Origin: a virus | Virus record (IMG/VR): IMGVR_UViG_3300047546_001282 | Coordinates: 1 to 36,548 of that record | Length of the DNA stretch: 36,548 bases | Direction: 5' to 3' (one strand) | Shown here: one piece after another, positions 1 through 36,548 of the stretch | Layout of the letters: each line of letters opens with the position of its first letter | Numbering within the stretch: the first letter of the stretch is position 1 | The notes under the pieces: generated by a model | The model's database searches: none | Told to the model about the DNA's origin: nothing | What the model saw: only the letters and a program-made list of their open reading frames with translations | Position numbers and translations under genes: made by a program

Positions 1-3000
1 CCAGAAGACATAGAAGCAGCAAAAGCCCGCGAAGCTAGAATACTTCGAAGAGATGAAGCAATTAGACAAGAAGAAGCCAGACAAATGAAAATTAAGCAAG
101 CGGAAGCTGCAGAGGCATTGAAAGCTGATCGAGAAAATTATATAAAAGCAAGAAAAGCAGAAAAAGCAGAAAAAGAAAGAAAAGCTCAAGAAGCTAAGAT
201 GGTCAAATCTACTCCAGTACCTACTCCAGTACCTACTCCAGTACCTACTCCAGTACCTACTCCAGTACCACCTAGTGTAGCATTAACAAGAATGGAAGAA
301 AGAAGAAGTAGGTCATACGAGGAAAGACAGCAAGCTCAAGAAGCAGAGTTACTTGCAGCAAGAAAAGCAGAAGAAGATGAAAAAGCGATGCTTTTTGATA
401 TATTGGCTAATGAGTCTACGCCGGGATACACGCGTCCTACTCTAAATGATAGACAAGAACAACGATTATATATGCTACGAAGGCGAAATAATTCCCCAAA
501 AATTACTCTAGTTCCGCATGAAAGTCAGGAGGCTGCAAGAGACAAATCACATTATGAACGTCGTCAATGGGGGAGAATTTATCCCGATCCAAATAGACCT
601 GAAAAATACGTGCCAGTAGAAAATACTAGTAACACACGATTACTGACAGGCGTAGTGCCAACCCGACTCATGAACAAAGAGGATCTAACTGCGTATAAAA
701 AATTTTTAGCGGGTGAAAAAATAAGCGACGATCCGGATACTGAATCATCTTTGGCTGCCTATCGAAGCAGACTTTTTGAAAGAATTGATATGGGTGAGTA
801 TACTGAAGCGACGATACACCATGGTCCAGAGGTAAAAGAGCATGTAGAATACTTTGCGGAATTTGTAAAGAATCGTCTACAAGGTGCCACATCTACTTCC
901 ACACAATCCAGTGAAACAAGGGATGTTGATAAAGCTAGGAAAGCGGAAGAAACTAAAAAAATTAAGCAAACTCAGAAAGCTGAAAAAGCTAAAAAAGCAG
1001 GAGAAGCGAGAAAAGCAAAAAAAGCAGAGCAAACCAGACTTGCTGAAGAAGCTAGACTTGCTGAGCAAGCTAGACTCGAGGAACAAGCTAGAGTAGCAGA
1101 ACAAGCTAGACTCGAGGAACAAGCTAGACTTGCTGAGCAAGCTAGACTCGAGGAACAAGCTAGAGTAGCAGAACAAGCCAGACTTGCTGAGCAAGCTAGA
1201 CTCGAGGAACAAGCTAGACTTGCTGAGGAAGCTAGACTTGTTGAAGAAGCAAGGAAAGCAGATCCTACTCGACAAGCAGAAATGCAAAAAGCAAGAGAAC
1301 GTCGTTCTGCAAGAGAAAAAAAGGCAAGTCAACCTCAAAGAGCTGAGCGTAGAAAAGCAAGAAGACAGCTCACTCGAAAAACACAAAAAGAAGCTCGTGC
1401 ATCAAAAAAAGCGCTAGCGGATAGAATTGCTGATGAACAAGATGAATTAACAAAGCAAGAATATAAAACAAGTGGCTTAGAAGCGTATTACGCTCTGATA
1501 GAGGATGAAGCAGTTCGAGCAGAAGAAAGACAAGCAATAGAAGATTTATACATAGCTGACGAGAAAATGGCTGTTAACTTGGCTGATTCCAGCAAACCTT
1601 TACCTAAACCTAAAAAACAATCAACTAAGTCTAAGAAAATTGTTCGTCCAGCAACAACTCCAGCAACAACTCCAGCAACAACTCCAGCAACAACTCCAGC
1701 AACAACTCCAGCAACAACTCCAGCAACAACTCCAGCAACAACTCCAGCAACAACTTCGGCCGTTGTTCCTACATCAGTTCCAATGGCAACCGCAACTACA
1801 CCACCGCCTACTACTGGAGGTATTACCGCACCCGGTTCGACTATAAATGCACCCAATGCTACAGTCACGGTGACTGGTGGTACAGTCACGGTGACTGGTG
1901 GTACAGTTCACGTTACTGGTGGACCTCCGTCTTCTGGTATTACTGTTTCTGGTGTCGTCGGTAGTGGTGGAGGTACTGGTAGTAGTGGTGGGGGCACTGG
2001 AGGTAGCGGTGGAAGACGTAAAGCAAATAGAGACATAACTGAAATGATATTTTCACAAATGGATCTGTTAAATGATGAAACTAAAGTAGCAATGCGTCTT
2101 GCACCTGATGCTGCTGCACGGAGTTCAATAGAAACAAGAAATAAAGCACGTTACATTTCCTTACAGAAAAAAGCGCTAGAAACTCAATTATTGTACGGTT
2201 CTCCAGATTACTCAAACCCACGCGTTTCAACTTTATTAGCTAACTTAACCACTAGTCCCGATCCTGCAAGAAATTTAGCGTTGATGACGGAAAACGTTCT
2301 ACAAGATCAAAAAAATAGCGTGCTTGCTCGCGATCGAATTATGACAGATCCTACACTAACCGACAAGCAAAGAAGAAGTGAGTTAGCAAAATTAAGCGAA
2401 AGTGACCGACAACTTGACGCTTTTGCAAACGTTTTAAAACGAGTTACTGAAGATCTTAATAGATTTCAACAAGCAATAAAACCGACTGGATTGACTACCG
2501 GAGGCGCAGCTGGTACTGGTCCAACAGTACGAACGCGCACCGGCCGCCTTGTAACTGAAGCCGAAATGCTAGCACAGTCTGATTTAGAAAGTAGAAGAAA
2601 TTTATATGCGTCTTTTCAAGGAGTTTTACCTCAGCAGAGTTCGCGATATGAGTCTCAACTAGATTTAACAAGAGCTACGCGTAATTTTGCAAACACAATG
2701 CTTAATCAACTTAGTCCGGTAAACTTAACCGGTGTTGATTTTATGGGGGACACTGTTAAAGAAGCAAATGCAAATCAGGCACTTGCAGATTTGCAGTCTG
2801 CTATGGCAAGTGTTCAGCCAAACACTTTAGAGTCGCGTCCCATTGAGGAACTGGCAGTTGACCTTTCGCGAGTAATTCAGGCCGCTATAAGACTTGGTGA
2901 AGTTATTGACGGTGCAAATAATACAGATCTTACACGCGCAGACATTTTAAATTTAGTTACCGCTACTGGATTTGCTGAAACACAGCAAAAACGTTCTGGG

Positions 3001-6000
3001 GAAGAGATTGACAAACAATCGGCCAAAAATGCTCGCGATCTTGAAGAAAACTTACAAGCAGTCGTTAGTCAACCCGGTTTATTACGGCGTTTAACTGGCG
3101 GTGTACAACGTGAGGCCGCAGGCTACGTTCGTGATTATCTTACTGGTGTATTCGGTCAATCTCCTGAAGCAACAAGAGCGATAAATGCAATGTTTAGAGG
3201 CGATCAGGTTGTAGCATACGATAATCGAGGGCGTGCACGCAATTTAGTGGGCGCTAATCGACAGCAATTAGTAAATTTACAGCAAAGAGTGAAAACTGAA
3301 AGCGGATTAGATATATCACTTGATGACATTGAACGCTTACAACGCTCAATGGCCAGAGTACAGCAAGCTCGTAATCAATCACCGTTTAATGACACATTTT
3401 TTTACGCAATGTCTCGTGTTAGAGATCTTCAAACTCTTGGGCAGACAGTCATGGGCGTGTTAAATTTACCGCAAACTATTGCCTCAACTATAGGTCAGAT
3501 AGGCGACCCACAACTTCGCACAGAACGTATTATGACTACGGCTCGTGCTCTTTCTTTAAGTCCGGAAACGTATACTAAAGCACTTGCGGCTGCCACACGA
3601 CAGCAGTCTATGTTTGGTGGAACGCTCGCTCGTAATCTTGAGGACATGACCTCATTTATTCCTATATCGAATACGTATGGAGTAGATGTTGGTAAGTCTG
3701 TGCAGGTTGCGCGTAAGCTCGCCGCATTCGATCCTGCTCAAGGTATGCAAGGTGCTAGTATTGCGCTTAAAGAATTTTTGTCTGGTAATGTGTCATCGCT
3801 CAGTAGAAGATTTGAAATTAATCGTAGTGAGCTTTCAAAGATTAACACCGGTGACGCTAACGAGATGTTAGATTCACTTGACGCACTTTTGGCTAAGATG
3901 GGCGTTACTGATAAATTAATTGATGACCAAGCAAATTCATTAGCAACTAAATATGACCGCATGACCGGTCGATTGGAAACATTGCAAGTACAATTTAGTG
4001 CGTTTGCAGTAGGCGCAATGACTCCAATACTCGAACCAATTCTTGGAGATAGATCGTTTCTTGCTCGTCAATCTTTTGACCAAAATTTACAAAAAGTTGT
4101 AAATGAACGATTAAAATCATATGGCGACGCAGTGCTGTCAAATCCAGATACAGGTCTGAGAACTTTAAATGTATTTTCATCTAATTTTCTTGATCAGCTG
4201 GACCCGATGTTAGCAGAGGCAAACGACGCTACTTCTACAGCAGCTTTAGATCTTACTTCAACAACCGGTGCCGTTTCTAATATTGAACTGTACCGTCGAT
4301 TGGGTAATATGAAAGCAGACGAACGCCGTCGTATTCAACAAAGCGCTCAAGTTAGTGTGCTTATGGGGATGAACCAAGATCAGGCTATCTTAAAAGCGAT
4401 GCGCGATGTCGGCGGAGATTTCTTTACGGGTGAGGAGTTTCAAGCGCAAAGACAACCGTTAGGATTCTACGGCAAAGCTTTTAATGCGACTATGCGTGAA
4501 GACATGATTAAAACGTCAGAGCAACAAATGAAATTCAATCAAACTGGGCAAAGAGTTAAAATTCTCAAGCAATTTGATGCTGATACTTATCAAGTTGAAA
4601 TGCCAGATGGACGTTCGGAAGTTGTGCGTCTTGCCGGTGTGGACGCACCGGAGAAAAATACTAAAGAAGGTCAGCAAGCAACTGCGTTTACTCGTGGTAT
4701 GTTCCGCGGCGATCCCGGAAAAGAAGGAAGATACGCGACCCTGTATAGTACCGGTGCGTATGATCCAAATCAACGTCTTATAGGTAGTTTAAGTTATGGT
4801 GGTAGAGACATAGCAACAGCACTTATTGCAACAGGTAATGCTGCGGTGTACAATTATGAAAACAACATGAATCCAGCTTTACTTGCTCCTCTATCAGCAT
4901 TAGAAAGAAACGCCGCAAACACAGGAATAGGTGCAATAAATGCTAATGCAGCTCGATTAGGTTTGGGAGCTAACGCAGAAATTTCAGATGCAGTACGCCG
5001 CAGATATTTTATGAATACGTATCTTGGCACTGCCGGGTTGACTGGTATCGGTGTTGGTGCTGGTGTCGGAGGAATTGCTGGTCTTATAAACACATTTGGT
5101 ACTTTAGGTGCAGCAGCTGGTTCTGCAACGCAGCTAGTATTGCCCGGTTTCGGGGCTGCCGCAACAACTACCGCTGCGGGCACAGTAGGTGGTGCAGTAG
5201 CGTTACCGGCGATTATCGCTGCAGCACTAGCAGGTGCGGGTTATCTAGCATACGCTGGTGTTACAGATAGTAGAGATACTAGTTCTGCAAAATATCGCGA
5301 ACTTTATCGATTACAAAGTGAGGAAAATCAGCGAATTAATGCAGAACAGATAGGTAACAAAATGTACCCGCAAGCAGTGCTTGACGATCAACAACAATTA
5401 GAGGCTGCAGCTGCTGTTCGGCAGACTGCTGCTGGATCGTATGCAGGTTATGCTCAAGGTGCTATTTTAAGCATGGACACTGATACACAAACTGCTAGAG
5501 ATGAGTTTATAGTTCAATATTTAGACACTGGTAGAGAACTTACAAAATATTACAATGGATTATCTCAAGATCAAAAAAGAGTGTATTCACTTATTGTAGA
5601 AGATCCTGCAACAAAGGAACGAAAAAGTGTTTTTCAAGTAATGCAGATGTATCAAGCGTTGGTTATGCGTGATGTAACCGGTACTGACGAAACTGCGAGA
5701 AAGTTGCTTGACGACAATAGATCAAGTTATGATCAGTTTGCTGCTAAAGTATACAATACTACACAGGCGGCTAGCTTGCTGCAAACAGCACAAGAGTATG
5801 GTATTGTTTCTGATTTTACCGCTTATTTCAATAATATACCGCGTGGGCGAGTAAGTCAGGTTATCAGTGATCAACAGTTTATTGATTTAGATGTAGGCCA
5901 GCAGCAAAGAATTACGCAAGAATTAAACGATCAAATAAATCAAGCAAGCTGGAAACGATTTGCAAAAGAATACACAGACCAAGCAATGGAAAAGCAATTT

Positions 6001-8130
6001 CAAATTTCTCAGCAGCGCTTTACACAGTATGTTGATTTAAATGCACTTAATTCTCTTGCCGGTATGAATTCTATGCGTGCTATGGTAAATCCGATGGTAG
6101 GCGGTGCTGGATTTGGACGTGCTAATGAAGACTTAACGACTGCGTCTCTTCGCGCTATGAACAGAACCATATTTGTAGAGGGTGTCAAGTACGATCGAAA
6201 AGGTACTGAAGAACTACAAACTGCTCAAGCCGAGGCAGTTCAGACGTTAGAAGCGCAAATAACAGCGTACAAAGAGCAAGCTGACTTGACGCGTCCGTTT
6301 AATTTAGCATTAAAAGGTACATACAGTAGTTTCATAGAAACACTTCGTCTGGCAGGGTCACGATACAACGACGTTGTAACTTACCTTACTCAAGGAAATC
6401 CTCGTGGTTTCTTAGACATAAGCCAGCAAATGAGTGGTTTTAACTTGCAGACTATAATGCAAAATCGCATTACCACACAGAACCAAGGTGTTATGGGAAT
6501 AACCGGACCTACTACTATGGGTACTGGGCCGATCCCTGTGGGTAGGTCGTTTAACTTCGGGTATACTACAGGTCCTCAAGGCACTATTAACTATGCAAAA
6601 GATTTTATGAAAGCGCCAGAGTTACCTCTTTTCAACCCAGCAACGATAGCTTCGGTTATAATGCAGGGTGTTCAAGCAAACACTGAGATTGTACAGCGCA
6701 ATGTTCAATTTGGGCGTCAGCTTCGTGATGCTGACATAAATAATCGTAGAAATATTGAAGATATAAATCGAAATGGTATGCGAACACTTGAAGATATTCA
6801 TCGCAATTACACGCGAAATATGATACAATTATCGCAGCAGTCTGAGTTACAAAAACGTGCGGGTACCGCATCGTTTTATACAAATGCGACTGCGGCCAAT
6901 ATTCCGCAATCTGAGAAAGACAGAATTACTGCACTACGTGAACAGGGTCAACAAAAAGCTTCTCATATTGAACAGGCTGACGTAGCTAGCTATCTTAAAA
7001 CACCGGAAGGTATGCAGGATACAGAGTTACAAGCAGCGTATGCTGAGTACGAAGCAGTTCCTTGGACTGATTACAAAGCAAAAGAAGCTGCATGGCAAAA
7101 AGTCAAGGGGATGATTGATTCACGTCAAGCTGCTGCAGAAGCACGAATGAATAATGCGACTGACCCGAAAGAAAGATCTGCAGCACAAATGCAACTTGGT
7201 TATCTATCTGAAAATTATGATCGTGGGGCACAATATCGAAAATACGTAGATGACGTGGCTAATCAAGAGCTTGATTTTGCAGGTAAACGTCAACAACTTA
7301 CACGTAATCGCGGAGATCTTGAAAGAGAGCGAACAAGATTACAGCAACAACTTCCGAGTTTACAAAAAAGATTAGCAGAGGCCAGAACTCCGGAGGAAAT
7401 ACAAGCTGCAAACGATGCACTGGAAGATAACAGAGTCTCTCTCGAAAAGAACAGTCAAGCTTTAGAACAAAACGCACGCGAGATGGACTCTGTGACAATC
7501 ACTGCGCCACTGTGGGCTGACAATTGGCGAGAAGCCGGAAAGCAAATTCTTGAAAGTTCGCAAAGTACTATATCAGGTTTGCGTAAGGATCTCGAAGATT
7601 TTAATATTACCTATGCACGAAATCTAGAAGATGCTTACCGCGGATTTAAAAAAGCAAAAGAAGATATGGTGCGGCAGTTCACAGAGGCTGCTACAGAAAT
7701 TTCTCAAGCAGTTCCGGCCGAGTTTGCTAAAGCACTTACTGCAATTACTGCATATCAAAGATTATCGTTAAAAGCAGAGGCATACTACAATAAGGGAGAT
7801 CTCGATGCCGCTCAATCAATACAGAAATTGGCAAATGTACAGTTAGCAAGTGCACTTTATCCCAAAGGGAGTAAAGAGTATCAAGAAATGATTGGTAATC
7901 TAGACTCTTCGATTACTAGTATGACCGCACAGGGGTATAAAGATAAAGAGTTAACTCTAGGCCCGTCTTCTCTTGGTGCATACGGTGAAGTAGGTGCTGA
8001 CGGTAAAAATTACCTGCGTGTGATAGTGAGAAATGCTAGTTCTATTGCACCTACAGGTACTACAAACACAATAACCACACAAGATGGAAACGATTCTTTT
8101 AGCAATCCGCAACCCGGTGTTGACGGATAG
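1..8130 (+). CDS. Tail tape measure protein with internal SNase-like nuclease domain (5' partial)
   Basis: The frame is open from base 1, so the true start lies upstream; residue numbers here count from the ATG at 85 (2681 residues). It probably sets tail length and travels inside the tail tube. The N-terminal third is low complexity: Lys/Glu/Ala/Arg coiled coil, PTPV repeats, (L/V)xEQAR repeats, nine PATT units and a Gly-rich hinge. The middle and C-terminus are long helical Gln/Ala-rich stretches, with a Gly/Ala hydrophobic segment at about 1646-1726 that may insert into membrane, as in many tape measures. Residues about 1488-1590 look like a staphylococcal nuclease fold: DADT (D1498, D1500, T1501), VRLAGVDAPE (R1515, D1520, E1523) and a downstream QR (R1564), matching SNase D21, R35, D40, E43 and R87. 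Size, composition and the tail genes that follow support tape measure; nuclease activity is inferred. Confidence 0.85.
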   Translation, partial: PEDIEAAKAREARILRRDEAIRQEEARQMKIKQAEAAEALKADRENYIKARKAEKAEKERKAQEAKMVKSTPVPTPVPTPVPTPVPTPVPPSVALTRMEERRSRSYEERQQAQEAELLAARKAEEDEKAMLFDILANESTPGYTRPTLNDRQEQRLYMLRRRNNSPKITLVPHESQEAARDKSHYERRQWGRIYPDPNRPEKYVPVENTSNTRLLTGVVPTRLMNKEDLTAYKKFLAGEKISDDPDTESSLAAYRSRLFERIDMGEYTEATIHHGPEVKEHVEYFAEFVKNRLQGATSTSTQSSETRDVDKARKAEETKKIKQTQKAEKAKKAGEARKAKKAEQTRLAEEARLAEQARLEEQARVAEQARLEEQARLAEQARLEEQARVAEQARLAEQARLEEQARLAEEARLVEEARKADPTRQAEMQKARERRSAREKKASQPQRAERRKARRQLTRKTQKEARASKKALADRIADEQDELTKQEYKTSGLEAYYALIEDEAVRAEERQAIEDLYIADEKMAVNLADSSKPLPKPKKQSTKSKKIVRPATTPATTPATTPATTPATTPATTPATTPATTPATTSAVVPTSVPMATATTPPPTTGGITAPGSTINAPNATVTVTGGTVTVTGGTVHVTGGPPSSGITVSGVVGSGGGTGSSGGGTGGSGGRRKANRDITEMIFSQMDLLNDETKVAMRLAPDAAARSSIETRNKARYISLQKKALETQLLYGSPDYSNPRVSTLLANLTTSPDPARNLALMTENVLQDQKNSVLARDRIMTDPTLTDKQRRSELAKLSESDRQLDAFANVLKRVTEDLNRFQQAIKPTGLTTGGAAGTGPTVRTRTGRLVTEAEMLAQSDLESRRNLYASFQGVLPQQSSRYESQLDLTRATRNFANTMLNQLSPVNLTGVDFMGDTVKEANANQALADLQSAMASVQPNTLESRPIEELAVDLSRVIQAAIRLGEVIDGANNTDLTRADILNLVTATGFAETQQKRSGEEIDKQSAKNARDLEENLQAVVSQPGLLRRLTGGVQREAAGYVRDYLTGVFGQSPEATRAINAMFRGDQVVAYDNRGRARNLVGANRQQLVNLQQRVKTESGLDISLDDIERLQRSMARVQQARNQSPFNDTFFYAMSRVRDLQTLGQTVMGVLNLPQTIASTIGQIGDPQLRTERIMTTARALSLSPETYTKALAAATRQQSMFGGTLARNLEDMTSFIPISNTYGVDVGKSVQVARKLAAFDPAQGMQGASIALKEFLSGNVSSLSRRFEINRSELSKINTGDANEMLDSLDALLAKMGVTDKLIDDQANSLATKYDRMTGRLETLQVQFSAFAVGAMTPILEPILGDRSFLARQSFDQNLQKVVNERLKSYGDAVLSNPDTGLRTLNVFSSNFLDQLDPMLAEANDATSTAALDLTSTTGAVSNIELYRRLGNMKADERRRIQQSAQVSVLMGMNQDQAILKAMRDVGGDFFTGEEFQAQRQPLGFYGKAFNATMREDMIKTSEQQMKFNQTGQRVKILKQFDADTYQVEMPDGRSEVVRLAGVDAPEKNTKEGQQATAFTRGMFRGDPGKEGRYATLYSTGAYDPNQRLIGSLSYGGRDIATALIATGNAAVYNYENNMNPALLAPLSALERNAANTGIGAINANAARLGLGANAEISDAVRRRYFMNTYLGTAGLTGIGVGAGVGGIAGLINTFGTLGAAAGSATQLVLPGFGAAATTTAAGTVGGAVALPAIIAAALAGAGYLAYAGVTDSRDTSSAKYRELYRLQSEENQRINAEQIGNKMYPQAVLDDQQQLEAAAAVRQTAAGSYAGYAQGAILSMDTDTQTARDEFIVQYLDTGRELTKYYNGLSQDQKRVYSLIVEDPATKERKSVFQVMQMYQALVMRDVTGTDETARKLLDDNRSSYDQFAAKVYNTTQAASLLQTAQEYGIVSDFTAYFNNIPRGRVSQVISDQQFIDLDVGQQQRITQELNDQINQASWKRFAKEYTDQAMEKQFQISQQRFTQYVDLNALNSLAGMNSMRAMVNPMVGGAGFGRANEDLTTASLRAMNRTIFVEGVKYDRKGTEELQTAQAEAVQTLEAQITAYKEQADLTRPFNLALKGTYSSFIETLRLAGSRYNDVVTYLTQGNPRGFLDISQQMSGFNLQTIMQNRITTQNQGVMGITGPTTMGTGPIPVGRSFNFGYTTGPQGTINYAKDFMKAPELPLFNPATIASVIMQGVQANTEIVQRNVQFGRQLRDADINNRRNIEDINRNGMRTLEDIHRNYTRNMIQLSQQSELQKRAGTASFYTNATAANIPQSEKDRITALREQGQQKASHIEQADVASYLKTPEGMQDTELQAAYAEYEAVPWTDYKAKEAAWQKVKGMIDSRQAAAEARMNNATDPKERSAAQMQLGYLSENYDRGAQYRKYVDDVANQELDFAGKRQQLTRNRGDLERERTRLQQQLPSLQKRLAEARTPEEIQAANDALEDNRVSLEKNSQALEQNAREMDSVTITAPLWADNWREAGKQILESSQSTISGLRKDLEDFNITYARNLEDAYRGFKKAKEDMVRQFTEAATEISQAVPAEFAKALTAITAYQRLSLKAEAYYNKGDLDAAQSIQKLANVQLASALYPKGSKEYQEMIGNLDSSITSMTAQGYKDKELTLGPSSLGAYGEVGADGKNYLRVIVRNASSIAPTGTTNTITTQDGNDSFSNPQPGVDG
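211..270 (+). repeat. 12-bp minisatellite encoding PTPV repeats
   Basis: Five tandem 12-base units of the type actccagtacct, the last ending in a, encode PTPVPTPV in the tape measure N-terminus. The copies are almost identical at the DNA level, so recent expansion or slippage is likely. It probably forms a stiff proline-rich linker. Confidence 0.95.
1036..1254 (+). repeat. 18/36-bp repeats encoding (L/V)xEQAR coiled coil
   Basis: Repeated units such as gctagactcgaggaacaa encode RLEEQA/RLAEQA/RVAEQA hexapeptides in the tape measure. Pairs of units recur as near-exact 36-base blocks. The product would be a highly charged helix. Open frames on the minus strand here are by-products of the repeat. 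Confidence 0.9.
1648..1755 (+). repeat. Nine perfect 12-bp repeats encoding PATT
   Basis: Nine consecutive copies of ccagcaacaact encode a (PATT)9 linker in the tape measure. The lack of synonymous drift suggests recent slippage or selection for a flexible Pro/Thr spacer. Confidence 0.95.
1861..1923 (+). repeat. Three 21-bp repeats encoding TVTVTGG
   Basis: Two identical 21-base units beginning acagtcacggtgactggtgg are followed by a diverged third. They encode TVTVTGG, TVTVTGG, TVHVTGG and lead into a Gly/Ser-rich hinge of the tape measure. Confidence 0.9.
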
Positions 8131-8149
8131 ATTACACAATAGTAATGAA

Positions 8150-8183
8150 TATAGAGAGGGAGCATAAATGTTCCCTCTCTATA
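8150..8183 (+). other. Strong intergenic hairpin without U-tract
   Basis: A stem of 12 perfect pairs (tatagagaggga with tccctctctata), extended by G-U, C-G and A-T pairs to about 15 pairs, closes on the loop taaa. It sits between the tape measure stop and the ribosome binding site (aaaggagag) of the next gene. There is no T-run, so it is not a canonical intrinsic terminator. It could be an RNase processing site, an mRNA stabiliser or a partial attenuator that lowers downstream expression. Confidence 0.75.
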
Positions 8184-8193
8184 AAGGAGAGAT

Positions 8194-8610
8194 ATGACGT
8201 ATGAGTTAAGTCCGATATATTTTAGTGGGTACCAAGGCACAACTGTGTTCTATATGGATGCAAAAGCAAGCTCGTTTCAAAAAACCACAGTTACTTTTGG
8301 AGATAAACTAGAAGCGGTGGACGGGTCAGTACACTACATGCACCGTTCATTTAAGGACCAGTGGACGTTTACATGGAACTTGATTCGTTATTCTGCACCA
8401 GAAGGATACCCTCTCGCAACTGTAGAAAAACTAAAAACGTTTTATCGCTCAGTTGCATTGTCTGGGACAAGTATTAACCTTGTCATTCAAGGTCAAACGT
8501 ACAATGTTATTCCTGATCCAAACTCATGGTCGGAGCAACTATCGGCTAATGAGGTGACCCTAACAAACATTCCGTACTACACAGTCAGTTTTAAAGTGGT
8601 GCAGACATGA
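8194..8610 (+). CDS. Minor tail / distal tail-like protein
   Basis: This 138-residue protein starts after a good Shine-Dalgarno (aaaggagag) and overlaps the next gene by four bases (ATGA). It is rich in beta-strand residues and aromatics, has no membrane segment or signal peptide, and lacks a motif I can name with certainty. In tailed phages the gene just after the tape measure usually encodes a distal tail, baseplate or tail-tip component, and the size and predicted beta character fit a small tail-tip adaptor such as a Dit N-terminal domain or gpM-like protein. The assignment rests mainly on position; the exact family is unknown. Confidence 0.55.
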   Translation: MTYELSPIYFSGYQGTTVFYMDAKASSFQKTTVTFGDKLEAVDGSVHYMHRSFKDQWTFTWNLIRYSAPEGYPLATVEKLKTFYRSVALSGTSINLVIQGQTYNVIPDPNSWSEQLSANEVTLTNIPYYTVSFKVVQT

Positions 8611-10343
8611 ACTATCAACTTTCGTATCGTGTCTATGTTTCCGCAATTAACACTAAAGTAGATCAACCGGCAAATTTAATACCCAGTCAGTATGTACAAG
8701 ATATAGGCATTTCTCATACGATGGCTACTGAGTTAACCTCCGGTGTCACTCTTGGGCAGATGGCGCCTCCCGAGTGTTCAATAACGCTCATTAAATCAGC
8801 GTATAATTTTTTTGCAGATCGGCAGTACAATTGGAGACTGGCCAATGTTCTTGTTCTCTATTCAGTAGACGCTCTTAATTTCTACCCTGCCTTTGCTGGA
8901 TTCTTAGAATCGCGGCAAGAGAGTCTTACTCAGGTAACATTTAAAGCGTGCGGATATTTACGACATGTGGAGTATTATAAGCACCTCACACCATTGTGGG
9001 AAAACAAGCCCGCCGCTACTGTAATACCCGACCCACCAACACCATACTCAACATCAGTGAGCGGTGTCTGGGGTCAATTATATCAGTCTCAGGATCCTAC
9101 AACACTTAGTGGTTCTTCGATCGGCACAATTAATACCGCATTTTGGTTGTGTGGAGGTAGGCCTTACAAGTACAAAGCGTTTCTTGAGGATACAAATCAA
9201 ATCCCGCGTTTTTACTTCGACTGCGACGCTTCGATAATTTCCCCGCGATTTACATGGCTTAATCGCGAGGCTATTCTAGAGGACTTAACCGCTCTAGCTA
9301 TTGCCGGTGGGGGCCAACTAACGCAGTCCGCTGCTGGTGTAGTTCAATTTGTCAATGCGCTTTCATTTACGAAGTCAAAAAGTAATTTTATAATTACTGA
9401 TTCTATGTTCTCTTCAATGTCTATCGATGATGAAGCTGCAGTAACATTTGGTAAAGTCATCGCAACATTCTCTCCGCGATTCCTTGGAGCAAATAAAGCT
9501 TTAATCGATGCAAGTCTTGGTAAGTACTTACCATACGGCGAAGAGTACATACATGATGTTGAGTTTCCGCAACCAGTCAGTAGATTAACGAATAATACTT
9601 ACTACGGATCCGGTGTTAGCTTTGCCGCTAGCGGCGGTTACTTTGGTATTGACGAGTACATCACTAGTAGAGATTTTATCAAAGCGGTCGATTTTAACGG
9701 AGACATCGCGTCTATTTCATTAAAAGTGCCTAAGTTAAACGAGGTTATGTACCCAAAAAACAAATGGATATGGAATACAATTACAAGCTCTGGGTACTGG
9801 ACTAAAGTTGAAGATGTTACAAAAACACCCGGTCAATTTATGCAGGTTTTTGTGCGTAATGACGATGTTGGTCGTGGATTGTACCTCAGTAAATTGATTC
9901 TCTATGGTATTCCACTAGTAGCAGGTGAACAGCAAACAATCAAAAAGGATATACCAATTATGTTTAGCGGGTTAGTTCAGGCAGGTATTATCCCATCGGG
10001 ATTTAGAGAAATACGCATGACAGAGAACGCTTATGTTCAATCAAAAGATCATGCAATGCGTATGCTTGAAATTGTGAAATACTTGCACAAAAGGCCGAGA
10101 CCTGTACATCGATTTGTAGATTTAGTATATAATCCTAATTTAGCGTTGGGCGACGTTATTTCCGTCAATAGTTCGTTTTATCGAGTTAGCGGTAAATACA
10201 AAATTGTTGAGATTATAATCAAAAACACAGGATCGCGTATGGATCTCGCGTGTGTAGACGTGAATGATTTAGCTGAACGCGAGGAATTTTTTATAGTTGG
10301 TAACTCGTATCAGCCCAGTGATACTAGATTACTTTCGTTTTAA
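8607..10343 (+). CDS. Tail-tip / baseplate hub-like protein
   Basis: A 578-residue protein, translationally coupled to the previous gene. The first 140 residues look like a beta-rich structural domain. The C-terminal 80 residues contain the pattern 'NLALGDVISV...YRVSGKYKIVEI', resembling the end domain of phage tail-hub (gp27/Tal-like) proteins, where GD-V is followed by a short strand and a 'y-Ivei' strand. Position two genes after the tape measure supports a hub, to which fibres attach and through which the tape measure exits. No lysozyme or peptidase motif is seen. Confidence is good for tail-tip structural protein and moderate for hub. Confidence 0.6.
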   Translation: MNYQLSYRVYVSAINTKVDQPANLIPSQYVQDIGISHTMATELTSGVTLGQMAPPECSITLIKSAYNFFADRQYNWRLANVLVLYSVDALNFYPAFAGFLESRQESLTQVTFKACGYLRHVEYYKHLTPLWENKPAATVIPDPPTPYSTSVSGVWGQLYQSQDPTTLSGSSIGTINTAFWLCGGRPYKYKAFLEDTNQIPRFYFDCDASIISPRFTWLNREAILEDLTALAIAGGGQLTQSAAGVVQFVNALSFTKSKSNFIITDSMFSSMSIDDEAAVTFGKVIATFSPRFLGANKALIDASLGKYLPYGEEYIHDVEFPQPVSRLTNNTYYGSGVSFAASGGYFGIDEYITSRDFIKAVDFNGDIASISLKVPKLNEVMYPKNKWIWNTITSSGYWTKVEDVTKTPGQFMQVFVRNDDVGRGLYLSKLILYGIPLVAGEQQTIKKDIPIMFSGLVQAGIIPSGFREIRMTENAYVQSKDHAMRMLEIVKYLHKRPRPVHRFVDLVYNPNLALGDVISVNSSFYRVSGKYKIVEIIIKNTGSRMDLACVDVNDLAEREEFFIVGNSYQPSDTRLLSF

Positions 10344-10352
10344 GGAGGAGTC

Positions 10353-12653
10353 ATGATTTTTGCGCTTTCTACTCTACCGTCAGTGTATGACGGGCAAGAG
10401 TTATCGGCCGCTGATTTAAATAATCTAGCGCAGAATACAGAAATTTTAGAGCAGATTGTGAATGGGCCTGATAAACTCTTTCTTAGTAGTTGGTCGTATG
10501 CCCCTCCAATGTTTTTTTTGAGTAATACTGGTGATATTGAAGTTGACGTTCCTGACGTAAATAACAAGGCCTATAAAATGACATTCAGTGGTTTAAAATT
10601 CCGGCTTACTGAAATTGATGTATGGGAGGGCAGCTTTGTCTACAGAGAGGGTATGCACACACTCAGAGTTGCATTTCAATCGTATCGTGCAAGCTACGAT
10701 GCAAACGGTAAGCTGTTTCGTCATGTAGACGGAAACATGGGAAGCGTCTGCCTGTTTACTACGCTGAAGTACACTGACGTTCCGATTCACGAACAAATTA
10801 CAAAATCAACAAAATACGCAAAGTATAATAAAATTTGGAGGTACAATCCATCAATAGCTTTTGGATCTCCAGCAAATACATTTCAAGAGTTTACACTAGC
10901 AACTAATCATAATGATATTTCGTATGCAGCAATAAACCTAACGGATCTTGAGCTAACTCCGGGCGAGGTAGTCAGTGTAAAGTTTAGAATTGCCCCGTAT
11001 AATTTAAAAATAGGTAACCCAAATCGAACAGCAGACACAGGAACTTCTGCATACTATTTTAGTATGATCTACGCGAACATCGATCACTCAATTACACCGT
11101 CTACGTGGTCGACTCTTAACTCTATTCAATCTCTCTCGGATATAAAAAGTTTAATTAGTAATCAGCAGTACCTTGTGGATTATTTTAGACTATATGATAA
11201 TCCTTTGCGTGTGGCTCTTTGGGATCAAGTATTAGTCGGAGCGACTTTTCACAATTTTAGAAGCGTACTAGCTTACAACTCTATAAATGCGCGATACGGG
11301 CTAGAAGACAATTGGAATTATTTATATGCTAGTAGAGTCGCACAACAAGCGCGATACTATATTCAAAAAAGATTTGACCTGAAAAACGCTATCCGTGTTG
11401 GGTATGCCGCCAATACAAACACTAATACTAAATTTACAATTTTAGGAATTTTATCGAAGCAGGTTACAAGTGCCGCATGGTACAGATATGATTTATTTAA
11501 AAAATCTGGAGCAGACGGGCCTACATGGTTTACCAAATTTACTAATAAAACTACAGATTTAAGAACGTTTTCTACTGGAAAACACTCAAGGCAAGGAGTA
11601 CTACAAACAATGGGACCGGATAGTCAAAAACCAGCAGTGGGTGTTTCTACGCCAAACGGTTTTCTAGATCCCGGCTACTTTCTCTTTTACAAAGGATCGT
11701 CTGCTGGTTTGGAAAATAATCCAAGCTACGGGGCAACTTACGCTCCTGCATTTAACGGGTTTTACTTTATCTCACCGTCGACGTTTAATCCAGTGTCTTA
11801 CTACAATAATAGTTCTACGTCGGTGCTAGGAGTCAGCACAGATTTTATTACACGAGGTCCGCAAAACGATGCTCTTTACTTTGCGGACTTGTTTAACTTT
11901 GCATTAGTGCCGCATAGTACTAACTCCGATCGATTTTACCCACTAATCTATCAGAATTATACTGGCTTAGATAATCACAATACATATTACATTGAGAAAA
12001 GTAACAACTACACTGATTTTTCAATTGACTTACAAGAATCGGCGGAAGGCGCAACGTATAACAAGGCTAGTTATATTGGAACGTTTCGTCTTACAGACGT
12101 TTCACATGTAAACACAGAGTATAATTTAACCCCGCTTACACGACTAGAGTCGTTTAACTCAATGACTTATAGCGGATTGATCAGTTATCTTAACGAAATA
12201 AACGACCGCCTTAATAGTGTAAAACTGCTTACAGAGCAGCTTGATACTTATCGATACATTCCGTTATTCTGGACGAAGCCTAAAAGTTTTTTAAATCATC
12301 ACGACAAGTATTTGAACAGTGGTTCAACCTCAGACGACGCTGAACGATTTTATTCAAAACTTGAAAAGGCTACAGTGTACTACTCAAACACGCGGCAGGC
12401 CGATTATTTAATTGTTCGTGGTACAAATGTAAGAATTGGTTGGGGTGGATTTGATAAGGTATATAGAGACAACCCAACCGCTACATGGCCCGCTCCACTA
12501 CAATTTGAATTTATTAAAGAACAATCCTTGTGCGGTGACGTGCTAGAAACTATTGTAATTGGGTTTGACTCGCTTGAGGGACTTGCTCACGGAGAACGTT
12601 ACTATCTACAAGGCGAGATTAAATATGCCGCTGAGACTATGGGGGTGCCCTAA
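10353..12653 (+). CDS. Large tail protein, possible receptor-binding or fibre-associated
   Basis: A 766-residue protein that starts after an aaggagg site. Its N-terminus has the pattern 'DGQELSAADLNNLAQNTEILEQ', split here as DGQELSAADLNNL then AQNTEILEQ, a helix often seen at the start of phage minor tail or fibre proteins that attach to the baseplate. The rest is rich in Tyr, Asn, Ser and Phe with many predicted beta strands, typical of virion surface proteins. No catalytic motif was recognised. Neighbours on both sides are tail proteins and the stop overlaps the next start by one base (TAATG). The function is inferred from context; it could equally be a structural baseplate wedge. Confidence 0.5.
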   Translation: MIFALSTLPSVYDGQELSAADLNNLAQNTEILEQIVNGPDKLFLSSWSYAPPMFFLSNTGDIEVDVPDVNNKAYKMTFSGLKFRLTEIDVWEGSFVYREGMHTLRVAFQSYRASYDANGKLFRHVDGNMGSVCLFTTLKYTDVPIHEQITKSTKYAKYNKIWRYNPSIAFGSPANTFQEFTLATNHNDISYAAINLTDLELTPGEVVSVKFRIAPYNLKIGNPNRTADTGTSAYYFSMIYANIDHSITPSTWSTLNSIQSLSDIKSLISNQQYLVDYFRLYDNPLRVALWDQVLVGATFHNFRSVLAYNSINARYGLEDNWNYLYASRVAQQARYYIQKRFDLKNAIRVGYAANTNTNTKFTILGILSKQVTSAAWYRYDLFKKSGADGPTWFTKFTNKTTDLRTFSTGKHSRQGVLQTMGPDSQKPAVGVSTPNGFLDPGYFLFYKGSSAGLENNPSYGATYAPAFNGFYFISPSTFNPVSYYNNSSTSVLGVSTDFITRGPQNDALYFADLFNFALVPHSTNSDRFYPLIYQNYTGLDNHNTYYIEKSNNYTDFSIDLQESAEGATYNKASYIGTFRLTDVSHVNTEYNLTPLTRLESFNSMTYSGLISYLNEINDRLNSVKLLTEQLDTYRYIPLFWTKPKSFLNHHDKYLNSGSTSDDAERFYSKLEKATVYYSNTRQADYLIVRGTNVRIGWGGFDKVYRDNPTATWPAPLQFEFIKEQSLCGDVLETIVIGFDSLEGLAHGERYYLQGEIKYAAETMGVP

Positions 12654-14866
12654 TGCCAAACAGTAAACGAACTTCTTTACCCAGAATTGATAACAACTAT
12701 CAGATCAACCTTCGGTACCCAGACATAAATGATTTTTTAAAGGATACGTCATATACCTTACTCGATAATCAAACTGCACAGATCTCAAGAATCTCTAATG
12801 TACAGGTAGTGTACAGTGAAGCACGGGCTGCATGTCAGGTCACAATAAATTCTTTTGTAAGCTCGTTCAAGTTAAGTGATTTAGTAATATTTGCATTTTC
12901 TGAGGATCAAGAATTATTCTACGACTTTTTAGTAAAGCCGTCTATATATAGTGTACCTCTGACTGACTTTTCAGTTACGCGGTCAAGCCAAGATGCTTTG
13001 CTGCAGTCGGTGCAGAATTACAGAACTGCCTCACTAAACGATGCGGCCAATTTTAACATTAAAATTAGTAAAACCAAGATTGCCTCTTTACTTACCGACG
13101 CGCTTCATCACAGATTGCAAAGTATACTGGCGGCGCTGAGTAGTATTGAAATAGGCGATCCGTATGTTTACTTTCGAAGTAATTTAGCAAATCTTACAAT
13201 GCAGTTAGACTTTTTATATCGTTCATCTTCGACAGGTACATATGAAGCAGGGTTTTCAGTGCAAGTTAAATTTCAGTACTTAACTGAAGTACTATCTCCG
13301 GAACCACTAGTTGCAAGTACAACGGTATCTCCGCCTATATACAACAGAGAGCAGGAAGCGCGTTCAATTTCACTAAACGGTAAATTTACAAGAGACGGGC
13401 AAGTTTCGTTTGCTTTTTTAAAAAACGGTACGCTAACAAACGGTACAGAAAAAACAGCAATAGTTGCAAACACTTTATTTACCGTACGTGAGCGATTGGG
13501 TATGGCTGATTACATCACTGATGCAGTTAGCGGACTGTATGTAACTCAACCCAACCTAACGTACACTTATTTCTTTAAGCCTGACAACACAACTGTAACT
13601 TACACAGGTATGTTTTTTGCTAACTTTAAACATAATCCAACAACGACGAAAGCAAACTTAACATTAAGTAACTACAGATGTTACTATAGCTCTGTTGATA
13701 ATCTGTATAATTTTACAGTCGGGTTCACGGTTACACCGGTAGCTACTTTTTTTAATCAGTTTAATGCTATGTTATATCAGTATACTGATGAAGACCGCAG
13801 GCCCGCTGAGCTGCAATATCAAATAAAATTGAGTGAGTACTCTATGAAGGACACTCTCCGAGCTATCGAGCTTGACACAGCTTCCGGTCAACTACTTCTA
13901 TATGGTACAGTCAGCAAAGCAAAGACCAGCACAACTCAGTATTCTGCCTTCAAAAGTAATCTTCACTCTAACACGTACTCTTTGACACACATAACGCAGG
14001 ACGGTAAGTTTTTTCAAAAGATTACTAATCGTGTGGGTAAGTTTATAGCAAATCAAGCTGATTACTCTTCGCTTAACCTAGCCAGTTTTAACACGCTGTT
14101 TAAAACTGTGGGCGAGCGCTCAGCGCGTGTCGGTACTACTGACTTGAGATTCACAGATGTCTCACTTAATTGGAGTAACTTGACAAGTGGTGAGTTAGCG
14201 GCGTTATATCCGTTTACAACTGGAAAGCAGTTGTTGTTTACATTTCAAGATTCTTTTTTTAATGAGTTAGCCGTATCAGCATTTTCTGATATACCAACCG
14301 TGCTGACTAGAGCTGAATCGCCGTTTACTAATCCACAACAATGGCCTTTTTATGGGCAGATCACTGGTACTACAACTCTGCTAAATAAATCCTCTATACC
14401 ATCAGCAGCTTTGACAACTAGTAATGTGGCTTTGAACGTAGTAAATCAGCTGAGAGTTGTTTCAGCCTCAAGCTTTATTTTCGATAGTGTTCTTTTACCA
14501 AGTAATACTAGTTTCTCTTTCAACGGTAAATTGATATGTCTAGCAGAATATACTCGAGTAGTAAACAAGGTCAAAACGTATTTTTACTCAACAATAAATT
14601 TACCATTAATTGAAGGCGTGCACTACTCCGTCGAAAAATTTTTAGGTGATGGTGGGCAAATTAGTAAGATAGTTGTTAGCACTGAGCAAAGAAAAGCAAT
14701 AGCTACAGCGCTGCAATTCACTGCCAATCAAGAATACAGACTTAGTATTTTACTGCCATTTGATTTTGTTCGGTTGTATACAATAGCTACTGTTTCAAAG
14801 CATCTTGTACGTGCTGTCGTATCAAACAGTAAATACACTTATGGGTATTTATGGAGGCTTATCTAA
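12653..14866 (+). CDS. Large tail protein of unknown family
   Basis: A 737-residue protein whose start overlaps the previous stop by one base. The sequence is Ser/Thr/Asn/Tyr-rich and beta-dominated, with no cysteine-rich, coiled-coil or transmembrane segment and no enzyme motif I can identify. The opening residues 'INLRYPDINDFLKDTSY' may be an attachment segment. Its place between two other large tail genes and its composition support a virion adhesion or baseplate component. Codons look AT-rich, with frequent TTA and AGA, like the other structural genes. I do not recognise a family. Confidence 0.45.
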   Translation: MPNSKRTSLPRIDNNYQINLRYPDINDFLKDTSYTLLDNQTAQISRISNVQVVYSEARAACQVTINSFVSSFKLSDLVIFAFSEDQELFYDFLVKPSIYSVPLTDFSVTRSSQDALLQSVQNYRTASLNDAANFNIKISKTKIASLLTDALHHRLQSILAALSSIEIGDPYVYFRSNLANLTMQLDFLYRSSSTGTYEAGFSVQVKFQYLTEVLSPEPLVASTTVSPPIYNREQEARSISLNGKFTRDGQVSFAFLKNGTLTNGTEKTAIVANTLFTVRERLGMADYITDAVSGLYVTQPNLTYTYFFKPDNTTVTYTGMFFANFKHNPTTTKANLTLSNYRCYYSSVDNLYNFTVGFTVTPVATFFNQFNAMLYQYTDEDRRPAELQYQIKLSEYSMKDTLRAIELDTASGQLLLYGTVSKAKTSTTQYSAFKSNLHSNTYSLTHITQDGKFFQKITNRVGKFIANQADYSSLNLASFNTLFKTVGERSARVGTTDLRFTDVSLNWSNLTSGELAALYPFTTGKQLLFTFQDSFFNELAVSAFSDIPTVLTRAESPFTNPQQWPFYGQITGTTTLLNKSSIPSAALTTSNVALNVVNQLRVVSASSFIFDSVLLPSNTSFSFNGKLICLAEYTRVVNKVKTYFYSTINLPLIEGVHYSVEKFLGDGGQISKIVVSTEQRKAIATALQFTANQEYRLSILLPFDFVRLYTIATVSKHLVRAVVSNSKYTYGYLWRLI

Positions 14867-17451
14867 TGACCAATAATTCAGACTACTTACTAAATTTAGA
14901 CTCGTCACGGTCACTTTCGTATGTAGATTCGCATAGTAGGTTCGAGACACAGTTACCGTTATTAATTTCCTACGCAACTCAGTCAGGTTCCTTGGATGCA
15001 AACGACTTATATCCTGACAATCCAAGTTTATACTTAGTGTATCCTTCAGGAGTTCATCAGACAACTGTTACTACAAATCAGCTAGATCGGTATGGCAGTA
15101 TTACATTAACAACTAGCGGCGCGCTTTCCTTTTATATACAGTCAATGGAGTATGCGGGTGATAGTAATCCCGCGTATATTGCGGGGCCTTATACAGTATC
15201 TGGTGAAGGCGGGTCAGATGATTTATTTATTGCCAGCTACTACGACGATACTCCGCAAAACCCTTTCGTAGATAGTTTTTCAGTTTCAACTCCGGGAACG
15301 TACTCGGTAGTTTTTCCAAGTCCGCTAGTCAGTCGTGCTTTTACAGTTACTCATTCAGGTTCAAGTACTTATCATATTAGTCAAATACTTCCAAGAAAAC
15401 TTGTGCAAAAATATGATATTGAGGCCAACTCAATTAAAGCGTATCATGTTTCTTCAACACTGATCGATACCATTGCACTTCAGGTATCGGATTCAATTGT
15501 GGTAGGATCTGGATTGATTGGGGAGAAAAGCATTGATGGTGCAAAGATTGTAGATGGCACAATCTCAGGAGTTTTAATTGCCAACGGTACTGTTACTGGA
15601 AACAAAGTACAAGCCGGTACAATTTCTGGCGTGCTTATCGCGGGTGCTACCATTACCGGAGATAATATTCAGGCGGCCACTATATCAGGCTCGTTAATTA
15701 GTGCTGGAACTATTACTTTTGACAAGATAGCGTCAAAGACACTAACAGCGTCGCAGATTGCTGATGCCACAATTACGGGTTCTAATATTGTAGCGGGTAC
15801 TGTATCGGGAGTTTTAATTACCGATAATGCGGTCTCTGCAAGTAAGATTCAGGCGAACACAATCACAGGTGACAAGATTGTTGCCGGTACAATTTCAGGA
15901 GTGCTCATTGCTGCTGGGACAATTACGGCTGATAATATTACTACAAGAACAATCACGGCCGACAAGATTGTGTTAAGTGGAATAACCGCGGATCTTCTGG
16001 GTGTTGAGGCAGTAACGGCTGCAGCTCTAGCAAGTGGTGCGGTTATCAGCGGTAAGCTTGCGGTTGGTGCTGTACAAACTAATAATTTGGCCGCCGGGTC
16101 CGTGACTGCATACGCAATCGCAGCGAACACTATTACAGGCGATAAAATAGCGGCAAACACTATCAGCGGCGCGCTTATAACAGCCCAAACAATTACTGCT
16201 GACAGAATTGCATCATCTACCTTAACAGCAGCTCAGATCGCGGACGGTACAATTACCGGTCAGAAGATAGTTGCTGGTACAGTCTCAGGCGTGCTTATTA
16301 CTGACAATGCAATTACAGCCAGTAAGATACAGGCAAACACAATTACTGGGGATAAAATTGTTGCAAATACAATATCAGGCTCTCTAATTACTGCCGCTAC
16401 TATATCAGGAAGTCTGATAGCGGCAAATACAATTACCGCCAATAAACTGTCAGTAAGTCAATTAGATGCCGTTGCAGGTAATATGGGTACTCTTGTAGTT
16501 AATAGTGGTATTAGTGTAGGCGCAAATGGAACAATTACTGCGGGTAGAACAAAAATTGACACAAATGGAATGAGTGTTGGTAGTTTAGCAAATCCGCTTA
16601 CGCAGACAAGCCTTCCGGGACTAAATTCTAACGTGCTTACTATTGTAGCGTCAGGAACATCTGGTGACCTACAGGGTATAGCGATGTTTAATGTTGTACA
16701 GAGTACAGCTACTCCGCAAGCTTCGATTAATCTTGACGGTACAACTACACTTGAAATTGCAAATAATGTAGAAAGTGACGACGCTTCGGTTCACGTTAAT
16801 TTTAAAAATTCCTATACAGGGGCATTAAGAATTTATAATGGTAATCTAGACTTACGGCGCATTCCCGACACAGTCTCTAATTTACCGCCGGGAGCAATTA
16901 GAGGATATGCTGATACTGATGGTCCGGAAGTAGTTATTTACGAATTAAGTCGAGATAGAATAAATCTATCAAGTTACGCCGGAGCAACTATTTTTAACGT
17001 TGAGGCTACAACTGGCGCAACAACTATAAATGGCGACACTACAGTAAGTGGTTATTTTACGCATTTTAATGTAGGTGGTATTTATCGCAGTACAACTCAG
17101 AATATTGCCGCTGGCGTACGAACGCAAGTTTTACATAACACTGCGGATGCCGGAAGTTACTTACATAATCTAGCAACATCGTCAATAACAATTCCGGGAG
17201 CTGGATTTTACTTAATAGACGCAAGAGGAGCTACTACTCAACTAGGTATATATTGGACCGTACGATCAGGTTCTACAGCATGGAATAATGGTACACAAGT
17301 TTTGGGTAATTTTAGTCAGACTGATTATAGAGAAATGAACTCTATAATTTGGTACTCTTCAGGAGCTACCAACTTACGAATGTACTTTGAAAACACGTCT
17401 GCGAATACTGCGGCAGTATATGGGCATTTACGTGTAGTGAGGTTAGTATAG
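14866..17451 (+). CDS. Repeat-rich tail fibre with C-terminal C1q-like domain
   Basis: An 861-residue fibre. The start at 14866 is chosen because ggagg lies eight bases upstream and the ATG overlaps the previous stop (TAATG); an in-frame ATG at 14851 lacks a comparable site. Residues about 1-190 are a beta-rich attachment region. Residues about 220-530 are imperfect repeats of the type T(I/V)SGVLIA-GTITGDKI, common in phage fibres and host-specificity proteins. The last 120 residues ('YRSTTQNIAAGVRTQV...ITIPGAGFYLIDARGA') resemble the C1q/TNF-like jelly roll at the tips of phage fibres, a probable receptor-binding head. It probably trimerises. Confidence is high for fibre, moderate for the C1q assignment. 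Confidence 0.75.
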   Translation: MTNNSDYLLNLDSSRSLSYVDSHSRFETQLPLLISYATQSGSLDANDLYPDNPSLYLVYPSGVHQTTVTTNQLDRYGSITLTTSGALSFYIQSMEYAGDSNPAYIAGPYTVSGEGGSDDLFIASYYDDTPQNPFVDSFSVSTPGTYSVVFPSPLVSRAFTVTHSGSSTYHISQILPRKLVQKYDIEANSIKAYHVSSTLIDTIALQVSDSIVVGSGLIGEKSIDGAKIVDGTISGVLIANGTVTGNKVQAGTISGVLIAGATITGDNIQAATISGSLISAGTITFDKIASKTLTASQIADATITGSNIVAGTVSGVLITDNAVSASKIQANTITGDKIVAGTISGVLIAAGTITADNITTRTITADKIVLSGITADLLGVEAVTAAALASGAVISGKLAVGAVQTNNLAAGSVTAYAIAANTITGDKIAANTISGALITAQTITADRIASSTLTAAQIADGTITGQKIVAGTVSGVLITDNAITASKIQANTITGDKIVANTISGSLITAATISGSLIAANTITANKLSVSQLDAVAGNMGTLVVNSGISVGANGTITAGRTKIDTNGMSVGSLANPLTQTSLPGLNSNVLTIVASGTSGDLQGIAMFNVVQSTATPQASINLDGTTTLEIANNVESDDASVHVNFKNSYTGALRIYNGNLDLRRIPDTVSNLPPGAIRGYADTDGPEVVIYELSRDRINLSSYAGATIFNVEATTGATTINGDTTVSGYFTHFNVGGIYRSTTQNIAAGVRTQVLHNTADAGSYLHNLATSSITIPGAGFYLIDARGATTQLGIYWTVRSGSTAWNNGTQVLGNFSQTDYREMNSIIWYSSGATNLRMYFENTSANTAAVYGHLRVVRLV
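15530..16460 (+). repeat. Fibre shaft repeats including an 88-residue duplication
   Basis: The fibre shaft is built from degenerate units around TISGVLIA/TITGDKI. On top of these, 15646-15909 and 16126-16389 are a higher-order duplication with a 480-base offset: both copies contain 'ITDNA(V/I)(S/T)ASKIQA' followed by 'NTITGDKIVA' in the same order. Unequal recombination between such blocks could change fibre length. Confidence 0.85.
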
Positions 17452-17452
17452 T

Positions 17453-17728
17453 ATGAAAGTTCTCGAGTTTTTTCCAATCATTAGGTACTATGAAATTCCT
17501 GATGAACCGTTCGCTGAACGCATTGAGCCTTACGAAGAATGGGCAATGAGTGTAATTCGAGCAGAGCGGAATAAGCGGTTGACTGAGTCCGATTGGAGAG
17601 TTTTACCAGACTCTCCAATTCTAAATAAACAAGAGTGGTATGAGTATAGGCAAGCACTGCGCGATTTTCCTGAGCTTGTTCAAGTACAACAATTTAACAA
17701 CGTTAGTTGGCCAATACCACCAAGTTGA
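17453..17728 (+). CDS. Tail assembly chaperone-like protein
   Basis: A 91-residue protein with the hallmark series of small phage tail/fibre assembly chaperones (Phage tail assembly chaperone family): 'IRAERNKRL-ESDW-VLPDSP' followed by 'W-EYRQALRDFPE' and a 'WPIPPS' ending. It starts one base after the fibre gene stop, the usual place for a fibre-folding chaperone. It would act in the host cytoplasm, helping the fibre fold or trimerise without staying in the virion. The final codons overlap the -35 box of a promoter at 17725. Confidence in the family is high from the motif series. Confidence 0.8.
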   Translation: MKVLEFFPIIRYYEIPDEPFAERIEPYEEWAMSVIRAERNKRLTESDWRVLPDSPILNKQEWYEYRQALRDFPELVQVQQFNNVSWPIPPS

Positions 17729-17753
17729 CAATAGTGTGTAAAATAAATATAAT
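17725..17753 (+). promoter_or_regulatory. Perfect consensus sigma70-type promoter
   Basis: TTGACA at 17725-17730, a 17-base spacer and TATAAT at 17748-17753 match the full bacterial housekeeping consensus. The -35 box overlaps the stop of the chaperone gene. Transcription should start near 17760, inside or just after the aggag ribosome site of the gene at 17765, so that gene would be almost leaderless from this promoter. Confidence 0.8.
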
Positions 17754-17764
17754 TAGGAGTAACT

Positions 17765-18349
17765 ATGATAACAACTAGTGGTAACCTCGATTATCTAATC
17801 GATTCAGTTCGCGTACGATTAGGTGATTTTGATGGTACGGCATATTCTACTGCATTAGTGCGGACATCTTTGGTAAACTCGGTCAAGCAGCTACAGAAAC
17901 GTTGGAGAGCCAAGTATCAAGTTCTTACTGCGGATGCCATTGCCGATATTCAGCCTGCAGGTGCGGCAGAATCTGGTAAAGTTTGGGTAAGCACGGTAAA
18001 TGGCTTTGCGCTTATTAGCTCATCATTCGAAGTAAACGATGTATTTAGAAACCCTTTTCTTGAGTTTGAGCAACCAGAGCCACCGGTTATAGAGCAGATT
18101 GATGAGGATGCCATTGTATTGATGGCAGTGTATTTGATTCACTTGGCAAAGATTACAAGTAGTTCCGCTACTTTTGTGTCTTGGTCAACGGAAGATTTAA
18201 AATACACAAATACTGAGTCTTCTAGAGCAATGAAAGTCGTTCTCGACGCATTGCTAGAGGAAATAAATTACCTGTTTAAGACAAAGATTGCGGTGCCGAA
18301 ATCTACTCGACAACCTATTAATATTGTCACAGGAACAAAGTACTACTAA
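17765..18349 (+). CDS. Unknown protein, possible virion/connector component
   Basis: A 194-residue protein after taggagt. The N-terminal half ('LIDSVRVRLGDFDGTAYSTAL', then a basic helix 'QLQKRWRAKYQ') resembles small head-tail connector or neck proteins of phages in style, but the match is weak. It is mostly helical with no membrane segment, zinc site or catalytic motif. It lies between the tail module and a glycosyltransferase, with its stop ten bases before the next start. Codon use is AT-rich like the structural genes. I leave the function open; a structural role is the best guess. Confidence 0.4.
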   Translation: MITTSGNLDYLIDSVRVRLGDFDGTAYSTALVRTSLVNSVKQLQKRWRAKYQVLTADAIADIQPAGAAESGKVWVSTVNGFALISSSFEVNDVFRNPFLEFEQPEPPVIEQIDEDAIVLMAVYLIHLAKITSSSATFVSWSTEDLKYTNTESSRAMKVVLDALLEEINYLFKTKIAVPKSTRQPINIVTGTKYY

Positions 18350-18359
18350 AGGAGTTCTT

Positions 18360-19556
18360 ATGGGAAGAATTGTACCGGTACAGAAAAAAATGCTGTACAT
18401 AGGGGATTTTCCAGTTCAAACTGGATTTGGAGTTGTTAGTAAGAATTTAATTCAAACATTTCGTAATCATTATGAACTACACATTATGGGTGTAAACTAC
18501 TATGGGGATTACGATCCTTTGTGCGAAGGTCTTAAAGTGTATCCTGCGTCTCTTGGTGGCGGCGACGTATGGGGGAAAGAACGCCTTGAGTCTATGGTAC
18601 GCGCTATTCAACCAGATATTGTGTTTATTTTGAACGATTCTTGGATTGCAAATGACTATATGAGTGTACTTAGTCAGATTGATAAAGTGCCGTTCAAAAC
18701 AATAGTGTACACACCTATTGATGCAGAAAACATTAAAAAAGATTTTGCTGCTGGCTTGCAAAAGTTCGATGCTGTAGTGACCTATACTAACTTTGGTAAA
18801 GCGCAACTAGCACTAGTGGGCGTTGAAAACGTACATGTAATCCCGCATGGAGTAGATACGATTACATTTAATCCACTTAAAGTCCCGAGAGCTGTATTGC
18901 GTAAGCAAATGAACCTGCAAGAAACTGACTACGTTGTGCTATGTTTGCAGCGTAACCAGCCGAGAAAACGCTTAGATCTTACTTTCTACTATTTTGCTGA
19001 GTGGGTCAAACGGTATAATCTGCCGAAAAGCGTTAAGATTTACTATCACGGGGCTTTGCAGGATTTTGGTATTGACATTATTCAGTGGTGTGAGTATCTG
19101 GGTATCGAAGACCGTCTCGTGATCTCGTCACCAAATATTACTGCAGCGAAGGGGTTGACTCCCGAGCAGCTGAATATGGTATACAACAATGCGGATGTCT
19201 TTTTCACGACTACAGCTGCGGAAGGTTGGTGCTTGCCGGTAGCTGAAGCTATGGCTGTAGGAAAACCCGTAATTATTCCAAATCACTCGGCGCTAGGAGA
19301 ATGGCCAGAAGGAAACGCAGTGTACATGGATTGTTATCCATTTCCGCAACTAACGGATCGTGGATTGAACACAATTCACCATGTCACTGAAATGGAAAGC
19401 GCAATCCAAGCACTTCACTATATGTATACAAATCAGGAAAAACGTATCGAACTTGGGCAGAAGTCGTTAGATCACATGAAGAAGTCAAAATTCTCGTGGA
19501 CTACGATTGGTAACCAGTTTGTGGAGATTATTAATGGACTCTTCAAATCTACCTAA
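18360..19556 (+). CDS. GT4-family glycosyltransferase
   Basis: A 398-residue GT-B fold enzyme. The start at 18360 is preceded by aaggag. It would move a sugar from a nucleotide-sugar donor to an unknown acceptor in the host cytoplasm. The N-terminal Rossmann domain opens with 'MLYIGDFPVQTGFGVV' (the glycine loop). The donor domain has 'QRNQPRKRLDLTF' and the hallmark E-x7-E motif, 'EGWCLPVAEAMA' (E288, E296), followed by 'GKPVIIPNHSALGEW', all typical of glycosyl transferases group 1. Length is normal for GT4. The gene overlaps the next ORF by 23 bases. Acceptors could be virion protein, host polysaccharide or modified phage DNA; the sequence does not say which. Confidence 0.85.
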   Translation: MGRIVPVQKKMLYIGDFPVQTGFGVVSKNLIQTFRNHYELHIMGVNYYGDYDPLCEGLKVYPASLGGGDVWGKERLESMVRAIQPDIVFILNDSWIANDYMSVLSQIDKVPFKTIVYTPIDAENIKKDFAAGLQKFDAVVTYTNFGKAQLALVGVENVHVIPHGVDTITFNPLKVPRAVLRKQMNLQETDYVVLCLQRNQPRKRLDLTFYYFAEWVKRYNLPKSVKIYYHGALQDFGIDIIQWCEYLGIEDRLVISSPNITAAKGLTPEQLNMVYNNADVFFTTTAAEGWCLPVAEAMAVGKPVIIPNHSALGEWPEGNAVYMDCYPFPQLTDRGLNTIHHVTEMESAIQALHYMYTNQEKRIELGQKSLDHMKKSKFSWTTIGNQFVEIINGLFKST

Positions 19557-19698
19557 GATTGCAAAAAAATATATAAAAAGACTCTTGACACGACTCGAAG
19601 AGTCTGCTATAGTTACCCCAGAGATTCGAAAAGCAGTGCTTGACGAACTCAATTCGATGGCGAGAGAAATCGCCGCAATGCACAAGGAGCATGACTAA
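19534..19698 (+). CDS. Small helical hypothetical protein
   Basis: A 54-residue protein, starting at 19534 with ggag eight bases upstream and overlapping the end of the glycosyltransferase gene. It is very basic at the start ('KIAKKYIKRLLTRLEE'), then acidic and helical, and ends in MHKEHD. No family is recognised. A TTGACA/TATAGT promoter sits inside it, so this ORF may be partly a carrier for that signal. Its stop lies immediately before the likely start of the ssDNA-binding protein gene. Moderate confidence that it is translated. Confidence 0.5.
   Translation: MDSSNLPKIAKKYIKRLLTRLEESAIVTPEIRKAVLDELNSMAREIAAMHKEHD
19585..19613 (+). promoter_or_regulatory. Strong sigma70-type promoter for ssb
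   Basis: TTGACA at 19585-19590 and TATAGT at 19608-19613 are separated by exactly 17 bases, one mismatch from consensus. It lies inside the small ORF at 19534 and should start transcripts near 19620, about 80 bases before the ssDNA-binding protein gene. A terminator follows that gene, making a compact single-gene unit. Confidence 0.75.
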
Positions 19699-19699
19699 G

Positions 19700-20494
19700 A
19701 TGGCATTTGGCAAGATGATTGAATCGATCCCGACCTACAGCTCACCGAGCGCAGCTCAACAGACCAATGTGTTTATTAACACACGCGAGGGCAAGCGTAT
19801 TATTCGCTTCCTTCCCGATTTGGTCAACCCAACGGAACCTATGATTGGACCTACGGTGTTGTCAGTTTGGATGCCTGTGGCTAAGAACGGGCAACTGGTT
19901 CAGCGTCGCATTTTTGTGGACAGCTTGACTCGCGCTGTACTGCCTGCTAAGGTGAACGAAGCAGTCCGCTGTCGCTTTTTTATGAACGTGTTGGACAAGT
20001 CAATGGTGGTAAAGCTTGAGAATGGTTCGGTCGTGTATGCGAACAATCAGAATCAGTTTATTACTGTACTGGACGGTCAGACACAAACACTTACCTCTTA
20101 TAAGCCCGAGCGTCATATGGCGATTCAGGTGCTTGAGGGATCTGTTTCATCCGGGGAAGGTCGCAATGGTATGTTGAATGACATTGAAGAACTTTCGAAG
20201 ACGATTTTTGACGATGATACGGGTAAGCTTATTCCAATCACGGAGATTGACATCGAGATTATCACTCGTGGTAAAGAAATCAAGACCACTCGTAGTGTTC
20301 ATGTGGGCACGAATCGCGATCCAATTCCGGGTCCATTGTTGTCAGCACCTCGGTTCGATTTGGCCAAGTACGCACGTCCTTTCCCACTGGACGCTGTAAA
20401 GGATCTGGTCAAGGGTGCAGATTACGGCGATGTATGTAAGGCGTACAACATTGAAGTGATGCCGAAGCTCGCTGAGACTCCTGAGTTGTTTTAG
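19700..20494 (+). CDS. gp32-like single-stranded DNA-binding protein
   Basis: A 264-residue protein; ATG 19700 lies ten bases after aaggag, and an in-frame ATG at 19691 is a possible alternative with very short spacing. Residues about 25-40 contain 'REGKRIIRFLPD', close to the 'vIRFLP' segment of phage T4 gp32-type single-strand DNA-binding proteins, followed by a beta-rich core. It would coat single-stranded DNA at the fork and recruit recombinase and helicase. It is followed by primase and DnaB genes, and carries its own promoter and terminator. Arginine codons are almost all CGC/CGT with no AGA, and lysine is mostly AAG, unlike the tail genes, which suggests high expression. No zinc-binding cysteine cluster is seen, unlike T4 gp32. 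Confidence 0.65.
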   Translation: MAFGKMIESIPTYSSPSAAQQTNVFINTREGKRIIRFLPDLVNPTEPMIGPTVLSVWMPVAKNGQLVQRRIFVDSLTRAVLPAKVNEAVRCRFFMNVLDKSMVVKLENGSVVYANNQNQFITVLDGQTQTLTSYKPERHMAIQVLEGSVSSGEGRNGMLNDIEELSKTIFDDDTGKLIPITEIDIEIITRGKEIKTTRSVHVGTNRDPIPGPLLSAPRFDLAKYARPFPLDAVKDLVKGADYGDVCKAYNIEVMPKLAETPELF

Positions 20495-20507
20495 TCCGTA
20501 GTCTGTT

Positions 20508-20543
20508 GTTGGCGGTGAGGTAAAATCTCACCGCCAACTTTTT
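20508..20543 (+). terminator. Rho-independent terminator after ssb
   Basis: A perfect 12-bp GC-rich stem (gttggcggtgag with ctcaccgccaac) with a 7-base loop is followed by five T. It lies 13 bases after the ssDNA-binding protein stop and before the primase ribosome site, so primase expression needs read-through or another promoter. Confidence 0.95.
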
Positions 20544-20560
20544 GTTTAGAGGAGTAAATC

Positions 20561-21472
20561 ATGGCTAGTGGGCACAAAGAAAACTGTCCGGAGTGCGGTG
20601 GTCACAACCTATATGTTACGCCGCATAATGGGTTAGCTTACTGTTTTAATTGTGGGTATCGTAACGGACGTAGTCAAGGTGGCAGCGCGTTTACAAGTAA
20701 TCCTGAGGTCATTGAAGAGATCCGCGATTTCTACGGGAAATGTGTAGGCTACTACACGAGTTGTCTGTCGGGTGCAGCACTTACCTACCTTCATGAGCGT
20801 GGTATTTCTGACTCTGTTATAAAGCAACGTCGTATTGGATTTTGTCCAGATACTCATCATAGTTTATATGACTTACCCATTGCGAAGACGGCTGGAATTA
20901 GTTCGGGTAGGAATTCCGTTCTCCATGGGCGTATTATATTTCCGTATATTTCTCCAGTGACTGGGGCAGTAGTTGATATGCGTGGACGTGCTCTTGACGA
21001 TCAAGCAGTTAAGTACAAGGGTCCGTTTGGTTCTGCATATGTACGTGGAGCTGACGAGTGGCCATATGGAGCCGAGGTTGCGGCTGATTCGTTCTTACTT
21101 ACTGAGGGTGAGATCAAGGCCATCGTTGCTACGCAGCATGGCTTTCCGACAATTGGCCTGCCGGGTATCAACACATGGAAGTGGCGGGTACGCGAGTTAT
21201 CTAAAAAGTCGGTCACTGTCGTCTTTGACTCGCAGCGAAATGCCGCTGTGAATGAGGCCGTTTATCAAGCCATTGATAAATTAGCCTCGCGGCTTGAGTC
21301 ATGTAAGATAGCCACTCTTCCACTTATGGGGCGTGACAAAATGGATCTTGACGAGTTCGTCTTGACAAAGGGTCTACACGAACTTAAACTAGTAGTGGAT
21401 AAAGCGTTGCCCTATGAAACATGGGCGCAACTTCTCAGGAGACCAAGCAATGCAGCAAGACGTAGTTGGTGA
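20561..21472 (+). CDS. DNA primase with zinc finger and Toprim-like domain
   Basis: A 303-residue protein after gaggag. An N-terminal zinc finger C9-P-E-C12 with C28-F-N-C31 matches the template-reading zinc ribbon of bacterial and phage primases. A Toprim-like domain follows: 'LLTEGEIKAIVATQHGF' (E182, E184) and 'VTVVFDSQRNAAVNEAV' (D223). It would make RNA primers for the polymerase encoded downstream, working with the DnaB-type helicase next to it. The usual second acidic residue of the DxD motif is Gln225, so metal binding may differ, resembling Toprim families such as DUF3854. The gene overlaps the helicase start by 23 bases. Shorter than E. coli DnaG, with no helicase-binding C-terminal domain evident. 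Confidence 0.8.
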   Translation: MASGHKENCPECGGHNLYVTPHNGLAYCFNCGYRNGRSQGGSAFTSNPEVIEEIRDFYGKCVGYYTSCLSGAALTYLHERGISDSVIKQRRIGFCPDTHHSLYDLPIAKTAGISSGRNSVLHGRIIFPYISPVTGAVVDMRGRALDDQAVKYKGPFGSAYVRGADEWPYGAEVAADSFLLTEGEIKAIVATQHGFPTIGLPGINTWKWRVRELSKKSVTVVFDSQRNAAVNEAVYQAIDKLASRLESCKIATLPLMGRDKMDLDEFVLTKGLHELKLVVDKALPYETWAQLLRRPSNAARRSW

Positions 21473-22640
21473 GTGGCGGTTACTCTCATCGTTTACACAA
21501 TCACCGGAAGTGATGCACCGCGTCACTCCAGCGCTGTTTACCGATGAGCGGCAAATTGTGTTTAATTCACTTAAGAATGCGTATACTCATTACGGTGAAC
21601 TAACCTATGAGGTTATACGGTTAGCGTTCAATGGCGATGTGCCTAGTGAATTAATGCTTTCAATTCAGTGTAATCAGCGCGCCCTGATAGATGAATTGTC
21701 TATTACGGCTCGAAGACGGCAGCTAGCACAGGCGGCTGAGATTTTGGCGATGGAGGCGAAGGAGTATTCTCCAAATGAGTCACGTATTGCAGAAATACTC
21801 AACTTTGCACCTATTATGTCGTCATCTGATCTATCGCTACTGCCGGGTGCTCAGAAGCTAATGTCGGACCTAAACCGGAAGTACAACGGTACGTATCGAT
21901 TTACACACACGGGTATTCGGTTTCTCGACCAGATGCTCGGCGGTGAGTGGTTGCCGAAGAGCCTTTCTGTTATCATGGCAAAGCCGGGAACTGGTAAAAC
22001 CGCTCTTGTTGGCCAATCGATGCTAGAGATGGCTCTGCAGTATGGCACGTCGAGTTTGTTCTTCTCGCTGGAAATGTCTAAAGAGCAACTGATGTCTCGG
22101 TGGGTATCGTACATGCTCAACATTGACACTACCCTGTTGCAGTTTGGTAAACTCTCTGGTGCCCAGTTGACTGAGGTAGAACAGGCGCTTGTGACCATTC
22201 AGACACTTCCAATGGCGGTAATCGACAATCCGATTATTAGTCTGGCGGGTATACGCAAGGAGATCCGGGACGCCGCTCGTACTGGATGCCGTGTCGTATT
22301 TCTGGATTATCTGCAGATTGTGAAGCATCACAACACAGGTCTGAAGAATTATGATCTGGGTGAGGTTGCTCAGAATTTGAAGGAAGCTGCGAAGGAGTCT
22401 GATCTCGCAGTAGTACTGCTTTCACAGATGAACAAAGTCGGCGAGGGCTTGGACGCGGTACGCGATTCCGGTGAGGTCTCGCAGGTTGCTGACACGGTGA
22501 TCGAGATGTCACCTATTGATGATGTTCCAGATGAGTTGGGTAATCGCGCAATTGGTTTGAAGTTCCACAAAAATCGTAATGGGAGGCTCGGCACGAGTAC
22601 GGTGATATTTAATGGGAGCACGCAAAAGTTCAGTTACTAG
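21450..22640 (+). CDS. DnaB-type replicative helicase
   Basis: A 396-residue hexameric helicase. ATG 21450 is chosen because caggag lies eight bases upstream; a longer in-frame start at 21414 has no comparable site. The first 120 residues match the helical N-terminal domain of DnaB. The RecA-like ATPase domain has the Walker A segment 'AKPGTGKT' (K183, T184), the DnaB signature 'FFSLEMSKEQL', Walker B 'VVFLDYLQIV' and 'VVLLSQMNK'. The C-terminus 'KNRNGRLGTSTVIFN' is typical. It unwinds DNA at the fork and would recruit the upstream primase. It is slightly shorter than E. coli DnaB, common for phage versions. The stop overlaps the next gene by 29 bases. Confidence 0.92.
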   Translation: MQQDVVGEWRLLSSFTQSPEVMHRVTPALFTDERQIVFNSLKNAYTHYGELTYEVIRLAFNGDVPSELMLSIQCNQRALIDELSITARRRQLAQAAEILAMEAKEYSPNESRIAEILNFAPIMSSSDLSLLPGAQKLMSDLNRKYNGTYRFTHTGIRFLDQMLGGEWLPKSLSVIMAKPGTGKTALVGQSMLEMALQYGTSSLFFSLEMSKEQLMSRWVSYMLNIDTTLLQFGKLSGAQLTEVEQALVTIQTLPMAVIDNPIISLAGIRKEIRDAARTGCRVVFLDYLQIVKHHNTGLKNYDLGEVAQNLKEAAKESDLAVVLLSQMNKVGEGLDAVRDSGEVSQVADTVIEMSPIDDVPDELGNRAIGLKFHKNRNGRLGTSTVIFNGSTQKFSY

Positions 22641-23217
22641 TAAGCCAATCACGTCGCCTGAGGAATTTGAACGACTGAAGGAAGAACGACGTGAGCGCAA
22701 TCGTATGAATCGGCAGCGGTCCAAGGCAATGGAGCGCCGCATTGCAAAGTTTCTTGGTGGTGATCGCACTCCTCAATCTGGGGCCGGTACCACTAAGGGT
22801 GATGTTGTTGTGTTATTCAATAATCGCCCGGGTAAATTTCTTATTGAGTGTAAGCTTACTGAGCTTTGGCGGTATGGTGAACCGTGTATTGCAATTAGCA
22901 AGGCGTGGTTGCGTAAGATACATGAAGAAGCAAAGCAAACACGAGCACTTTTTGGGGCATTGATTTTTCGTTACCACGGAAGAACTGACGACTACATGCT
23001 AATCAAAGCGGTAGATATGGGCCAAATAGCGATTATTGATAAGACTACCGAGAGGGTACATCATTTTGACAACATTAAAACAAAGACGGCAATCTTTCCG
23101 CTGAGTAAGGCGCAGATATGCAAGGAACCTCCGGGGATTACTTGTGTGTGGATTGACTTCGTGTTATATTATTTGCTGACGGTTGTGCAATTTAAGCAGA
23201 TCTTGGAGGAATCATGA
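22612..23217 (+). CDS. Holliday-junction-resolvase-like PD-(D/E)xK nuclease
   Basis: A 201-residue protein starting 29 bases inside the helicase gene. An Arg-rich N-terminal helix is followed by 'ERRIAKFLGGDRTPQSGAG', then 'KGDVVV' (D64) and 'FLIECKLTE' (E79, K81). This order, E...SGAG...GD...E-x-K, matches the Hjc/phage resolvase-type PD-(D/E)xK nucleases. It would cut branched DNA made by recombination-dependent replication. The RecA-like protein and another nuclease lie downstream, consistent with that role. The C-terminal ~50 residues have no recognisable match. It could alternatively be a restriction-type or VRR-NUC nuclease. Confidence 0.7.
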   Translation: MGARKSSVTSKPITSPEEFERLKEERRERNRMNRQRSKAMERRIAKFLGGDRTPQSGAGTTKGDVVVLFNNRPGKFLIECKLTELWRYGEPCIAISKAWLRKIHEEAKQTRALFGALIFRYHGRTDDYMLIKAVDMGQIAIIDKTTERVHHFDNIKTKTAIFPLSKAQICKEPPGITCVWIDFVLYYLLTVVQFKQILEES

Positions 23218-23540
23218 AGCAACCAAGTGCAGAAGTAACAGCAGTATCTACACTAATTGGCCAGAATTTGTTAGTCGTATTTGGCTCACATTCGTTCAGT
23301 GCCACACTGCTATCCGTTGAGCTGCAGAAGCTCACCGGAATGACCAATCCGCCAGAAAAGCGGGTTGGTTCTGATGGAAAGGGGTACACACCAAAGTGTC
23401 TGCGCCTTGTGTTTGATGCTGGTTCATTAGTTATTGTGTTGGAGGATTGTCGATTGGTTGCATCGCGAGACGGTTTCTGGTTTTTGTTCCCGACATATCG
23501 ATTGGAGGTTCACAGTGCAAGTGCAAATCGTCCGGAGTGA
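23214..23540 (+). CDS. Hypothetical protein between resolvase and DNA polymerase
   Basis: A 108-residue protein with a strong ribosome site (ttggagg) and a four-base ATGA overlap with the preceding gene. Its middle is hydrophobic beta-strand-like ('LRLVFDAGSLVIVLEDCRL'), with no clear motif. Its last 26 bases overlap the start of the polymerase gene, whose ribosome site lies within it, so the two are translationally coupled. It may be a polymerase accessory factor, but only position supports that. Confidence 0.55.
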   Translation: MKQPSAEVTAVSTLIGQNLLVVFGSHSFSATLLSVELQKLTGMTNPPEKRVGSDGKGYTPKCLRLVFDAGSLVIVLEDCRLVASRDGFWFLFPTYRLEVHSASANRPE

Positions 23541-25443
23541 GTGTGATTTAGTGCGTACGCTGGAGACATTTGAGTTTAGCCCCGTTGTTTACCTCGATAC
23601 AGAGACTACTGGGTTAGATCCACGCGCTTCGCAGCTACTCATGGTGCAGCTTGGTACAGAGGAAACTATCTATGTCTATGATTTCACGCGCATTCCTCTA
23701 TCTGCTTTACGTCATTTTGAGGGTGTGTTAACCTCACCTCAAACGGTTAAGGTTATTCACAATGCATCATTTGACTTGAAGGTGTTTTATCACTTTGCTG
23801 GGTATATGGTTGGGCCGGTACACGATACGCGATTCGCGGAGGTTTTGATTAAGGCGGGCATTGAGAATAAGTTTGATCTTGCCTCCGTAGCACAGCGTCG
23901 ATTAAAAGTATCATTGGACAAGTCTGTTCGTGATACATTTATTGGCGCATCAGGCATCGATTTGACCGACGATCAGATTACGTACGCCGCTACTGATGTT
24001 GCGGTATTGCCTCCGATTTATGCTCAACAGTTGAAGGACATTCTCGACGCCGACCTACATCAGGTTTATCAACTAGAGATGGATCTTGTACCAGTAGTCG
24101 CCAAGATGGAATACACTGGTATGCCATTTCAGAAGGATCATTTGATCGGTATCGAGCCAGTACTTGACCAGTTAATAGCCGAGGCTGAGCAGGGCATGCA
24201 GGATGCGCTTATTAGTGCTGGGGTTGTGGACCAAATAGTGTTTACAAAGGACGGGTATAGTGCAATTAACACCTCGTCCAATCAGCAAATGCTGGCCGCG
24301 CTTAACGCCCTTGGTATAGACGTTACCGACCTTAATGCACGTACTGTCACTGAGTGGGATTACCGCAATCGTAAAACTGCCTCAAAGTACGTGCCAGACG
24401 CTTCTTTATTTGAGGATGAGCTGCTTGAATCAATTGATGCCTACGGTCGCTACGAGAATTTTTATCTCCGTATGCACGCATATCTTGGCGGTGCGCGAAA
24501 GCTTCAGTCAACGTATGTGCAAGGGCTTCAGTCGATGGAATCTCCGATTACCAAGCGCATTCATGCAACGTTCACGCAGATTGGGGCCGCTACTGGGCGG
24601 TTTAGTAGTTCACGACCAAATATGCAGAATCTTCCCTCGGACCAGAAGATGAAAAACCTAGGACTATCACACAGCATTCGTCACGCATTTGCGGTGAATG
24701 CAGAGACACATCGCATGATTATTGCTGACTACTCAACCATTGAGCTTGTGATTATTGCTGATGCTAGTGGAGATGAAGTCTTGGATAGTCACCTAGACGA
24801 TCTTCATACGTTTGTTGCTCAGCAAATTCTTGGGGTCAAGGACATCAACAACAAGAACAAGAAAGAGCATCCGTATAAGATTTGGCGTGATGTCGCCAAG
24901 ATGGTCAATTACTCAATTGCTTACTCAGTTGGTGGAGAAAGTTTGGCCAAACAGATGACTATTCAACTCGCTCCGTTGAATGTAAAGTTCAATGCAGCAC
25001 AGGCGGATAAAATTATTGAGTCATGGAAAGCCTTGTTCCCCCAAGCTACGGCATGGCTGAAGAAGAGTGCCCGCAGTGCTGTGGTGTATGGCTGGGTGGC
25101 TGACTCATTTGGTCGCCGTCGTTATTGGGACAGAGACGAGTTCTCTCAAAAGTGGAAGAAGGAAGCAGCAGAGCGTGAGGCAATGAACTTTCCAATTCAG
25201 GGCTTGTCTGCATCGATGGTTAAGCTTGCTCTTATTGATACCTATAAACGGTTGGACGAGCAGCAGGCTTCTATCATCTCGACAGTGCATGATGAAATCA
25301 TACTTGAGAGTACGATTGCATATGCAGAAACTGCGGCCAGTATACTCAAGGACGCGATGGAGATGGCAGCACGACAGGTGTTGCCACGGTTAGGTTCAAG
25401 TGTAATAGTAGAGCCCGCGATTAGTACGAGGTACGACAAATGA
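23515..25443 (+). CDS. polA: Family-A DNA polymerase with 3'-5' exonuclease
   Basis: A 642-residue polymerase without a 5'-3' exonuclease domain. GTG 23515 is chosen because ggagg lies six bases upstream and the exonuclease domain begins right after it. Exonuclease motifs: DTETTGLD (D28, E30), 'HNASFDLK' and YAATD. Polymerase motifs: 'TGRFSSSRPNMQNLPS', motif A DYSTIEL (D405, E410), O-helix R458-x3-K462-x3-Y466-x3-Y470, motif C HDE (592-594). It copies the phage genome with SSB, primase and helicase. Tyr466 sits where E. coli Pol I has Phe762, the residue that governs dideoxynucleotide discrimination. Motif A deviates from DYSQIELR (Thr for Gln, Val for Arg). The stop overlaps the recombinase start (ATGA). 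Confidence 0.93.
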   Translation: MQVQIVRSECDLVRTLETFEFSPVVYLDTETTGLDPRASQLLMVQLGTEETIYVYDFTRIPLSALRHFEGVLTSPQTVKVIHNASFDLKVFYHFAGYMVGPVHDTRFAEVLIKAGIENKFDLASVAQRRLKVSLDKSVRDTFIGASGIDLTDDQITYAATDVAVLPPIYAQQLKDILDADLHQVYQLEMDLVPVVAKMEYTGMPFQKDHLIGIEPVLDQLIAEAEQGMQDALISAGVVDQIVFTKDGYSAINTSSNQQMLAALNALGIDVTDLNARTVTEWDYRNRKTASKYVPDASLFEDELLESIDAYGRYENFYLRMHAYLGGARKLQSTYVQGLQSMESPITKRIHATFTQIGAATGRFSSSRPNMQNLPSDQKMKNLGLSHSIRHAFAVNAETHRMIIADYSTIELVIIADASGDEVLDSHLDDLHTFVAQQILGVKDINNKNKKEHPYKIWRDVAKMVNYSIAYSVGGESLAKQMTIQLAPLNVKFNAAQADKIIESWKALFPQATAWLKKSARSAVVYGWVADSFGRRRYWDRDEFSQKWKKEAAEREAMNFPIQGLSASMVKLALIDTYKRLDEQQASIISTVHDEIILESTIAYAETAASILKDAMEMAARQVLPRLGSSVIVEPAISTRYDK

Positions 25444-26390
25444 CACGTAAGTTAGACACCACTGGATTGAACTTTGGGGATAATCCTCAAGATTTTGAGT
25501 ATTATCCGAGTAGTATTATCTCGCTGAATCAGCTACTTGGCGGCCAAGGGATTCGCGGGGGGCTGATTGTTCAGCTCCTTGCGGATGCAGGGCATGGTAA
25601 GACAACGCTGGCTCTTGATTACGTAGCTCAAGCACAGCGTAAAGGCGTGAAAGATGTACCCATTACCATAGGTAAAATCACACGGAGTATTAATGCGCTT
25701 TTCATCGATCTTGAGCGCACGTACGACGCAGCATACGCCACTACTATTGGAGTCGACACGAGTAAATTACTTGTATATAAGCCTGACTTCGCAGAGCAAG
25801 CACTACCACAAGTGGAGGCTTTGCTATCACAGGGTCTTCAAGTTGTAGTATTTGACAGCGTGCCAGCGATGATAACTAAGGACGAGTTTGAGAAGGACAT
25901 GGACGATCCGGCACGTATGGCCGGGTCCGCTGGAGTACTGAGCCGCTGGCTAATTCGCCTTGTTGGTTTGGTTGATAACGCCAAAGCATTGATGATTTTC
26001 ATCAACCAGTATCGTGCTAATCTCTCGCCTATGGCTCGCACGAATAAAAAGCCATTTGGGCCATACGCATTGCGATATAATTCCGGGGTGATTATTGAGC
26101 TGGTTCGTATTAAGACCGAAGAAGAACTCGTTACAATTCAGGCTACTGTATCAAAGTCTAAGCAGGGTGGCAACGGCTCACGATGTGAGTATATTATGCG
26201 TCAGGGACGCGGACTCGCACCAGAATACGATGTGTTGTCGTTAGCTCTAGAGTATGGTATAATACGTAAAGCCGGGGCGTGGTATGAATTCAAAGGGCAA
26301 AAGGCTCAGGGTCTTGAAAACTGTTTACAGCAGTTCGATATGACAGAACTTCACCGGTTAGTTTTAGAAGGGAGATCCAGCAATGAGTGA
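25440..26390 (+). CDS. RecA/UvsX-like recombinase
   Basis: A 316-residue RecA-superfamily ATPase, translationally coupled to the polymerase gene. Walker A is 'ADAGHGKTTLA' (K54, T55); Walker B is 'QVVVFDSVPAM'; a Q-loop-like 'MIFINQYRANLSPM' follows, as in RecA and UvsX. An N-terminal strand 'IISLNQLLGGQGIRGGLIV' matches the RecA family entry into the core. It would pair single strands with duplex DNA for repair and recombination-dependent replication. It is shorter than E. coli RecA (353), lacking much of the C-terminal domain, as in phage recombinases. Neighbouring nuclease genes make a full recombination module. Confidence 0.85.
   Translation: MTRKLDTTGLNFGDNPQDFEYYPSSIISLNQLLGGQGIRGGLIVQLLADAGHGKTTLALDYVAQAQRKGVKDVPITIGKITRSINALFIDLERTYDAAYATTIGVDTSKLLVYKPDFAEQALPQVEALLSQGLQVVVFDSVPAMITKDEFEKDMDDPARMAGSAGVLSRWLIRLVGLVDNAKALMIFINQYRANLSPMARTNKKPFGPYALRYNSGVIIELVRIKTEEELVTIQATVSKSKQGGNGSRCEYIMRQGRGLAPEYDVLSLALEYGIIRKAGAWYEFKGQKAQGLENCLQQFDMTELHRLVLEGRSSNE
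26235..26263 (+). promoter_or_regulatory. Possible extended -10 promoter in the recombinase gene
   Basis: TTGTCG at 26235-26240 (four of six), a 17-base spacer, and TGG-TATAAT at 26255-26263 form an extended -10 promoter. It lies inside the 3' end of the recombinase gene and would drive the genes from 26383 on. Chance occurrence within a coding region is possible. Confidence 0.45.
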
Positions 26391-26733
26391 TCTGCAAACT
26401 TGGGTTACAAATGCACCTGACTACTATGACATGACTCGAGCGTATAAATCGCTCGGCCGTATTAAGCAGCTTGTCATTCTCAAAGAGCGGGAGATTGAGC
26501 GAATAGAGCAGCAAATTGTAATTGAAGATGATAAGCCTCGAAGTAATGCAGCAAGAGCTAAGCGATTTCAAGCAACGTCGACGCTACTCGATGAACTAGC
26601 AGAGTTGAAAGGTGAGTTGGCTGTACTTGATGCACATTGCAAGCAACTTGAGTTTACCAAGTCAATGTTCGCCTCGTCAGCGTACACCATCAAAATGCGC
26701 TTTGATGCGCCAGTAGGAGAAGATAGTGAGTAG
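26383..26733 (+). CDS. Hypothetical coiled-coil protein
   Basis: A 116-residue protein starting after aagggag and overlapping the end of the recombinase gene by eight bases. The middle 60 residues are a charged helix ('LKEREIERIEQQIVIEDD' and 'LLDELAELKGELAVLDAH') that likely forms a coiled coil. No family is recognised. Its place between the recombinase and a Cas4/RecB-like nuclease makes a recombination mediator or nuclease partner plausible, but nothing in the sequence proves it. It overlaps the next gene by eight bases. Confidence 0.55.
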   Translation: MSDLQTWVTNAPDYYDMTRAYKSLGRIKQLVILKEREIERIEQQIVIEDDKPRSNAARAKRFQATSTLLDELAELKGELAVLDAHCKQLEFTKSMFASSAYTIKMRFDAPVGEDSE

Positions 26734-27496
26734 TTTACCAGAGTTTAGTGCGTCACGATTCAACACGTACAAGACGTGTGCCCGCATGTACTACTATCAG
26801 TATCATGAGTCGCAGCCAAAGAGCGTGCATGCGTACACCGTGATGGGCAGTGCACTGCACTATGCGATCGAGCACTACTACAAGTCAAAAGAACTGCCGT
26901 TAAGTGTATTCTCAACAAAGTTCAATGAGCTGTCTCGAGCAGCGGCGTCTTCAGAGACCGGCATTGTAGCGGGGAATCTAATTAGCAAGGCACATCAGAT
27001 TGGTCAAGACATTCTTCGTGATTTTGATTGGGGAAAGTTGAATCCTACAGAGATCGAGTTTGGGTTCCGCTTTCCATTTCCGCGGGAAAATCCGCTCGTG
27101 ATCATGCGCGGGTTTATTGATATGATTACTGAAGAGGGCTACATCCTCGATCATAAGAGTGCTGGTAAACGGCCAACGAAGGCTGAGCTTGCAGTAAATC
27201 CGCAGCTGCTGCTGTATGTCTGGGCGTATGAGCAAGTTTATGGAAAGAAGCCGGAGAAAGTTTTCTGGCACCATCTTCGAACTGCTGAGCTGATCGAGGC
27301 CGATGTCATGGTGGATTACGATCAGAAGCTAGCAAAGCTTGCCGAGCTACTGCGGTCAATTTTAAGTGACAAAGAATTTGCAAAGCAACCATATGGGTAT
27401 TTTTGCACTAACTTATGTAGCTATCATGATCTTTGCTGGATAAATAAAAATGAACAGTCGTCTGTTACTTCGAGAGGAATTGAGGGATTATTTTAA
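26726..27496 (+). CDS. Cas4/RecB-like nuclease with probable 4Fe-4S cluster
   Basis: A 256-residue PD-(D/E)xK nuclease starting at GTG 26726 (aggag six bases upstream). Motifs in order: 'ASRFNTYKTCARMYYYQYH' (C18), 'GSALHYAIEHYYK', 'GFIDMI' (D132), 'ILDHKSAG' (D142, K144) and 'QLLLYVWAYE'. Near the C-terminus come C227-x3-C231-x5-C237. One N-terminal and three C-terminal cysteines is the Cas4/AddB pattern for a 4Fe-4S cluster that locks the nuclease fold. It probably resects DNA ends for the recombinase encoded just upstream. No Cas1, Cas2 or repeat array is nearby, so this is a phage RecB-family exonuclease, not a CRISPR adaptation gene. Activity is inferred from the motifs. Confidence 0.8.
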   Translation: MSSLPEFSASRFNTYKTCARMYYYQYHESQPKSVHAYTVMGSALHYAIEHYYKSKELPLSVFSTKFNELSRAAASSETGIVAGNLISKAHQIGQDILRDFDWGKLNPTEIEFGFRFPFPRENPLVIMRGFIDMITEEGYILDHKSAGKRPTKAELAVNPQLLLYVWAYEQVYGKKPEKVFWHHLRTAELIEADVMVDYDQKLAKLAELLRSILSDKEFAKQPYGYFCTNLCSYHDLCWINKNEQSSVTSRGIEGLF

Positions 27497-27836
27497 TGAC
27501 AGACTTCCCACCGATGATGCAATCTCGTATCAGCAAGCACTGCAGCAAAATGCTCGCTTTATGGTTGATAATCATCCAATGTCGTTAATTTTGTTACAGG
27601 AGTGGGGAGCTGGATACACAGTTTTTGAGATTTCTATGCGAAACCAGTTACATCTAGGGGTCGTTTGCGACATCTTAAAATTTTGTTTTGAGCTTTTGGG
27701 ACGTAAGCTACACGTTGACGACGCGAGTGTGTTAGCGACAATTCCACAGCAACTGCGTCCAATGGCCAAGAGTGTGTTTCACGCGTATTATGATACGTTC
27801 ACAGAATTACCAGAGAGGGAGGTAGACATGGTATGA
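27450..27836 (+). CDS. Hypothetical protein, helical
   Basis: A 128-residue protein overlapping the previous gene by 47 bases; no strong ribosome site precedes the ATG at 27450, so the true start could be downstream. It is helical with several hydrophobic patches ('HLGVVCDILKFCFELLGRK') but no clear transmembrane segment, signal peptide or known motif. It overlaps the following gene by four bases. I do not recognise a family. Confidence 0.5.
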   Translation: MNSRLLLREELRDYFNDRLPTDDAISYQQALQQNARFMVDNHPMSLILLQEWGAGYTVFEISMRNQLHLGVVCDILKFCFELLGRKLHVDDASVLATIPQQLRPMAKSVFHAYYDTFTELPEREVDMV

Positions 27837-28066
27837 AAAAACGGACACTCACCGAAGATGCACTTCGTAAAGTGCATATAGAGGTAGACGGGTCAGTCGT
27901 CGCTTTAGTAGTTTCAAGTTCATGGGCAGGGGCAAAGCAGCCATTACTTATCCCGCTTTTTGTAGAGAATGAGCCTACAGTCCAGCAATCACTGGATAAG
28001 ATTGCAAGTCATCTAGTCACTTTTGGCTTATACATTCGCGAGTTGGCTCGAGAGGAGAAGAAGTGA
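27833..28066 (+). CDS. Small hypothetical protein
   Basis: A 77-residue protein with a good site (gagggaggt) upstream of ATG 27833 and four-base overlaps at both ends. It is basic at the N-terminus, beta-strand-like in the middle ('GSVVALVVSSSWAG'), and helical and charged at the C-terminus. No family match. The tight coupling to the metallophosphoesterase gene suggests co-expression, perhaps as a partner, but that is only context. Confidence 0.5.
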   Translation: MKKRTLTEDALRKVHIEVDGSVVALVVSSSWAGAKQPLLIPLFVENEPTVQQSLDKIASHLVTFGLYIRELAREEKK

Positions 28067-29085
28067 AAGGCGTTTATTTTAGTAATGGCCGCTACGGCAT
28101 TCGTTGGTGGGATCCAGAACTGAAGAAGTCTATTCATGGCGGTCGTTTTGCCACTTACGAAGAGGCGTGTGAAGCGCTTATTAATCGCACCAAAGCGGAT
28201 GACAAACCGATTATCACCGGCGTTAGTACGCAGATAGATGATAGCGAGTTTGAGGAGTTAGTTGCTATTGGTGCTAAGGCATTTAAAGTTGCAAAGGAGC
28301 AGCATGATGCGAAGAACAGTCAGCATATTTATCTTGGAGAGAAACCTACTGGGATTGCCTTTTTGAGTGATCTTCATCTGGGTAATGCGGGTACTGACTA
28401 CGAAGCAATTCTTCACGACACAAATCTTATTGTCGATACCCCGGGAATGTATGCCGCTTTTCACGGAGACGGTATTGACAACTGGATTGTTGGTAAGCTA
28501 CAGGCACTTCAGCGAGGGCAGGCAGGGAGCTTCCAGTTCGAGATCAACATATTTCGCAGCTGGCTTCGCAAGATACATGAGAAGTTGTTGTTGGTTGTAG
28601 CAGGTAATCATGACAACTGGACCAAGAAGATTGCGGGCTTGGATCTTATTCCAGAGTTGTTGGGTGACACTCATGTCATATATGACCCGTATGAGGCGCG
28701 TGTGTCGCTTTATTGCGGCCCTGCAGCATGGAGTGTTTTGATACGTCACCAATGGAAATACAGCAGTATTTTTAACCCTACGCACGGTATTGAGGTTGGC
28801 CATGATCGTATGAGTCATCCATTTGACATTGGGATCGGCGGGCATACGCACATTGGCACGCTGATGCGGCCATTCTTTCGGCACGGTCGTGAGAAACTTG
28901 CTATACTTACTGGAGCATACAAGCGATTTGACTCATACTCAAAAGAGCTTGGTTATGCTGAGACTGCGACCACGGGTTGCGGTGCCGTAATATTTCACCC
29001 AGATGGGCGCATTTGGTACTCATCTAACTTGAAAACGGCCTGCGAGTATTTAACGTATCTACGGAAGGAGTATCGTGATGAGTGA
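28063..29085 (+). CDS. Metallophosphoesterase fused to N-terminal AP2-like domain
   Basis: A 340-residue protein with a GTG start (gaggag upstream, GTGA overlap). Residues 1-45 ('GVYFSNGRYGIRWWD...IHGGRFATYEEACEAL') resemble the AP2-type DNA-binding fold that phages and homing endonucleases use. Residues about 95-320 form a calcineurin-like phosphoesterase: SDLHLG (D103, H105), HGDG (D136), GNHDNW (N182, H183, D184) and GHTH (H261, H263). This metal-ion pattern is shared with SbcD/Mre11-type nucleases and other phosphoesterases. In the recombination module a DNA-processing role is likely, and the AP2-like part could target it to DNA. A partner ATPase (SbcC-like) is not seen. Confidence 0.75.
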   Translation: MKGVYFSNGRYGIRWWDPELKKSIHGGRFATYEEACEALINRTKADDKPIITGVSTQIDDSEFEELVAIGAKAFKVAKEQHDAKNSQHIYLGEKPTGIAFLSDLHLGNAGTDYEAILHDTNLIVDTPGMYAAFHGDGIDNWIVGKLQALQRGQAGSFQFEINIFRSWLRKIHEKLLLVVAGNHDNWTKKIAGLDLIPELLGDTHVIYDPYEARVSLYCGPAAWSVLIRHQWKYSSIFNPTHGIEVGHDRMSHPFDIGIGGHTHIGTLMRPFFRHGREKLAILTGAYKRFDSYSKELGYAETATTGCGAVIFHPDGRIWYSSNLKTACEYLTYLRKEYRDE

Positions 29086-29257
29086 TTATTGTGAGCAATG
29101 CGGTGATTTTATCGATGAGACTCAGTACGATGGTATTTGCTGCTTTTGCTATTTGCAGGGGCATCCAGAAGAAGATCAGCGAACCGCCGAGTATCAAGCA
29201 TTGCAGGAAATTGCAATGCGTCATCACTACGCACAGGTTTATTATGGCCAAGACTAA
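29078..29257 (+). CDS. Small zinc-ribbon-like protein
   Basis: A 59-residue protein. ATG 29078 lies seven bases after aaggag and is preferred over the in-frame GTG at 29075. Cysteines at C5-x2-C8 and the CCFC cluster (about 21-24) look like a zinc-binding knuckle. The C-terminal half is charged and helical. It overlaps the preceding gene by eight bases and the following HTH gene by fourteen. A small DNA/RNA-binding or regulatory role is possible; no specific family was recognised. Confidence 0.55.
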   Translation: MSDYCEQCGDFIDETQYDGICCFCYLQGHPEEDQRTAEYQALQEIAMRHHYAQVYYGQD

Positions 29258-29453
29258 TCGCACAAGTCAGCTTTTGCTTCAGGAGCTGGCTGAATCAGGG
29301 ACTACTGCTGAGGATTTAGCGGAGTTTATGGATGTGTCTGTCGAACGTGTATGGCAAATTCTCAACGGAGAGGTAACGCCGCAGGTATCAGAGCGATTAA
29401 AGATCGCTGATTGGTTTTCGCTTAATCCGTTAGTATTATGGGGGACTCGCTAA
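29244..29453 (+). CDS. Small HTH protein resembling HigA/XRE
   Basis: A 69-residue protein. The pattern 'TTAEDLAEFMDVSVERVWQI' then 'LNGEVTPQVSERLKIADWFSLN' matches a helix-turn-helix of the XRE/HigA antitoxin type. The ribosome site is weak (cagg), and the coding region overlaps the zinc-ribbon gene by 14 bases. No toxin gene sits next to it; the upstream zinc-ribbon ORF is a poor RelE/HigB match. It is more likely a phage transcription regulator of neighbouring genes. The stop TAA overlaps the ThyX start by one base. Confidence 0.6.
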   Translation: MAKTNRTSQLLLQELAESGTTAEDLAEFMDVSVERVWQILNGEVTPQVSERLKIADWFSLNPLVLWGTR

Positions 29454-30142
29454 TGTATGTAAAACTGCAAGGAAAAACGCAGCCAGAGGACGCAGCAATC
29501 TCTATTGAGGAGTTTGTTACGTACTTAGCTCGAGTGAGCAACCCTAAGAATCAAGGAAATCACGCAACAAGCAAACGTCTTTGGCGATACTTGCTTCGAA
29601 AGAAGCACTACTCTCCACTGGAGATGGTCAACTTGGTCATTGAGATTGTTGCGCCGCGTGATATTACGCGGCAGATTTTACGGCATCGAAGCTTCGCGTT
29701 TCAAGAGCTAAGTCAACGATACACAAGTCCGCTTGAACTTGGTCAAGAAACGAGAGAGGCACGCTTGCAGGACACCACTAATCGTCAGAACAGTATTGAA
29801 CTGCCTGACGGTCCTGAGAGTGAGTGGTTACGGGAAGAATGGGCACGGCGGCAGGCACTCGTCGTCGACGTTGCTCAAGAGCAATACAACTGGGCCCTTA
29901 ACGCAGGAATTGCGAAAGAATTGGCCCGGGTAGTACTTCCAGAAGGAAATACGGTGTCTCGTATTTATATGAATGGTACACTCCGTTCTTGGTTACACTA
30001 CTGTCAGGTACGCATGGGACCTGAGACGCAGAAAGAGCATCGTGAGGTAGCTCAACAGTGTTGGGACATCGTAGTTTCGGTTTTTCCTGTTTTAGGCGAG
30101 CCTGAGTTTAACCCGCAAAACGCGTGGAAAGGAGACGATTAA
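29453..30142 (+). CDS. thyX: Flavin-dependent thymidylate synthase ThyX
   Basis: A 229-residue enzyme that makes dTMP from dUMP using FAD, NADPH and methylene-tetrahydrofolate, in the cytoplasm. The ThyX signature RHR-x7-S is present: R77-H78-R79 followed by 'SFAFQELS' (S87). Further ThyX regions: 'MVNLVIEIVAPRDITRQIL', and 'VLPEGNTVSRIYMNGTLRSW' with the conserved NGTLR stretch. ATG 29453 follows ggggga and overlaps the preceding stop (TAATG); an upstream in-frame ATG at 29438 is less likely. It supplies thymidine for phage DNA. Next to a DUF1599-like gene it could also hint at modified-nucleotide metabolism, but ThyX itself makes dTMP. Confidence 0.9.
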   Translation: MYVKLQGKTQPEDAAISIEEFVTYLARVSNPKNQGNHATSKRLWRYLLRKKHYSPLEMVNLVIEIVAPRDITRQILRHRSFAFQELSQRYTSPLELGQETREARLQDTTNRQNSIELPDGPESEWLREEWARRQALVVDVAQEQYNWALNAGIAKELARVVLPEGNTVSRIYMNGTLRSWLHYCQVRMGPETQKEHREVAQQCWDIVVSVFPVLGEPEFNPQNAWKGDD

Positions 30143-30143
30143 T

Positions 30144-30488
30144 ATGGAAGTTACAACTACCGAGATTGTGCGGGCCGACGCATATACTGCATATCCCAAG
30201 CAGCGTGCTGAGTTTGAGGCCATTCTTCAACAATTACTAAAGCTGCATATTGCTAAGACATCTGATTACAGTCCAACCAATATCAATGGAGTTGGTGAGA
30301 TCGGTATCACAGTACGCCTCTGGGATAAAATGGCACGTCTTATGAATCTATTGGGGTGGGATATTACAACAGGATCACTGCGGAGTGCAAAAGAACCGCG
30401 CAACGAACCAATCGAAGACACACTTCTTGATCTGGCCAGTTATGCGATCATTATGCTAATTTATCGCCGCGGTAAATGGGGGAAATAG
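30144..30488 (+). CDS. MazG-like / nucleotide-modification-associated domain (Nmad1, DUF1599) protein
   Basis: A 114-residue protein one base after ThyX, after a strong ggaaaggag. It has 'KTSDYSPTNINGVGEIGITV' (D41, Y42), 'RLWDKMARLMNLL' and 'EPIEDTLLDLASYAI' (E91, D92, D96), a pattern like the DUF1599/Nmad1 family, which I place near all-alpha NTP pyrophosphatases of the MazG type. It may hydrolyse or bind a nucleotide, either to keep unwanted nucleotides out of DNA or in modified-base pathways, where Nmad1 proteins occur. The ThyX neighbour supports nucleotide metabolism. The precise substrate is unknown. Confidence 0.65.
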   Translation: MEVTTTEIVRADAYTAYPKQRAEFEAILQQLLKLHIAKTSDYSPTNINGVGEIGITVRLWDKMARLMNLLGWDITTGSLRSAKEPRNEPIEDTLLDLASYAIIMLIYRRGKWGK

Positions 30489-30490
30489 AG

Positions 30491-30766
30491 ATGAGCGATT
30501 TACCAACTGTACAGGCAGAAGAGTACAATCCGGCAAAAGATCCAATGCATCCGTACGGTAAGCCGTGTAGCGTATGTTCTACGGAGTTTGAGGAGGAAGA
30601 ATGGGGAACCATGGGATGGTTGGGAATTTTGCCTGTAAGTTTCTGTGTGACATGCACTACTGGTATCTACAATATGGTACTGCAGTCACTTGATGTCGAG
30701 GAAGTAGAAATGATTCTTGAAGAGAAGCGTGCTGAAGCAGCTGGAGAAGTAACTCAGCAAGCGTAG
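30491..30766 (+). CDS. Small zinc-ribbon-like protein
   Basis: A 91-residue protein starting at ATG 30491, seven bases after ggggga. Two CxxC pairs ('CSVC' near 27-30 and 'CVTC' near 51-54) form a plausible zinc ribbon; the C-terminus is an acidic helix. No family was named. It is the last gene before a terminator at 30774, in the unit that includes ThyX and the Nmad1-like gene. Confidence 0.55.
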   Translation: MSDLPTVQAEEYNPAKDPMHPYGKPCSVCSTEFEEEEWGTMGWLGILPVSFCVTCTTGIYNMVLQSLDVEEVEMILEEKRAEAAGEVTQQA

Positions 30767-30773
30767 TAAGGGG

Positions 30774-30806
30774 ATGCAGCATCAGCGTAGATGCTGCATT
30801 CTTTTT
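30774..30806 (+). terminator. Rho-independent terminator ending at the tRNA-Arg 5' end
   Basis: A 10-bp stem (atgcagcatc with gatgctgcat), a six-base loop and a T-rich tail (tcttttt). The tail's last T is the base just before the first tRNA-Arg nucleotide at 30807. It closes the nucleotide-metabolism unit; the tRNA is therefore read through or has its own promoter. Confidence 0.9.
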
Positions 30807-30882
30807 GCCGGTGTAACTCAATGGACAGAGTAACTGCCTTCTAAGCAGTAAGTTGTGGGTTCGAATCCCGCCACCGGCACCA
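30807..30882 (+). tRNA. tRNA-Arg (anticodon TCT)
   Basis: A cloverleaf with 7-bp acceptor (gccggtg with caccggc), D arm (actc/gagt), anticodon stem actgc/gcagt with loop cttctaa (anticodon TCT at 30840-30842), T arm with ttcgaat, discriminator A and encoded CCA. It reads AGA. Confidence 0.95.
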
Positions 30883-30911
30883 GACTTTTCACTAAAAGAG
30901 GTATTAATGGA

Positions 30912-31715
30912 ATGAATATTATTTTAGGTGTGTATAACGGGTATAATAGTTTAAAAACTAGTAAAGGCGGAATATATTACTTTGCGAAAAGCTTAAGAAA
31001 GCACAATAAAGATTGCAAAGTAGTTATACTATGCGAAAGAGGGAAGCTGTTTAAAGAATTAGAGGATCTATGCAACGAGTATAACTTCGATATTTACAGC
31101 GATTTTGTTTTTAACTATGATTTGATGCTGCATCGATACGAGATCTATCATCAAATACTCGAAAAGTGGGGTAGTGAAAAAATTGACAAAATAATGCTTT
31201 GCGATCTAGACGATGTTATTTTTCAAGGAGATCCTTTTTCAATTCAGTTTGACGAGCAAATTTACTGTGCTGCCGAGTGTAACATACTTTCGGATAGAAA
31301 CAGCGGCAGCTCAGGTTTAAATAGATACTGGATTGAGCACGCATCCTCTGTAACCGAATACAATAACAACAATTTTGAAAATCAGCCGGTTGTGTGTGCC
31401 GGTACAATCTTAGGCACGTACTCAGGTATAATAAACTGTTTGCAGTTTTATCTCGGCGTGCAGCGCAGAAAATCGGGTTCTAAAGATTTCTTCGATCAAG
31501 GATTGTACAACATTTATATCTACAACTACGTAGACGCACACTCTAGAAAAATTCTACCGCACAGAAATTCTCAAATATTAACATTAGATAGTGTTATTTT
31601 TGATAGCTTGAATGTTCGAGATAATAAAATAATCAATGATGCTGGGGAACTCTATATTGTTCTACATCAAATTAACAGGTGTAATCCTGAATTTATGAAA
31701 AGTTTAGTTGATTAG
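30912..31715 (+). CDS. GT-A-fold glycosyltransferase
   Basis: A 267-residue protein. ATG 30912 is used; an in-frame ATG at 30855 lies within the tRNA and is rejected. A GT-A pattern is visible: an N-terminal strand 'MNIILGVYNGYNSL', then 'KIMLCDLDDVIFQGDPF' with the D98-L-D100-D101 metal/nucleotide-sugar motif, and an acceptor region with 'NQPVVCAGTILGTYSG' and 'DQGLYNIYIYNY', typical of GT8/GT-A enzymes that hold UDP-sugar. The acceptor is unknown. Arginine codons are mainly AGA, served by the adjacent tRNA-Arg. It forms a pair with the next gene between two tRNAs. Confidence 0.7.
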   Translation: MNIILGVYNGYNSLKTSKGGIYYFAKSLRKHNKDCKVVILCERGKLFKELEDLCNEYNFDIYSDFVFNYDLMLHRYEIYHQILEKWGSEKIDKIMLCDLDDVIFQGDPFSIQFDEQIYCAAECNILSDRNSGSSGLNRYWIEHASSVTEYNNNNFENQPVVCAGTILGTYSGIINCLQFYLGVQRRKSGSKDFFDQGLYNIYIYNYVDAHSRKILPHRNSQILTLDSVIFDSLNVRDNKIINDAGELYIVLHQINRCNPEFMKSLVD

Positions 31716-31727
31716 GAGGAAAGTTCG

Positions 31728-32324
31728 ATGATTCATATTATTACACCCTGCACACGGCCAGAAAATTTAAACATAATGCGACTAACTGTGCCTACTGCGT
31801 GTTCTTGGGTAATTGTGTTAGATGCTACACAAGCAAATGCTAGTATTAGCTTTGATATACCTACTTATATTTCTGATCCTGCTAACTATAACTCAGCAGT
31901 TACGTTGTATCGTTCACCATATACAGGACACGCGGGCAATCCGAATAGAAACTTTGCTCTTGATCAAATGACTTTTGATGACTTAGACTGGGTGTATATT
32001 CTAGATGACGATAATATTATTCACCCAAGCTGGTTCAATCGAGTAATAAACTTAGTTGACGAGCGACTTAATATGATAAGCTGGGGGCAGGTATGGAAAA
32101 ATGGATCGGTTCGCTTACCACCAGCACCAAATCCTCGTGTAGGTAACATTGACACCTCTTGTTATATGGTTCGCGGTCGGTTAATGAAGCACCTTCGATT
32201 CGACATGGATTACTGTGCAGATGGTATGCTTGCGGAGCAGGCCGCCTCACATGGTGGCCACCTCTGTCTTAATGAATATCTCGGGTATTACAATTACTTG
32301 CGTACGCCGCCCGATAGAGAATAG
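31728..32324 (+). CDS. GT2-like glycosyltransferase
   Basis: A 198-residue protein starting after taggagg. It opens with 'IHIITPCTRPENLNIMRLT', as GT-A family enzymes do, and has 'WVYILDDDNIIHPSWF' (D93, D94, D95), matching the acidic metal site of GT2-type glycosyltransferases. A compact C-terminus holds 'YCADGMLAEQAA'. It is shorter than usual GT2 enzymes, so it may be a minimal catalytic domain or act with the preceding gene. It lies 12 bases after the other glycosyltransferase. The acceptor could be virion, cell envelope or DNA; the sequence does not decide. Confidence 0.7.
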   Translation: MIHIITPCTRPENLNIMRLTVPTACSWVIVLDATQANASISFDIPTYISDPANYNSAVTLYRSPYTGHAGNPNRNFALDQMTFDDLDWVYILDDDNIIHPSWFNRVINLVDERLNMISWGQVWKNGSVRLPPAPNPRVGNIDTSCYMVRGRLMKHLRFDMDYCADGMLAEQAASHGGHLCLNEYLGYYNYLRTPPDRE

Positions 32325-32347
32325 CATACTATATAGTAATAGTGTAT

Positions 32348-32380
32348 AATAACTAGGAAGGATTTCCCTTCCTAGTTATT
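32348..32380 (+). other. 14-bp perfect intergenic hairpin before tRNA-Leu
   Basis: aataactaggaagg pairs with ccttcctagttatt over a five-base loop. There is no U-tract, so it is not a classic terminator. It lies eight bases before the tRNA-Leu start and overlaps a TATAAT at 32345-32350. It could separate the glycosyltransferase mRNA from the tRNA by RNase processing or weak termination. Confidence 0.7.
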
Positions 32381-32388
32381 ACCTAGCT

Positions 32389-32474
32389 GCCGAAGTGGCG
32401 GAATGGCAGACGCTACGGTCTTAAAAACCGTTGAGGGCAACCTCGTACGGGTTCGACTCCCGTCTTCGGCACCA
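32389..32474 (+). tRNA. tRNA-Leu (anticodon TAA)
   Basis: A type II tRNA with 7-bp acceptor (gccgaag with cttcggc), anticodon stem acggt/accgt and loop cttaaaa (anticodon TAA at 32422-32424), a long variable arm (gagggcaacctc), T loop ttcgact, discriminator A and encoded CCA. It reads TTA. Confidence 0.95.
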
Positions 32475-32489
32475 AATAAAGGAGGTTTT

Positions 32490-33044
32490 ATGACAGAATC
32501 AAGTCGCTTAGCTAACTGCTTAATTATCAATGGGCCTAATGTTGATGCATCTAAAATGACGACTGCGCTTATGACGAAGAACAAAACACTGCGATCGGAA
32601 GACGTAAGCCGAATTGTCACGGCGTACGTGGTAATGGGGGAGATTTCCTTAATTGGCAATCTTATGCCGTTTGCTCAAGCAATTCATGAAACTGGCTGGT
32701 TTACCTCCAGACGATGGTTGGAGAATTATAATCCGGCTGGTATTGGTGCAACCAACGACGGTGCTGAGGGTGGTAAGTGGCTTACTCCCGAAGCAGGTAT
32801 TTTTGCTCAATATGCACACTTACTTGCGTATGCAGTTAAGCCTACAGAGTCGTATGCTGGCGTGATGATTTCTCAGTTGCAGTATCTCGCGAAGTGCTCG
32901 CCGCGATACACAACTTTAGAGCGTTTAAATTTACTAGGTATTGCAACGAAATGGGTAGATCTAAACGGTCGCTGGGCGTATCCCGGCAAAACGTACGCAC
33001 AGGCAATCACAAAGATTGCCGAATTTATTGTCAATGTTAACTAA
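32490..33044 (+). CDS. Glucosaminidase-like endolysin
   Basis: A 184-residue protein starting after ggagg, 16 bases past tRNA-Leu. The pattern 'LMPFAQAIHETGWFTS' (probable catalytic E67), then 'NPAGIGATNDG', a 'GKWLTPEAGIFAQYAHLLAY' stretch and later 'AYPGKTYAQAI' is typical of phage and bacterial glucosaminidase/endo-beta-N-acetylglucosaminidase domains (Glucosaminidase/LytG type). It would cut the cell wall glycan to help lysis. No signal peptide or cell wall-binding repeat is seen, so a holin is expected but not identified here. Length is that of a single catalytic domain. Confidence 0.7.
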   Translation: MTESSRLANCLIINGPNVDASKMTTALMTKNKTLRSEDVSRIVTAYVVMGEISLIGNLMPFAQAIHETGWFTSRRWLENYNPAGIGATNDGAEGGKWLTPEAGIFAQYAHLLAYAVKPTESYAGVMISQLQYLAKCSPRYTTLERLNLLGIATKWVDLNGRWAYPGKTYAQAITKIAEFIVNVN

Positions 33045-33055
33045 GGAGGACACGA

Positions 33056-33727
33056 ATGAAGCCAATACAAATTCCGTTGGACGGGACGTATGGGGCAACG
33101 ACCCCAACTTTTGCAGTAGACAAGACAGGGGCGATCTATACCACGACGGTAGGAAATCTCCGTGGCAGTGGACCATGGGGTACTCGTTTGTGGAAGATAG
33201 AGGTAGGCAAAAAAGCACAGCAGTTGTTTTTTGCCCCGGGAAATATTTCTTTAATTTCTGTAGACGGAAAAATGATGGTCGTATTTACCGACCCGTCAAA
33301 TGGACGGGGGTATAATGCACCGATTTTTTATTTTGAACTTCCCGGATATGTACCGATTGAGTCAACAGTCTCAAGTACCACTGTCAACATCAATGACGCA
33401 CAGATCGCAGAGATGAAGCTCGCTATTCAAAGTGCAACCACATTGGCCAATCGTGCGGTAGCAGCTGGCGATAGTGCTGCGGCTCTTACAAATCAGGTGA
33501 ACACGCTTGCAAATCGCATTGATGATTTAGAAAATCAAATTCGGCAGTTAGAGGCCCAGAAGCCAGCTCAATCGCTATCCAAGCAAGAGATCGCGGACCT
33601 CGTGTGGTCAAAAATCTGGGATATGCTGTGGATTCTTCGACAAGATATGTCAAAAGGTACAGCCAGTGATCCCAATTCGCAAGGATGGATCAACGATCTT
33701 ACCGCGTTTATTAAAAAGGTGCGGTAA
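33056..33727 (+). CDS. Hypothetical beta/coiled-coil protein downstream of endolysin
   Basis: A 223-residue protein after taaggagg. Residues 1-100 are beta-rich with 'GTYGATTPTFAVDKTGAIYT'. Residues about 115-180 are a coiled coil ('ANRIDDLENQIRQLEAQ'), and the C-terminus is a helix with aromatic residues ('SKIWDMLWILRQDM'). No transmembrane helix is long enough to call a holin. It could be a virion accessory or an adhesion stalk. The gene is coupled to the next by a one-base overlap. No family recognised. Confidence 0.5.
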   Translation: MKPIQIPLDGTYGATTPTFAVDKTGAIYTTTVGNLRGSGPWGTRLWKIEVGKKAQQLFFAPGNISLISVDGKMMVVFTDPSNGRGYNAPIFYFELPGYVPIESTVSSTTVNINDAQIAEMKLAIQSATTLANRAVAAGDSAAALTNQVNTLANRIDDLENQIRQLEAQKPAQSLSKQEIADLVWSKIWDMLWILRQDMSKGTASDPNSQGWINDLTAFIKKVR

Positions 33728-34143
33728 TGCAAACGTTCGCTATCAAACCTTTTTTTGATTTTCGTGATGAGTCGTGGCCAAGTGAGGTAAGTGTTGATTT
33801 ACCGAGTAAGTCAACGGTTACTGTAGAACAGTATGCAAACTTTGTGTATTTCCATGTACACTACAATCCTGCCATGGAGACAATAGTTAAGCGTACCGTG
33901 TGTTTAATTGTGGCTGGGGAGGCTATTCCTGATGCGTATGAGCATATTGGTACGCTGGTGCCATTTCTTTCTGTAGAAGAGGGGGGAGAGGTAGCTGAAC
34001 AAGGTGATGAGCCGCCTACAGAGACTGACTCACTTACTGAGGAAGATTTCTACAGTAATTATCGTATTATCAACGTATATATCGCGCCAGAAACTCCGGC
34101 GAAGTTACCACTGGCAGCGTGGTCATTTGGGAGGGACAAATGA
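33727..34143 (+). CDS. Hypothetical protein with acidic C-terminal region
   Basis: A 138-residue protein overlapping the previous stop by one base. The first 75 residues look beta-rich ('VYFHVHYNP', 'TVCLIVAGEAI'); a Glu/Asp/Thr-rich linker follows at about 85-110, ending with a short strand 'YRIINVYIAPETP'. No catalytic motif or membrane segment. It is one of several small ORFs after the endolysin typical of phage regions of unknown function, and overlaps the next start by four bases (ATGA). Confidence 0.5.
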   Translation: MQTFAIKPFFDFRDESWPSEVSVDLPSKSTVTVEQYANFVYFHVHYNPAMETIVKRTVCLIVAGEAIPDAYEHIGTLVPFLSVEEGGEVAEQGDEPPTETDSLTEEDFYSNYRIINVYIAPETPAKLPLAAWSFGRDK

Positions 34144-34445
34144 TTATAGACCTAGAGAACTTAGAACGATTGGCTACAATCATTGAGTCAATCTCCACAG
34201 AAACACGGACAAGCCTAATTGCAATGGAATACTCTCTCGAAGAGATAAAGCAGCGAGAAGAATTGTTTGCACGTATTAGCACTGCAGCTAAGATGACGCA
34301 CAATTATCTGGATTACTACGTTAACGTATATGAGGGCAGTGATCCAGTGCTATTCTTACAGGAGATAGAAGCAACTTTGCCGCAGACTGAGAAGGAAGGA
34401 GTAGCAACATATAAGGATTTACTCGCATACACAGGGAAACTTTAA
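34140..34445 (+). CDS. Small hypothetical helical protein
   Basis: A 101-residue protein. ATG 34140 is preferred over an in-frame 34119 because a GGGAGGG site lies just before it and it overlaps the previous gene by four bases. The product is almost all helical and acidic ('LERLATIIESISTETR', 'YSLEEIKQREELFARI'). No known family. It overlaps the next gene by one base. Confidence 0.5.
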   Translation: MIIDLENLERLATIIESISTETRTSLIAMEYSLEEIKQREELFARISTAAKMTHNYLDYYVNVYEGSDPVLFLQEIEATLPQTEKEGVATYKDLLAYTGKL

Positions 34446-34843
34446 TGGTAGAGGTAGTACACGCACAGGATCTAAAAAATCCTGAATGGACCAGTGTTAT
34501 TTTGCAGGCATTGTCGCATTCAATCCCTCGGCATGTATCAATGCAGATTGATGATGCTGTGTTGGATGAGCGCACGCGGCCATACTTAGTTGACATTGTG
34601 GTAGAGTTAATTAACATGTGGAACGAGTCGCAGAACATTGAGGATCGATGGTATATCATCAATGGTAATTTGTGGAGAAGTGGCCCGGGGGATAGTATTG
34701 TCAGTGCACCGGAGGAGGTAAAAGATCTACCCCCTGTTACTGGTGACGAAGATCCAATCGGTTATGACGAGGAGTACATCAAGCGTCTTGTCGATTCAGT
34801 AGAAGAAGGCTCAGAAGAAGGCTCAGAGGAGGAGAACGTATGA
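34445..34843 (+). CDS. Hypothetical acidic protein
   Basis: A 132-residue protein with a weak ribosome site. It has a helical central part ('RPYLVDIVVELINMWNES') and a strongly acidic C-terminus with repeated EEGSEE, partly encoded by a short direct repeat. The acidic tail suggests protein mimicry of DNA or a chaperone-like role, but no family is recognised. The overlap with the next gene is four bases. Confidence 0.5.
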   Translation: MVEVVHAQDLKNPEWTSVILQALSHSIPRHVSMQIDDAVLDERTRPYLVDIVVELINMWNESQNIEDRWYIINGNLWRSGPGDSIVSAPEEVKDLPPVTGDEDPIGYDEEYIKRLVDSVEEGSEEGSEEENV

Positions 34844-35241
34844 TGCAGAAAGACCATAGCACGTTTAGCTACGAAGAGAAACACACATTAAGTCAAGAAT
34901 TGCGGCTACTTATTAGTGTGTCTCGATTTGACGATCTGGTACCATTCGGTGCAGTTGTCCTTGTGCATCAAGGACGATACAGTATGCTTTTTGAGGTACC
35001 ATGTCGTGATGCGGACACGCCAGAAGGATTGGCCAAGGCTATTCAGCTGTTGCGAGCACAGGCAGTACGTGAGCTGCACTCGTGGGCTGAGAAGATAATC
35101 CCGCGGGATACTGTATCTGAATCCACAAAAGGTACTATATCCCAATTAATGCACAAGTACAATCAGATCGAAGAGGATTCAATCGCCGCGTATATTGATA
35201 AGAACAATACAAAGAAAGAGGACTACTATGGCGGACCGTAA
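34840..35241 (+). CDS. Hypothetical protein
   Basis: A 133-residue protein beginning at ATG 34840 (or 34843) after gaggaggag. It has mixed alpha/beta composition ('FGAVVLVHQGRYSMLFEV') and a charged C-terminus ('IDKNNTKKEDYYGGP'). No known motif is seen. The final 14 bases overlap the next gene. It belongs to the block of small genes after the lysis gene. Confidence 0.5.
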   Translation: MMQKDHSTFSYEEKHTLSQELRLLISVSRFDDLVPFGAVVLVHQGRYSMLFEVPCRDADTPEGLAKAIQLLRAQAVRELHSWAEKIIPRDTVSESTKGTISQLMHKYNQIEEDSIAAYIDKNNTKKEDYYGGP

Positions 35242-35407
35242 AAAGAAGAAGTGTGGGTGTGAAATATCACGCACTCACACGATTCTCTGCGACTTTCACG
35301 CAAACGAGCAGATGGAAGAAGCAGCAGCGCGACTCGAGGAGAATGACTACTTCTACAAGGCTATTATGAAGGAATTGGCCAAGCAGTATGAGAAGGAGCA
35401 GGAGTAA
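35228..35407 (+). CDS. Small Cys/His-containing protein
   Basis: A 59-residue protein starting at 35228 after aaagagg. The N-terminus has 'KKKKCGCEISRTHTILCDFH' (C9, C11, C21 and two His), which may bind zinc; the rest is an acidic helix. The length and Cys/His pattern suit a small regulatory or nucleic acid-binding factor, but no family was matched. Confidence 0.5.
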   Translation: MADRKKKKCGCEISRTHTILCDFHANEQMEEAAARLEENDYFYKAIMKELAKQYEKEQE

Positions 35408-35412
35408 TACCT

Positions 35413-35625
35413 ATGAGTGAAATCGCAATTCATATTGAGTATCTAACACACAATAATATTAGGTATCAGATTACAGAGACAAGCGCAGGGCGTTGGATCG
35501 CGTCTATTAAGTGCTGGACAATCGGTAAATATATGCACATGGCATTGAATACGCGAGACGATGCAATTCAGCGGATGCATGAGTACATTGATGAAGTAGG
35601 GCCAGAACCTAAGGAAGATTGTTGA
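35413..35625 (+). CDS. Small hypothetical protein
   Basis: A 70-residue protein with a strong ribosome site (gaaggagcaggag) five bases after the previous stop. It appears as an alpha/beta fold: strands 'EIAIHIEYLTHNNIRYQI' and 'RWIASIKCW', then a helix 'RDDAIQRMHEYIDEV'. This layout resembles small dsRNA-binding-like or single-domain phage proteins but no clear family. It overlaps the next gene by one base. Confidence 0.5.
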   Translation: MSEIAIHIEYLTHNNIRYQITETSAGRWIASIKCWTIGKYMHMALNTRDDAIQRMHEYIDEVGPEPKEDC

Positions 35626-35873
35626 TGAGTACCACACAGTATGAGGCGTTTATTTACGGTACGTCGTACATCATGGATATTCCCAATAACCAGCATCGGC
35701 CACATAGAGGTCACGCTGCGTTATTTGCAGCACAGCATCATTGTAAGTGTGATGTGTATTCAATCCGGCGAGAGTATTCAACAAAAGGATTTATCTATCG
35801 AGTACAAATGAATTCCGGCGAGGTACTGCTAATACGAGTACAACGTATATCCAATAAGAAGAAGAACAATTAG
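35625..35873 (+). CDS. Small basic hypothetical protein
   Basis: An 82-residue protein starting at ATG 35625 (TGATG overlap with the previous stop; aagga nine bases upstream). Histidines and cysteines cluster in 'QHRPHRGHAALFAAQHHCKC', which may bind zinc; the C-terminus is basic and beta-like ('EVLLIRVQRISNKKKNN'). It is the last gene before a strong terminator. Function unknown. Confidence 0.5.
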   Translation: MSTTQYEAFIYGTSYIMDIPNNQHRPHRGHAALFAAQHHCKCDVYSIRREYSTKGFIYRVQMNSGEVLLIRVQRISNKKKNN

Positions 35874-35910
35874 CATTATCCTCATACAATTGATCACGCA
35901 CTATCTCTCA

Positions 35911-35948
35911 CACTGCACCTCTTCACAAAGGTGCAGTGCTTTTTTTTT
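35911..35948 (+). terminator. Strong Rho-independent terminator
   Basis: A 10-bp stem (cactgcacct with aggtgcagtg), an eight-base loop and nine T in a row after gc. It ends the rightward gene block and separates it from the non-coding region to the right. Confidence 0.95.
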
Positions 35949-36028
35949 ATTGAGAAAAAGAGCCTATGCATACGATCTGGGGTATATGTTTTAAGGGTGC
36001 AAATTGGCCATGTTCGTTACTTTGTCCT

Positions 36029-36103
36029 AATGTCCGGACATTTGCATGAAACTACGTATGATATAATTTCCGCATTCGTTTATAAGTATGGCTTTTAAAA
36101 GCC
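36029..36103 (+). promoter_or_regulatory. Extended -10 promoter flanked by two 14-bp palindromes
   Basis: TGA-TATAAT at 36059-36067 is an extended -10 box. Upstream is the perfect palindrome AATGTCCGGACATT (36029-36042), over the expected -35 position. Downstream is GGCTTTTAAAAGCC (36090-36103), also perfect. Such dyads are typical operator sites for a dimeric repressor. The -35 box itself is weak (TTTGCA, 15-base spacing). What is transcribed rightward is beyond or inside the gene-free region. Confidence 0.5.
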
Positions 36104-36164
36104 TCAAATCGCCTCTATAGGGCCAGCGCGATTGTGAAAACAGGCACGAATACTATACATAAAG

Positions 36165-36226
36165 TTATCCACAAGTTATCCACATTGGCCAATCTTTACG
36201 TAATTATTGACATAAAGTTATCCACA
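36165..36226 (+). promoter_or_regulatory. Three perfect DnaA boxes
   Basis: TTATCCACA occurs at 36165-36173, 36176-36184 and 36218-36226, all in the same orientation and identical to the E. coli R1-type box. The first two start 11 bases apart (one helical turn); the first and third start 53 bases apart (about five turns), as part of an 18-base repeat. Confidence 0.85.
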
Positions 36227-36468
36227 ATGCCAGTAACGCTGGTAAACATGATCGAAAATAGGACAAAACTTGGCCAATTGTCCTGTGTAATGTGAAAAGC
36301 AGGCATAAAACACAAGTGTAAGTATTTAGCAGCGTTATGTCGACAGCGTTTTAGCGCATTGTGATGCCTAAATCGACGATTGGCCATGTTTCAAAGCAAC
36401 ATTAGTTCCGTAATGTTGTTTTGAATATTTTTTACACAATCGCGCAATGATCGCGCCGCCGGGCTCGT

Positions 36469-36520
36469 CTCCCCCGAGCCCCCTCTCGCAAATTTGAGCT
36501 TGCCTCCCCCGAGCCCCCTC
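36469..36520 (+). repeat. GC-rich 17-bp direct repeats at the right edge
   Basis: CTCCCCCGAGCCCCCTC occurs at 36469-36485 and 36504-36520, 35 bases apart. A preceding GGGCTCG (36461-36467) can pair with CGAGCCC in the first copy. The composition contrasts with the AT-rich origin-like part next to it. Confidence 0.7.
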
Positions 36521-36548
36521 CTGCGCCTTCAGCAATCTTCCCGAAGGG

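Follow-up and report, generated by a model that had tools for sequence, protein, structure and literature searches.

Helically phased DnaA boxes in a conserved phage non-coding gap: a very probable host-DnaA binding site and a possible auxiliary replication start

The DNA analyzed here, called the window, is a linear fragment of 36,548 bases from the virus record of a lytic-type phage, and it ends 322 bp past the third of 3 perfect DnaA boxes. These boxes very probably are a binding site for the DnaA protein of the host, because they have the consensus motif, lie in helical phase and are conserved among related phages. The gap that contains them looks like a cis-acting locus and not like leftover DNA. 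Our preferred reading, held tentatively, is that it is a control locus recruiting host DnaA and that it serves as an auxiliary, DnaA-assisted start of replication.

The exact motif TTATCCACA occurs 3 times, always on the + strand, with no further exact copy in the 36,548 bases. The boxes and the units built around them are as follows.

36165 to 36173, + strand: perfect DnaA box 1, exact TTATCCACA, kept in the closest relative, G001
36176 to 36184, + strand: perfect DnaA box 2, exact TTATCCACA, 11 bp (one turn) after box 1
36218 to 36226, + strand: perfect DnaA box 3, exact TTATCCACA, 42 bp (four turns) after box 2
36157 to 36184, + strand: composite unit ACATAAAGTTATCCACA-NN-TTATCCACA, direct repeat D1, also found in G001 and twice in L345
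36207 to 36226, + strand: TTGACATAAAGTTATCCACA, where the extended box recurs, with the sequence unchanged in G001, G005 and L345

Start-to-start spacings of 11 and 42, and of 53 from first to third, amount to about 1, 4 and 5 helical turns. By a second-order Markov model of the window, the chance expectation is 0.28 perfect boxes per window, and for same-strand triples within 62 bp it is about 6 × 10−9. The first-pass annotation, made from the sequence alone, had noticed 3 same-strand perfect boxes at helical spacings of 11 and 53, and that observation is confirmed.

Relatives were found by way of their metallophosphatase and polymerase. Those that are 40-94% identical in the marker protein have 2-4 boxes in non-coding DNA, mostly at 11-bp spacing, with 11-bp tandem pairs or triples in eleven of them (G001, G005, G008, G018, G019, G020, G048, G053, G054, G061 and G062). 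Three-box arrays with strict 11-bp spacing are found in G005, G008, G018, G019, G020, G061, G062 and G053/G054, while G001 has spacings of 11 and ~42 as in the window, and the distant relative G048 has 11-42-11. Between the window and G001, the boxes are identical at 27/27 bases and the adjoining unit bases at 19/20, as compared with 74% identity for the remainder of 36070-36330. The relatives' contigs of 69-80 kb have 2 gene arms, with one junction from which the arms diverge and a second at which they converge. The array is at the convergent junction in G001, G005, G008 and G053/G054, and in the window by continuation; G019 and G020 have it in or beside the convergent-junction gap. It is found between divergent genes in L345 and between same-direction genes in L367/L368, and it is absent from the near-complete relatives G006 and G007. 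Since the boxes are conserved, and are missing in some relatives and placed differently in others, the array is under selection, yet neither universal nor fixed in place. The divergent gap of L345 also has, at 3100-3260, three near-copies of CTATCTCTATATATACCC...TATTTATTTGTCAC adjoining 4 DnaA boxes.

All convincing genes of the window are on the + strand, structural genes first and then replication genes, the latter in the order primase, DnaB-like helicase, PDDEXK resolvase-like protein, family A polymerase, RecA/UvsX, Cas4-like exonuclease and ThyX. That the phage encodes a replication set, as the annotation had it, is borne out by the primase, helicase, PolA, recombinase and resolvase.

20561 to 21472, + strand: DnaG-type primase (PF08275, 2.7 × 10−8; phrog_47, 8 × 10−26)
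21414 to 22640, + strand: DnaB-like replicative helicase (PF03796, 9 × 10−43)
23434 to 25443, + strand: family A DNA polymerase with 3'-5' exonuclease (PF00476, 1 × 10−64; PF01612, 3 × 10−24)
25440 to 26390, + strand: RecA/UvsX-type recombinase (PF00154, 3 × 10−33; phrog_97, 4 × 10−42)

There is no DnaA domain in the window or in seven relatives, a PHROGs scan of 30 window proteins recognized neither a helicase loader nor an initiator, and no Rep-like protein was recognized among the scanned proteins. Two conserved proteins of the replication arm belonging to no assigned family were modeled, one of 128 aa (pLDDT 89) and one of 264 aa (pLDDT 81), and a fold search with the predicted structures gave no significant match. 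A gp32-like reading of the 264-aa protein comes from one weak Pfam match (E = 0.022). The 128-aa protein (27450-27836) is conserved and all-helical in its model with weak sigma/HTH-like resemblances only, and may be considered a candidate regulator of the phage family. Genes for tRNA-Arg(tct) and tRNA-Leu(taa) are found at 30807-30882 and 32389-32474, the former retained in most relatives. As to the wider affiliation of the phage, a DNA search against cultured phages gave no match, the best protein relatives are scattered over unrelated phages, and a genome scan produced three remote matches only.

The gap around the boxes has no ORF of at least 65 aa from 35873 to the contig end, which upholds the earlier description of a gene-free area, and its one ORF of 63 aa is on the - strand. 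It is among the longest gene-free gaps in the window, and in G001, G005 and G019 no other ORF-free gap is as long as the one with the array. The palindromes and repeats said to lie near the boxes are present, but "AT-rich" was an overstatement, with the last kb at 41% GC against ~43% overall. By calculated DNA stability, the window has 32 other places that would melt more easily than the box region. The gap is not among the least stable windows in the window, G001 or G005, and in G008 and G019 it ranks at or close to the bottom in stability. The features read from it are these.

35911 to 35948, + strand: rho-independent terminator of the upstream gene arm, 10-bp stem and 9 T
36004 to 36386, no strand assigned: four TTGGCCA sites (36004, 36185, 36270, 36380), possible iteron-like sites for a putative phage protein
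36029 to 36042, no strand assigned: palindrome AATGTCCGGACATT, just upstream of the promoter-like site, read from the sequence
36059 to 36067, + strand: extended -10-like TGATATAAT, kept in G001 and G005 and possibly part of a promoter whose transcript would run through the boxes
36316 to 36434, + strand: the most conserved non-coding block, ending in the hairpin AAAGCAACATTAG...TAATGTTGTTTTGAATATTTTTT

TTGGCCA has a density of 5.9 per kb in the gap versus 0.36 per kb elsewhere, and 0/352 other windows are equally dense. Counting TTGGCCA/TGGCC, neither the window nor G007 nor G008 has another equal-length stretch as dense as the gap; the clustering is less sharp in G001 and G006, where few windows are as dense, the excess is modest in G005, and there is no clustering in the gap of G019/G020. 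No good -35 element was found for the -10-like site. G005 has a different palindrome at the position matching AATGTCCGGACATT, and its boxes are shifted relative to the -10-like site. The hairpin with its T-run, and a 100-bp block between the boxes and the hairpin, are conserved in G001 and G005, and the hairpin is also at the junction in G008, in G053/G054 and, weakly, in the array-less G006.

Several side observations belong to this same stretch. The interval 36062-36434, from the -10-like site to the terminator hairpin, could give a small non-coding transcript, with an RNA fold z-score of -2.4; no known RNA family was found in the gap. At the contig end, 36462-36520, there is a tandem C-rich repeat CTCCCCCGAGCCCCCT, which in G005 directly follows the conserved hairpin, and the contig may have broken at this repeat. 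TGGCCA is the most over-represented palindromic 6-mer, at 2.7-3.5x first-order expectation, in the window, G001, G005, G006 and G008, whereas G020 does the opposite with a single GGCC in 72 kb. Such opposite treatment in sister phages is possibly a signature of restriction or methylation.

For the preferred reading, an auxiliary start, the proposed course of events would be that host DnaA binds the boxes cooperatively and, early in infection, promotes the opening of DNA close by, possibly together with a phage protein bound to the TTGGCCA sites, as in the origins of P1, F and RK2, which combine iterons with DnaA boxes. The opened site would bring in the phage DnaB-like helicase, and the phage primase, polymerase and recombinase would then take over. 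We call this start auxiliary or early because some relatives lack the array. In its favor are boxes beyond chance, conserved, in a long gap with TTGGCCA sites and palindromes, in a phage with no recognized DnaA domain or loader. In predicted unwinding modules of bacterial origins, the most frequent arrangement is tandem boxes separated by up to 3 bp (PMC8287927), and in the P1, F, RK2 and pSC101 origins host DnaA assists Rep (PMC4980987).

The evidence against it begins with GC skew. Because the window is a linear fragment, a whole-genome skew test needed the relatives, in which cumulative GC skew is maximal at the array junction and minimal at the divergent junction. The skew inversion that the first-pass annotation proposed to look for is thus present exactly at the array, but with a sign like that of a terminus, the bacterial rule being that the cumulative maximum marks the terminus. 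Since gene direction runs parallel to it, skew gives no means of telling coding bias from replication bias, and skew of minority-strand genes, which might have separated them, had too few genes to work with, possibly spurious ORFs. The divergent junction is furthermore the least stable 100 bp of G005, G006, G007, G017 and G020. It is a strong candidate for an alternative origin, and the main, bidirectional origin might fairly be placed there instead. Two such junctions, at about 2825-3161 of L070 and 55437-55870 of G006, have AT-rich palindromes and sigma-70-like promoters in this least stable DNA. An oriC-like unwinding module with DnaA-trios was rejected for the array, with no trio within 16 bp of the window boxes (runs of 1-3 triplets, near the shuffled mean) and no enrichment at 93 non-redundant viral arrays. 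Also counting against an auxiliary start are the lack of special AT-richness, the array-less G006 and G007, the varying position of the array relative to neighbor genes and promoter (G005, L345, L367), and the start of replication from transcripts of phage RNA polymerase that is known for T7-like phages with such arrays. Of the earlier proposal of a phage origin fired by host DnaA, then, the DnaA binding is supported by boxes, phase, conservation and the lack of a phage DnaA domain, while the origin is unproved, with a terminus-like skew and the most meltable DNA elsewhere; the array as a replication origin is possible.

How widespread such arrays are was asked of IMG/VR with a scan for 3 perfect boxes with free gaps of 0-25 bp, the reversed motif serving as control. 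The scan found at least 120 arrays; the reversed motif gave 19 across the entire collection. Among the matches listed, which include related contigs, the spacings cluster around 11-12, 21-23 and 32-33 bp and hardly ever fall at 13-17, and this is helical phasing. In 26 array-bearing records of at least 20 kb, DnaB_C is found in 11, DNA_pol_A in 7 and both in 6; one of 26 array-bearing records other than those of the window and the seven relatives has a DnaA domain. Similar arrays are found in cultured T7-like, T5-like, Lactococcus and Arthrobacter phages. The first-pass annotation called it uncommon to combine DnaA boxes with a phage replisome, and that view does not hold: phased arrays are common in IMG/VR, and so is the combination, with both helicase and polymerase in 6/26 records and such arrays in cultured T7-like and T5-like phages that have their own replisomes. 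DnaA boxes were already described for T5-type phages, and a DnaA-box origin was already predicted for PseuGes_254.

The main rival account, which we consider less likely than an auxiliary start, is that the array is a decoy. As phage copies rise, a sink or datA-like site would tie up or inactivate host DnaA and block new host rounds, with the phage starting elsewhere. The arrays recur in early or pre-early regions of full-replisome phages, which should not need DnaA; in the family of the window the array is variable in position and dispensable; and no unwinding element lies beside the viral arrays. The roughly 200 DnaA molecules per origin in E. coli can be titrated by box-bearing plasmids or by datA, which has two consensus and four one-mismatch boxes (PMC5835720). 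Three boxes per genome are few for this purpose, however, and simple titration needs no strict same-strand helical phasing, yet the viral arrays are phased, although datA does need a defined architecture. A generalization, which on the sequences in hand we would call unlikely, is that phased perfect-box arrays are a widespread, convergently acquired phage device manipulating host DnaA, as a decoy or a nucleotide-state switch, to control host replication in phages that do not need DnaA, the family of the window being one example.

Another serious rival, though rather improbable, is a terminus or junction element, where replication would start at the AT-rich divergent junction, forks and operons would meet at the array, and DnaA-bound boxes and hairpins would insulate or regulate the convergent ends or the small transcript. 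The skew extremes, gene directions and least stable DNA all fall where this account would have them, terminator hairpins flank the boxes on both sides, the -10-like site is conserved, and the RNA fold z-score is in keeping. It is opposed by the array in divergent DNA in L345 and between same-direction genes in L367/L368, and by the shift of boxes against the -10 in G005; moreover, DnaA is not known as a terminus protein. A landmark for DNA entry or packaging was proposed for the DnaA boxes of the T5-type injection stop signal, which is described as repeats, palindromes and DnaA boxes (PMC13250531). BF23 has its boxes in the terminal repeat and Arthrobacter phage boxes are <100 bp from the genome end, but here this role is quite improbable, as the relatives' contigs pass through the junction and break at unrelated places with no sign of a fixed end. 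A functionless chance cluster, for which nothing speaks but the shortness of the motif, has a negligible chance given the expectation above and family-wide conservation of the array.

Among known systems, the basal unwinding system of bacterial oriC (B. subtilis DnaA boxes 6/7 with DnaA-trios) shares the tandem same-strand TTATCCACA with a 2-bp gap, but the window has neither a downstream DnaA-trio nor neighboring dnaA/dnaN. The origins of P1, F, RK2 and pSC101 likewise have tandem host DnaA boxes in a repeat-rich non-coding locus (PMC4980987). Compared with this iteron plasmid or P1 oriR type, the window has no recognized Rep, its iterons are only putative, no AT-rich element is demonstrated beside its boxes, and the phage encodes its own helicase, primase and polymerase. 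In E. coli datA, too, strong DnaA boxes cluster in non-coding DNA and can bind DnaA at a distance from an origin, in a different box arrangement. Pseudomonas phage PseuGes_254, a lytic phage with PolA and primase, has an intergenic DnaA-box locus called an origin (PMC11512268), but that origin is software-predicted only, is near an AT-rich repeat, and belongs to an unrelated phage. Escherichia phage nasanit and Klebsiella phage FBKp16 (T7-like) and BF23 (T5-like) have exact phased box clusters in non-coding DNA together with their own replisome, although these phages are unrelated and their arrays are in early, left-end or terminal-repeat DNA instead of at a convergent gene junction. A lytic phage that supplies its own replisome is commonly regarded as not depending on the host's initiator. 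The presence of conserved phased arrays in many such phages, cultured T7-like and T5-like phages of E. coli among them, suggests that contact between DnaA and phage genomes is common and has hardly been studied. As some of these phages are in culture, they allow a direct test of origin versus decoy.
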